From Nitrososphaerales archaeon (GTDB lineage: Archaea > Thermoproteota > Nitrososphaeria > Nitrososphaerales > Gagatemarchaeaceae), in contig JACWAI010000029.1 in assembly GCA_014874415.1 (NCBI GenBank), positions 1 through 45,308 on the forward strand: 45,308 nucleotides of DNA, read 5' to 3'. Below are positions 1 to 45,308 of this stretch, piece after piece; positions within the stretch are counted from its first letter, which is position 1, and every line of letters begins with the position of its first letter. The position numbers and the translations under genes are program-made. Under the pieces are notes generated by a model that was not told where the DNA came from, made no database searches, and worked only from the letters and a program-made list of their open reading frames with translations.

Positions 1-1
1 G

Positions 2-706
2 ACAGGCCATGCAGGCTCCTGGGGCAAGGGGGCTGAAACGACGCGAGCCCCAGCGGTGGTCGCAAGGACCTTTGACCCTGGCTCGTTCACAGAATTCAGG
101 GTCCTCTATGCTCGCAGTGTGGTGACCGGCCTGGCCCTGCTGGAGGGGAAGACCTACGGCGTCATCGCGTCAAACAAGGAGGTTCTCCGCGGGTTCCTTG
201 ACGTCGACGCTTGCAGGAAGGTCACCCGGTTCGCTTCCATGTGCAACACACTGGGCATCCCGCTGGTGACGTTCCTGGATAGCCCCGGGGTCTACCCTGC
301 AGCAGAGCAAGAGAGGGCAGGGTTGATCCGCGCAAGCGGCGAAGCAATCAAGGAATACGCATCGGACAAGTGCGCGAAGGTGACCGTCATAACCGGAGAG
401 GCCTACGGCGGGGCGTTCGTGGGGTTCGCCAGCAAGGCCCTCGGATCGAAGAAGGTCTACGCGTATCCCACTGCCCGGATTTCAGTGATGAGCCTCCCCT
501 CCTACTCCGAGATATTCCTGAGGCGGAAGCTTGATTCGCTGGAGGAGGACGAGAGGAAAGCTGAACTCGACAGGGCCTCGGCCGCTTTCATGAGGCAGAT
601 GGACCCATCCATAGGGGTGGAACAGGGATACATAGACGAGGTGATCGAGCCGGCACAGACGCGGGAGAAGCTCATCGAGGCATTCAGGGATACAGGCGCG
701 TCCTGA
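2..706 (+). CDS. pccB: Acyl-CoA carboxylase carboxyltransferase (propionyl-CoA carboxylase beta type), 3' part
   Basis: The frame is open from the window edge, so the gene begins outside and about 234 C-terminal residues are seen; the family is usually near 515 residues. The visible part is the second crotonase-fold half of the carboxyltransferase, which moves the carboxyl group from biotin to propionyl- or acetyl-CoA. Family landmarks include a FDPGSF segment, an IPLVTFLDSPG stretch, an AYGGAF glycine-rich turn and a YIDEVIEPAQTR tail. The GTG at 56 is internal to the domain and is not accepted as the start. The gene converges on methylmalonyl-CoA epimerase and mutase with a 6-base gap. That context favours propionyl-CoA as substrate, because the three enzymes give propionyl-CoA to succinyl-CoA. 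The exact acyl substrate cannot be read from this half. Confidence 0.88.
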   Translation, partial: TGHAGSWGKGAETTRAPAVVARTFDPGSFTEFRVLYARSVVTGLALLEGKTYGVIASNKEVLRGFLDVDACRKVTRFASMCNTLGIPLVTFLDSPGVYPAAEQERAGLIRASGEAIKEYASDKCAKVTVITGEAYGGAFVGFASKALGSKKVYAYPTARISVMSLPSYSEIFLRRKLDSLEEDERKAELDRASAAFMRQMDPSIGVEQGYIDEVIEPAQTREKLIEAFRDTGAS

Positions 707-712
707 GCTGCT

Positions 713-1117
713 TCATTCGTTTCCGCGCTGGGTCAGCTCCACAAGGAGGCCGCCGGTCGACTTTGGGTGCATGAAGTTCACCTTGCTCCCGAATTTGCCG
801 TCTACCGCCCTGTCGTAGATGAACCTGAAGCCCTGCGCCCTCAGGTCCGCGGTCGTCTTCTCGATGTCATCCACGCCGAAGGCTATGTGGTGGAGGCCTT
901 CCCCTCTCTCGCGGATGAACTTCGCGAGGCTGCTGTCCTCGCTTGTTGGCTCCAGGAACTCGACGCTTGTGTCCCCCGCCTTCAGGAGCGCTACCTTCGC
1001 CTTCTGGCCTGGGACCTCTGTCTGTCTCACCTCGAACTTCCCGATCTTCGAGTAGATGGCGAGCATCTGCTCCACGCTCTTCACAGCGACCCCCACGTGG
1101 TCGAACTTCATGGCCAA
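713..1117 (-). CDS. mce: Methylmalonyl-CoA epimerase
   Basis: A 134-residue single-domain VOC (glyoxalase-fold) protein, the usual length for methylmalonyl-CoA epimerase, which interconverts the (S) and (R) epimers between the carboxylase and the mutase. Seen directly are the N-terminal FDHVGVAV strand with a metal-type His, the central GLHHIAFGVDD segment and the C-terminal LVELTQ strand with its Glu. The start lies just after the mutase stop at 1119, so mutase and epimerase are co-transcribed from the promoter near 2733. A start at the second ATG, two codons in, is also possible. Assignment rests on the fold motifs plus the adjacent mutase. Confidence 0.9.
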   Translation of the reverse strand: MAMKFDHVGVAVKSVEQMLAIYSKIGKFEVRQTEVPGQKAKVALLKAGDTSVEFLEPTSEDSSLAKFIRERGEGLHHIAFGVDDIEKTTADLRAQGFRFIYDRAVDGKFGSKVNFMHPKSTGGLLVELTQRGNE

Positions 1118-1118
1118 C

Positions 1119-2705
1119 CTAGAACGCCTGCCTAGCCTTGTAGACCCCGTGTATCTCCCTCAGGGCGTCGCTTATCTCCCCGACGGTGCACCCCGCCCTG
1201 ACGGCGACTGAAATCGAGGGGAGCATGTTCTCCCTCCGCTGGGCGGCGCTTTTCAGAGCCTCGAGCTTCTCCTCCGATGACCCGTCTCTCCCTCTCTTCT
1301 CCAGCTTGATCTTTCTGACCCTCTCCCGCTGGATCCTCTCGGGCAGAGTCTGGACCTTCCTTTTCGATGGGGCGGTGGGTTGGAGGGCGTTGACCCCCAC
1401 TATGACCCTGCGCTTCGTTTCGATCTCCATCTGCTTTCGGTAGGCAGAATTCAGTATCTCCTTCTTGACGTATCCGCTTCCGATGGCCTTCAGCATCCCC
1501 CCCATCTTCTCCACCCTCTCGATCTCTTCGAAGGCTAGGCGCTCGAGCTTCTCGGTGAGGAACTCGAGGTAGTACGAGCCCCCCAGGGGGTCGGCCGTCA
1601 GGGTGACACCTGACTCGTTGGCTATGACCTGCTGCGTTCTGAGAGCGAGCTTGGCGGAATCCTCCGAGGGGAGGGATAGGGCTTCGTCCATCGAGTTGGT
1701 GTGGAGGGACTGCGTCCCGCCAAGCACCGCTGCAAGCGCCTGGATTGTGACCCTGACTGCATTGTTCTCCGGGTCCTGGGCGGTCAGGGTCTCCCCGGCC
1801 GTCTGCGTGTGGAACTTCAGCTTGGGAGATTCTTCGTCCTTTGCGCCGTACCTTTCCTTCATGATCTTCGCCCAAATCCACCGGGCGGCCCGGAATTTGG
1901 CCACCTCCTCCATGAAGTCGTTGTTGGAGGCGAAGAAGAAGGAGAAGTGAGGCGCGAACTGCTCAAGGGCAAGGCCCCTCTCAAGGGCAGCGTTGGTGTA
2001 AGCGATGGCGTCTGAGAAAGTGTAAGCGAGCTCCTGGACGGCCGTGGAGCCAGCTTCCCTGATGTGGTACCCGCTGATGCTGATGGGGTGCCACTTGGGA
2101 TAGTTCCTTACTGAGTACTCGACGAGGTCTATGGCCAGCGAGAGAGAAGGCTCGGGTGGAAAGATGTAGGTGTTCCGGGCGATGAACTCCTTGAGGACGT
2201 CGTTCTGCACAGTTCCCCGGACTTCTGCCTTTGGGACGCCTGAATCTTCCGCAACTGCCGCGTACATGCAGAAGAGCATCGGGGCGGTCGAGTTGATCGT
2301 CATGGAAGTGCTCACCTTACCGAGGTCGATGCCCCGGAAGATTTCCCGGACATCGTCGATTATGCTCACCGCGACCCCCACCCTCCCGATCTCGCCCATG
2401 GATCGGGGGTTGTCGGAGTCGAGCCCCAGCTGGGTTGGAAGGTCGAATGCCAGGCTCAGGCCAGTCTGTCCCTGGCTGAGCATGAACTTCAGCCTCTTGT
2501 TCGTCTCCCTGGACGTCCCAAACCCCGAATATTCCCTCATCGTCCAGAGCCGCTTCCTGTACATCTCAGGATAGATACCGCGCGTGTAGGGGAATCTTCC
2601 TGGCTCCTCGTCGAGGGCGGGGGCCTCGGCACGCGAGTAGACCCGCTTCACATCGATGCCTGACACGGTCTTCGGATTGGCCTGGTCTGCTTCTGCCGCG
2701 GTCAT
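1119..2705 (-). CDS. mcmA: Methylmalonyl-CoA mutase, large (alpha) subunit
   Basis: The 528-residue TIM-barrel substrate subunit of a two-subunit archaeal mutase, converting (R)-methylmalonyl-CoA to succinyl-CoA with adenosylcobalamin. It has no C-terminal B12 domain. Substrate-specificity positions match true methylmalonyl-CoA mutase: Tyr59 in REYSGFG and Arg177 in ARNTYIFPP. They are 118 residues apart, the same spacing as Tyr89 and Arg207 of the Propionibacterium enzyme. The active-site His is His214 in GYHIREAG. The start is the ATG at 2705, because a TTAAAG box at 2731-2736 lies about 28 bases before it. An open frame extends 27 codons further but would need to initiate upstream of that promoter. 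The epimerase gene follows directly. No dedicated B12 subunit gene lies beside it. Confidence 0.93.
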   Translation of the reverse strand: MTAAEADQANPKTVSGIDVKRVYSRAEAPALDEEPGRFPYTRGIYPEMYRKRLWTMREYSGFGTSRETNKRLKFMLSQGQTGLSLAFDLPTQLGLDSDNPRSMGEIGRVGVAVSIIDDVREIFRGIDLGKVSTSMTINSTAPMLFCMYAAVAEDSGVPKAEVRGTVQNDVLKEFIARNTYIFPPEPSLSLAIDLVEYSVRNYPKWHPISISGYHIREAGSTAVQELAYTFSDAIAYTNAALERGLALEQFAPHFSFFFASNNDFMEEVAKFRAARWIWAKIMKERYGAKDEESPKLKFHTQTAGETLTAQDPENNAVRVTIQALAAVLGGTQSLHTNSMDEALSLPSEDSAKLALRTQQVIANESGVTLTADPLGGSYYLEFLTEKLERLAFEEIERVEKMGGMLKAIGSGYVKKEILNSAYRKQMEIETKRRVIVGVNALQPTAPSKRKVQTLPERIQRERVRKIKLEKRGRDGSSEEKLEALKSAAQRRENMLPSISVAVRAGCTVGEISDALREIHGVYKARQAF

Positions 2706-2730
2706 GTGGAGTTCGGCTCTTCGCGCATTG

Positions 2731-2736
2731 TTAAAG
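2731..2736 (-). promoter_or_regulatory. TATA-like box of mcmA-mce
   Basis: On the minus strand the sequence reads GCTTTAAC, centred about 28 bases before the ATG at 2705. This is the spacing expected for a leaderless archaeal transcript, and it decides the mutase start. Confidence 0.6.
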
Positions 2737-2818
2737 CTAATCTCGGGCAAATGGTCATCCCGCCCTCGAGAGGGAAAGCATTTCATGGAGTGTTGGGAGG
2801 CGGGAGAAGAAAACAGGA

Positions 2819-3937
2819 TTGAACGCGAAGTTGGTTGCGCTCATGTTTCTTGCTCTCCTTGCCGCCCAACCCGCAAGCGCGGCGACCTATCCTATCACCA
2901 TCCAGTACGGCCGATCCTGGCCGTTATCTGTGGTCGTCGACTCGGCGAGGGGCGTTGCGTATGTCGACGGGACGTCGGGGGAGTACCCCCCGACAGGTTT
3001 CACGTTCGGGGTGGTAAACGTCACGAGCCACCAGCTGACGAAGGTACTGCCGCTTGAGGAGATACCGGGGCCCATGGCCATTGACGAAGCTAACGGAGAC
3101 GTGTACATCGCAGGCAACCAATCGATCGCTGTCTTCTATGCAGGCAACCAGAGCTTCGGCAGGGAATTGGATGTCAGGCGCCCCATCCTCGACATTGCCT
3201 TTGACGGGAACGTCTCAGGGGACATCTTCTTCACGTCCGGGAACGCGGTCTTCGCCCTCGACCCGGAGGACGGGGCCGTCGTCGCGAATGCCACCGTGGC
3301 CAACGGGGCTGGGGGGATGGCCCTTGATCAATCCAACGGGAGGCTGTACGTAGCCGAATACCCCTCCGGCCCGATAGCCGTGTTTCAAGCTTCCACCCTC
3401 GCTCCTGCCGGCACCATCGCTCTCCCCGGTTGCTGCGTCTCCCAGCTTGCGCTAGACAGCATGTCCCAGGTGATTTACGCCTCTACGGGGACGAACTATG
3501 TGGACATGATCAACGCTGCCACAGCCGCATTCGTGAAGAGCGTCCAGGTGGCACCTTCAAGCCAGAATTCGACTAACTCGATAGTCGTCGACAGCAAAAC
3601 AGGGAGGGTGTACGTAACGTCCACTCCGGGGGAAAGCATCCTTGAACTTGATGGGACGAACGGCGCCGTGACGCGCACGCTCAGCGCGAGCAGTGTTGTA
3701 GCAGGATTGGCGCTGGACATGAAGACCAACGAGCTTTACGCGACGAACTATCATCAGATAACTGTCTTTGACGTCTCCCGGAGCGGGACGTTCCTTCTCC
3801 TGCTGGTGGGCGGGGGCGCGGTGGCGGCGATAGCAGCCATAGCAGTCTACGCTTTCGTCAAGAGGAGGAACTCCCGGGAACGAATGAAGATACATCAAGG
3901 TTGGCACGATGGAGGAAGCGCCCCGTCAGGACCTTGA
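2819..3937 (+). CDS. Secreted, C-terminally membrane-anchored YVTN/YncE-type beta-propeller protein
   Basis: A 372-residue protein with a hydrophobic N-terminal signal ending in a QPASAA-like cleavage region. Repeated propeller blades follow, each with a VVD/ALD strand, a GRVYV or GDVYI strand and a short AVFxAxN-type strand. A single transmembrane helix lies near residues 322-345, followed by a basic KRRNSRER tail. The propeller should therefore face outside with a short cytoplasmic tail. Function is unknown; such propellers usually mediate binding rather than catalysis. The TTG at 2819 keeps the signal peptide; starting at the ATG nine codons in would shorten it. The gene overlaps the following amidohydrolase by 29 bases, so the two are probably co-transcribed. 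Confidence 0.7.
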   Translation: MNAKLVALMFLALLAAQPASAATYPITIQYGRSWPLSVVVDSARGVAYVDGTSGEYPPTGFTFGVVNVTSHQLTKVLPLEEIPGPMAIDEANGDVYIAGNQSIAVFYAGNQSFGRELDVRRPILDIAFDGNVSGDIFFTSGNAVFALDPEDGAVVANATVANGAGGMALDQSNGRLYVAEYPSGPIAVFQASTLAPAGTIALPGCCVSQLALDSMSQVIYASTGTNYVDMINAATAAFVKSVQVAPSSQNSTNSIVVDSKTGRVYVTSTPGESILELDGTNGAVTRTLSASSVVAGLALDMKTNELYATNYHQITVFDVSRSGTFLLLLVGGGAVAAIAAIAVYAFVKRRNSRERMKIHQGWHDGGSAPSGP

Positions 3938-5186
3938 TGGTTTGGACCTCGTAATCAGGAACGCCAGGCTGCGGGGGCTCGCAGGGAAGCGGGATGTGGG
4001 GGTGATCGATGGAGTAATCTCAGCGGTCAGCGAACACATCCCAGACTCAGCCAAGGAGGAGATCGACGCCGACGGTAAGCTCCTGATACCGGGCTTCGTC
4101 AACATCCACCTCCATCTTGACAAGTGCCTGACCGGAGCGTGGGCAGAGGTTTGGGAGGGAGCGACGAGCGGATCCCCCCAGGCGATACAGTCGGCCACGA
4201 AGGTGAAGGAGAAGTTCACAGAATCAGACATCGTGGACAGGGCCACCAGGGCGCTCTCCACATCGGTTCTGGCAGGGACCACAGCAGTGCGGGCCTTCGC
4301 CGATGTCGATACTGTGGGCGGGCTGATGGCGGTCAAGAGCCTCCTTAAGGTCAAGGAAAAGTTCGGGAGCTTGCTCGACATCCAGGTCGTAGCGTTTCCT
4401 CAGGAGGGGATTGTCAGGGACGAAGGGACGGAAGAGCTGCTCGAGAAGAGCGTCGAGCTTGGCGCGGACGTGGTGGGCGCCATGCCCTGGTATGAGAGGG
4501 GGCGGGACGACGCAGAGAAGCACACGGACGTTGTGTACAGAATCGCGAAGGCGCATCGCAGGAGAATACACGCCCTGATAGACGACAACTCCGACCCCGA
4601 TTCAAGGAACATCGAGTACTTCCTCGGTAAAGCGATAAGGGAAGGGTATCGGGGGAAGGTGGCCGCCTCCCACTGCAGGGGGGGCCTGGATTCGCCGGAC
4701 GAGGAATACGCCAGGCGGATCGTCGCCCTGGCAAGAGAAGCAGATGCGACCATCGTCGAGAACTCCCACGTCAGCCTCTTCATGTACGGACGGACGGACA
4801 AGCATCCCATCAGGAGGGGGGTCACGCGGGTGAAGGAGTTCCTTGCGGCGGGGGTCAACGTCGCGGCGGGGCAGGACGACATCGACGACCCGTACTATCC
4901 GTTCGGCAGGGGGGACATGCTCGAGCTCGCTTTCATGATGTGCCACGCTGCCCACTTGGGGACGCCCGCGGAGCTGGAGTCGGCGCTTGACATGGTGACG
5001 GGGAACCCCGCCAGGGGGATGGGCCTGAAAGGATACGGAATAGTGGAGGGAGGAGCTGCAGACATGGTCCTCCTGGATGCGACCAGCGTGCACGGAGCTC
5101 TGAGGCTCCAGCCGGACAGGCTCGCGGTGCTGAAGCGGGGGAAGGTCGTCGCCGAGTCGAAGGCGAGAAGAGAGCTCCGCCTCTGA
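3909..5186 (+). CDS. CodA-like amidohydrolase with altered metal site
   Basis: A 425-residue amidohydrolase of the cytosine deaminase branch. The HxH pair (His67, His69) in the NIHLHLDK segment, the VVAFPQEGI stretch, His254 in ASHC and the Asp of GQDDIDDPYYPFG all align with E. coli CodA. The segment that in CodA reads VHCDE, with metal ligand His214 and catalytic Glu217, reads ALIDD here, so Leu223 replaces the metal His and Asp226 replaces the Glu. It may act on another substrate, use another metal arrangement or be inactive. The start is the ATG inside the end of the preceding propeller gene. CodA enzymes deaminate cytosine or related triazines; no substrate is claimed here. Confidence 0.78.
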   Translation: MEEAPRQDLDGLDLVIRNARLRGLAGKRDVGVIDGVISAVSEHIPDSAKEEIDADGKLLIPGFVNIHLHLDKCLTGAWAEVWEGATSGSPQAIQSATKVKEKFTESDIVDRATRALSTSVLAGTTAVRAFADVDTVGGLMAVKSLLKVKEKFGSLLDIQVVAFPQEGIVRDEGTEELLEKSVELGADVVGAMPWYERGRDDAEKHTDVVYRIAKAHRRRIHALIDDNSDPDSRNIEYFLGKAIREGYRGKVAASHCRGGLDSPDEEYARRIVALAREADATIVENSHVSLFMYGRTDKHPIRRGVTRVKEFLAAGVNVAAGQDDIDDPYYPFGRGDMLELAFMMCHAAHLGTPAELESALDMVTGNPARGMGLKGYGIVEGGAADMVLLDATSVHGALRLQPDRLAVLKRGKVVAESKARRELRL

Positions 5187-5192
5187 TCCAGG

Positions 5193-5702
5193 CTAGGAGA
5201 CCTGCTTCCCGTTCAGGAAGATGTTGGTGGTCATCTTCACCCCTGCTTTCTTCAGCGTCTGATGGGCATAGCACATATTCTCCGCCTCTTTTGCAAGAGA
5301 CAGAATCGCTTCTCGGGGTGAGGCGCTGGCGAGCTTGATGTCATAGATTATCTCCTCGAAGGCGCCGCCCATCCTCCTGTCGAAATGCCCGCGGGCCGAA
5401 AGCTGGACGTCTTCCAGCTTCACCCCCCTGTAGATGGCATCGGTGAGGAACTGGTTGACCAGGCAGGAGGCGGCACCAGCGATGAAGTACGCCAGGGGGT
5501 TCGGCCCTGCGTCCTTGCCTCCTCTCTCCTCCGGCTCGTCCACGGTGAACAGGAAATCCCTCTTGCGTGCCTCAACCGTGAGGTGGTCAACGAGCCTGAG
5601 ATCTACCCTTTCCGACCCAAATAGGAAACCTGAATCGTTCGCCTCGTGCCTCTTCTTCACGTGCTCTTTGATTGTAGCGACGAGTCTATCCTCTGAAGCC
5701 AT
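5193..5702 (-). CDS. OsmC/Ohr-family protein
   Basis: A 169-residue OsmC-fold protein. The two redox cysteines of this peroxidase-like family are present: one in GAASCLVNQF and one in the CYAHQTL segment. The length is usual for OsmC proteins, which reduce organic hydroperoxides or act on related thiol chemistry in the cytoplasm. The ATG at 5702 sits 26 bases downstream of the centre of a TTATTAAT box at 5725-5732. The gene converges on the amidohydrolase with a 6-base gap and lies just downstream of the BNR propeller gene on the same strand. The specific substrate cannot be told. Confidence 0.85.
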   Translation of the reverse strand: MASEDRLVATIKEHVKKRHEANDSGFLFGSERVDLRLVDHLTVEARKRDFLFTVDEPEERGGKDAGPNPLAYFIAGAASCLVNQFLTDAIYRGVKLEDVQLSARGHFDRRMGGAFEEIIYDIKLASASPREAILSLAKEAENMCYAHQTLKKAGVKMTTNIFLNGKQVS

Positions 5703-5724
5703 GAAGAAGGCCGGCGTCAGGTAG

Positions 5725-5732
5725 TTATTAAT
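5725..5732 (-). promoter_or_regulatory. TATA-like box of the OsmC gene
   Basis: The AT-rich octamer TTATTAAT is centred 26 bases before the ATG at 5702, in the short gap after the BNR propeller gene. It gives the OsmC gene its own promoter. Confidence 0.5.
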
Positions 5733-5754
5733 CCGTTGGAAGCGTCTGACGACT

Positions 5755-6861
5755 TCAGGTGGCCGAAACCGAAACAGACAGAATCGGAGGGAGCGAGTCT
5801 GTTATCCTCTCCCAGTGGGTCCCTTGGTCGCGGCTGGCGAAAAGCTGTCCCGTGGTTGTGCCGAAATACAAGCCGCAGGGATCCTCCGCGTCGGCAACCA
5901 TCCCGTCCCTGAGGACAGTATAGTAGGACTTCGCAGGAAGTCCGCCATCGAGTTTGAACCATTCCTTGCCCCTGTTGTCCGTCCCCCAGACGGCGAAGTG
6001 CCCGTCTGACGGGATTCGGGAGAAGTCCCCTTCCAGGGGAGCGACGTAGGCACGCTTGGGGTCGTTCGCGTCCGCGGCCATCGGGAAGCCGAACCTCGAG
6101 GGCAGGTTGTTGCGGATGTCAATCCAGTTTTCCCCGGCGTCGTCGCTCCTGTAGACTCCGAAGTGATTCTGATGGTAGATCACGTCCGGTGTGGCTGGAT
6201 TGATTGCCAGCTTGTGCACGCACTGGCCATACTCGGGATACTTCTCGGGCTGATAACCGACTAGCACGTTCTTGTTCTGGAACCTCCAGGTGTCCCCTCC
6301 GTCGTCAGTGCGCAGTGTCCCCACGGCGGAGATGCCGATGTGGATTCGTCCCGGCCTCTTTCCGTTGACGAGAATCGTGTGAAGGCAAAGCCCTCCGCCC
6401 CCGGGCTGCCACTTCTTCCTCGTCTTGTGGTTCAGCAGCGCTTCGTTGACCCTCCAGCTCTTCCCCCCGTCCTCAGATCTGAAGAGACAGGCGGGCTCGA
6501 CGCCCACGTAAACCACCCCAGGCTCATTTTCGGCCCCGGGCTTGATCTGCCAAAGCCTGGCCACGGAGAGGCCGCTCCCTTTCGGGAACTTGGGCGGGGT
6601 GCTCGACTCTTTCCAGGTGTCCCCCATGTCCTCGCTCCTGGCGACCGTTGGCCCCCAGTGCCCGCTTACAATTGACGCGAGGATGGCCCCGCTCCGCCCG
6701 TCGTACGCCATGTGATAGATTTCGTTACCCTTGAGATGCGGTCCGGAGACCTTCCATGCCTTCCTGTCCCGGCTGGACGTGAAGACGAAGGCGCCCTTGC
6801 GAGTCCCCACCAGCAGAGCCAACTTGCCCCCATGCCGGGTATGCTTCGGCATTCTATCCAC
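5755..6861 (-). CDS. BNR/Asp-box repeat beta-propeller (sialidase-fold, no signal peptide)
   Basis: A 368-residue protein with repeated Asp-box motifs: SEDGGKSW, TDDGGDTW, SDDAGENW and SRDQGTHW. It is the WD40/YVTN/BNR-like type with a sialidase or Vps10 fold. No signal peptide or membrane segment is seen, so it is probably cytoplasmic, and the catalytic residues of true sialidases cannot be recognised. The first codon is a GTG that overlaps the end of the upstream MoaD-like gene by 8 bases; a start at the nearby ATG is also possible. Translational coupling to a ubiquitin-fold protein suggests that the two act together. Function is otherwise unknown. Confidence 0.75.
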   Translation of the reverse strand: MDRMPKHTRHGGKLALLVGTRKGAFVFTSSRDRKAWKVSGPHLKGNEIYHMAYDGRSGAILASIVSGHWGPTVARSEDMGDTWKESSTPPKFPKGSGLSVARLWQIKPGAENEPGVVYVGVEPACLFRSEDGGKSWRVNEALLNHKTRKKWQPGGGGLCLHTILVNGKRPGRIHIGISAVGTLRTDDGGDTWRFQNKNVLVGYQPEKYPEYGQCVHKLAINPATPDVIYHQNHFGVYRSDDAGENWIDIRNNLPSRFGFPMAADANDPKRAYVAPLEGDFSRIPSDGHFAVWGTDNRGKEWFKLDGGLPAKSYYTVLRDGMVADAEDPCGLYFGTTTGQLFASRDQGTHWERITDSLPPILSVSVSAT

Positions 6862-7129
6862 CGGAAACGGCTGGGAGGATGTGTACGACGTCCCCGTCCC
6901 TCAGCTTTGTCTTCTCTCTTCCGAGTTCCCTCGAGTTCTCCGAGTTCACAAAGACGTTCACGTGCTCCCTCAGCCTCCCCTGGTCATCGACTATCCTTCC
7001 ACCCAGTCCAGGGAATGACCTATCGAGCTTCTGCACCATGGTGCCGAGGTCTACTGCTGAATCGAGCTCGACCTCTCTCGCCCCCTTGGCTAGGTCCTTG
7101 AGCTGGGCCGTGAGTCGCACCCGAATCAA
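6854..7129 (-). CDS. MoaD/ThiS-like ubiquitin-fold protein (SAMP-like)
   Basis: A 91-residue beta-grasp protein ending in the diglycine tail VSGG, as required for adenylation and thiocarboxylation by an E1-like enzyme. It could be a sulfur carrier for molybdopterin or thiamin, or an archaeal SAMP-type modifier. A second, shorter MoaD lies next to moaE at 10494, so this one may have another role. Its stop overlaps the start of the BNR propeller gene. The TTG at 7129 is 28 bases downstream of the centre of a strong TTATATAT box. The E1-rhodanese gene is transcribed divergently from the same gap and is the likely activator. Confidence 0.85.
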   Translation of the reverse strand: MIRVRLTAQLKDLAKGAREVELDSAVDLGTMVQKLDRSFPGLGGRIVDDQGRLREHVNVFVNSENSRELGREKTKLRDGDVVHILPAVSGG

Positions 7130-7153
7130 TCGGCTCCAATATTCCCCTGGGTG

Positions 7154-7161
7154 TTATATAT
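7154..7161 (-). promoter_or_regulatory. TATA box of the MoaD-like/BNR operon
   Basis: The minus strand reads ATATATAA, centred 28 bases before the TTG at 7129. It is one of the clearest box A sequences in the window and supports the TTG start. Confidence 0.65.
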
Positions 7162-7226
7162 GGTGCGCGTTATCAGGACCTTCACAGTCAATTCTTTTAT
7201 CGAACTCGACAGCCAGAGGGGAAGGC

Positions 7227-8384
7227 ATGAGCCGGTTGCATGAAAAAACACTGCCGGGACTTTCTCAGACAGAAGTCGAAAGGTACAGCAGGCAACTGGT
7301 ACTCCCCGAGATGGGACCAAAGGGGCAACGGAAGCTCAAAGCCTCCAGCGCCCTCGTCGTAGGTGCGGGGGGTCTTGGGATTCCTGCGTCGGTCTATCTG
7401 GCAGCCGCAGGAGTGGGGAGGATAGGCGTCGTCGACGACGACGTCGTGGAGAAGAGCAATCTCCACCGCCAGGTAGTATACTCAGAAGAAGACATCGGGA
7501 AAAAGAAGGCAATTGTGGCAGTAGAGAGGCTGCGGAAGGTCAACCCTCACATCTCGGTTGTTTCCCATGAAGTAAGCCTCACGTCAGAAAACGCCATGGA
7601 GCTTGTGAAGGGGTACGATGTCGTGCTGGACTGCACGGACAATTTCCCGGCGAGGTACCTCATCAACGACGCGTGCGTGCTGCTTCACAAACCGGACATC
7701 TACGCCAGCATCTTCAGGTTCGACGGACAGGCGTCCGTCTTCGACGCCGACAGGGGGCCATGCTACAGGTGCCTCTTTCCCGAGCCTCCGCCGGCGGACA
7801 GCGTCCAGGACTGCGCCGTCGCTGGGGTACTGGGGGTCCTGCCGGGGATCATGGGGAGCATACAGGCGGTCGAGGCGATCAAGCTCATCCTGGGGGAGGG
7901 CCAGCCGCTTTTCGGCAGGCTCCTTCTCTTCACCGCGACCGACATGACATTCAACGAGCTGCACTTCAAGAAGAACCAGGCATGCCCCGTCTGCGGGCCC
8001 AACCCCACGGTCACAGGGCTCATAGACTACGAGGAATTCTGCGGCGTCGGGAGGGCACTCCCTCAGGTGGGGGAAGTCGCCCCGAAGGAGCTCTCGCGAC
8101 TGCTGGCAGGCAGCAGACGCATCTTCCTTCTCGATGTGAGAGAGCCCTACGAGCACGACCTCTGCCGGATAGAAGGGTCCAAGCTGATACCCCTCGGAGA
8201 GCTAGAAAGCAGGACCGGGGAGATAGACAAAGAGTCGGATGTAGTTGTTTACTGCCACGTCGGGGTGAGGAGCGCCCGGGCGGTCGAAATGCTGTCGGCG
8301 AAGGGCTTCAAGAGCGTGCGCAACCTGAAAGGGGGGATAAGAGCATGGGCGGAGGAGGTCGACAGCTCCATTCCCGTCTACTGA
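7227..8384 (+). CDS. moeB: MoeB/ThiF-type E1 adenylyltransferase fused to rhodanese (MOCS3/Uba4-like)
   Basis: A 385-residue two-domain enzyme. The N-terminal E1-like domain has the GAGGLG nucleotide loop, a VDDDVVEKSNLHRQ segment typical of the MoeB/ThiF active site, a DCAVAGVLGVLPG region and two zinc CxxC pairs (CYRC and CPVC). The C-terminal rhodanese domain carries the active-site Cys in VYCHVGVRS. Such fusions adenylate the diglycine end of MoaD/SAMP proteins and then sulfurate it. The ATG at 7227 is chosen because a purine-rich AGAGGGGAAGG precedes it and a TTTTAT box lies about 29 bases upstream; the frame stays open further upstream but is not conserved. This is the only E1 seen here for two MoaD-like partners. 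Confidence 0.92.
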   Translation: MSRLHEKTLPGLSQTEVERYSRQLVLPEMGPKGQRKLKASSALVVGAGGLGIPASVYLAAAGVGRIGVVDDDVVEKSNLHRQVVYSEEDIGKKKAIVAVERLRKVNPHISVVSHEVSLTSENAMELVKGYDVVLDCTDNFPARYLINDACVLLHKPDIYASIFRFDGQASVFDADRGPCYRCLFPEPPPADSVQDCAVAGVLGVLPGIMGSIQAVEAIKLILGEGQPLFGRLLLFTATDMTFNELHFKKNQACPVCGPNPTVTGLIDYEEFCGVGRALPQVGEVAPKELSRLLAGSRRIFLLDVREPYEHDLCRIEGSKLIPLGELESRTGEIDKESDVVVYCHVGVRSARAVEMLSAKGFKSVRNLKGGIRAWAEEVDSSIPVY

Positions 8385-8421
8385 AGCTCTCGAAGCAAAC
8401 ACTCGAGGCTGCTGGCCGAGC

Positions 8422-8943
8422 CTATCCGCCTGCGATGAATACCATGTGGGGAAACTCCCCCACGAACGCAGCCATCGCCGTCCTGACCGCGTCGGGAGAC
8501 CCAGGCATGCAAACGATAAGCTTGCCGGCAGCGACCCCGGCAGTCGCGCGAGTAAGCGCGGCCGCGCTCCCCACTTCGTCGTAGCCCAGCCTCCTGACAA
8601 GCTCGCCGAACCCTTCGAGTTCTTTCTCGAGGAAGGGCTTGACAGTCTCCACGGTGATGTCCCTTGGGGACAGGCCTGTCCCTCCTGCCATCAGGAGCAC
8701 GTCGTCATGCCCCGCCAGGAACCTCTTGACTTCGCGCCTGATCATCGTCCTGTCGTCGGAGACCAGGCTCCTGCGGGTCACGCTGTGCCCATCTCCCTCG
8801 GCCGCGGAAACTGCGACGTCCCCAGCCTCGTCGGTGAAATCAGCCCCGCCCTTCATCTTCGCGTATCTGCTGGTGCTGACTGTGACCACCACGAACCCCA
8901 GGCGGCGCTTAGCCGCCTTGCGGTGCTCTTCATGCGGCTTCGT
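8422..8943 (-). CDS. moaB: MoaB/MogA-type molybdopterin adenylyltransferase, possible ACG start
   Basis: The protein has the MoaB core: VVVTVSTSRY at the N-terminus, the MAGGTGLSPRD loop that binds molybdopterin, and the MPGSPDAV segment. It adenylates molybdopterin before metal insertion. The first ordinary start in frame is a GTG at 8892, which would remove a conserved-looking KPHEEHRKAAKRR leader. Reading back, the only plausible initiator before an in-frame TGA (8953-8955) is ACG at 8943, giving 173 residues and a 14-base overlap with moaC. The ATG that overlaps the moaC stop (8933) is out of frame by one base. So this is an ACG start, a one-base error in the sequence, or a shortened protein from GTG. 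Family assignment is secure; the start is not. Confidence 0.85.
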   Translation of the reverse strand, partial: TKPHEEHRKAAKRRLGFVVVTVSTSRYAKMKGGADFTDEAGDVAVSAAEGDGHSVTRRSLVSDDRTMIRREVKRFLAGHDDVLLMAGGTGLSPRDITVETVKPFLEKELEGFGELVRRLGYDEVGSAAALTRATAGVAAGKLIVCMPGSPDAVRTAMAAFVGEFPHMVFIAGG

Positions 8944-9382
8944 GGGTTCTCTTCACCTTGCTCGTCACCCTGATCGACTCTATCCGCGTGGTGGGATACT
9001 GCCCGTCGGAGTCCTTTTCATGAGACTTCACGACGTCCCAGATGTTGAGGAGAGCCACAGACACGGCGGTCAGAGCCTCCATCTCGACCCCTGTCTTCTC
9101 GTGTGCCGCTACTGTAACAGTCACCTCGACCCAGTCCTTCCCGAGCTCGACCCTCGGCTCTGTCTTCTCGACCTTCAGCGGGTGGGCAAGCGCGATGATC
9201 GACGGGGTGGACTTCACCGCGAGTATCGCCGTTGTGGCGGCCAGTGAGAGGGGGTCCCCTTTCTCGAGTTTCCCTTTCCTAATGAGGTCCAGCGTTGACC
9301 GGCCGAGCTTGATCCTGCCGGTGGCGGTTGCCTCTCGATAGACGACCTGCTTGCCTGAGATGTCGACCTGCCTGAAATGCAC
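8930..9382 (-). CDS. moaC: Cyclic pyranopterin monophosphate synthase MoaC
   Basis: A 150-residue protein of usual MoaC length. It acts with MoaA to turn GTP into cyclic pyranopterin monophosphate. Visible signatures are REATATGRI near the N-terminus, IALAHPL in the middle and GVEMEALTAVSVALLNIWD before the C-terminus. The GTG at 9382 lies 26 bases from the centre of a GATATA box at 9406-9411, so the transcript should be leaderless. The gene overlaps moaB downstream, making a moaC-moaB operon. It is divergent from moaA with 86 bases between starts. Confidence 0.95.
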   Translation of the reverse strand: MHFRQVDISGKQVVYREATATGRIKLGRSTLDLIRKGKLEKGDPLSLAATTAILAVKSTPSIIALAHPLKVEKTEPRVELGKDWVEVTVTVAAHEKTGVEMEALTAVSVALLNIWDVVKSHEKDSDGQYPTTRIESIRVTSKVKRTHEAA

Positions 9383-9405
9383 GCATGCCGCTTCACGTGG
9401 AAGCC

Positions 9406-9411
9406 GATATA
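9406..9411 (-). promoter_or_regulatory. TATA-like box of moaC-moaB
   Basis: The minus strand reads GCTATATCGG, centred about 26 bases before the GTG of moaC. A separate TTTTTA box for moaA lies at 9435-9440 on the other strand. Confidence 0.55.
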
Positions 9412-9468
9412 GCTTCTCCTCCCGCTCAGGAATGTTTTTACTTATGACAGGGAGGTTTCGGCTTCTCT

Positions 9469-10488
9469 TTGCTCCCAGTGGAGGTTCAGAAAGACAGGCT
9501 GCTTCGTGACCGCAAGGGCAGGGTCGCCCGGAAGCTTAGGATATCTGTCACGGACAGGTGCAACTTCGCCTGCCTCTTCTGCATGCCCGACAAGGACAAG
9601 ATGAGCTGGATCCCGAACGAAGAGATCCTGAGCTTCGAGGAGATCGAAAGGCTGGCGGCCGTCCTGGCGTCCCTCGGCATAGAGAAAGTCCGAATCACTG
9701 GCGGTGAGCCACTACTCAGAAGAGACCTTGACAAGCTCGTCGAGAAGTTGACTTCGATCGATGGAATCCGTTCGGTCGACATGACGACGAACGGCTGGCA
9801 CCTTGAGGGCAAGGCCGGTGCTCTCCGCAAAGCAGGGCTCAGAGGAGTCACGGTCAGCCTGCACAGCCTGCGGAACGACAGGTTCGCCAAGATATCGGGG
9901 GTGGACGCCCTCCCCAGGGTCCTGCGCGGGATAGAGAAGGCGCTGGACGAGGGACTCAGACCCGTCAAGGTCAATTCTGTGGCGATCAGGGGTTACAACG
10001 ACGACGAGATCCTCGACCTGGTGGAGTATGCGAGGGAGAGGAGGATTTCGATCCGCTTCATCGAGTTCATGCCCCTCGACGGGCTGGGAATGTGGGATTA
10101 CTCCAAGGTCGTCAGCGGAAAGGAGATCATAGAGACAGTTTCTCGGAGATACTCCCTGGCTCCCGAGGGAAGGGGGACGAGCGAGACTTCGTCGTTATGG
10201 AAGTTTGAAGACGGCAGGGGGGACCTCGGGCTGATCACCCCAATGAGCGAGCCTTTCTGCGATGACTGCGACAGGGTGAGGCTCACTTCTGACGGCAAGC
10301 TCCTTTCGTGTCTGTTCGACACTGAGTACCACGACCTGAGGAGCCCGCTGCGGAACGGTGCCACCCAGGAGGAGCTGGCTGATGCGATCCTGAAGGCCGT
10401 CTGGAAAAAGCCCGACGGCGTGGGTTACATGCCCTGGATCAAAGACGGGTGGGCGAAGCCGAGGAACATGAACGCCATCGGGGGCTAA
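9469..10488 (+). CDS. moaA: GTP 3',8-cyclase MoaA
   Basis: A 339-residue radical SAM enzyme for the first step of molybdopterin synthesis. The SAM cluster motif CNFACLFC is near residue 34, followed by the ITGGEPLLRRD glycine motif. The second cluster is held by cysteines in the C-terminal segment FCDDCDRVRLTSDGKLLSCLF. The protein ends in the diglycine tail AIGG that is needed for MoaA activity. TTG at 9469 is taken as the start because it is about 31 bases from a TTTTTA box; the in-frame GTG at 9478 is an alternative. moaD and moaE follow on the same strand. Confidence 0.95.
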   Translation: MLPVEVQKDRLLRDRKGRVARKLRISVTDRCNFACLFCMPDKDKMSWIPNEEILSFEEIERLAAVLASLGIEKVRITGGEPLLRRDLDKLVEKLTSIDGIRSVDMTTNGWHLEGKAGALRKAGLRGVTVSLHSLRNDRFAKISGVDALPRVLRGIEKALDEGLRPVKVNSVAIRGYNDDEILDLVEYARERRISIRFIEFMPLDGLGMWDYSKVVSGKEIIETVSRRYSLAPEGRGTSETSSLWKFEDGRGDLGLITPMSEPFCDDCDRVRLTSDGKLLSCLFDTEYHDLRSPLRNGATQEELADAILKAVWKKPDGVGYMPWIKDGWAKPRNMNAIGG

Positions 10489-10493
10489 GCGCG

Positions 10494-10739
10494 TTGAAGG
10501 TGAGAGTACTCTACTTCGCTGCGGCCCGCGACCTGGCGTCGGTCGAGAGCGAGCGTGTCCCGCTCAAGGAAAGAGCTTCTGTAGGGGACCTTGCCGGAGA
10601 GATCGTCCGACTGCATCCATCGCTGAAGGCCCTTGAAAGGTCGGTAAGGTTTTCAGTCAACTTCGAGGTCGCAGAGAGGGACGCGCCCCTGCGAGATGGA
10701 GATGAGGTGGGCGTGCTCCCGCCCGTAGCAGGGGGATGA
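10494..10739 (+). CDS. moaD: Molybdopterin synthase small subunit MoaD
   Basis: An 81-residue beta-grasp protein ending in the diglycine tail PPVAGG, as expected for the sulfur-carrying subunit of molybdopterin synthase. The TTG at 10494 is five bases after the moaA stop. A longer frame exists from 10449 but would overlap moaA and extend past the family's usual length. Its stop overlaps the moaE start in an ATGA arrangement, so the two subunits are translationally coupled. It should be charged by the MoeB-rhodanese protein encoded at 7227. Confidence 0.93.
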   Translation: MKVRVLYFAAARDLASVESERVPLKERASVGDLAGEIVRLHPSLKALERSVRFSVNFEVAERDAPLRDGDEVGVLPPVAGG

Positions 10740-11173
10740 AAGTGAAGAAGACGGCTATGATCACAAGGCGGCCAATAGACCCCTCCAAAGTGCTGGCGGC
10801 TGCGGCTGACGACGCCGCGGGAGGAGCAGTACTGTTCGTCGGGACGATCAGGAAGAAGAGCGACGGGAAACGGGTGAGGGGGCTTTCCTACGAGGTGTAC
10901 AGGGAGATGGCTGAGAGGAAGATGGGCGACATAGAAGCCGAGGCAAGGCGGAGGTGGCCTGTCATAGGAATCGCGATGTCGCACAGGTACGGAGAGTTGG
11001 AGGTCGGCGAGGTGAGCGTCGCAGTCGCAGTCTCCTGCGAGCACAGGGCCGATGCCTTCGAGGCGTGCAGGTATTCCATCGATGCCATAAAGGGGACCCT
11101 GCCGATGTGGAAGAAGGAGAGGTTCGCGGACGGCACCGAGACCTGGGTCAAAGGGGCCCCCATAGAAGGGTAG
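10736..11173 (+). CDS. moaE: Molybdopterin synthase catalytic subunit MoaE
   Basis: A 145-residue MoaE. It uses two MoaD thiocarboxylates to insert the dithiolene sulfurs into cyclic pyranopterin monophosphate. Recognised motifs are the GGAVLFVGTIR strand, the LSYEVYREMAERKM helix, HRYGELEVGE, and the C-terminal PMWKKERFADG segment with its lysine pair. It overlaps moaD by four bases, and the convergent xdhC stop lies one base away. Length and motifs leave little doubt. Confidence 0.95.
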   Translation: MKVKKTAMITRRPIDPSKVLAAAADDAAGGAVLFVGTIRKKSDGKRVRGLSYEVYREMAERKMGDIEAEARRRWPVIGIAMSHRYGELEVGEVSVAVAVSCEHRADAFEACRYSIDAIKGTLPMWKKERFADGTETWVKGAPIEG

Positions 11174-11174
11174 G

Positions 11175-12038
11175 TCAGCGCTCGATTTCTTTTGCCTTCG
11201 GTCTCTCGTCCAGCGCCTTCCGGAGCACTTCCTTCCCGTACTTCACCGCCACGACTTCCGCGATTATGCTCAGGGCGATTTCAGGAGCGGTAACGGCCCC
11301 TATGTCAGCGCCGACCGGAGACCTGAGCGACGACAGGAACTCTTCCGTGACCCCCGCCTTCCTGAGGAAGGCCAGGTCTTCCCTGACCCTCTGGCGGCTC
11401 GCCAGCATCCCGACATATCTGAGCTTGAACTTTGAGAGCGCCTGCAGAGTCTCGACGTCTCTTCCCCCCTTCGTAAGGACCACGACGGAATCGGTGTTGG
11501 CGAAGGGGAAAGTGCCGACGTCATAGTCTACGCCTTCGATGAGCTGGTCCGGCTGCTCGCTGAGCACAGGGCTGTGGTCTATGACGACGACGTCGAAGTC
11601 CAAGCTCTTCGCGAGCTTCACCAGGGCGTCTTCCACATCGTCCTTCCCGCCCTGACCGATGAGGATCAGCCTCTGCTGCGGTAGATAGGGCTCGACATAG
11701 ATCTCCATTGTCCCGCCGCAGTTGGTCTCGACGTGTATCTCGTCTTCGTTCTGGCTCTTGAGGACAGCCCCCACCGAGTTCTCGACGCTCTCGAGGAAGA
11801 CCTTCATCATCTTGGGGGTGCCCGTCCTCATCGTCTTCTTGGCAGCGGAGGCTATGGCCGATTCCGGGCACACTCCCCCCAGGGTGCCGTAGAGGACCTC
11901 CCCGGAGTCCGACATGATGACCTTGAACCCTGGCTTGCCCAGCGAGGAGCCTTCCGTTTTGACCACCGTAGCGACGGCGAAGGGCGCGCCCCTGCTGATG
12001 AGGGAGTCCATCATCTTGGCGAACTCGACCTGTTTCAT
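11175..12038 (-). CDS. xdhC: XdhC/CoxI-family molybdenum cofactor insertion protein
   Basis: A 287-residue two-domain XdhC/CoxI protein. The N-terminal domain has the ATVVKTEGSS segment and a GTLGGVCPE loop whose Cys is typical of the family. The C-terminal Rossmann-like domain has LILIGQGG and the family's MLASRQRV and GADIGAVTAPEIALSI segments. Such proteins bind molybdenum cofactor, promote its sulfuration and load it into xanthine-dehydrogenase or CO-dehydrogenase type hydroxylases. No hydroxylase gene lies in the window. The ATG at 12038 is divergent from mocA with about 70 bases between the two starts and a shared AT-rich patch (12071-12080). Confidence 0.92.
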   Translation of the reverse strand: MKQVEFAKMMDSLISRGAPFAVATVVKTEGSSLGKPGFKVIMSDSGEVLYGTLGGVCPESAIASAAKKTMRTGTPKMMKVFLESVENSVGAVLKSQNEDEIHVETNCGGTMEIYVEPYLPQQRLILIGQGGKDDVEDALVKLAKSLDFDVVVIDHSPVLSEQPDQLIEGVDYDVGTFPFANTDSVVVLTKGGRDVETLQALSKFKLRYVGMLASRQRVREDLAFLRKAGVTEEFLSSLRSPVGADIGAVTAPEIALSIIAEVVAVKYGKEVLRKALDERPKAKEIER

Positions 12039-12109
12039 GCTCCTACCCCTGCACGGAACCTCTTCCCCACTTTATTACTTATCCCTCGGATGCAGCACTT
12101 GGAACTGCT

Positions 12110-12727
12110 TTGATCGCAGCGATCGTGCTCGCGGCTGGGTCCTCAAGCCGGATGGGGTTGCCCAAGCAGACGCTGCGTCTGGGCCGTGGACCGATGTTAG
12201 CGAGGGTGCTCCAGGTTCTTCGGCAATCAAAGGTGGACCGGATCATAGTCGTGCTTGGAGCGGGGGCGTCAGGGGTGAAAAGGCGGGTCGAGTTTGGCAA
12301 GGAAGAGGTGGTCATCAATCGCAGGTTCAGGGAGGGGATGAGCGAGTCCATCAGGGTCGGCATGGCAAAGGCCGAGGAAGCAGATGCGGTGCTCATAGTC
12401 CTTGGGGACCAGCCCTTCGTTACTTCCGCCACCGTAGACAGGCTGATCGGAGAATACCACGCTTCGAAGGCGCCGGTCGTGGTCCCCGTCCATCATGGCG
12501 TTAGGGGGAATCCTGTCCTGTTCGATAAGAGCCTATTCCCAAAGATCAAACAGATCAGTGGGGACGTGGGTGCGAAGTCGGTGGTGGCTGGGATCGGCGA
12601 GAGGCTGGCGTCAGTGGTGGTGGAGGACGAAGGGATACTTGTTGACGTCGACACCCCTTCGGATTATTCGAAAGCGCTTTCAAGGAAGGGCCCCGTTAGG
12701 ACGAAGAGAAGCCGGGAACGAGCCTGA
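12110..12727 (+). CDS. mocA: Molybdenum cofactor nucleotidyltransferase (MocA/MobA type)
   Basis: A 205-residue nucleotidyltransferase with the GT-A signature LAAGSSSRMGLPK at the N-terminus and the LGDQPF metal and nucleotide motif in the middle. Single-domain proteins of this kind beside xdhC usually make molybdopterin cytosine dinucleotide (MocA) for the xanthine/CO-dehydrogenase family, but a guanylyltransferase role (MobA) cannot be excluded from sequence alone. The start is a TTG; a TTTATTACTTAT patch lies 30-36 bases before it. The 3' end overlaps the convergent moeA gene by 32 bases. Confidence 0.88.
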   Translation: MIAAIVLAAGSSSRMGLPKQTLRLGRGPMLARVLQVLRQSKVDRIIVVLGAGASGVKRRVEFGKEEVVINRRFREGMSESIRVGMAKAEEADAVLIVLGDQPFVTSATVDRLIGEYHASKAPVVVPVHHGVRGNPVLFDKSLFPKIKQISGDVGAKSVVAGIGERLASVVVEDEGILVDVDTPSDYSKALSRKGPVRTKRSRERA

Positions 12728-13940
12728 TCATAACAGAGGTCCCTGCGGCCATCTCTTTCACCTCCTCGGGGACGACGATGTATCCGTCAGCGTCCACTAG
12801 CATCTTGATAGATTCGGTTTCCGCAACTATCGGTTCTGCTACCAAGGGGGCGCCCTTTCTCAGCCTGACGTAGACCACCTTGAGGAAGTCAGAGAATCGG
12901 GTTCTTGCGTGCCAGGGCGCCCCAAGGATGCACGGAACCTCGAGTATGGAGCTCCTGCCGCCCGAGAGCATTTCGACGAGAGGGACGCCCAAGAGAAAGT
13001 ATGCGTTCATCGCGGCTTGGATGGGTCCCGGCATCATCAGGATGGGTGTCCCGTTGACAGATGCGACCCCAGTCACCCTTCCCCTGTCCATCCTGATGCC
13101 GTGGACCACTTCCTCGGGGCGGAGGCTCGAAACCGCTTCGACGATGTAGTCCCTTCCTCCAGCGGACGTCCCGCCTAGTGTGAGCACCATGTCAGACGAG
13201 GCAACAGCCTTCCTAAGGACACGCGAGAGGACAGGGAGATCGTCCCCGACGACGCCCAGGTAGACGGCGTCACAGCCGACCCTCTGACACAGCCTGACGA
13301 AGACAGGGGAATGACTGTCTGGCATCCTGCCCGCCTTCGGGCGTTTCGGATCGGTCAGCTCGCTTCCTGTTGAGATTACCGAGATCACAGGTTTCCTTCT
13401 GACCTTGACCTTCGGAATCCTCAGTGCGACGAGCAAGCCGACGTCCTGGGCCCTCACCATGTGCCCCTTCGGCAGGATGACCTGTCCTTTTCGCATGTCC
13501 TCCCCTGCACCGTAGACATCGCTACCTGGTTTGGGTGCGTATCCCACCGATATCTTCCCCTCTCGCACTTCTACCGACTCGACAGGCAACACGGCGTCTG
13601 CGCCCGCAGGGAGCCCTGCCCCTGTCACGACCTGGAATGCGGTTCCTTTACCCATGACCGTTCTGGGTCTCTCTCCAGCGCCCGCTCTTCCTATCACCTT
13701 CAGCACTGCAGGGTGAGCCCGGGTCGCACTCTGGAGAGTGGCGGCCGGCACTGCGAACCCGTCTTTGTGAGACAATGTGAAAGGGGGAACGTCCTTCTCG
13801 ACCCTGATGGCCGTCGCCAGGATCCTGCCGTGGGCATCGAGGGATGATATCCACTCGAGGCCCGGCTTGATGCGGGCATGGCGTCCGATCCGTCTAAGGG
13901 CGTCTTCTACCGAAGTGTACTCCGTCACGAGTGGGACCAA
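12696..13940 (-). CDS. moeA: Molybdopterin molybdenumtransferase MoeA
   Basis: A 414-residue MoeA of full length, inserting molybdate into adenylated molybdopterin. Motifs include the SHKDGFAVPA segment (DGxA/V loop), VTGAGLPAGADAVLPVE, the MoaB-like core with VISTGSEL and LTLGGTSAGGRDY, and MMPGPIQAAM. The first in-frame start is the TTG at 13940; upstream in frame is a TAG. The promoter palindrome centred at 13980 lies about 40 bases before, which would leave a short leader. Its 3' end overlaps mocA. Confidence 0.94.
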   Translation of the reverse strand: MVPLVTEYTSVEDALRRIGRHARIKPGLEWISSLDAHGRILATAIRVEKDVPPFTLSHKDGFAVPAATLQSATRAHPAVLKVIGRAGAGERPRTVMGKGTAFQVVTGAGLPAGADAVLPVESVEVREGKISVGYAPKPGSDVYGAGEDMRKGQVILPKGHMVRAQDVGLLVALRIPKVKVRRKPVISVISTGSELTDPKRPKAGRMPDSHSPVFVRLCQRVGCDAVYLGVVGDDLPVLSRVLRKAVASSDMVLTLGGTSAGGRDYIVEAVSSLRPEEVVHGIRMDRGRVTGVASVNGTPILMMPGPIQAAMNAYFLLGVPLVEMLSGGRSSILEVPCILGAPWHARTRFSDFLKVVYVRLRKGAPLVAEPIVAETESIKMLVDADGYIVVPEEVKEMAAGTSVMIRLVPGFSSS

Positions 13941-13971
13941 GTGGCTCGTTTCTACTTCCCTCGTTCTAAGC

Positions 13972-13988
13972 CCTCATATATTATGAGG
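13972..13988. promoter_or_regulatory. Palindromic AT-rich promoter/operator between moeA and the antiporter gene
   Basis: The sequence is a perfect inverted repeat with arms CCTCATA and TATGAGG around a TAT centre. A TATA-like core lies in the middle of the gap between divergent moeA (start 13940) and the antiporter gene (start 14040). It can serve as promoter for both genes and as a dimeric repressor site. Confidence 0.5.
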
Positions 13989-14039
13989 AGCCAACGACTG
14001 CGTATGCGAGCCTTCGCAGCAGCTCCAGGGTGGGCCTGA

Positions 14040-15593
14040 TTGGCAGTCCCCACGGAGACTTTCCTCGTCATCTTCTCTGTCATCATATTCATAGGGTTCG
14101 CCGGGAGTTGGCTGCTCAGCAAGAAGGGGATACCCCAGACTCTGTTCCTCATCGCGGCTGGCATTTTCACACGGTGGCTGGGGATACTTCCGGCGTCGAG
14201 CATCAACGCGCTGTTACCGCTCTTCTCAGAAGTCACCCTGGTGATGGTTGTCTTCGACCTGGGCATGAGCATGAAGATCCGGGAGGCGATGACGGAAGGA
14301 AGGTCCGCCGTGGAGCGCTCTTCCCTCTACATGTTCCTTTCCATACTTCTTGTCGCCCTGGTATTCATCGAGGGGTTCCATTGGGGGGTGTACCAGGCGC
14401 TCCTGCTAGGGGCCGTCATCGGGGGGGACGTCACGATGGTCGTGGTCCCCTATCTTGCGAAGCGTACCTCCAGGACCTATCTGATTTCGAGCCTGGCCAT
14501 CGAGTCGGTGTACGATTCGATGGTGTTGATAATTTTCTTCTTTGTGCTGCTGAGCGGCTACTCGCACCAGACGGCGCTCGACCTGCAAGGGATCGCTTTC
14601 ATCACTTCACAGTTCTTCGTCCAACTGGTCCTGGGGGTGGCTGGGGGCCTGCTGTTCGGGTTCGCTTGGTTGAGGACGGAGAAGCATTTTGGACATTACG
14701 ACTACTTCTATCTCGCGACGGTGGGTTACATACTCCTGACCTACGTGCTCGTCAACGAGGCAGGGGGAAGCGGCATCATCACGGTGCTGACCGTGGGGCT
14801 CATGCTCAGGAACACACTGAAACTCCCTCGCTTGACCGGTCGTTCCGAGCCTTTGTCCGCCGTGTCCCTGAACTACCTGTCCGCGTTTCAGGGCGAAATT
14901 TCATTCTTCCTAAGCTCTTTCTTCCTCTTCTTCCTGGGATTTTCAGTCCAGGAAAGCAACCTGTTGAGCTCGGGCACATACCTTCCGGCTGCAGCGGTGG
15001 TCGGGATACTCGTCGTCACGAGAGTGGTCAGCACTGAAATCGTCGACCGGGGCAAGGGGAGGAAAGACAGGTGGTTCATTGAAGCCATGATGGCTGAAGG
15101 GCTGACACCAGCGCTCCTTGCGACAACCCTGGTCGCCGATTCCGTCGTGGGTTCGGCCGACATATTCACCATCACCACCCTGGTCATCGTGGCGACAAAC
15201 ATCATCGCCGCCGCAGGGGTGTACTTCGCGGTGAAGGGGGAGCAGGGGCTCGGCCTCGAATCTCTGCGCTCGGCGGCACCCCTTGTCAAGGAGCTCGGGG
15301 CCATGGCGACCGGACTGGAGCCTGACACCATGGACTCGTGGAGGAAGCGGATCGTGGCCGACGCCAGGGAGTATGCGCCCCCGGAAGCAAGGGAGAAAAT
15401 CAGTCTCACAGGCGGGTATAGGGGCTCGGACCCGTCCGAGCCAAAGGAGCTCAAGATTTCCAGAGAGGCGGTCCCCTACATCCTCAGGGCGATAGACAAG
15501 AACAGGAGTTCGATGCCCGAAGGGGCGAGGACGTATTTCGAGACCTTGGAGGCGCTCATCGCAAAGGGGGTCCGTGATAGGAGGAAAGAATGA
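14040..15593 (+). CDS. Cation:proton antiporter, CPA-type membrane protein
   Basis: A 517-residue polytopic membrane protein with roughly a dozen hydrophobic helices over residues 5-385 and a soluble C-terminal tail of about 130 residues. The layout, with VMVVFDLGMSMKIREAM, GGDVTMVVVPYLAKRTSRTY and AIESVYDSMV segments, matches Kef/NhaP-type monovalent cation:proton antiporters. The GGDVT and ES-YDS segments take the place of the ion-binding acidic motifs in the family. Ion specificity cannot be told. The start is the TTG at 14040. The gene is divergent from moeA and ends just before the tRNA-Pro gene. Confidence 0.82.
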   Translation: MAVPTETFLVIFSVIIFIGFAGSWLLSKKGIPQTLFLIAAGIFTRWLGILPASSINALLPLFSEVTLVMVVFDLGMSMKIREAMTEGRSAVERSSLYMFLSILLVALVFIEGFHWGVYQALLLGAVIGGDVTMVVVPYLAKRTSRTYLISSLAIESVYDSMVLIIFFFVLLSGYSHQTALDLQGIAFITSQFFVQLVLGVAGGLLFGFAWLRTEKHFGHYDYFYLATVGYILLTYVLVNEAGGSGIITVLTVGLMLRNTLKLPRLTGRSEPLSAVSLNYLSAFQGEISFFLSSFFLFFLGFSVQESNLLSSGTYLPAAAVVGILVVTRVVSTEIVDRGKGRKDRWFIEAMMAEGLTPALLATTLVADSVVGSADIFTITTLVIVATNIIAAAGVYFAVKGEQGLGLESLRSAAPLVKELGAMATGLEPDTMDSWRKRIVADAREYAPPEAREKISLTGGYRGSDPSEPKELKISREAVPYILRAIDKNRSSMPEGARTYFETLEALIAKGVRDRRKE

Positions 15594-15629
15594 ATGAAGG
15601 TTAGCTCCCCATACGCAGAGAACAGAAAA

Positions 15630-15727
15630 TGGGGCCGTCGAGATTTGAACTCGAGATCGCCAGCGCCCCAGGCTCACCGTGAAGTGCCTTCACTCTGGTA
15701 TGCTGGACCAAGCTACACTACGGCCCC
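15630..15727 (-). tRNA. tRNA-Pro(GGG) with a 22-base intron at a non-canonical position
   Basis: The minus strand folds into a tRNA: acceptor GGGGCCG with CGGCCCC, D-arm with AGCTTGG in the loop, T-arm TCGAG-TTCAAAT-CTCGA, discriminator A and no encoded CCA. A five-pair anticodon stem CCAGC/GCTGG and the loop CTGGGGC with anticodon GGG form only if bases 15673-15694 are removed. The acceptor and T-arm suit archaeal tRNA-Pro. The intron would lie between positions 30 and 31, not at 37/38. A T-run follows the 3' end. Confidence 0.88.
15673..15694 (-). other. tRNA-Pro intron (22 bases)
   Basis: The insert interrupts the 5' side of the anticodon stem after CCAG. Inside it GTGAAG pairs with CTTCAC around a GCA loop, and the flanks CCAG/CTGG can pair in the precursor. 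This could form a relaxed bulge-helix-bulge for the splicing endonuclease. The exact cut sites could shift by a base or two. Confidence 0.65.
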
Positions 15728-15754
15728 ACAAAAACGGGGCCGCGCCGGTGTCAG

Positions 15755-15760
15755 TTTAAA
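15755..15760 (-). promoter_or_regulatory. TATA box of tRNA-Pro
   Basis: TTTAAA is centred about 30 bases before the mature 5' end at 15727, which leaves a leader of only a few bases. Confidence 0.6.
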
Positions 15761-15828
15761 GGTTAGGTGTCTTACGTCTTCGAATCTTCGTAAAGGCCCA
15801 TCAGGTTGCCTTCCGTTGTCCTTGCGTC

Positions 15829-16623
15829 TCAGGCGTCCGCCAGCTTGAGATGGTCGAGGATCTTGGAGTAGGTGTAATCCGAGTTGTCTTTCTTGTAATC
15901 GGCCAGGAGCCTCTTGAGGATCTCCGTGTCCCGCACCCCCATTGTCCTTCTCAATGCTGGGGAGATGCCCCCTCCCACGAAGAGGTACTGGGCAGCAGTG
16001 GTTACGTTCCTGGGCTTCCGGCCGGTCCCGGCCGACTCGAAGTCGATGATCCAGGGCTTGCCTTCAGCCAGGACCGCGTGCTTCCTGAGGTTACTGAGCT
16101 GGCCGTGGTCGACCCCCATGATGTCGAGCTTCCTGCACTGGTTGAGGAGAGAATGCACCATCTCCTTCACCTGTTCCCTGCTTCCTTTCCCGCTGATTCC
16201 CTTGAGCCAGTCTGCTATCTCCCGTGACTCGAGGAGCTTCATCAGGATCATGTCCTTCGTGTGGGAGTAAACCTCCGGCCCTATCTCGATGCGGTTTACC
16301 AAGGAGGTAATCCTGTACTCCTCTTCCATGTCCGGCCTGTTGGCGTCGGTCCGTCGGATCTTCAGGGCGCAGAGACGGCTCCCTGCCTCCGCCCTCACCA
16401 CGATCCCCACCGTGCCCAGCCCGAGTATTCCGAGGCGGCCCACCTTTGCGTGTCCTTCGAACACCAACTCCTGCACCCCTAGCTGCCTGAGCTGTCTCAC
16501 CCTAGCCTTGGCGTCCCGCAGTGAGATTCGCGGGTAGGTGAGGACCCGGATGTAGGGCGTCTTCGTCAGGTCTTCGACGCTAGCGCGTTCCGAGGACGTC
16601 GGATGTGATTTCTGTGATTCCAT
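15829..16623 (-). CDS. Archaeal RIO-like serine/threonine protein kinase (COG2112 type)
   Basis: A 264-residue kinase-fold protein. Seen are a glycine-rich GLGTVGIVV loop, the lysine in CALKIRR, the catalytic loop DHGQLSNLRKH and the metal motif IIDFESA, in the order expected for archaeal predicted Ser/Thr kinases of COG2112. The substrate is unknown. The start overlaps the end of the CCA-adding enzyme gene by 44 bases, so it is the last gene of a thpR-cca-kinase operon whose products point to tRNA and RNA metabolism. An internal start nearer the kinase domain is possible. Confidence 0.8.
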   Translation of the reverse strand: MESQKSHPTSSERASVEDLTKTPYIRVLTYPRISLRDAKARVRQLRQLGVQELVFEGHAKVGRLGILGLGTVGIVVRAEAGSRLCALKIRRTDANRPDMEEEYRITSLVNRIEIGPEVYSHTKDMILMKLLESREIADWLKGISGKGSREQVKEMVHSLLNQCRKLDIMGVDHGQLSNLRKHAVLAEGKPWIIDFESAGTGRKPRNVTTAAQYLFVGGGISPALRRTMGVRDTEILKRLLADYKKDNSDYTYSKILDHLKLADA

Positions 16624-17902
16624 CTTGCAACCACTTCGAGCCTGCGGCCGCCCTCTCCAGGGGCGCCCCGCTGACCACCCGAGCGCTCTTCTTCATCCCG
16701 GCCTCGAGTTCCTTCGACGCACCGATGGGTCCCTCCTTCCCAGTCACGATGTCCTTCAGGAGGTCAACAATCTCAGTGTGCTTCCGAGGTCTTAGTATCC
16801 TCGCCCTGGCGTCTTCGTCGACCCAGACCAACCTGGAGTCCCGAGAATTGGCTGACATGAACGCCTCGACGTCCTTGAGCCTGTCGACGGTCGGCCCGAT
16901 CCGTTGCTCCATCCCAGGGAGCTCAGTGTACTCCGGGATGAGCAGGATGGCGCTCCCCCGTGTGTTGTCGGAAGCTGCCATCGACCTGGCGATCTTGAAC
17001 CCCTGCACTTCGAGGTGCCTCACGATGTGCTTCGTCGTCTTTCTCAGCTCTCCCCAGAGCGTGTCCTCGCTCATCTCCTTGTGGGAGAAGACCACGGCGT
17101 AGACGTCCCCCCTTAGCCCACGGCGGTTCCTGCCAGACATCTTCCGGAAGAAGGCCGCACTTGGGCGCCTTAGAAACTCTCTGGAAGCGAAGACCATCCT
17201 CCCGAGGCTCTCCCCGGACACTGCGATGCCTAGGTCTCTGCCTTCGTCGACGGGGTCGGGGAGGCTGAAGATCCTGCCGTTTGCTGGCGGGGCGTACCTA
17301 GCGAACCACCTGAGGACGGACACAAGGCTCTCGTGTTTCATTACCAGCACCTCGGCGACGTATCCGCTGAACCCCTGCCGTTCGATCTCAGCGCCGTATA
17401 CGCCGACACCGTTCATGAACAGCTTCAGCAGCCTCACCTCGTTCTTCTTCTCCACTGGGAGCTTCTCGACCAGCTTGACGTGGAACGGGGACCTGTCAGC
17501 GGCGCTCTTCCAATCCCCCGCCTCGACTGCGAAGCAGGGAACTACGTTGACCCGCACCCCTTCGACTGTCGCTTCGGTGTACGGGTGCTGCGCGAACTTC
17601 TTGCCCGTGGGATACCCCCTCGTCGCTGCGGCCCCGATCTCGAGTCCGATCTTTTCGAACCTGTTGTCGGCCACCGAAGGGTCGATCTTGACGAAGATGT
17701 CCAGGTCGACGTGCCCCGGTAGCCAGGTGCCCTTGGCGAAGGAGCCGCCTATGATTACCCCCCTCGTCTCGGGGAACCTGTCAGCCGCCTGCCTGGTCCT
17801 GGCGAGCAAAGCCCGCGCGATTGAGCCGATCCTGGCTGCTTCGGCGGCAGAGGGGACGACCCGCTCCTTCGCCTTCTTGACTACCGTTGCGCTAGTGCTC
17901 AA
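16580..17902 (-). CDS. cca: CCA tRNA nucleotidyltransferase, archaeal class I
   Basis: A 440-residue class I CCA-adding enzyme, which builds or repairs the tRNA 3' CCA; the tRNA-Pro here lacks an encoded CCA. The polymerase-beta-type active site GGSFAKGTWLPGHVDLDIFV contains the GS motif and the two catalytic aspartates. The tail domain segments NVVPCFAV and FSGYVAEVLVMKH fit the archaeal enzyme. The TTG start overlaps the thpR stop by four bases, and the 3' end overlaps the kinase gene, so the three genes are coupled. Length is normal. Confidence 0.94.
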   Translation of the reverse strand: MSTSATVVKKAKERVVPSAAEAARIGSIARALLARTRQAADRFPETRGVIIGGSFAKGTWLPGHVDLDIFVKIDPSVADNRFEKIGLEIGAAATRGYPTGKKFAQHPYTEATVEGVRVNVVPCFAVEAGDWKSAADRSPFHVKLVEKLPVEKKNEVRLLKLFMNGVGVYGAEIERQGFSGYVAEVLVMKHESLVSVLRWFARYAPPANGRIFSLPDPVDEGRDLGIAVSGESLGRMVFASREFLRRPSAAFFRKMSGRNRRGLRGDVYAVVFSHKEMSEDTLWGELRKTTKHIVRHLEVQGFKIARSMAASDNTRGSAILLIPEYTELPGMEQRIGPTVDRLKDVEAFMSANSRDSRLVWVDEDARARILRPRKHTEIVDLLKDIVTGKEGPIGASKELEAGMKKSARVVSGAPLERAAAGSKWLQDGITEITSDVLGTR

Positions 17903-18450
17903 CCCAGTCGAAACACTCCCCTGTCCTGGTACACAGGTCCGCCCGGCGCGAGGACGCTCGATTTCAGCTTGATTTCAGACATCGTTAAGGTCCCAAACTC
18001 CCTCCCGGAGTTGCTTCGCAACAATTCCTCCAAGGCACCCAGGTTGCGGCCCGACCTAACTCGACCGAGGGTGATGTGAGCCCTGAATGGCCTATCGTCC
18101 CTCTCTCCGACCCCTTCGAGGGAGGCAATTACCTCCTTTGCGACGGGCATCAGGAGTGCTTCGTCCTCCTTCGTTACCCCAGCCCAGACGACCCTGGGCC
18201 TGCCAGCGCTCGGGAAAGCGCCGACACCTTTGACAGTCAAGTCCCCTCCCTTCATTGAAAGCTTCCCCAGCCGGGTTTGGACCTCAGTCGCCTGGAACTC
18301 GCTTATCTCTCCCAGGAACTTCAGGTTAAGGTGCAGGTTCTCTCGTTCGACGAGCTTGACATCTGCGCCTGTTGCCGATATCTCCCCCTCGAATTTCGCC
18401 AAAGAATCGGCGATTTTTTCCGAGACCTCGATGGCTACGAAGGCGCGCAA
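17899..18450 (-). CDS. thpR: RNA 2',3'-cyclic phosphodiesterase / 2'-5' RNA ligase-like protein ThpR
   Basis: A 183-residue member of the 2H phosphoesterase family. Start RAFVAIEVS and segments FLGEISE and RPFRAHITLGRVR are typical. The second H-x-T motif (HITLGR) is intact. The first reads HLNLKFLG, with Asn where Thr or Ser is usual. The family opens 2',3'-cyclic phosphates and can join 2'-5' ends in vitro. The TTG at 18450 is 28 bases after the centre of TTTAAAT (18476-18482); a longer upstream frame runs antisense into the next gene and is not believed. cca follows with a four-base overlap. Confidence 0.88.
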   Translation of the reverse strand: MRAFVAIEVSEKIADSLAKFEGEISATGADVKLVERENLHLNLKFLGEISEFQATEVQTRLGKLSMKGGDLTVKGVGAFPSAGRPRVVWAGVTKEDEALLMPVAKEVIASLEGVGERDDRPFRAHITLGRVRSGRNLGALEELLRSNSGREFGTLTMSEIKLKSSVLAPGGPVYQDRGVFRLG

Positions 18451-18475
18451 CGTCGTTCCGCCAGCGCCTGGTTCC

Positions 18476-18482
18476 TTTAAAT
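18476..18482 (-). promoter_or_regulatory. TATA-like box of thpR-cca-kinase
   Basis: TTTAAAT is centred 28 bases before the TTG of thpR. It also lies about 36 bases before the divergent UPF0200 start at 18515 and might serve both. Confidence 0.5.
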
Positions 18483-18514
18483 CCGCTATCACTCGGCCGA
18501 GGGCGAACAATCTG

Positions 18515-19069
18515 ATGAAGATCGTCGCGATTACTGGAATGCCCGGCGCGGGCAAGTCGACCGCGGCCCAGGCGCTGGTAAAGCTTGGCTGGACCCGGGT
18601 CGTGATGGGGGACGTCATCAGAGCCGAGACGAAGCGCCGCGGCCTCGAGCCTGATGCAAGGAACACTGGGGAGGTGATGAAGGCGCTTAGAAAGGAGAGG
18701 GGGGACTCCGCTGTCGCAGACCTCTGCCTTGAAACAATCTCGAAAGCTGGGGCTGAGAGGGTGGTGGTCGACGGCATCAGGTCGATGGCCGAGGTGGAGG
18801 CCTTCAGGAAGAAGGCTTCGGTGCTCCTCGTAGCGGTGGATGCGTCTCCTGAGAGGCGGTTTGAGCTGCTGAAGGAAAGGGGGAGGAAGGACGATCCACT
18901 CATCTACGAGATGTTCGCTGAAAGGGACAAGAGGGAGTTGGGGGTCGGAATAGGCAAGGCCATCGCCCTGGCGGACGAGACCGTGTCCAACCAGCATGCG
19001 ACGCCAGACGGACTGGCTTCAGAATTGAAGATGGTCGTGGAGCGCTGGGAGAGGGATGCAGGAGCCTGA
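18515..19069 (+). CDS. UPF0200 archaeal P-loop kinase-like protein
   Basis: A 184-residue P-loop protein related to dephospho-CoA and adenylate kinases. The Walker A loop GMPGAGKS is at residues 8-15. Later segments are VVMGDVIRAE, VVVDGIRSMAEVE, and a RKDDPLIYEMFAERDKRELG lid-like region that is characteristic of UPF0200. The real substrate of this archaeal family is not established to my knowledge. The gene starts at the ATG and overlaps the UPF0201 gene by 14 bases; the two families are often neighbours in archaea, which suggests a shared role. Confidence 0.88.
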   Translation: MKIVAITGMPGAGKSTAAQALVKLGWTRVVMGDVIRAETKRRGLEPDARNTGEVMKALRKERGDSAVADLCLETISKAGAERVVVDGIRSMAEVEAFRKKASVLLVAVDASPERRFELLKERGRKDDPLIYEMFAERDKRELGVGIGKAIALADETVSNQHATPDGLASELKMVVERWERDAGA

Positions 19070-19460
19070 TTTCAGGGCGAGGCTCGTCCTGAAGGCCACC
19101 ATCTCCCCCTCTGAAGACCCCGCAAAGGTGGAACAGGCGCTGACCAACCTGGTGGGTTCGAATTTCACCAGTGAGATGAGCCGTTCCAAAGTTCGTTTGG
19201 CCAGCGAGGACCTCAGGGCCCTAACGAGGATCAGGGACCAGCTGAGGGACAGGCACGTCAGGTCTGCGGCGAGGAGGCAGATGCTACTGAACACATCAGG
19301 GCGCTCGACGTCGCTTATGTTCAACAGGCAGGCTGCGGCTGCGGGCGTGGTGGCTCTCTGCGGGAGCGAGCAGGAATCTCCCCTGGGCCCGATTTATTTG
19401 GAGATAGAATCTGGGACGCTGGACAAGGTAATCGACTGGCTCACTGCCTACGCCGGGTAG
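19056..19460 (+). CDS. UPF0201 family protein
   Basis: A 134-residue protein of the archaeal UPF0201 (COG1931) type. The landmarks are an N-terminal strand with PSEDPAKV, a LRALTRIRDQLR helix, the FNRQAAAAGVV segment and SPLGPIYLEIE followed by a terminal IDWL helix. The biochemical function of the family is unknown. It is translationally coupled to the UPF0200 kinase-like gene. Its 3' end overlaps the convergent RNase Z gene by 13 bases. Confidence 0.85.
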   Translation: MQEPDFRARLVLKATISPSEDPAKVEQALTNLVGSNFTSEMSRSKVRLASEDLRALTRIRDQLRDRHVRSAARRQMLLNTSGRSTSLMFNRQAAAAGVVALCGSEQESPLGPIYLEIESGTLDKVIDWLTAYAG

Positions 19461-20365
19461 TCGACGTCGATGGCGAGCCCGTCTGAGGCGGCTTGGGCGT
19501 TGGGGAACACCCTCCGGGCTTCTTTCACCAGGCTCGCGACGCTGGTATACCTGGCGCTGAAGTGGGTCAGGACGAGCTTCCTGGCCTTGGCGTCCCGGGC
19601 GAGCTCGGCTGCTTCGACCGATGTGCTGTGCTTTCTTTCAACTGCCTTTTCAGCGTCTTTGCCGCTGAAGGTCGAATCGAAAATCAACAGGTCGCATCCG
19701 GAGAAGAAACGAGCCAACGCCTTTGACGGACGGGTGTCTCCGGAGTACCCTATTTTCCTCCCCGGTCTGGGTGGTCCCGTGACCTGTGAAGACAGAATTC
19801 TCCTCCCTCCTACCTCCACCGTCCGTCCCTTCTGGAGCCTCGACCAGAGTTTCCCTTCCGGTACTTTGAGAGCTTTCGCCTTCTCCGGGTAGAAGAGCCC
19901 GGGTCTGCCGAGTTCCTCCACTGTGTAGGCGAATGCCTCGACAGAGTGAAGAGCCTTGGCTGCCCTTATCCTGAAACCGCTGGTGCGCAGGACCAAGCCG
20001 GGTTTCGCTGTCGAGAACCTGATTGGAAAAGTCAAGCCGATGTGGAGCAAGTCTGACGTGACCTCGAGCCACTTGAGGAGCATGCTTGGCCCGACGATGT
20101 TCAGTGGCTTCCGCCTCTGCGCCAGGCTCATTGTCTGGAGGAGCCCCAGGAGGCCGGTGACATGGTCCCCGTGGAGGTGGGTGATCAGGATTGTCATGTC
20201 GCTTCCAAGCCCGAGGGATTCCGCGAGGAAGCGGCGCTGCACCCCTTCTCCGCAGTCCATGATTACGACCTCCCCCTCCCTCTTCAGAGCGACTGAGGGG
20301 AGGCCCCTGCCGGGGGTCGGCACGGCGGCGCTCGTCCCAAGAAAAGTGACGGTGAGCTTTACCAC
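19448..20365 (-). CDS. rnz: Ribonuclease Z (tRNase Z)
   Basis: A 305-residue metallo-beta-lactamase nuclease that trims the 3' trailer of tRNA precursors. Present are the FLGTSAAVPTPGR N-terminus, the zinc motif ITHLHGDHVTGLLG, the YSGDTRPS strand with its metal Asp, and the C-terminal LTHFSARYT motif with its His. Length and motifs fit the short, homodimeric RNase Z. It lies two bases downstream of the TrmG10 gene and so belongs to a prs-trmG10-rnz operon. Its job agrees with the nearby tRNA and cca genes. Confidence 0.94.
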   Translation of the reverse strand: MVKLTVTFLGTSAAVPTPGRGLPSVALKREGEVVIMDCGEGVQRRFLAESLGLGSDMTILITHLHGDHVTGLLGLLQTMSLAQRRKPLNIVGPSMLLKWLEVTSDLLHIGLTFPIRFSTAKPGLVLRTSGFRIRAAKALHSVEAFAYTVEELGRPGLFYPEKAKALKVPEGKLWSRLQKGRTVEVGGRRILSSQVTGPPRPGRKIGYSGDTRPSKALARFFSGCDLLIFDSTFSGKDAEKAVERKHSTSVEAAELARDAKARKLVLTHFSARYTSVASLVKEARRVFPNAQAASDGLAIDVDYPA

Positions 20366-20367
20366 TG

Positions 20368-21324
20368 CTATTTCCTCTTCAGAACGGTGATTGCCCTTGT
20401 TAGGAGCTTATGAACGTGGAGGTAGTGCTGCTCTTCGGAAGCCAATTCTCTTGACCCCTCAACGGGAACTTCCTCCGGGTGCATCAAAACCACGCGCGAG
20501 CCGGATTTCATTATTTCGGTTAGGGCAGGGAGGACGTTTTCCAGCAGCTCCCGAGGAGAACGGCCGCGCGTGCTCGAAGCTCTCCCGTAGGGGATGTCGG
20601 TCGCCACGGCGTCGGCGGTGATCAAAGGCATCAGGGCCGAGTCTGCCCGGACGACCCCTAGCCACTCCTGTGAGTAATGTTTCATGTTCGAGATGGCACC
20701 CCGGGCTGTGAGGCTGGAAATGTCGACGGCGACTACCTTCGCGCCAACGACCGAAGCCTCGATGGCGATGCTGCCAGTCCCGGCGAACGGCTCGAAGAAC
20801 ACCTCGCCCTCCCTGCAACGGCTCAGGTTGAAGAGCGCCCGGGAAAGCTTGGGAAAGATGGCTGAGGGATGGAAGAAAGGGCGTCTTCGGGGGCGGCGCA
20901 AAGACCAGGCCTGCCGCATACCTCCGGGAGCGGTTACTGCGAGGTAATCCCTCTCGCCCCTGACCATCGTCAATTCGTAGTCCGGGTCGACAAGGTTGAC
21001 GCTGGCGTCGATGCCGCCGAGGTACCTCCCGGGGTCTGGGTGGTCGCCTTTGGGCGCGAGGTCGAATGACCTGAACCTCACCCTTCGGCCTCTGAGCATC
21101 CTTTCGACATCATCTTTACTCTCGGCCAGGACCCCGACCCGACGGGCGAAGGCGATCCTGGCCCCTATCACCCAAGGGTTAGCGGTGGAGTCCGCCAACA
21201 GCAGCCTGGGCTCGGGGGACTCGAATCTCGAGTCGGGGTCGTAGGCGAGAAAGATGGCCTTCGCTTCTGCGGCGGGGATCGTGGTCCCCTCCCCCGAAAG
21301 GAGCACGAGTGATCTATTCTTCAA
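20368..21324 (-). CDS. trmG10: tRNA (guanine-10-N2) methyltransferase, TrmG10/Trm11 type
   Basis: A 318-residue protein with an N-terminal THUMP-like region (about residues 1-130), followed by a SAM-dependent methyltransferase domain. The SAM loop is FEPFAGTGSIAIEA, and the catalytic motif reads TDIPYG, a variant of the usual DPPY. This enzyme methylates G10 of tRNA. The TTG at 21324 overlaps the end of the prs gene by 11 bases. An open frame extends upstream inside prs but is taken as a shadow. An N2-guanine rRNA methyltransferase is a less likely alternative. Confidence 0.87.
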   Translation of the reverse strand: MKNRSLVLLSGEGTTIPAAEAKAIFLAYDPDSRFESPEPRLLLADSTANPWVIGARIAFARRVGVLAESKDDVERMLRGRRVRFRSFDLAPKGDHPDPGRYLGGIDASVNLVDPDYELTMVRGERDYLAVTAPGGMRQAWSLRRPRRRPFFHPSAIFPKLSRALFNLSRCREGEVFFEPFAGTGSIAIEASVVGAKVVAVDISSLTARGAISNMKHYSQEWLGVVRADSALMPLITADAVATDIPYGRASSTRGRSPRELLENVLPALTEIMKSGSRVVLMHPEEVPVEGSRELASEEQHYLHVHKLLTRAITVLKRK

Positions 21325-22204
21325 GTGTCCCCAGGTGGGATGCCAGCGCGTCTGAGACATCGACCTTGCTGAACTTCCCGGGGACGGTGTTGCTGCAGAC
21401 GATCGGCCCAACCGACGTCTTCTCCAGCTTCTGAAAGGCGTCCCCCACGAAGAGGCCGTGGACGCAGAACGCCAGCGCCTTCTTGGCTCCCTGCCTGATG
21501 ACCGCCTCGGCGGCGGCTTTCACCGTGTCCCCGGCGCTGATTATGTCGTCCACTATGACGACCTCCTTGCCTGTCACCTCGAGCTTGGAGTCCTTGACGC
21601 TCACCCCCCCTGTCGTCCTGTCCCTGGTCTTGCTGAGCTGAAGGAACTTCGCCCCGTACAGGCGGGCGAACGCCTCTGTCCTCTTCGAACCCCCGAAGTC
21701 TGGAGATATGACGACCGGATCCTTGAGGTCGAGCTTCGCCTTTGCGTACTCGACGAGGCTCGGGATTGCAGACACGCTGTACGTCGGGAAGGAGAAAAGC
21801 GCGAGACCTTCAGCCGAATGGATGTCCACAGTGACCAGCCTTCGGACCCCCACGGAGCGCATCTGGTGGGCTACCACGCCTAGCGTGACCCCTTCTCCTG
21901 GAAGGAACTCCTTGTCCTGCCGGGCGTAGGCGAGGTAAGGCACGACTGCGGTGACCTTTGCTCCCGCCTCGCTCAACTGGTGCGAAGCCAAGAAGAGCTG
22001 GAACATGTGCTGGTCCACGGGGGGATACGTAGACTGGACGACGAAGATGCTCTTCCCCTCCACCTTCTCGTTAAGTGTGAACTTCGATTCGCCGTCGCCG
22101 AAGACCTTGAACTCTGCCGCAAGGAGAGGCAAACCGAGCTTTTCAGCCACAGTCCGCCCCAGTTCTTCAGAGGCGGGGCCAGCCAAGACAAGCTTTTCGG
22201 CCAC
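21314..22204 (-). CDS. prs: Ribose-phosphate pyrophosphokinase
   Basis: A 296-residue archaeal-type PRPP synthetase, making 5-phosphoribosyl diphosphate from ribose 5-phosphate and ATP. Recognised are FGDGESKF near residue 36, the YLAYARQDKEF flexible loop, the VTVDIHSAEG metal-binding segment and the PRPP loop VVIVDDIISAGDTV. It starts at a GTG and is divergent from the 93-residue zinc-ribbon gene; the gap holds a TATTTAAC box (22236-22243). It overlaps trmG10 downstream. Confidence 0.95.
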   Translation of the reverse strand: MAEKLVLAGPASEELGRTVAEKLGLPLLAAEFKVFGDGESKFTLNEKVEGKSIFVVQSTYPPVDQHMFQLFLASHQLSEAGAKVTAVVPYLAYARQDKEFLPGEGVTLGVVAHQMRSVGVRRLVTVDIHSAEGLALFSFPTYSVSAIPSLVEYAKAKLDLKDPVVISPDFGGSKRTEAFARLYGAKFLQLSKTRDRTTGGVSVKDSKLEVTGKEVVIVDDIISAGDTVKAAAEAVIRQGAKKALAFCVHGLFVGDAFQKLEKTSVGPIVCSNTVPGKFSKVDVSDALASHLGTLEE

Positions 22205-22235
22205 CTGTCGCTCGATTCGGCTCGCCCCTGGATGC

Positions 22236-22243
22236 TATTTAAC
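22236..22243. promoter_or_regulatory. TATA-like box between prs and the zinc-ribbon gene
   Basis: TATTTAAC is the only AT-rich block in the 56-base divergent gap. It lies about 35 bases before the prs GTG and 21 bases before the zinc-ribbon ATG, and may serve both directions. Confidence 0.45.
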
Positions 22244-22260
22244 GGATTGTCGTCGAATCG

Positions 22261-22542
22261 ATGCCCGGGAAAGCTCCAGAGAAAGCGTTAAGGACACGGA
22301 GCGGGGACCGGTTACTGAACCTTTTGGACCAGATCTGTCCCGAGTGTCATGTCGGGATAATGCTCTACGACGCCCCGACGAAGAGATACGGGTGCAAGAA
22401 ATGCGGTGCATTCCTCACGAGAGACCAGCTATCAGACGCCAGGTTCAAGGCAAGGACGCCTGAAGAGGACGAGAAGCGCAAGCGCTCAAGGCAACAGGCG
22501 GACTACCTAGAATGGTGGCTCAGCGGGAACAAAGAGAAATAA
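22261..22542 (+). CDS. Small zinc-ribbon protein of unknown function
   Basis: A 93-residue protein with two CxxC pairs (CPEC and CKKC) 17-20 residues apart, which form a zinc ribbon. A charged helix rich in Arg, Lys and Glu follows, ending in QQADYLEWWLSGNKEK. It is probably an archaeal nucleic-acid or protein-binding ribbon; no named family is recognised. The start is the ATG after the divergent promoter shared with prs. Confidence 0.7.
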   Translation: MPGKAPEKALRTRSGDRLLNLLDQICPECHVGIMLYDAPTKRYGCKKCGAFLTRDQLSDARFKARTPEEDEKRKRSRQQADYLEWWLSGNKEK

Positions 22543-22582
22543 CAAAGCTGACTGACGGCGGCGCGCACCCCCCGATGGGCGC

Positions 22583-23020
22583 CTAGGGTGACCGCTGCCT
22601 GAAGTAGATTCCAAGGACCTCCCTCGTGCCTTCGCTCATGGGCAGACGCTTCGTCTGCGCAGAGGTGAACCACCCCGAGTCGGACGACTCCGAGTTGAGC
22701 CTGAGCCTACCTCCCACCGGCCTCGCGAGATAGTCTACGAGTATGTAATGATACTCGAGCTTTGAACCCAAGTCTTTGTGGATGTCCGTCTGGACGTCGA
22801 GAAGCGCTTCGATCTTCACCTCAAGTCCTGTCTCCTCGAGTATCTCCCTCGCAGCCGCGCCCTGGACGGTTTCCCCGAGCTCGACCAACCCGCCTGGCAG
22901 AGCCCACCTCCCCTGATTCGGGGGATTGTTCCTCCTGACAAGAAGGACCCGCCCCCTCCGGTGCACCACAGCGCCTGCTCCGACAAGGGGCCTCGTGGGG
23001 TACCTCCTGGGAGAATCCAT
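22583..23020 (-). CDS. Nudix hydrolase
   Basis: A 145-residue Nudix protein. The box GX5EX7REUXEEXGU is complete, running from GGLVELGE to REILEETGL, preceded by NQGRWALPGG, the ADP-ribose or nucleotide-sugar style entry. It hydrolyses a nucleoside diphosphate linked to some group; which one is not readable. The ATG at 23020 is chosen because it lies 27.5 bases from the centre of the TTTTAA box shared with the divergent gene. An ATG seven codons upstream (23041) lies against the box itself and is unlikely. Confidence 0.88.
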   Translation of the reverse strand: MDSPRRYPTRPLVGAGAVVHRRGRVLLVRRNNPPNQGRWALPGGLVELGETVQGAAAREILEETGLEVKIEALLDVQTDIHKDLGSKLEYHYILVDYLARPVGGRLRLNSESSDSGWFTSAQTKRLPMSEGTREVLGIYFRQRSP

Positions 23021-23044
23021 TCGCTCCGCCGTTCCAACCATTCG

Positions 23045-23050
23045 TTTTAA
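23045..23050. promoter_or_regulatory. Symmetric bidirectional TATA box
   Basis: TTTTAA, read as CTTAAAAC on the minus strand, has its centre at 23047.5. The ATG at 23020 (minus) and the GTG at 23075 (plus) are each 27.5 bases away. One box appears to serve two leaderless genes. Confidence 0.65.
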
Positions 23051-23074
23051 GCCTGAAGCGTCCGGCGGCACGCC

Positions 23075-23890
23075 GTGGTCAGGGTCGAGATGCTGGCGGT
23101 GGGCAGAGAGTTGCTGATTGGCAGGACTCCGAACACAAACGCTCACTGGATGGGGAAGAGGCTGGCCAGGATGGGTTCGATGCTAAAGGAAGTGACCACG
23201 GTTGACGACGACCTCGATGAGATAGCCTCGGCGTTCAGGGCCGCGATTGCGAGGTCCCCGGATTTCCTCGTCGTGGTTGGCGGACTTGGCCCCACCCCTG
23301 ACGACATGACGCTGAAGGGGGTGGCCCGGGGGCTGGGGGTGCCCGTCCGCAAGGACGCCAAGGCGCTAAGGCTCATCAGAGAGCATTACGCGAAGCGAGG
23401 AATGCAGACCGTCGAACTCACACCAGCCAGAATCAAGATGGCCCGGCTTCCGGTTGGGGCGGAGCCTGTTGTCAACCCGCAGGGAACAGCTCCCGGTGTG
23501 AAAATGGCGACCGGCAAGACCACAGTCTACTGCCTTCCTGGGGTTCCCCTGGAAATGCGAAGCATCTTCCGAAGGTCGGTCGAGCCTGAGATCAGAGGGG
23601 TGCTGGGGAAGATGCACAGGAAGTACATCACGCTGAAGTTGGAAGGGATCCTGGAGTCGGCTCTGGCGCCCGTCATATCGGCGGAGATGAGGAAACATCC
23701 AGGCGCCTACATCAAGTCGCATCCCAGGGGGGTCAGGGAGGGCGTCTCCCGGATCGAGTTGGACATAGCGGTCGTAGGAGAGGATGCAATGCGGGCCGAC
23801 GAAGAAGGGGAGGACATAGCAAGAGAGATGACGACGGCGGTCCGAGCGGCAGGGGGGACGGCGAAGTCGGCTGGAGGCATCAGGGGGTAG
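23075..23890 (+). CDS. CinA-like MoaB-fold protein (COG1058)
   Basis: A 271-residue protein with the CinA N-terminal domain. Motifs are MLAVGRELLIGRTPNTNAHW, the VVVGGLGPTPDDMTLKG loop and YCLPGVPLEM. It lacks the C-terminal nicotinamide-amide deamidase domain of bacterial CinA. Family members hydrolyse ADP-ribose-like compounds or bind molybdopterin-like ligands; the substrate here is not known. The GTG start sits at the leaderless position for the shared TATA box. The GPN GTPase gene begins four bases after its stop. Confidence 0.88.
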   Translation: MVRVEMLAVGRELLIGRTPNTNAHWMGKRLARMGSMLKEVTTVDDDLDEIASAFRAAIARSPDFLVVVGGLGPTPDDMTLKGVARGLGVPVRKDAKALRLIREHYAKRGMQTVELTPARIKMARLPVGAEPVVNPQGTAPGVKMATGKTTVYCLPGVPLEMRSIFRRSVEPEIRGVLGKMHRKYITLKLEGILESALAPVISAEMRKHPGAYIKSHPRGVREGVSRIELDIAVVGEDAMRADEEGEDIAREMTTAVRAAGGTAKSAGGIRG

Positions 23891-23894
23891 CGGG

Positions 23895-24653
23895 TTGGAC
23901 GTGTCCTTCATCGCCGGCACGGCGGGGTCAGGCAAGTCCCTTCTGACCAGCGCCCTGAAGAACTGGTACGTGAACAGGGGAGAAGACGCCATAGCCGTGA
24001 ACCTGGACCCCGGGGTTGTCGACCTCCCCTACGAGCCGGACGTCGACATCAGGGACAGGATACAGCTGCAGGAGGTGATGCAGGACTACGGGCTGGGCCC
24101 CAACGGGGCCCTCATCCTCGCCGCAGACCTGGTCGCCACGAAGCTCGGGGAGATCCAGGATGAGATAGACTCCCACAGGGCGGAGAACGTGATAATCGAC
24201 ACCCCCGGGCAGACAGAGCTCTTTGCCTTCAGGGAGAGCGGGGAGTTCATAGTAAATGAGCTGAGGGCGGACTCGAAGCTACTCTTGTTCCTCGTGGACC
24301 CCCTCCTTGCCAGCTCCCCGTCCAACTTCCTTTCATTGGCTCTGCTCTCCGCTTCGGTCGGACTCAGGCTCAACATCCCGAAGATCACGGTGCTGACCAA
24401 GAGGGACATAGCCAGAGATGGGGTCAAGAGGATAAGCGAATGGAGCAGGGACACCAAGGTGTTCGAGGACGCCCTTGCAGGGATGAAAGACGGCGAGCAA
24501 TACACGCTCTATTCTGAGCTGTTCAGGAGCATCAGGAGGCTGTCCTCCGGTGCCGACCTCTACCCGGTGTCGTCGATCACCCAGGAGGGGCTGATTGCCC
24601 TCGTCGGGGAGATGTCGAGGATAGCCAGAGGCGGCGAAGAGTTCACGGAATAA
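23895..24653 (+). CDS. GPN-loop GTPase
   Basis: A 252-residue GTPase of the archaeal/eukaryotic GPN family. The P-loop GTAGSGKS is at residues 8-15, the hallmark GPNGA loop lies near residue 72, the G3-like segment is DTPGQTELFAF and the specificity motif TKRD is near 160. Family members are dimeric GTPases; in eukaryotes they help assemble RNA polymerase. The archaeal role is not settled. The TTG start follows the CinA-like stop by four bases, so both come from the bidirectional promoter. Confidence 0.93.
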   Translation: MDVSFIAGTAGSGKSLLTSALKNWYVNRGEDAIAVNLDPGVVDLPYEPDVDIRDRIQLQEVMQDYGLGPNGALILAADLVATKLGEIQDEIDSHRAENVIIDTPGQTELFAFRESGEFIVNELRADSKLLLFLVDPLLASSPSNFLSLALLSASVGLRLNIPKITVLTKRDIARDGVKRISEWSRDTKVFEDALAGMKDGEQYTLYSELFRSIRRLSSGADLYPVSSITQEGLIALVGEMSRIARGGEEFTE

Positions 24654-24671
24654 AGTGAGCACTGCCGGAGA

Positions 24672-25400
24672 TCAGGCGAGGCTCTTGAGGAAGGATTGGA
24701 TCGCGTGGGCCAGCGCGTCGGGCTTCTCAAGCGGCAGCATGTGGCCGGAGTCCTTCACGAATAGAAGTTCGGAGTCCGAGATGTTAGCTTTCAGATAATG
24801 CGACCACTTGGGCGGGGTCATCCTGTCCTTGTCCCCGCATACAATCAAGGTCCGGGCGGTTATCCTCTGGAGGTCTGCCCGAACGTCGAATCCTTGGCAG
24901 GCAAGATAGTCGTTCAGGAAGACAGGCAGGTTCGAGACGGAGAGGGTTGCTCTCGATTCCCTCGCCAGGCCCAGGTCGATGGAATTGAAACTCCACGGGG
25001 TGATCATGTTCTCGATGGCGCGCAGAGGCTGGTCTCGCAGGCCGTCGAGCAATTGGGGAGATACCCCCAACTTCGCGCCCGTGCTCACGAGTATGAGGCC
25101 CCCGACCTCGTTAGGGTGGGTGAGGGCAAATGTCAGCACCGTCGCCCCTCCCATCGAATGGCCGCAGACCGCGGGCCTTTCGAGACCGCTCTCTCCGATG
25201 AAACGGTGAAGCGCCTCCGAGTAGTCTTCCACTGTCTTGCATGTTATCTCGCCGCTCGGATGGCCGGGGAGGTCGACTGCCATCGCCTTCGCTTCTCCAA
25301 TAAGACCCTGGAGCGTCCTGCGCCAGAGGAGGCTGTTCCCTCCCGCGCCGTGCACAAACACGAGGTCATGGGGGGACCCGTGGGCGATGAAGCCGAGCAA
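24672..25400 (-). CDS. Alpha/beta hydrolase
   Basis: A 242-residue alpha/beta-hydrolase with the full triad: nucleophile Ser in GHSMGG, Asp in CGDKDRMTPP and His in DSGHMLPLEKP. The HGAGG segment near residue 17 supplies the oxyanion hole. It resembles esterases and C-C hydrolases; the substrate is unknown. The TTG at 25400 is 28 bases from the centre of the TTTAAC box at 25426-25431. It is divergent from the methylisocitrate-lyase-like gene. Confidence 0.87.
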   Translation of the reverse strand: MLGFIAHGSPHDLVFVHGAGGNSLLWRRTLQGLIGEAKAMAVDLPGHPSGEITCKTVEDYSEALHRFIGESGLERPAVCGHSMGGATVLTFALTHPNEVGGLILVSTGAKLGVSPQLLDGLRDQPLRAIENMITPWSFNSIDLGLARESRATLSVSNLPVFLNDYLACQGFDVRADLQRITARTLIVCGDKDRMTPPKWSHYLKANISDSELLFVKDSGHMLPLEKPDALAHAIQSFLKSLA

Positions 25401-25425
25401 CTAGACGGGACCCCCCAGCGCTCGA

Positions 25426-25431
25426 TTTAAC
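25426..25431 (-). promoter_or_regulatory. TATA-like box of the alpha/beta hydrolase gene
   Basis: TTTAAC is centred 28 bases before the TTG at 25400. A separate GGATAAAAC element at 25458-25466 precedes the divergent prpB gene by about 21 bases. Confidence 0.55.
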
Positions 25432-25482
25432 GCTGATGGGTCTGGATTCGGAGACAAGGATAAAACACGAGCCCGGGCCACG

Positions 25483-26382
25483 GTGACTGACTTGGAAAGC
25501 CAAGCAGAGGGCCTCAGGAAGCTCCTCAGCAGAAAGAAGATCGTCGTAGCGCCAGGCGTCTTCAGTCCCTCGGTAGCCAAACTCGCAGAGAAGGCGGGGT
25601 TCGAAGCGCTGTATTTCTCGGGCGCAGGTTTCTCGAACCTGCTCGCTCTCCCGGACCTCGGGATAACGACCCTGACTGAGGTCAGTCGTGCCGCGTGGCA
25701 GATCGCGTCGCAAGTGAAGGCTCCCCTGATCGTCGACGCAGACACTGGCTTCGGAGAAGCTCTGAACGTGGCGAGAACGGTCAAGGAAATGGTGGCCAGC
25801 GGCGCAGCTGCCATTCACATCGAGGACCAGGTACTCCCCAAGCGCTGCGGCCAGCTCGAAGGCAAGGAACTGGTGGACACGGACGAGATGGTGAAGAAGC
25901 TGATTTCGGCGAAGGAAGCAGCCGGAAAGAACCTGCTGATCATTGCCAGGACTGACGCCAGGACTGTGGAAGGACTCGACGGCGCCCTGGAAAGAGCATC
26001 TCTCTATTCAAGGGCTGGCGCGGACATCGTATTCCCAGAGGCGCTCGAAAGCAGCGGCGAGTTCAAGGAATTCCGGAGGAAGGTGTCCCTGCCTTTGATG
26101 GCCAACATGACGGAGTTCGGCAAGACCCCCTACTTGACTGTCAAACAGTTCGACGAGATGGGATACGACCTGGTCATATTCCCCGTGACCGCCTTCAGGG
26201 CAGCGATGAAGGCCGTTGAGGGCGCCTTCGATCGCCTGAAGAAAGAAGGGACGCAGAAGAGGATGCTGGACTCGCTCATGACGCGGAAAGAGTTCTACGA
26301 CCTGATCGATTACTACAGATATGAGGATGCGGATAAGAATGCGCTGCGGGCGGCCCGGCGGCTGAGGAGGGCGAGGAAATGA
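25483..26382 (+). CDS. prpB: Methylisocitrate lyase-like protein (ICL/PEP mutase family)
   Basis: A 299-residue ICL/PEP-mutase TIM barrel. Motifs are the YFSGAGFSN segment, the DADTGFGEALNV metal motif, IHIEDQ and the catalytic loop with Cys122. In methylisocitrate lyases that loop normally reads KRCGH; here it is KRCGQ, with Gln124 in place of the His. The immediate partner is a citrate-synthase-family gene whose ATG overlaps this stop (ATGA). That suggests a 2-methylcitrate cycle from propionyl-CoA to pyruvate and succinate, though no methylcitrate dehydratase is present here. Another carboxy-phosphonate or 2,3-dimethylmalate-lyase-like substrate is possible. Confidence 0.8.
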   Translation: MTDLESQAEGLRKLLSRKKIVVAPGVFSPSVAKLAEKAGFEALYFSGAGFSNLLALPDLGITTLTEVSRAAWQIASQVKAPLIVDADTGFGEALNVARTVKEMVASGAAAIHIEDQVLPKRCGQLEGKELVDTDEMVKKLISAKEAAGKNLLIIARTDARTVEGLDGALERASLYSRAGADIVFPEALESSGEFKEFRRKVSLPLMANMTEFGKTPYLTVKQFDEMGYDLVIFPVTAFRAAMKAVEGAFDRLKKEGTQKRMLDSLMTRKEFYDLIDYYRYEDADKNALRAARRLRRARK

Positions 26383-27503
26383 CAAAAGTGGAAGAGGGGA
26401 TGAAGGTGCCGAAGGGGCTAGCGGGGGTCTCAATCACTGACACGAAGATATCGAAGAGCGAAGCCGACGGGTCCCTGATCTACCGCGGATATCCCATCTC
26501 GGAGGTCGCGTCGAACGCAGGGTTCGAGGAGACGGCGTTCCTGATACTCAAAGGGAGACTCCCCACGAGGACCGAGCTCGGCTCATTCATCCAGGGGTTG
26601 CGCGAAAGGCAAAACGTGGGGGAGAAGGTGTTCGGGATAATGCGCGAGCTCGGAGGCGGAGCGCATCCCATCGACGTCATCCGGACATCCACGTCAGCGC
26701 TTGGGAGCATAGACAGAGAACCAGACCTCGACCGGAAAGAACTGTCACTGGAGTCGAAGATGTCGGTCCTGGCGGCGAACTGCCATAGGGTCCCGCGGGG
26801 AGAGGCTCCGAGGACGCCAAAGGCGGGCCTCCGGTTTTCAGACAACCTGCTGCAGATGCTCACACCGAAGGAGGCGACGGACTACGAGCGCTGGGTCTTC
26901 GAGCGCGTGCTGATCTTCTACATGGAGCACGACATGAACGCGTCGTCATTCACGGTGATGGTGGTGGCCTCGACCCTGGCGGATCCCTACGCCGCAGCGT
27001 CTGCAGGGCTGGCCTCGCTGAAAGGCCCGCTTCACGGAGGCGCCAACGAAGCGGCGATGGAGATGCTGCTGAAAGTCAAAGACCCGGCCAAGGCGCCGGA
27101 GTTCCTGGCGAAGTCCTTCAAAGAAGGGAAGAAGATCATGGGGTTCGGACACAGGGTCTACAAGGAGTTCGACCCGAGGGCGAGGCTCTGCAAGGAGTAC
27201 CTGCATGAGATCCTGAAGAAACGGGGGGACGACGCCCTCTTCAGGCTCAGCGATGCCATCGAGAAAGAGATGTGGGAGAAGAAGCGGATACCCCCCAACC
27301 TGGACTTCTATGCGGCTCCGATATTCTACAGCCTGGGGATAGAGGTCCCGCTCTACACGCCCATATTCGCCGCCAGCAGGATCTTCGGGTGGATGGCGCA
27401 CTACAACGAGCAGGTCGAAGAGAACAAACTGATCCGACCAGACTCGACCTATGTCGGCCCATCGGGGCTGAAGTACGTTCCCATTGACAAGAGGACGGGC
27501 TAG
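26379..27503 (+). CDS. prpC: Citrate synthase / 2-methylcitrate synthase family
   Basis: A 374-residue citrate-synthase-fold enzyme of the short archaeal and gram-positive type. The catalytic His of GPLHGGANEAA, the GFGHRVYK motif, the EHDMNAS segment and the Asp in LDFYAAP are all present, along with RIFGWMAHYNEQ near the end. Condensation of oxaloacetate with acetyl-CoA or propionyl-CoA cannot be told apart by these motifs. Coupling to prpB favours methylcitrate synthase. It overlaps the convergent meaB gene by four bases. An internal ATG at 26401 is an alternative start. Confidence 0.88.
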   Translation: MTKVEEGMKVPKGLAGVSITDTKISKSEADGSLIYRGYPISEVASNAGFEETAFLILKGRLPTRTELGSFIQGLRERQNVGEKVFGIMRELGGGAHPIDVIRTSTSALGSIDREPDLDRKELSLESKMSVLAANCHRVPRGEAPRTPKAGLRFSDNLLQMLTPKEATDYERWVFERVLIFYMEHDMNASSFTVMVVASTLADPYAAASAGLASLKGPLHGGANEAAMEMLLKVKDPAKAPEFLAKSFKEGKKIMGFGHRVYKEFDPRARLCKEYLHEILKKRGDDALFRLSDAIEKEMWEKKRIPPNLDFYAAPIFYSLGIEVPLYTPIFAASRIFGWMAHYNEQVEENKLIRPDSTYVGPSGLKYVPIDKRTG

Positions 27504-28420
27504 ACTTTCAGCCTGGCCGCAGCGCGTTCAATCGTCGTCTTCCCCCCCATCACCTGGTTCGCGAGCTTTTCTGCCCGCGATTCTGAGACGACGGCCAGCT
27601 TCTTCATCGCAGCGCCTCTGGCAGTCTCGATGATCATGCCCCTGATGCTCTTCAGTCTCAGCTCGGGGCTTCCTGCCAAGAACGGGGATCGTATTCGCTC
27701 GACCGCATCCTGCAGCTTGTCGATCCCTTCACCTGAGAGGGCAGACGCCTTCAGCACCGGCGGCGATCGCGGTGTGCCACGGAACAGAGACAGGAGGTTC
27801 ACAACCATCAAGTCCGCGCCCTCGATGTCTGCCTTGTTCACCACGTAGACGTCCCCGACCTCCATGAGGCCTGCCTTCGAGACCTGGATGTCGTCGCCGA
27901 GGCCGGGCATGAGCACGACGAGCACCGCATGGGAGACGCCGACCACCTCGATGTCCGACTGCCCGATCCCGACCGTCTCCAAGAGTATCAGGTCGAACCC
28001 GGCTGCGTCCATCAGGCGGATCGCCTGCGACGTCGCCCTCGAAAGCCCCCCAGACCAACCCCTGGAGGCCATGCTGCGTATGAAGACGCCCTTGTCCCCT
28101 GCGTGCCCGGCCATCCGTATCCTGTCCCCCAAGAGCGCTCCGCCGGTGAGCGGGCTGCTGGGGTCGACCGCTATGACGCCCACCCTGAGCCCCTTCTTCC
28201 TGTAGGCTTCGATCAGCCTGTCCACTAGGCTGCTCTTGCCGGTCCCGGGCGGGCCCGTGATCCCGACAACGAAGGCGCGGCCCGGGGTGCCCATCTGCTC
28301 AAGCAGCTTGGGAGCCGAGGCGGAGTCGTTCTCGACCAGGGTAATCCCTTTCGCGAGGGCGACCCTGTCCCCCCTCCTGATGGACGACGCCAGTTCTCTG
28401 AGCTGCAACGCCGGCTCCAT
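27500..28420 (-). CDS. meaB: MeaB/ArgK-type GTPase chaperone of B12-dependent mutases
   Basis: A 306-residue G3E GTPase that protects and reactivates adenosylcobalamin-dependent acyl-CoA mutases and gates cofactor loading. The Walker A loop GPPGTGKSS follows VVGITG. Other motifs are VIAVDPSSPLTGGALLGDR, MASRGWSGGLS, ETVGIGQSD and the specificity motif NKAD. Length is normal. It lies one TnpB element away from the second mutase large subunit (29734), and that insertion probably separated neighbours. It could serve either or both mutases. Confidence 0.95.
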   Translation of the reverse strand: MEPALQLRELASSIRRGDRVALAKGITLVENDSASAPKLLEQMGTPGRAFVVGITGPPGTGKSSLVDRLIEAYRKKGLRVGVIAVDPSSPLTGGALLGDRIRMAGHAGDKGVFIRSMASRGWSGGLSRATSQAIRLMDAAGFDLILLETVGIGQSDIEVVGVSHAVLVVLMPGLGDDIQVSKAGLMEVGDVYVVNKADIEGADLMVVNLLSLFRGTPRSPPVLKASALSGEGIDKLQDAVERIRSPFLAGSPELRLKSIRGMIIETARGAAMKKLAVVSESRAEKLANQVMGGKTTIERAAARLKV

Positions 28421-28460
28421 GCCGCCGACCGGGCATTTTTAGCACTTGGGAGCGGGAAAC

Positions 28461-28481
28461 CCCACACCCTTCAGGGGTGGG
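28461..28481 (+). repeat. Left-end hairpin of the TnpB element
   Basis: CCCAC-a-CCC pairs with GGG-GTGGG around a TTCA loop: eight base pairs with one bulged A. Subterminal hairpins of this kind are recognised by TnpA in the IS200/IS605 superfamily. Confidence 0.6.
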
Positions 28482-28500
28482 ATGAAAGCGAGCTTGGTCA

Positions 28501-28506
28501 TTAAAT
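28501..28506 (+). promoter_or_regulatory. TATA-like box of tnpB
   Basis: ATTAAATAC is centred 29 bases before the ATG at 28533. It gives the element its own leaderless promoter. Confidence 0.5.
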
Positions 28507-28532
28507 ACCAATAAGGCATTCATTCTTTGAAG

Positions 28533-29681
28533 ATGCTCGTCACCTACAAATTCAGGCTCTACCCGACCAGAACCCAAGAATCTCTGATGACGGAGACTCT
28601 TGAGACCTGCAGGTTGCTTTACAATGACCTGCTCGATGACAGGATTCGAACCAACGCCAAAGCGTTCGAACAGAAGAGGGCTCTCGCTGCCTTCCGCCAT
28701 GGCAACAAGTTCCTGATGGCGGTCCACTCGCAGGTCTTGCAGGACCTAGTCTTCAGACTGGACAAGGCGTATGGGGCATTCTACGCTGGCCTTTCGAGAT
28801 ACCCGAAGTTCAAACGGAAGGACAGATACAACTCGTTCAAGTATCCTCAGATTGGCGGGTTCAAACTCGTCGGCAAAAGACTCCGTCTCTCGAAGATAGG
28901 TCTGGTCAAGGCGAAGATTCACAGACCGATCGAAGGCACACCGAAGACCTGCACCATAGTCAGGGACATCGACCAGTGGTATGCATGCTTCTCCGCAAAG
29001 ACAGAACCAAGACCGTCAGAGCTACGAAGCGGTCAACCAGTGGGGGTCGACCTCGGCGTGTTGAATCTTGCGACTTTGAGCAACGGCAGAATCTTCGAGA
29101 ATCCAAGATGCCTCGACAATTCTGTCGCCAGAATCACATCACTTCAGAAGAGTCTGTCAATGAAGAAGAAAGGGTCCGCCAACAGAAGGAAGACCAGGGT
29201 CTTGCTCGCCAAGGCGTGGAGGAAGGTCCGGAATCAGCGACTCGATGTCGCGCACAAAGTCTCCACCATTCTGGCATCTGAATACTCGACGATCGTCTTC
29301 GAAGACCTGAAGATCCCGAACATGGTCAGGAACCACAACCTGGCATCGGCAATAATGGATGCTGCCTGGGGCCAAATCCGAACCTTGACTGCCTACAAGG
29401 CAGAGAGGAACGGCGGGCGAGCGATACTCGCCGACCCGAGGGGGACATCGCAGAAATGCTCTGGATGCGGAGAGACGGTTCCGAAAGGACTGGGCGAAAG
29501 GACGCATTCGTGCCCGAACTGCAGTCTCGTCCTTGACAGGGACGTGAATGCGGCACGTAACATTCTGGCTGCGGGTCTGGAACGGGCCCGTGCTGAGGGA
29601 CAGCCTCTACTTGTCCAACGAAGGCGGATAAGCAAGTTTGTTCCTGCGAAGCAAGAAGCCTACGGCTTCAGTCGTGGGTAG
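28533..29681 (+). CDS. tnpB: TnpB RNA-guided nuclease (IS605 OrfB)
   Basis: A 382-residue, apparently intact TnpB. The RuvC-like residues are present: Asp in GVDLGV, Glu in FEDLKI and Asp in DRDVNAARN. The zinc knuckle CSGC with CPNC precedes the last one. The N-terminus YKFRLYPTRTQ is typical. TnpB proteins are RNA-guided DNA nucleases, guided by an omega RNA from the element's right end, that help keep the element at its site. The ATG at 28533 is 29 bases from the centre of TTAAAT (28501-28506); a TTG two codons earlier is possible. No frameshift or stop is seen, so it may be active. Confidence 0.92.
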   Translation: MLVTYKFRLYPTRTQESLMTETLETCRLLYNDLLDDRIRTNAKAFEQKRALAAFRHGNKFLMAVHSQVLQDLVFRLDKAYGAFYAGLSRYPKFKRKDRYNSFKYPQIGGFKLVGKRLRLSKIGLVKAKIHRPIEGTPKTCTIVRDIDQWYACFSAKTEPRPSELRSGQPVGVDLGVLNLATLSNGRIFENPRCLDNSVARITSLQKSLSMKKKGSANRRKTRVLLAKAWRKVRNQRLDVAHKVSTILASEYSTIVFEDLKIPNMVRNHNLASAIMDAAWGQIRTLTAYKAERNGGRAILADPRGTSQKCSGCGETVPKGLGERTHSCPNCSLVLDRDVNAARNILAAGLERARAEGQPLLVQRRRISKFVPAKQEAYGFSRG

Positions 29682-29700
29682 TTCACCAATTTGAGCACTG
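29560..29700 (+). ncRNA. Probable omega RNA / right end of the TnpB element
   Basis: By analogy with characterised elements, the guide RNA spans the last part of tnpB and the right end. A hairpin GAAGCC-tac-GGCTTC (29655-29669) overlaps the final tnpB codons and is followed by GTGGGTAGTTCACC. The guide would be the sequence just outside the element. The limits are estimates. Confidence 0.35.
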
Positions 29701-29733
29701 TTTATCTCTAGGCAGGGGGGCCGGAGCCATGGT

Positions 29734-31491
29734 TTGCTGAGAGGCGGGAAGGACGCCTACTGGAGGAGGAAGGCGAAGGAGATCGTCGAGAAGAGGGCGC
29801 GTGAAGGCACGCTCTATGACGGCAAGGCGATTGAAAACGTCCGGAAGGGGCTGAAGCAGTGGGAAGATGCGTTCTATGGCACACGTGGTGCAGCGCCTGC
29901 TGATGAAAAACGAGGTTTTCAGACCGCATCGGGCATCCCCCTGAAGCCTCTGTACACCCCGATTGACGTTTCCAACGCCGAGTATCCCGACCAGGGGTTC
30001 CCAGGGGTCTATCCTTTCCTGAGAGGGGTCCACCCCACAATGTACAGGGGGAGGCCGTGGACCATGAGGATGTTCTCGGGGTTCGGGACCCCGGAGGATA
30101 CGAACAAGCGGCTGAAGCTGCTCCTCGAGCACGGCGAGACCGGTCTGAGCGTCGCCTTCGACATGCCGACCCTCTATGGATACGATTGCGACCACCAGCG
30201 GGCTCACGGAGAGGTGGGGAGGTGCGGGGTCAACGTCTCCTCAATGAAGGACATGGAGGTGATCTTCGACGGCATACCGCTCGACAGGGTGAGCACGTCG
30301 ATGACGATCAACGCCCCTGCGACCGTCCTGACGTGCATGTACGCGGGGGTTGCGAAGAAGCAGGGGGTCCCCATCGCGAGGCTAAGAGGGACGGCCCAGG
30401 CGGACATGCTCAAGGAGTACATAGCACAGAAGGAGTGGGTTTACCCGCCGGAGGCGCACCTCAGGCTAGTCAGGGACCTGATGGTCTTCGCGACGAAGGA
30501 GATGCCCCTCTGGAACTACATCAGCATAAGCGGCTACCACATCAGGGAGGCGGGTTCGAGCGCCGCCCAGGAGCTGGCGTTCACTCTGGCCGACGGCTTC
30601 GGGTACGTCGAACTGGGCCTGGAGGCAGGGCTGAAGGTGGAGCAGTTCGCGCCCCGGCTGAGTTTCTTCTTCAATTCGACCATGGATTTCTTCGAAGAGA
30701 TAGCGAAATTCAGGGCGGCGAGGAGGATCTGGGCGAGGGTGCTCAGCGAGAAGTACGGGGTGAAGGACAAGCGGAGCCTCCTGATGAGGTTCCACACCCA
30801 GACGTCAGGGGCGTCCCTCACCTGGCAGCAGCCACTGAACAACGCCGTGCGGACGGCCATCGAGGCGCTCGCAGCCGTTCTGGGCGGGACCCAGTCACTG
30901 CACACCAACTCCTACGACGAGGCGTGGGCTTTGCCGACAGAGCAGGCGGTCGAGGTGGCCCTCCGGACACAGCAGATAATCGCAGAGGAGACCGGGGTGC
31001 CGAACGTCATCGACCCGCTCGGAGGCTCGTACTATGTGGAGTGGCTCACGGAGCAGATCGAAGAAGAGGCGTACAAGTACTTCGACAGGATCGATTCCGC
31101 GGGCGGTCTCCTCAGGGCGATCAAGACGGGATACCTCCAGCGAGAGATAGCCGAGAACTCCTACAGACTGTCGAAGCGTATCGAAGAGGGGAAGGACTCC
31201 GTTGTCGGAGTGAACAAGTACGCGAAGTCCGAAAAGAAACCAATAGAGACGCTGAAGATCAACTTCAAGGCGCAGAGGAGCCAGATAAGGAGGCTGGCCG
31301 CGGTCAAACTCGAGAGGAACCAGGCAAAGGTGAAGGCGGCGCTTTCGAAAATGGGGAAGGCCTTTGAAAACGAGGATGCAAACTCAATCTATCCAATGCT
31401 GGAGGCTGTGACACAATACGCCACCCTGGGAGAGATAGTCGACGAAGGGAGACGTGTGTGGGGCCGTTTTGAAGAGCCACAGATTCTGTAG
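29734..31491 (+). CDS. icmA: Acyl-CoA mutase large subunit with isobutyryl-CoA mutase signature
   Basis: A 585-residue B12-dependent mutase large subunit, with an N-terminal helical extension, no B12 domain and the active-site His269 in GYHIREAG. The two substrate-determining positions are Phe114 in RMFSGFG and Gln232 in AQKEWVYPP, 118 residues apart. In known families Tyr/Arg marks methylmalonyl-CoA mutase, Phe/Gln isobutyryl-CoA mutase and Ile/Gln 2-hydroxyisobutyryl-CoA mutase. So it should interconvert isobutyryl- and n-butyryl-CoA, or a close branched analogue such as pivalyl-CoA. The B12 subunit and an acyl-CoA dehydrogenase lie downstream beyond an intruding endonuclease gene. The start is the TTG at 29734, about 30 bases after TTTATC at the element border. 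Confidence 0.88.
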   Translation: MLRGGKDAYWRRKAKEIVEKRAREGTLYDGKAIENVRKGLKQWEDAFYGTRGAAPADEKRGFQTASGIPLKPLYTPIDVSNAEYPDQGFPGVYPFLRGVHPTMYRGRPWTMRMFSGFGTPEDTNKRLKLLLEHGETGLSVAFDMPTLYGYDCDHQRAHGEVGRCGVNVSSMKDMEVIFDGIPLDRVSTSMTINAPATVLTCMYAGVAKKQGVPIARLRGTAQADMLKEYIAQKEWVYPPEAHLRLVRDLMVFATKEMPLWNYISISGYHIREAGSSAAQELAFTLADGFGYVELGLEAGLKVEQFAPRLSFFFNSTMDFFEEIAKFRAARRIWARVLSEKYGVKDKRSLLMRFHTQTSGASLTWQQPLNNAVRTAIEALAAVLGGTQSLHTNSYDEAWALPTEQAVEVALRTQQIIAEETGVPNVIDPLGGSYYVEWLTEQIEEEAYKYFDRIDSAGGLLRAIKTGYLQREIAENSYRLSKRIEEGKDSVVGVNKYAKSEKKPIETLKINFKAQRSQIRRLAAVKLERNQAKVKAALSKMGKAFENEDANSIYPMLEAVTQYATLGEIVDEGRRVWGRFEEPQIL

Positions 31492-31506
31492 GTAGCCCCA
31501 ATGGAA

Positions 31507-32652
31507 CTACCGGCGCAGGATTGCAGTAGCTAGGCTGGCAAGTTCAGCAACGCCTTTCTTGGTCTCTGCCCTTAGATTCTCATATTCGGTCTTCAGTTGT
31601 TCCCATTTGCAACCTGAAATTGCCTTCAGTGCAAGTGCCGACTTCGCTATCTTCTCAATGTGGCGCAATGGCAGGATTATCAGCAGGTCCTTGAGAACCT
31701 CACGTCTTGAAATCCATAGTTGCCACTGATCATGTTTCCTAATCGAACCGTTCCTTGAAGTCGGCGTACCCCCTTTTCGGCCAAGAGAGAGCCGCGAAGA
31801 ATATTCTTTGGTTAACATTGCGATGTTTTGCAAAAGGGGCAAGTCTGTATTTGAAACTAGGAGATAAGGCCTCGCGATTCGGTAGCGCCCGAGAGCCAAG
31901 TAGAACACAATCCCAACAGTCCCTTCGGCATCTATGAAACCAGCAAGAAACCAGATAATGGCGGCCTTGTCTGAGGCTATCCAGTGAGGTACTTTTCCGC
32001 CCTTTGCTAACAGGAATGAGAACGTTAGGTCCAGTGTCACTCTCGCAACCCATTGATACTCGGCATACTTCTGGTTGTATGATGGGCTGAATGAAACATG
32101 TCCGTACTTTTCAAATGTCGTGAGAAACAAGAGCAGCATAGCAGGATGCGTAGAGGTAGTCGTCACGAGGATGCCTTCGCCACGCCGCACCGCGCACAAA
32201 TCGCCGAATCTCAATCCCAAGAGGTACGCTTTCTCGAACAAATCTCCGCTGAATGGAAGTCTCCGATACTTGCGCAACGGGTGGCGCTCGATAGAATGTT
32301 TCTTCAGCCAGTACTCAACGTTCGTTCTTGGTACCCCCAGCAACTCCCCCGTCTTCTCCATGCTTAGACCTTGATCGACATACAGGCGCCTCAAAGGTTC
32401 GATTGCAAGTGGCCGCTCTTTCTTAGTCAGCCCTTTTCTCTGAATGAGACCCTCGATTGTCGTACTGGGAAGTCCGACTTCGGAGGCAATGCGAGGATAA
32501 GAGATACCTTGGGAATGTAGCACCAAGATTCTTCGCTCTTGAATGTCCGAGAAGGTCCTCCTTCGTCTTGGGCGGCTTCTGTGCCCTACATTCTGGGGTG
32601 ATTTCAATTCGATGGTTACATTAGCGCCATGTTCAGCACAATTAATGCTCAA
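31507..32652 (-). CDS. Free-standing LAGLIDADG homing endonuclease with N-terminal helix-turn-helix domains
   Basis: A 381-residue protein on the strand opposite to its neighbours. Residues about 34-75 and 82-120 each look like a helix-turn-helix (ISYPRIASEVGLPSTTIEGLI and LSMEKTGELLGVPRTNVEYWL). Two LAGLIDADG-type motifs follow, LLGLRFGDL near 144-152 and FLAGFIDAEG near 235-244, so one chain can form the two-motif monomeric nuclease. The gene is visibly lower in GC than its surroundings (the stretch 31561-31620 counts about 43 percent), a sign of transfer. It lies between icmA and icmB with no intron or intein, so it is a stand-alone intruder. The start is a TTG. Confidence 0.85.
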   Translation of the reverse strand: MSINCAEHGANVTIELKSPQNVGHRSRPRRRRTFSDIQERRILVLHSQGISYPRIASEVGLPSTTIEGLIQRKGLTKKERPLAIEPLRRLYVDQGLSMEKTGELLGVPRTNVEYWLKKHSIERHPLRKYRRLPFSGDLFEKAYLLGLRFGDLCAVRRGEGILVTTTSTHPAMLLLFLTTFEKYGHVSFSPSYNQKYAEYQWVARVTLDLTFSFLLAKGGKVPHWIASDKAAIIWFLAGFIDAEGTVGIVFYLALGRYRIARPYLLVSNTDLPLLQNIAMLTKEYSSRLSLGRKGGTPTSRNGSIRKHDQWQLWISRREVLKDLLIILPLRHIEKIAKSALALKAISGCKWEQLKTEYENLRAETKKGVAELASLATAILRR

Positions 32653-32786
32653 TGTCTGGATTGATCGGTAACTTAGGGAGAGTTGCTTGAAAGTGCTTAA
32701 TCAGGAGGAGCGTTCAAAGAGCCGATACTGCTGTAATAGAACTACGCCGGCCAGCAAAGGTTTTGAAGGCCCCGCATCGCGCTGAG

Positions 32787-33224
32787 ATGGAAATGGCGAA
32801 AAAGACCGCCGCCATCCAGAAGAAGATCAGGATACTGGTGGCCAAGCCAGGGCTCGACGGCCACGACAGAGGTGTGCTGGTGCTGGCGAGGGCGTTCAGG
32901 GACGCAGGGATGGAAGTGATCTATAGCGGGCTTCTGCCTTCCCCTGAGCAGGTGGCCCAGATGGCCATCGATGAGGACGTGGACGTAGTCGCCCTTTCGC
33001 TCCTCAACGGGGCCCACATGACGGCCTTCCCGAAGGTGAAGAAGCTGCTCGACAAGATGGGGGGGAAGGACATCGTGGTCGTGGGAGGAGGGATAATCCC
33101 TGAAGAGGACAAGCCGAAGCTCTTGAAGCTAGGGATTACGGGGCTCTACGGCCCCGGGAGCTCGTTCGAGGAGATAGTCGAACACGTGAGAGGAAGGGTC
33201 AGGAAAGAAAGGCGGAGGGAGTAG
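32787..33224 (+). CDS. icmB: Acyl-CoA mutase small (B12-binding) subunit
   Basis: A 145-residue cobalamin-binding domain. The DxHxxG motif is complete in KPGLDGHDRG, where His ligates cobalt, followed by the SLLNGAH segment and GGGIIPEED. It donates adenosylcobalamin to a large subunit. Position beside icmA and five bases before the acyl-CoA dehydrogenase gene suggests it serves the isobutyryl-type mutase, but no other small subunit is seen in the window, so it might also serve mcmA. The ATG at 32787 is preferred; ATG 32793 and an upstream TTG at 32763 are alternatives. A GGTTTTGAAG box lies just upstream. Confidence 0.9.
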   Translation: MEMAKKTAAIQKKIRILVAKPGLDGHDRGVLVLARAFRDAGMEVIYSGLLPSPEQVAQMAIDEDVDVVALSLLNGAHMTAFPKVKKLLDKMGGKDIVVVGGGIIPEEDKPKLLKLGITGLYGPGSSFEEIVEHVRGRVRKERRRE

Positions 33225-33229
33225 GGGAA

Positions 33230-34450
33230 TTGCTCGAGCAGGATGAGTTCATGAACCTGTCGAAGATGAACTTCGACGTATCAGAAGAGCAGGCGCTGGT
33301 GCTGGAGCAGGTCGACAGGGCCTGTAAGGAATTCAGGCCGATCGAGGACAAATTCTATCTTGAGCACAAAATAAACGATCAGATTAGACCTTTCTTTTCG
33401 AAAGCTCACCTCCTGGGAATCCCGACCTCCAGGAAGTACGGGGACGGCCAGGGGGCAGACATGATGACATACGCCATGGCCGTGGAGAGGATTGGGAGAG
33501 AGGGGACGGGCCTGAGGACCTTCTTCTCCGTGCACATGGCCCTGGGGCAGATGACAATCCAGCACTGGGGGACGGAGGAACAAAAAGCAAGGCTCCTGCC
33601 TCCAGCCACCAGAGGGGACAAAGTGCTGGCTTTCGGCCTCACCGAGCCCAGCGCCGGCAGCGACCCCGCCTCTTTGACGACCTACTTCGAGGAGAAGGGG
33701 GGGAAGTACTATCTTACAGGGCAGAAGATGTGGATCTCCCTCGGATCGACGGCGGATCAGATCCTCGTCTTCGCATACCCGAAGGGAAGGAGGGAGGGAA
33801 TGTGCGGGTTCGTAATGGACACCACTACTCCGGGGTACAAAGCAGAGGTCATACCCCACAAGTTGGGGCTTCCAACCGCCGATACCTCGACTGTCTATCT
33901 GGACAAGGCCGAGGTTTCGAAGGAGGATGTGCTAGGCCCGCCGGGCAAAGGCATGTCTGTCGCCCTGTCGGGGCTCATGAATGGCAGGCTGAGCGTCGCC
34001 GCGGGGTGCGTGGGTGTTATCCAGGACTGCCTTGACGAGGCAGTGAGATATGCCGGGGTGAGGTTCCAGCACGGGAAGCTCATAGGGAAGCACCAGCTCA
34101 TCCAAAGGCACATCGGGCTGATTTCTCTGAACCTGGACGCAGCCAAGCTCCTCCTCCTCAAGGCGGCCTTCATCAAGCAGAAGTACGAGGAGGACCCGAA
34201 GAACGTAGACCTGAGAGACGCGACTGACCAGGCGATAACAAAGGCGAAGTACTTCGCCGCCAACGCGTCATTCGACGCGGCCAACAGAGCCGTCCAGGTG
34301 TTCGGTGCCAACGGCTACTCTCTCGAAAACAGGCCGGCGAGGCACCTCGCGGACAGCAGGGTGACGATGATCTACGAAGGCGCGAACGAGATACTGGAGC
34401 AGAAGATCGCGCTCGGCTCCCTCGGCAAGGGCTTCGAGGCGTATTCTTGA
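33230..34450 (+). CDS. Acyl-CoA dehydrogenase
   Basis: A 406-residue FAD acyl-CoA dehydrogenase. Seen are the flavin and substrate motif AFGLTEPSAGSD, the W-I-S strand in QKMWISLGS, an RxxFQxGKxIGKxQ-like stretch and the C-terminal IYEGANEI with the catalytic Glu. The substrate is not readable, but coupling to icmB suggests a short branched- or straight-chain acyl-CoA such as isobutyryl- or butyryl-CoA. It starts at a TTG five bases after icmB. Electrons would go to an electron-transfer flavoprotein not in this window. Confidence 0.92.
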   Translation: MLEQDEFMNLSKMNFDVSEEQALVLEQVDRACKEFRPIEDKFYLEHKINDQIRPFFSKAHLLGIPTSRKYGDGQGADMMTYAMAVERIGREGTGLRTFFSVHMALGQMTIQHWGTEEQKARLLPPATRGDKVLAFGLTEPSAGSDPASLTTYFEEKGGKYYLTGQKMWISLGSTADQILVFAYPKGRREGMCGFVMDTTTPGYKAEVIPHKLGLPTADTSTVYLDKAEVSKEDVLGPPGKGMSVALSGLMNGRLSVAAGCVGVIQDCLDEAVRYAGVRFQHGKLIGKHQLIQRHIGLISLNLDAAKLLLLKAAFIKQKYEEDPKNVDLRDATDQAITKAKYFAANASFDAANRAVQVFGANGYSLENRPARHLADSRVTMIYEGANEILEQKIALGSLGKGFEAYS

Positions 34451-34472
34451 GCAGAGTGGCAGGTGGGACATC

Positions 34473-35975
34473 TTGAAGACGGCGGTTGCTGCGTTGTTCG
34501 TGGCAGTAGTGGTCATCATCTCGTCGTTCGGAGCCTACGAGCTCTACAGCCAGCCCCGCGGGAACCCCTCGGTCGCCTTGGCTTCTTGCAAGACCGTTCA
34601 GAGCGGGGCCCCGGTGAAGACGCAGACTACAAAAGTCACCCTGGGGGCTGTCACCGAATACAAGATCCCGGGAACGGACCGCTGGCCCAATGCGGTAACC
34701 AACTCCTCCGACGGATCGGTGTGGTTCGCCGAGCAAGAGATCCCGGGTCTGGGGCACCTCTACCCTAGCAATGGCACGTTGGTGGAGTACGCCTGGCCGA
34801 ACTACCCCACCCCCACTCCTCCTGACTGCATCCCTCAGGCCAGCTCATGGGGCATCGCCATCTGGCAAGGTCGAATCTGGGCTGCAGACGAGTTTGGGAA
34901 CATGATACAGGGGTTGAAACCGAGCGACGGGTCCGTCGTGTCGCTCAATGTAACAGGGAAGGGGACAAACCCATTTTGGCTCGCCGTAAGCCCCGATGGA
35001 TATCTCTGGTACAGTTCGAACAACTTCCCGCCTGTCCTGGGCCGGATAGCTCCTAACCTTACAGTTCAGACAATCAGTCTTACGGGATTGGGCACTTATG
35101 AGCCCCTGCAACTCGAATTCGTCAACTCATCTCTGGCCTACCTCTCGACCATCAACTACGCCGAAAACTCCACCACTCATTCCTGCGTCTGCGACGGACA
35201 TATCTACTCCTTCGACCCGACGGGCGTCAGCTCGACCATCTCTCCGACACTGGTAGGAGGGAGGTTCAGGCTGATCGAGCCTACTAGCGTCTCCTACTCC
35301 AATGGCGCCATATGGGTGGCGCAGCATGACGCTTCGTCCATACAGAGCTACAACCTAGTGACGAAGACTTGGACAATCTACCCCACTTCGACGACGCCCT
35401 GGCTTGATGTAACCCTCCCCCTTGTTATCGAATCTGCGGACGGTAACGTGTGGTTCAACGAACACTACGCGAACAAGATTGCCCTCCTAAATCCAAGCTC
35501 TGAGACAATTACGGAGTACAGCGAATCGAGCCCGCCAGCGTCCAATTATACAATGATCCAGAATGATGAATCGATAGCTCTTTCGAGCGGGGGGCTCTGG
35601 TTCACGTCCATATCGGGCAACTACGTGGGTTTCGTAAGCAAGAGCTATGACGCCGGTTTCAGCGTGTCCATAAACGGGACAAACAGAGTAAGCGCTGCAC
35701 CAGGGGGGAATGTGTCGCTGACGATGAAAGTTGGGGGGGCTTGGTCTTCCCCTATGGAGGTCGGAGTCTCTGACTCTGAGAACCACACCTCTTTTCCGGG
35801 CCTGATCAGGATCACTCCAGCAGTGCCATCCGTCCCTGCAGGTATCGGGCCCTACACCCTGGGCGTGAGGATAGGGGTGGGTTCGTCGGCGAGGCCAGGG
35901 GAATATACTGCAATGGTGACGGTGACCGATGGGCTTGTCCAGAAGTCAGCCTACATCTTCATCACGGTGACGTAA
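34473..35975 (+). CDS. Secreted Vgb-like beta-propeller protein with C-terminal Ig-like domain
   Basis: A 500-residue protein. Residues 4-24 form an uncleaved or cleaved signal-anchor helix. Repeats with SSDGSVWFAE, SPDGYLWYS, SNGAIWVAQ and SADGNVWFNE follow, as in virginiamycin-B-lyase-like propellers, with a beta-rich Ig-like tail from about residue 400. Many N-x-S/T sites are present, as in surface proteins. Catalysis is not implied; the lyase name is only a fold label. It begins 22 bases after the acyl-CoA dehydrogenase gene and its 3' end overlaps the convergent flavoprotein gene by 30 bases. Confidence 0.75.
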   Translation: MKTAVAALFVAVVVIISSFGAYELYSQPRGNPSVALASCKTVQSGAPVKTQTTKVTLGAVTEYKIPGTDRWPNAVTNSSDGSVWFAEQEIPGLGHLYPSNGTLVEYAWPNYPTPTPPDCIPQASSWGIAIWQGRIWAADEFGNMIQGLKPSDGSVVSLNVTGKGTNPFWLAVSPDGYLWYSSNNFPPVLGRIAPNLTVQTISLTGLGTYEPLQLEFVNSSLAYLSTINYAENSTTHSCVCDGHIYSFDPTGVSSTISPTLVGGRFRLIEPTSVSYSNGAIWVAQHDASSIQSYNLVTKTWTIYPTSTTPWLDVTLPLVIESADGNVWFNEHYANKIALLNPSSETITEYSESSPPASNYTMIQNDESIALSSGGLWFTSISGNYVGFVSKSYDAGFSVSINGTNRVSAAPGGNVSLTMKVGGAWSSPMEVGVSDSENHTSFPGLIRITPAVPSVPAGIGPYTLGVRIGVGSSARPGEYTAMVTVTDGLVQKSAYIFITVT

Positions 35976-37403
35976 CTGGTTGTGTTCGTGGGCATGAGTA
36001 GCCATGCGATGGTAGTCGTCCACGCTGTAGACGCTAGTCAAAGCTCTCTGTACGACCTCGTTGAGGGCAGGATGGGTGTACATCGAACGCCTCATGTCAC
36101 CGGGACCCTGGTCCCCGGTGTACATTGCGTTCACGAGCTCCTGAATCAGCACCGACGCGTATGGCCCTGCTATGTGGGCGCCGACGATCTTCTCTGTCTC
36201 CCTCTCCATTATGACCTTGACAAAGTAATCCTTGGCTGACATGGCTTCCCCCTTGGCCGTGTTTTCATACTTGTAGAAACCGATGATGACCCCTTCTCTG
36301 CCGAACTTCTCCACGGCCTCCGCCTCCTTCATGCCGACGCCTGCAGCTTCTGGGTACGTGAATACGGCGTGGGGGACCGCGTGGTAGTCGACCTTCACCC
36401 TCCGCTTGAGGACCGCGTTGTAGTAGACTATCTCCGACTCGTAGTTCGCCACGTGCTTGAACAGGAACCTCCCGTCGGCGTCCCCCATCGCCCACACTCC
36501 TGGCTGGGACGTCTCTAGGTACTCGTCGACCATTATCCATCCGCGGCCGTCGGTCTTTATGCCAGCTTTCTCTGGGTGCAGGATACCGCTTGTGGGTCCC
36601 CGGCCAGTAGCCACGAGTATCTGTTCGGCCTCAATTTCCTTCGCGCTCCCCGTCTTTCTGTCCTCGGCGCGGATCAGTCTCTTGCTCCCTGACCTCCTTG
36701 CCTCCTTTACCTCTATGTTGGTCATGATCGTCATGTGCTTGCCGAGGTCCTTCAGGAGCACCTCAGACACCTCTGGCTCCTCTTCCGGCAGGAACTGGGG
36801 GTTGCGCCCCACTATGGTTACCTTCGAGCCCATGGCAGCCAGGAAATGCCCCAGCTCCGCGGCAATGTACCCCCCTCCTATCACGACGACGCTCCCGGGG
36901 AGCTTCTCCAGCTTGAGCACGTCGTCGCTGGCGAGATACCCCACTTCTGCAAGCCCTTTGACGGGCGGAACAATTGTCTGGGAGCCTGTGCACAGGAAGA
37001 TGAGCTTGGACTTGATGGTGTCCGCGCCCACCTTCAGTGTGTAAGGGGCGACGAACTCAGCCGTCTCGTGAAAATAGTCTATGTTCTCAGACGACGACAG
37101 CCCCCGTCGGATGGATTCGATGTCGGCTCCTATGAGCGCCCTCATCCTGCCCATCACCTGCGCGAAGTCGATCGACCTTATCTCGGTGGCGATGCCGAAC
37201 TCGCGCGCCTTCTCGGTCAACCTGACGAGCTCGGCAGGATAGAGGAGGATTTTCGACGGGATGCACCCGCGCGTCAGGCAGATGCCCCCCGGCTCGTCCT
37301 TGTCGATCACGGCGATTTTCATTCCTGGGTTCTCGCTTATCATCGGATCGACCAAGTTCATGGCCGATCCCGTCCCGATTACTATCAGGTCGTAGTCCTT
37401 CGT
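35946..37403 (-). CDS. lpd: Dihydrolipoamide dehydrogenase-type flavoprotein disulfide reductase, probable ACG start
   Basis: A class I flavoprotein disulfide reductase. The redox pair is in CLTRGCIPSK, the NAD loop in VVIGGGYIAAELG, the second FAD motif in VWAMGDADG, and the catalytic His-Glu pair in HPALNE. The first FAD loop GTGSA lies upstream of every ATG, GTG or TTG in this frame; the first ATG (37361) would cut it off. Reading back, ACG at 37403 gives the sensible N-terminus xKDYDLIVIGTGSA and 485 residues. That ACG is 27.5 bases from the centre of a TTTAAA box. Lpd normally serves 2-oxoacid dehydrogenases or glycine cleavage; a mercuric-reductase-like or thiol-related role is possible. 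No 2-oxoacid dehydrogenase lies nearby. Confidence 0.87.
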   Translation of the reverse strand, partial: TKDYDLIVIGTGSAMNLVDPMISENPGMKIAVIDKDEPGGICLTRGCIPSKILLYPAELVRLTEKAREFGIATEIRSIDFAQVMGRMRALIGADIESIRRGLSSSENIDYFHETAEFVAPYTLKVGADTIKSKLIFLCTGSQTIVPPVKGLAEVGYLASDDVLKLEKLPGSVVVIGGGYIAAELGHFLAAMGSKVTIVGRNPQFLPEEEPEVSEVLLKDLGKHMTIMTNIEVKEARRSGSKRLIRAEDRKTGSAKEIEAEQILVATGRGPTSGILHPEKAGIKTDGRGWIMVDEYLETSQPGVWAMGDADGRFLFKHVANYESEIVYYNAVLKRRVKVDYHAVPHAVFTYPEAAGVGMKEAEAVEKFGREGVIIGFYKYENTAKGEAMSAKDYFVKVIMERETEKIVGAHIAGPYASVLIQELVNAMYTGDQGPGDMRRSMYTHPALNEVVQRALTSVYSVDDYHRMATHAHEHNQLRHRDEDVG

Positions 37404-37427
37404 GGGCCACGCTTTACGCCCGCCCGC

Positions 37428-37433
37428 TTTAAA
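37428..37433 (-). promoter_or_regulatory. TATA box of the lpd gene
   Basis: TTTAAA lies just after the end of the upstream membrane-protein gene, centred at 37430.5. The leaderless start predicted from other genes here falls on the ACG at 37403. Confidence 0.6.
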
Positions 37434-37443
37434 CTCGGTCAGG

Positions 37444-38151
37444 TCACCTGAACACCACGAAGGCGAGCAGCAAGGCGGCGGTGGCCAGGACGGTGGCGAC
37501 CACCCCCTTCAAGATCGCCTCGAACCTGGCGGCTAATTGAGAGGTAGCCACATCGTTTTCTCTCATAAGGGCCTTGTAGGGCCTTGAAGCATTGATCTCG
37601 ATGTAGGCGGTGAAGAAACCGAACAGTCCACCAGCCAAGGAGACGAGGTCCACTGTGCCTGTCTGAACCCCATATCCCACCAATATGGGAAGGAATCCCC
37701 ACGAGGCAGAGAACCAAAAGTCCGTGTGAAAAGAACCGTCGAACCATTCCAGGTTGTAAGACAGGAGAAAGAAAAGCTCCAGCGCCCCCAGCGGAAGCAG
37801 GACGGTGGCCGCCGTAAGTGCGTAGAACAGTCCGAAGGCGAGCCCGGGCACGAGGCTGGCGAAGGCGAGGGCAAGCAGCTGGCTGCGCGTGAGGAACTTT
37901 CCCCAGGGCTTGTTCGAACCCATGGCGTCAAGCGAATGGGCGGCGACCCCGACCGAGAGCAGGTAGACGACCGCCATCCCCGCCATCCTGTCGTAGTGGA
38001 CTGTCGGGGCGAGGAGGGAGCCGATGAGGACGTAGCTCGCGTTCATCAAAGTGTACGGCAGAAACGTCATGCCCACGAACCGACGAAAGCGGGGGGGGCC
38101 CCACCTGGGGACGAACCATTCGCGCGATCTTGTATCCTCTTCTCCACCCAA
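37444..38151 (-). CDS. Polytopic membrane protein, possibly UbiA-like
   Basis: A 235-residue protein with six or seven hydrophobic helices. A segment after the second helix, HSLDAMGSNKPWGKFLTRSQ, sits where UbiA prenyltransferases carry the aspartate-rich substrate loop, and the overall spacing is similar. The DxxxD motifs themselves are not intact, so prenyltransferase activity is doubtful. No firm family is recognised. The start is a TTG at 38151, divergent from the methyltransferase gene. lpd lies downstream with its own promoter. Confidence 0.55.
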   Translation of the reverse strand: MGGEEDTRSREWFVPRWGPPRFRRFVGMTFLPYTLMNASYVLIGSLLAPTVHYDRMAGMAVVYLLSVGVAAHSLDAMGSNKPWGKFLTRSQLLALAFASLVPGLAFGLFYALTAATVLLPLGALELFFLLSYNLEWFDGSFHTDFWFSASWGFLPILVGYGVQTGTVDLVSLAGGLFGFFTAYIEINASRPYKALMRENDVATSQLAARFEAILKGVVATVLATAALLLAFVVFR

Positions 38152-38233
38152 CTGCGCCTTGCACTACCCCCTGCATTATTGAAGTGTTTGAAGGAGGGAA
38201 GAACCATAAGGAGCTCGGACCTGCTCCGACGCC

Positions 38234-38947
38234 GTGCCTGCGGAAGTACCCCGAAGCATGAATCGCACTGCCCTGCATATCTTCCGGGGCCTTGCAGGTT
38301 CATACGACAAGGTCGTAGACTACGCCACCCTCTATCAGGACAGGCGTTGGAAGGAATGGGTGATCAGAAGCGCACGTGTCAAAGAAGGGGGGCTTGTGCT
38401 TGACCTGGGGTGCGGTACCCTGCTGCTGGAGGGGCGCTACGGAGGTCTGGGCTGGAAGTTCGTCGGGCTGGATCTAACAGATGAGATGGTGAGGATCGGC
38501 AGAACGAAAGGACTTCCCAATGTCTCGGGGCTCCTTAACGGAGACGCGGAGAACCTGCCGTTCCCCGACCAGACGTTCGACGCGGTCGTCAGCTGCTATG
38601 TGCCGAAATATGTTGATGTAGAAAGGCTCGCGGAAGAACTAGCCAGGGTCAGCAAACCGGGAGCTGCCGTGGTGATGTACGACTTCGCAAGGCCACGGGG
38701 GCCTCTTGCACCCTTCATCGGACTGTACATCAGGGGAGGGCTCCGGGCCACGGGATACCTGATGAAGCTGGGACGAATGAGAGCGGCTTTCACTTTCGAG
38801 AATCTCCCCGGGATAATTGACAGGACTGATTGGGACAGGGAGATCGCCGGGGCCATGGAGAGAAGAGGGTTCGATACCGTCGAATCAAGGCCCATGACCG
38901 GAGGGGCCGTCTTCTGTTATTCCGGAAGGATGGGGGCGAGGGCTTAG
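38234..38947 (+). CDS. Class I SAM-dependent methyltransferase (UbiE/COQ5-like)
   Basis: A 237-residue methyltransferase. The SAM loop VLDLGCGTLLLEG is near residue 56, with GLDLTDEMV, NGDAENLPFPDQTFDAVVS and VVMYDFARP in the order seen in UbiE/MenG-type enzymes. The N-terminal FRGLAGSYDKVVDYATL region also recalls that group. A quinone or another small molecule may be the substrate. The GTG at 38234 lies 28 bases from a CCATAAGG patch; the ATG at 38258 is an alternative start. Confidence 0.8.
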   Translation: MPAEVPRSMNRTALHIFRGLAGSYDKVVDYATLYQDRRWKEWVIRSARVKEGGLVLDLGCGTLLLEGRYGGLGWKFVGLDLTDEMVRIGRTKGLPNVSGLLNGDAENLPFPDQTFDAVVSCYVPKYVDVERLAEELARVSKPGAAVVMYDFARPRGPLAPFIGLYIRGGLRATGYLMKLGRMRAAFTFENLPGIIDRTDWDREIAGAMERRGFDTVESRPMTGGAVFCYSGRMGARA

Positions 38948-38950
38948 ATA
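38943..38950 (+). promoter_or_regulatory. TATA-like box of the ChrB-like/MFS operon
   Basis: CTTAGATA overlaps the end of the methyltransferase gene and is centred 26.5 bases before the ATG at 38973, the usual leaderless spacing here. Confidence 0.5.
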
Positions 38951-38972
38951 GTGGGCCCGACTCCTATCGGCC

Positions 38973-39446
38973 ATGAAATGGGTGACACGCGAAAGGGCGA
39001 AGGTGGACAGGATTGCCTGCCCCTGGCTGATCAAGAGATTCGTCGACCGCGACGCGGAATTCATCTTCGTACACGCAGAGAAGGTCAAGGAGGTGGCCAA
39101 GCAAGAGGGCGCCGTACCTTTCGACACTCCGGGGACGGAGCTAACCCACTACAAGGAAGGAGACAAGGAATTCGTAAGCTTCGACGCGGTAATCAAGAAG
39201 TACGCCCTCAAAGACCCTGCCCTCCTAAGGCTGGCACACATAGTCAGGGGGGCGGACGCCCGCATTCCAGACGCGCCTCCCGAATCGGTGGGGCTCGAAG
39301 CAGCGGCAGGCGGGTACAGGGTATTGGCCAAGGACGACTTTGAGAACATGAAGCTCCAGTTCCCGCTATACGATGCCCTCTACGAATACTGCAAGGGCGC
39401 CCTGGACGGGACGATGCGCCTGGAGCACTCCAGACCCCCAGGATGA
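38973..39446 (+). CDS. ChrB-like chromate-resistance domain protein
   Basis: A 157-residue protein matching the C-terminal ChrB domain. Visible are the KWVTRERAKVDRIACPWLIKRF opening, FVHAEKV, the PFDTPGTELTH segment, FVSFDAVIKKY and LRLAHIVRGAD. It has no N-terminal regulatory extension. In bacteria the domain accompanies chromate exporters, but its chemistry is unclear, and the substrate here need not be chromate. The transporter gene begins in the last four bases (ATGA), so the two are translationally coupled. Confidence 0.85.
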   Translation: MKWVTRERAKVDRIACPWLIKRFVDRDAEFIFVHAEKVKEVAKQEGAVPFDTPGTELTHYKEGDKEFVSFDAVIKKYALKDPALLRLAHIVRGADARIPDAPPESVGLEAAAGGYRVLAKDDFENMKLQFPLYDALYEYCKGALDGTMRLEHSRPPG

Positions 39447-40633
39447 CGGAGGCAGCTCCGCCGGGCGGCCGACTAGCCCCCATCTACCTCGCAAAAGGAA
39501 TCCGCGTCTACGCTTCGGGGCTGATGAGCATCGTCATCCCGTTCTATCTGGGGAAGCTGGGGTACGGGTATGCCTTCCAGGGGGCCGCCCTGGTAGCCAT
39601 CCTTGCGGGGAACGCGGTCTCCAACATCGCGGTCACCTATTTCGACGCTTCAGTCGGAAGGAGGAGGTTCCTCCAGCTTTTCAGCGTCCTGATGGTCGCT
39701 TCAGGGGCGCTGCTGGCGGTCAGCACTTCGGCCGTGCCCATCATCTTTGCGTGTTTCATAGGGAACATAAGCAGCACGGGCACCGAAGCCGGACCCTTCC
39801 AGTCCATCGAAGCCGGGGTGCTCCCGAACTACGCTTCCGGGGGCTCGACGGTGAGGGCTTTTGGACGATACAACATGGTCGGATATTCAGCCGCAGCCGT
39901 GGGACAGCTTACCTCCGCGGGTCCCGCGGCCTTCGGTTACAGCCTGCTCGCGTTCCAGGCGATATTCGTGATTTTCGCGATCGTCGGCGTCGCCCTCTTC
40001 TCGGTCTACACCAGGCTGCCGGGGCTCGAAGCGGGGCGCGCGACGAAGCCGGGCGTCGGGAACCTCAGCCCTCGGGCGCGGAAGGATGTGGTGAGGTTGT
40101 CGGGTCTATTTTCGGTGGACGCCTTCGGGGCGGCGTTTGTTTCGGTCTATCTTCTGTCCATTTGGTTCCACGCCACCTACGGGCTGCAGCTCGACGCGCT
40201 GGGGCCGGTGTTCTTCGTCGCCAGCGTGATCACGGCGGCCTCCACCTATGGGGCCGCCCTCATTTCAGAGAGGGTAGGCAACCTGAGGACGATGGTGTCC
40301 ACCCATCTCGTGTCGAGCACGTTCCTCGTGCTCTTGCCCTTCGCGGGGTCGTTGCTGGTCGCCCTGGCCCTTCTTTTTCTAAGGCAGAGCATGTCTCAGA
40401 TGGACGTCCCCACGCGCCAGGCGCTCATGGCGGAGATGTTTCAGCCCGCCGAAAGGGTGCAGGTCTATGCGATGACGAACACGATGAGGACCGTAGGTTC
40501 GTTCCTTGGCGGCCCTCCTGCAGCGGGTATCCTGGGAGCAGGATATCTCTCGGGGCTCCTGTTCGCCGGAGGGGGCACGAAGATGGCTTATGACGTCTCC
40601 ATCTTCGGAGCGTACCGGAAGCAGTACCGCTAG
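39443..40633 (+). CDS. Major facilitator superfamily transporter
   Basis: A 396-residue membrane protein with about 11-12 hydrophobic helices in two halves. The A-loop-like segment NIAVTYFDASVGRRRFLQ after the second helix and SERVGNLRTM in the second half mark the MFS fold. The substrate is unknown. Coupling to the ChrB-like gene suggests export of an oxyanion or a related toxic ion, but this is inference. A related frame at 39373-40593 on the same strand is a shadow of this gene. Confidence 0.85.
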   Translation: MTEAAPPGGRLAPIYLAKGIRVYASGLMSIVIPFYLGKLGYGYAFQGAALVAILAGNAVSNIAVTYFDASVGRRRFLQLFSVLMVASGALLAVSTSAVPIIFACFIGNISSTGTEAGPFQSIEAGVLPNYASGGSTVRAFGRYNMVGYSAAAVGQLTSAGPAAFGYSLLAFQAIFVIFAIVGVALFSVYTRLPGLEAGRATKPGVGNLSPRARKDVVRLSGLFSVDAFGAAFVSVYLLSIWFHATYGLQLDALGPVFFVASVITAASTYGAALISERVGNLRTMVSTHLVSSTFLVLLPFAGSLLVALALLFLRQSMSQMDVPTRQALMAEMFQPAERVQVYAMTNTMRTVGSFLGGPPAAGILGAGYLSGLLFAGGGTKMAYDVSIFGAYRKQYR

Positions 40634-40662
40634 CGGGCGCGGTCAGAGATTCGGGAGTGGGC

Positions 40663-40668
40663 TTAAAT
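40663..40668 (+). promoter_or_regulatory. TATA-like box of asnA
   Basis: GCTTAAATCC, with TTAAAT centred 26.5 bases before the ATG at 40692. It fixes the asnA start and a leaderless transcript. Confidence 0.6.
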
Positions 40669-40691
40669 CCCGAAAGGGACTCTCAGCCCCC

Positions 40692-41825
40692 ATGCAATCG
40701 CTTCATGCCAAGGACGACCTCGCTGGCCCGGGAATAGGCACCTACGAAGAGGTGGGACGGATTCTCCCCGCAGGCTACAAGTCGCTCCTGGACAGGAAGG
40801 AGACCCAGAGGGCCATCTTTGAAGCAAAGGGGTACATCGAGAAGCACCTCGGCAGGGAGCTCAATCTAATGATGGTCACCGTGCCGCTGATTGTGGATGC
40901 AGAGAGCGGGATCAACGACATGCTCGACAGGGACGGTTCGAGGACCCCTGTGCAGTTCCACATCTCCAACGATTACAACAAGCACCCCATCGACGCCCAG
41001 GTCGTGCAGGCCGCCACGAAGTGGAAGCGCTTCGCGCTCAAGGAACTGGGCATGAAGGAGGGGGAGGGGTTGTGCACCGACATGAGAGCTGTCAGGAAAG
41101 ACTACTTCCTCGACCACGACCACAGCGCCTATGTGGACCAGTGGGACTGGGAGAGGGCCATCGCGGCAGAGCAGAGGAACCTGCCTTACCTGGAGCAGAC
41201 GGTGAAGAAGATCTGGAAGGTCCTGAAGGGGGCGGAGACATACGTCCAGGAACTGCATCCGAAGCTGAAGGGGAAGTATCCTGACATGGCCGACAAGATC
41301 GAGTTCTTCCACGCCGAGGACATACTCGACATGTACCCCAGCCTCCCCAGAAAAGAGAGGGAGACTGCGCTGCTCCAGGAGCACCCCGCGGTCTTCATAG
41401 TCGGGATAGGCTGGGTGCTGAAGAACGGCCACCCGCACGAGATGAGGGCGGCGGACTACGACGACTGGGTCACCGAGACGAAGGCGAAGGATGGGAGGGT
41501 AATGCACGGCCTCAACGGCGACATACTCGCCTGGAACCCGGTGACAAAGCGACGCCACGAGCTCAGCTCCATGGGGATAAGGGTCGACGCGACCACGCTG
41601 AGGAAGCAGCTCGAGCTGAGCAAGCAGCTTGACTCTCTGAAGTACGACTACCACAAGGGGATAATCAGCGGGGAGCTACCGCTCTCGATCGGGGGTGGAA
41701 TCGGCCAGTCCAGGACTATCATGCTCCTCCTCAAGAAAGCGCACCTAGGCGAGGTGAGCGTCACAGTGTGGCCGAAGGTGCTGAAGGACATGTGCGCGAA
41801 GCGGAACATATTCGTCCTCGAGTAG
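40692..41825 (+). CDS. asnA: Aspartate-ammonia ligase (asparagine synthetase A, bacterial type)
   Basis: A 377-residue AsnA, making asparagine from aspartate, ammonia and ATP in a class II aminoacyl-tRNA-synthetase fold. Hallmarks are ATKWKRFALKE, YVDQWDWERAI, RAADYDDW, LNGDILAWNP, ISSMGIRVDA-like LSSMGIRVDA and the terminal GGGIGQSRTIMLLL motif. It is somewhat longer than E. coli AsnA (about 330) at the N-terminus. The sequence resembles bacterial AsnA rather than the shorter archaeal AsnRS-related enzyme, so past transfer is possible. The start is set by the TATA box. Confidence 0.95.
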   Translation: MQSLHAKDDLAGPGIGTYEEVGRILPAGYKSLLDRKETQRAIFEAKGYIEKHLGRELNLMMVTVPLIVDAESGINDMLDRDGSRTPVQFHISNDYNKHPIDAQVVQAATKWKRFALKELGMKEGEGLCTDMRAVRKDYFLDHDHSAYVDQWDWERAIAAEQRNLPYLEQTVKKIWKVLKGAETYVQELHPKLKGKYPDMADKIEFFHAEDILDMYPSLPRKERETALLQEHPAVFIVGIGWVLKNGHPHEMRAADYDDWVTETKAKDGRVMHGLNGDILAWNPVTKRRHELSSMGIRVDATTLRKQLELSKQLDSLKYDYHKGIISGELPLSIGGGIGQSRTIMLLLKKAHLGEVSVTVWPKVLKDMCAKRNIFVLE

Positions 41826-41844
41826 AGTCTGCTCGGTGGGAAGC

Positions 41845-43158
41845 CTAGTTGCCGGCAGCGACAGAGAAGTCCCAGCCCTGAATACCGGTCCCTGTCGCCC
41901 TTGGTCTCAGGCTGTCCAGATGACCTCCAGAGCGGAGGCTATTGACTACCATGGCAGAGTATGCAGGAGCCCCGGTCGCTCCTGGGGAGTTGAAGTTGAT
42001 GATGTGCGCGGAAGCATCCCCTCGGATGAGGAGCGCTTCAGGGACGAATCCAGACTCGCCCACTACGGAGCTCCTGACCCCGAAGACGGCACGCGAGTTG
42101 AGCATTCTGGGGTCTAGACCCGGGACGAACCTCTTGACCCTCCCGCACATCGCCCTCTTGGAGAGGGAGCTTCTCCACTCCCCTGCGACGAGCGAAATGA
42201 AATCCCTGTTCATCAGGAGCCTCCTTTTCGGCGCGACGGGCCTGGAAAGGTACGCGCCCGGCCGCGAAAGCCCGACGCCCGAGTAGACATAGGGGCCGGG
42301 GACGATGACCGCATTGGGGCCTATCTGCCTGGACCCGTCAGCGCGGACCACGAAGTGAGGGTCGAGGAAGGGGTATTGCGGGAACTGGGGGGGCCTGTAG
42401 ATGTTCGAGGTTACCCTAGAAGCGAAAGGCTCGTCCACCACCCAATATTCTCCCCTGAAGTTCAGGGCTGCGTATCCCCTCGCCAAGCCACACGAATGGG
42501 CGATATCCAGAGCACCTCCGCCTGCCGCGTTGACGAGAAATTTCGCCCGCAGGGTCTTGTTCCCTGAATGAGTCGTGGTCTTGATTTCCGGGACCCCGCC
42601 GCGCTCTGCGACCGACGTGACTTTGTGCCCCCCGAGGAACCTCACCCCGAGAGAGACGAGCATGCTGCAAAGGTGGCGCGTGAACGCACCGAAGTCGACC
42701 GAGACGTCGGTCTTGGAAATAAGTGCTGCCCTACAATTCACTTCTGGCTCGCGTGACCTCACCTCCCGACCATCCAGGAGCTGCATCTCGTCCTCCCTCA
42801 TACCGTTTTCGAGTCCCCATCCTTCGTACTGCTTCAGGGTCGTGATTTCCCGCTCTTCGACGGCCACGTTGAACGTCCCCACCGGCCTCCAAGGGAGGCC
42901 CCCCTGGATGGCCAGGTCGCGCCACATTGGGTGTGAAAGCAGAGACGTGCGGGCGAACACCCTCTTCTTGCGCGGGTCCAGGTAGAACGGCCTGTGGATC
43001 ACGCCCGTGTTCCTCGACGTCGTATGTGCCCCAGCCACTGCGGCGCTGTCGACGATCGCGATCTTGCAATCGTACAGGATTGAAAGCCAGTAGGCTGTAG
43101 TTACGCCGAGCACCCCGGCGCCTATGATCACAACGTCGAAGTCAGAACTGTCCCCCAT
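41845..43158 (-). CDS. FAD-dependent oxidoreductase, L-2-hydroxyglutarate oxidase (LhgO)-like
   Basis: A 437-residue DAO-type flavoprotein. The FAD loop VVIIGAGVLGVTTAYWL is at the N-terminus. TSRNTGVIHRPFY, NFRGEYWVV, DGSRQIGPNAV and the C-terminal FNSPGATGAPAYS recall LhgO and related 2-hydroxyacid oxidases. It should oxidise a 2-hydroxyacid or related substrate and pass electrons to quinone or oxygen. L-2-hydroxyglutarate is the family's best-known substrate, not proven here. The ATG at 43158 is 27 bases from the centre of a TAAAAA box at 43182-43187. Confidence 0.83.
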   Translation of the reverse strand: MGDSSDFDVVIIGAGVLGVTTAYWLSILYDCKIAIVDSAAVAGAHTTSRNTGVIHRPFYLDPRKKRVFARTSLLSHPMWRDLAIQGGLPWRPVGTFNVAVEEREITTLKQYEGWGLENGMREDEMQLLDGREVRSREPEVNCRAALISKTDVSVDFGAFTRHLCSMLVSLGVRFLGGHKVTSVAERGGVPEIKTTTHSGNKTLRAKFLVNAAGGGALDIAHSCGLARGYAALNFRGEYWVVDEPFASRVTSNIYRPPQFPQYPFLDPHFVVRADGSRQIGPNAVIVPGPYVYSGVGLSRPGAYLSRPVAPKRRLLMNRDFISLVAGEWRSSLSKRAMCGRVKRFVPGLDPRMLNSRAVFGVRSSVVGESGFVPEALLIRGDASAHIINFNSPGATGAPAYSAMVVNSLRSGGHLDSLRPRATGTGIQGWDFSVAAGN

Positions 43159-43181
43159 GACAGGGGCGAGACCGGCGGGCG

Positions 43182-43187
43182 TTTTTA
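43182..43187 (-). promoter_or_regulatory. TATA-like box of the LhgO-like gene
   Basis: The minus strand reads GCGTAAAAAC, centred about 27 bases before the ATG at 43158, close to the end of the aIF1A gene. Confidence 0.5.
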
Positions 43188-43197
43188 CGCTCTTGTA

Positions 43198-43503
43198 CTA
43201 GATTCCCTTCAGATATCCGTTGGCGTCGAGCCACTCCATGTGCGCCCTGATGTACCTCCAGAGGATGTCCGCCTTGCTGTTGTCAAAGTCCCAGGGAGCG
43301 ACGAGGACGATGTCTCCCTCGCGGATCCACATCCTCCGCTTGAGCTTGCCTCTTATCCTGCACTGCCGGGTCACCCCGTCGGCGCATTTGACTATTACCT
43401 GGTCCCCGCCCGTCATCTTGATGGCCCTGCCGAGAATCTCCCCCTGCTGAGGCATCACCAGTTCTTTCAGGTTAGCCTCGCTGAGGACCTTTCGCTTTCC
43501 CAA
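43198..43503 (-). CDS. Translation initiation factor aIF1A
   Basis: A 101-residue aIF1A with the S1/OB fold. QQGEILGRAIKMTGGDQVIVKCADG, CRIRGKLKRRMWIREGDIVLV and the terminal WRYIRAHMEWLDANGYL helix are typical. It binds the A-site region of the small ribosomal subunit and helps start-site selection. The TTG at 43503 is the first start after an in-frame TGA. An ATTAA box lies about 34 bases upstream (43535-43540). A strong archaeal marker. Confidence 0.95.
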   Translation of the reverse strand: MGKRKVLSEANLKELVMPQQGEILGRAIKMTGGDQVIVKCADGVTRQCRIRGKLKRRMWIREGDIVLVAPWDFDNSKADILWRYIRAHMEWLDANGYLKGI

Positions 43504-43565
43504 TCGATTTCATCAATCGCCTCAATCGCGGGGATATTAAGGGCTCGGCGAGGTGAGGAAGACGA

Positions 43566-44786
43566 TTAGCCGTAACGTCGGAAGTGCCTCGGATTGCCTT
43601 TGCGCCTCTCTCTCCTGCCATGCCGCCAGGGCCTCGCCCCTCGCGAAGAAAGGGTCGCCTTCATCGGAGACTTCGCGTCCTCTTCTCTCAGCGGCTTGAT
43701 GGGCGCCTTCGCGAGGGCTTTGATCCTGGCGAAGTCAGAAACCTCGTCACTGCTGACGAACGTGTATGACCGCCCCACGTCCCCTGCCCTGGCCGTCCTT
43801 CCCACCCTATGGAAGTAGACGGTGGGGTCCTCGGGGACGTCATAGTTGATGACGCAGTCCACCTGCCTTACGTCGATTCCTCTGCTGGCCACGTCGGTCG
43901 CGACCAGCACGTCGGCCTTTCCTGACCTGAACAGAGACATCGAGTGGTCTCGCTGGTTCTGGCTGAGGTCCCCATGCAGGGAGACAACGCTAATGAACCT
44001 CCTGTCCAGCTCCCGCGCGAGCCTGATTGTGCCGTGGCGCGTCCTGCAGAAGACAACGGCGCTCTTCCTGTTCTCCTTCGCCAGGATGTCTAGGAGGAGC
44101 TCCAGCTTTCGGTCCCTCTCAACCCTGGCGTAAAATTGCTCGAGGGTCTCGGCGGAAGGCTCGTTCTCGTCGACCATGACGCGCACGGGGTCGGTCATGT
44201 ACCTCTGGGACAGCTGCACAATCGACCTGGGCATCGTGGCGGAGAACAGGCTCATCTGTCGCCCTGCGGGCGTCTTGGCCAGGATGAAGTCTACGTCGTC
44301 GATGAAACCCATGTCGAGCATTACGTCGGCTTCGTCTATCACCACGAAGCGGACCGAGTCGAGCCTCAGGGTCCCCCTCTTGATATGGTCGATCGTCCTC
44401 CCGGGGGTCCCCACCACTACGTGGGCTCCCCTCCTCAGGGCGTCGAGCTGTACGTTCATAGACTGGCCGCCATAGATGGTGACTATCCTTATTCCGGTAA
44501 AAGCGGCGATCTTCTGGAGCTCGAGGGTGATCTGTACGGCCAGCTCCCTGGTCGGGGCCAGGACGAGCGCCTGGACCCATGGTTGGCTTTCGCGGACCGC
44601 ATGGACCAGCGGGATTCCGAAGGCTAGGGTCTTACCCGAGCCCGCCCTAGCCTGCCCTATGAGGTTCCTCCCCTCCAGGAGGGGGCCAATCGCCTGGGCC
44701 TGGATGGGGAAGGGTCTCCGGTAGCCGGCGGCGTCCACCCCCTTTTTGACTGCCGGGGCGAGGCTCAGCGCATCGAAACTATCCAA
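43566..44786 (-). CDS. DEAD-box RNA helicase
   Basis: A 406-residue DEAD-box helicase with all core motifs: a Q-motif FPIQAQAIGPLL, ARAGSGKT, PTRELAVQ, TPGR, DEAD, SAT, VATDVASRGID and HRVGRTARAG. A short basic Arg/Gly-rich tail (about 30 residues) follows. It unwinds RNA duplexes, possibly in ribosome assembly or mRNA turnover. The TTG at 44786 is taken as start because GTTAAC (44814-44819) lies 30 bases upstream and LRLDSFDALSL begins the conserved part. The frame is open up to 44918 but that extension has no conserved features. Confidence 0.93.
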   Translation of the reverse strand: MDSFDALSLAPAVKKGVDAAGYRRPFPIQAQAIGPLLEGRNLIGQARAGSGKTLAFGIPLVHAVRESQPWVQALVLAPTRELAVQITLELQKIAAFTGIRIVTIYGGQSMNVQLDALRRGAHVVVGTPGRTIDHIKRGTLRLDSVRFVVIDEADVMLDMGFIDDVDFILAKTPAGRQMSLFSATMPRSIVQLSQRYMTDPVRVMVDENEPSAETLEQFYARVERDRKLELLLDILAKENRKSAVVFCRTRHGTIRLARELDRRFISVVSLHGDLSQNQRDHSMSLFRSGKADVLVATDVASRGIDVRQVDCVINYDVPEDPTVYFHRVGRTARAGDVGRSYTFVSSDEVSDFARIKALAKAPIKPLREEDAKSPMKATLSSRGARPWRHGRRERRKGNPRHFRRYG

Positions 44787-44813
44787 TCTTAGACTCCCCG
44801 TCCGCGAGGCGCT

Positions 44814-44819
44814 GTTAAC
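44814..44819 (-). promoter_or_regulatory. TATA-like box of the DEAD-box helicase gene
   Basis: GTTAAC is centred about 30 bases before the TTG at 44786. It is the reason for choosing the shorter start. Confidence 0.4.
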
Positions 44820-44919
44820 TCTTCGGAACTCAGGGGTCTGGATGCCGGGGCACGGCAAGTCCGTGAGAATGCCGCTTCTCATTAGAAGCGGATAAGAAGC
44901 ACCTCGATGGGGGTCCATC

Positions 44920-45066
44920 GTGGAACGAACGTTTGTCCCGCCTCATAGCGCTCATCAGGAGTGCCCCGAGTGCGGAGCAAAGGCGAGGCTCTACAGGACC
45001 CCTAGAGGGCTCAGATGCGCCGAGTGCGTAAGGAAGATGGACTCGGGCGGGCTGGGTTTCAGATAG
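44920..45066 (+). CDS. 48-residue double-CxxC zinc-finger protein
   Basis: A short frame from GTG at 44920 to TAG. The product has two CxxC pairs, CPECGAK and CAEC, spaced 17-20 residues apart, between an N-terminal ERTFVPPHSAHQ and a C-terminal MDSGGLGFR. Such rubredoxin-like or zinc-ribbon mini-proteins are common in archaea and bind nucleic acids or proteins. A GATAAG element is centred about 27 bases upstream, fitting a leaderless start. It is divergent from the helicase gene. The Cys spacing and promoter make it more credible than chance. Confidence 0.65.
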   Translation: MERTFVPPHSAHQECPECGAKARLYRTPRGLRCAECVRKMDSGGLGFR

Positions 45067-45102
45067 GCGCCCTGGCCGGGAACCCGCGTTTGAGTTTCGA
45101 CT

Positions 45103-45119
45103 CCCTGCGTCATGCAGGG
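45103..45119. repeat. Small hairpin after the zinc-finger gene
   Basis: CCCTGC-gtcat-GCAGGG forms a six-pair stem 36 bases after the zinc-finger stop. It could be a transcript-end or processing structure; no T-run follows. Confidence 0.35.
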
Positions 45120-45149
45120 ATGTCATGGCAGGCTAGTTGTGTCTGACCG

Positions 45150-45155
45150 TTATAA
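45150..45155 (+). promoter_or_regulatory. TATA box of the structured RNA candidate
   Basis: CGTTATAAGC is a good box A. The predicted transcript start, 20-28 bases on, falls at or just before the GGATGC closing stem at 45174. Confidence 0.5.
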
Positions 45156-45172
45156 GCGCAACGGATGTTCTG

Positions 45173-45277
45173 GGGATGCCTAGGAGCGTTCGACGGGTTC
45201 GATTCCGACGGGAATCGCATGCCGGGGCATTCGACACCGGGGCTTTTCCGATGCTCCGGCAACCAATGTAGCATCCT
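45173..45277 (+). ncRNA. Structured noncoding RNA candidate with a three-way junction
   Basis: No credible protein is seen from 45067 to the edge. Bases 45174-45179 (GGATGC) pair with 45271-45276 (GCATCC). Inside, 45200-45217 form a seven-pair hairpin CGATTCC/GGAATCG with loop GACG. Bases 45220-45261 form an 11-pair hairpin TGCCGGGGCAT/ATGCTCCGGCA with one G-U pair, extendable by two pairs past a bulge. A 31-residue frame (45176-45271) also exists, but its composition follows the stems. No known RNA family is recognised. Confidence 0.45.
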
Positions 45278-45290
45278 AACCCACGATACA

Positions 45291-45298
45291 GGATAAAA
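45291..45298 (+). promoter_or_regulatory. TATA-like box for a gene beyond the window
   Basis: GGATAAAA at the right edge would place a transcript start about 14-20 bases outside the window. Confidence 0.35.
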
Positions 45299-45308
45299 AC
45301 ACCACGGA

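Follow-up and report, generated by a model that had tools for sequence, protein, structure and literature searches.

The lpd locus and its 5′ end

The window (the whole 45,308-nucleotide stretch analysed) belonged to G000, a 91.6% complete genome of a Nitrososphaerales archaeon in 114 contigs. It carried the dihydrolipoyl dehydrogenase gene lpd on its minus strand, with the following features:

35946..37403, minus strand: lpd, dihydrolipoyl dehydrogenase, 485 codons counted from ACG; matches NF004947 and Pfam Pyr_redox_2 plus Pyr_redox_dim
37401..37403, minus strand: ACG triplet, proposed lpd start codon; falls in the column where orthologs start with ATG/TTG, with ACG likewise in both nearest species; NF004947 position 1
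37428..37433, minus strand: archaeal TATA-type promoter box, TTTAAA; 27.5 nt between its centre and the A of ACG, matching the genome-wide peak
37408..37410, minus strand: GTG, one base out of frame, not used; its frame stops after 107 aa and is not lpd; no counterpart in relatives
37359..37361, minus strand: ATG, first in-frame canonical codon of lpd in the open reading frame list; 14 codons inside, past the FAD-binding GTGSA loop

The minus strand read ...GAGTTTAAAGCGGGCGGGCGTAAAGCGTGGCCC ACG AAG GAC TAC GAC CTG ATA GTA ATC GGG ACG GGA TCG GCC ATG across the lpd 5′ end; the TTTAAA box (centre at 37430.5) was separated from ACG by 24 bases ending in a CCC run (37406-37404) directly 5′ of ACG. 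On re-reading of this strand, all positions given in the initial annotation proved correct. Its claim that the GTGSA loop was encoded 5′ of every in-frame ATG, GTG, and TTG also held: the first canonical codon was the ATG at 37361-37359, past the loop, and no ATG, GTG, or TTG was present in frame between ACG and the upstream stop (108 nt away) in G000. NF004947 matched the Lpd protein over its whole length (734 bits against a cut-off of 592; profile positions 2-471 of 474), and the residue after ACG was aligned with profile position 2, thereby placing ACG at position 1 and agreeing with the earlier view that ACG at 37403 gives the normal Lpd N-terminus. The predicted N-terminus was (M)KDYDLIVIGTGSA... 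from ACG and MNLVDP... from the internal ATG. The GTG at 37410 was discarded as an lpd start, being out of frame by one base, as first described, and absent in relatives.

Promoter box and leaderless architecture

A position matrix was trained on 1172 genes from about 1.35 Mb of G000 and its congener G024. A TATA-type box was found in 564 of these genes and displayed a sharp peak, with the TTTAWA centre 27.5-29.5 nt from the start codon, which indicated that the lineage was largely leaderless. The lpd box of G000 (TTTAAA, 27.5 nt from ACG) fell within this peak, in line with the spacing typical of leaderless genes proposed initially, and those of the two closest species (TTTATA) were each located at 28.5 nt. 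The matrix score at ACG was 11.3 in G000 and 11.0 and 11.2 in the two closest species, and no other position up to 60 nt away on either side gave a better joint score for the three lpd genes than the ACG column; of the non-canonical codons near gene starts, only 0.43% scored at least 10.9. Among the G000 and G024 genes surveyed, the leaderless position was reached by 94 of 581 TTG codons versus 142 of 844 ATG codons; these nearly equal proportions suggested that this lineage, unlike haloarchaea, was more permissive in its choice of start codon.

Comparison of lpd among relatives

The sequence comparison was applied to lpd of G000 together with its orthologs, most or all of the genomes compared being metagenome-assembled, with contamination estimates of up to 8% in the genus. 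The nearest orthologs came from two independent genomes, G024 (Thaumarchaeota archaeon isolate REEA66; 84% identical) and G010 (isolate SubAcS15-57; 80% identical), and the codon comparison proposed in the initial annotation placed ACG at the same column in both; the start column was thus ACG in 3/3 of the closest species (G000, G024, and G010), a number too small by itself to show that the triplet itself was kept. The same column was ATG or TTG in nearly all of the more distant intact orthologs, and in the few with another triplet there, ATG or TTG preceded that triplet by one or two codons. In a tree of 33 lpd orthologs, the ACG genes grouped together in a single clade (support 100/100) whose sister was a TTG gene, indicating that ACG was gained once and then kept.

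The three ACG species displayed contrasting variation on the two sides of the triplet: (i) codons 1-14 differed by 5-7 synonymous versus 1-2 non-synonymous changes, arguing that the codons after ACG were translated and under selection; and (ii) only 7-16 of the 30 positions upstream of ACG matched. The bases before ACG were ...CCAATC in G024 and ...GGGAAC in G010, part of unrelated upstream sequence that contained no CCC run, so the CCC run was not the cause of ACG. G010 had an in-frame stop 27 nt upstream of ACG with no canonical start between, while G024 had in-frame GTG and TTG 18 and 15 nt upstream of ACG.

Additional lpd copies were also encountered: L131 (G025:C4) and L130 (G048:C23) looked broken, with matches in several pieces, in different frames and with stops, while L129 (G012:C46, match at 3-152) represented another lpd 5′ end in G012, truncated at the edge of the contig, with the same ATG start region as L009.

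DUF2203, a second gene with a proposed ACG start

The second gene identified as apparently starting at ACG encoded a DUF2203 protein (PF09969, E=1.5e-34):

G024:C66:411198-411611, minus strand: DUF2203 gene with ACG start (L216)
Further DUF2203 loci with ACG start: L217-L228, L231, L232, L234, and L249

A search pattern with the downstream motif fixed and any base but G in first place, which a GTG start would escape, recovered 22 genus sequences (21 with ACG, plus G021); with G010 and G024 added and the G003 locus left out, the genus count was 24. The first codon was ACG in 23 of these 24 sequences, and the remaining one (G021) had ACG one codon later; the alignment started at ACG in 12 genus sequences beyond the first candidate. 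Several genomes had an in-frame stop two codons upstream of ACG. In other genera, DUF2203 opened with ACG in g7 (G067, G063, G036, and G061) and g4 (G033), with ACG directly after TAG in G067 and G061, while the homologous column was ATG in G035 (g6), and ATG and TTG were found nearby in G034 (g5) and g2, respectively. Outside the family, most versions of the protein began at a canonical codon about six codons downstream. The predicted N-terminus from ACG was (M)TFENTELHLFTPQEASK....

The first codon was ACG in 19/19 distinct aligned sequences and never ACA, ACC, or ACT, whereas the control Thr of the downstream FTP motif was encoded by ACG, ACC, ACT, and ACA in 8, 5, 5, and 2 of 20 sequences, respectively; ACG accounted for 32% of Thr codons in the genomes. 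The invariant first codon, set against the variable control Thr, indicated that the triplet was kept for itself and not for threonine. DUF2203 was a much stronger case for an ACG start, resting on 24 genus sequences plus five genomes of other genera, while lpd rested on three species. No DUF2203 gene was detected in the 91.6% complete G000, and thus both ACG genes were seen together only in G010 and G024.

The DUF2203 box was located about 10 nt further upstream than the boxes of leaderless genes; a strictly leaderless DUF2203 gene was thus not supported, and the mRNA probably carries a short leader of about 10 nt, judging from the box position. An element, GGCGAGTnAnAnn, upstream of the DUF2203 ACG was also conserved in the genus.

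Frequency of ACG starts

The start-codon survey covered 0.33 Mb of G000, 1.0 Mb of G024, and 0.8 Mb of G005. ACG was seen at the leaderless position 22 times versus 13 expected, a slight enrichment, and 12 of these cases had no canonical alternative. On inspection, the candidates were reduced to lpd and DUF2203, which did not support ACG starts as a general habit: GAPDH had ATG just before ACG, and several others had canonical starts close by. A scan of about 400 ortholog pairs yielded no third convincing ACG-start gene, indicating that ACG starts were rare. A screen run automatically for coding sequence 5′ of every canonical start proved too noisy; lpd escaped it as well, owing to the unused in-frame triplets that precede the gene in G024.

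Alternative explanations

Four alternatives to direct use of ACG were weighed. The initial annotation had allowed for a read error in the CCC run or an ATG-to-ACG change, and an assembly or read error or a private recent mutation might be suspected from the 114-contig assembly and from the CCC run preceding ACG. Both ideas fell with the comparison of relatives: ACG was present in two independently assembled species with 16-20% protein divergence, different neighbouring bases and no CCC run, and it represented one well-supported gain common to three species, making this explanation scarcely credible. Translation might instead start elsewhere, at an upstream near-cognate codon, at the internal ATG at 37361, or by frameshift from the GTG at 37410, and the in-frame GTG and TTG of G024 and the open upstream frame of G000 would leave room for this. 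However, G010 contained no canonical codon before its stop at -27; the upstream triplets would precede the predicted 5′ end, being situated between it and the box; the GTG at 37410 was missing from relatives; and initiation at the internal ATG would cost the protein its FAD-binding loop, the codons of which evolved under protein-level selection. For DUF2203, stops no more than two codons upstream left no room. A start elsewhere was accordingly judged unlikely.

The remaining two alternatives concerned how an ACG at the start position is read. C-to-U editing would turn ACG into AUG in the mRNA, so that the ribosome meets an ordinary AUG; ACG at a conserved start column that is ATG in relatives recalls the edited starts of some chloroplast genes, and strict conservation of ACG fits editing as well as direct use. 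The replacement of the codon by TTG in sister genes, however, suggested relaxed start choice, and we know of no C-to-U mRNA editing in archaea, which further counts against editing and leaves it quite improbable. A special initiator tRNA (e.g., one carrying a CGU anticodon) or a Thr-tRNA used in an unusual way could start both Lpd and DUF2203 and would account for their keeping exactly ACG and not other near-cognate triplets, but ATG, TTG, and GTG starts were common in the same genomes; this explanation appeared very improbable, slightly more so than editing. No CGU initiator-type tRNA was found by pattern and Rfam searches among the tRNAs in the stretches read, where no initiator tRNA at all turned up.

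Proposed mechanism

Direct use of ACG was the preferred and simplest explanation: translation of lpd in this clade probably does start at ACG, a start that has been stable in evolution and would be accepted directly by the initiator tRNA. More generally, ACG is most likely a genuine, rare, and stable start codon in this archaeal family, decoded directly by the initiator tRNA. Natural ACG initiation on a leaderless lpd mRNA, as first suggested, thereby gained support from ACG in relatives and from the box spacing. The sequence-level evidence comprised the position and conservation of ACG, translation of the following codons, the box spacing, and the second gene.

From these data, we infer where the lpd transcript begins, that methionine is the first residue, and that the ordinary initiator tRNA decodes ACG, and the following steps are proposed. 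The promoter box would set the 5′ end of lpd mRNA at the A of ACG or within a base or two; the small ribosomal subunit and initiator tRNA would accept ACG at this 5′ end, with methionine being inserted; and the initiator tRNA would pair with the first and third bases of ACG, tolerating C against A in the middle. In Saccharolobus structures, the start codon of leaderless mRNA is paired to the initiator tRNA, and the 5′ triphosphate helps binding (PMC11698992); such a contribution could make up for a poor ACG codon. Two published observations count against a strong ACG start: (i) ACG gave 0.1-1.5% of the ATG level in an E. coli reporter test (PMC6925171), and (ii) no product was detectable from UUG on a haloarchaeal mRNA whose leader was very short or absent (PMC4574771). 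It is conceivable, albeit doubtful, that ACG counts as a legitimate start codon throughout an entire family of Nitrososphaerales-related archaea, their initiation apparatus (initiator tRNA or factors) being tolerant of the middle-base mismatch, and that particular genes retain ACG for low or regulated output.

Relation to known start codons

ACG starts are known from yeast ALA1/GRS1, AAV VP2, and plastid ndhD and psbL. As in lpd and DUF2203, ACG marks the start in these eukaryotic and chloroplast genes and has a middle-base mismatch with the initiator tRNA; however, yeast and virus ACG starts mostly yield an additional form by scanning, and the chloroplast base is edited, while the ACG of lpd and DUF2203 would be the only start, at or near the 5′ end. 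The AUU of E. coli infC is likewise a rare start conserved in one gene, but it is a different codon, on a leadered mRNA with Shine-Dalgarno sequence, and serves regulation, of which the ACG genes have given no sign yet. Start selection on leaderless archaeal mRNA is thought to be strict, there being no Shine-Dalgarno pairing to help, and the retention of ACG across species (in DUF2203, across genera) makes this strictness open to testing with a small set of synthetic mRNAs. Because standard gene finders accept ATG, GTG, and TTG, routine annotation of these genomes would truncate Lpd past the FAD-binding loop and shorten DUF2203. Comparison of relatives can also reveal hidden start codons in uncultured lineages.

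Leaderless AUG/GUG genes of Haloferax and Saccharolobus resemble lpd in having a TATA box about 27-28 nt upstream and a start codon located at the 5′ end of the mRNA or close to it (PMC4574771, PMC11698992), but they differ in the start codon itself, and the haloarchaeal reporter showed weak activity with GUG and none with UUG (PMC4574771). A GUC start on a leaderless Halobacterium salinarum mRNA, as cited in PMC4574771, is likewise a non-standard start on an archaeal leaderless mRNA; going by that citation, it involves another codon and one transcript, while the ACG described here occurs in two genes and has been conserved among species. A search of open-licence papers yielded nothing relevant on ACG start codons in archaea, PMC4574771 and PMC11698992 coming nearest. 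Near-cognate starts are known as a class, while a conserved archaeal ACG start had no precedent found in the papers searched.

With respect to tRNA genes, many of those in the genus carried introns, and the window itself contained an intron-bearing tRNA gene at 15629-15728 on the minus strand, which had Rfam tRNA matches and for which ARAGORN gave no clear anticodon.
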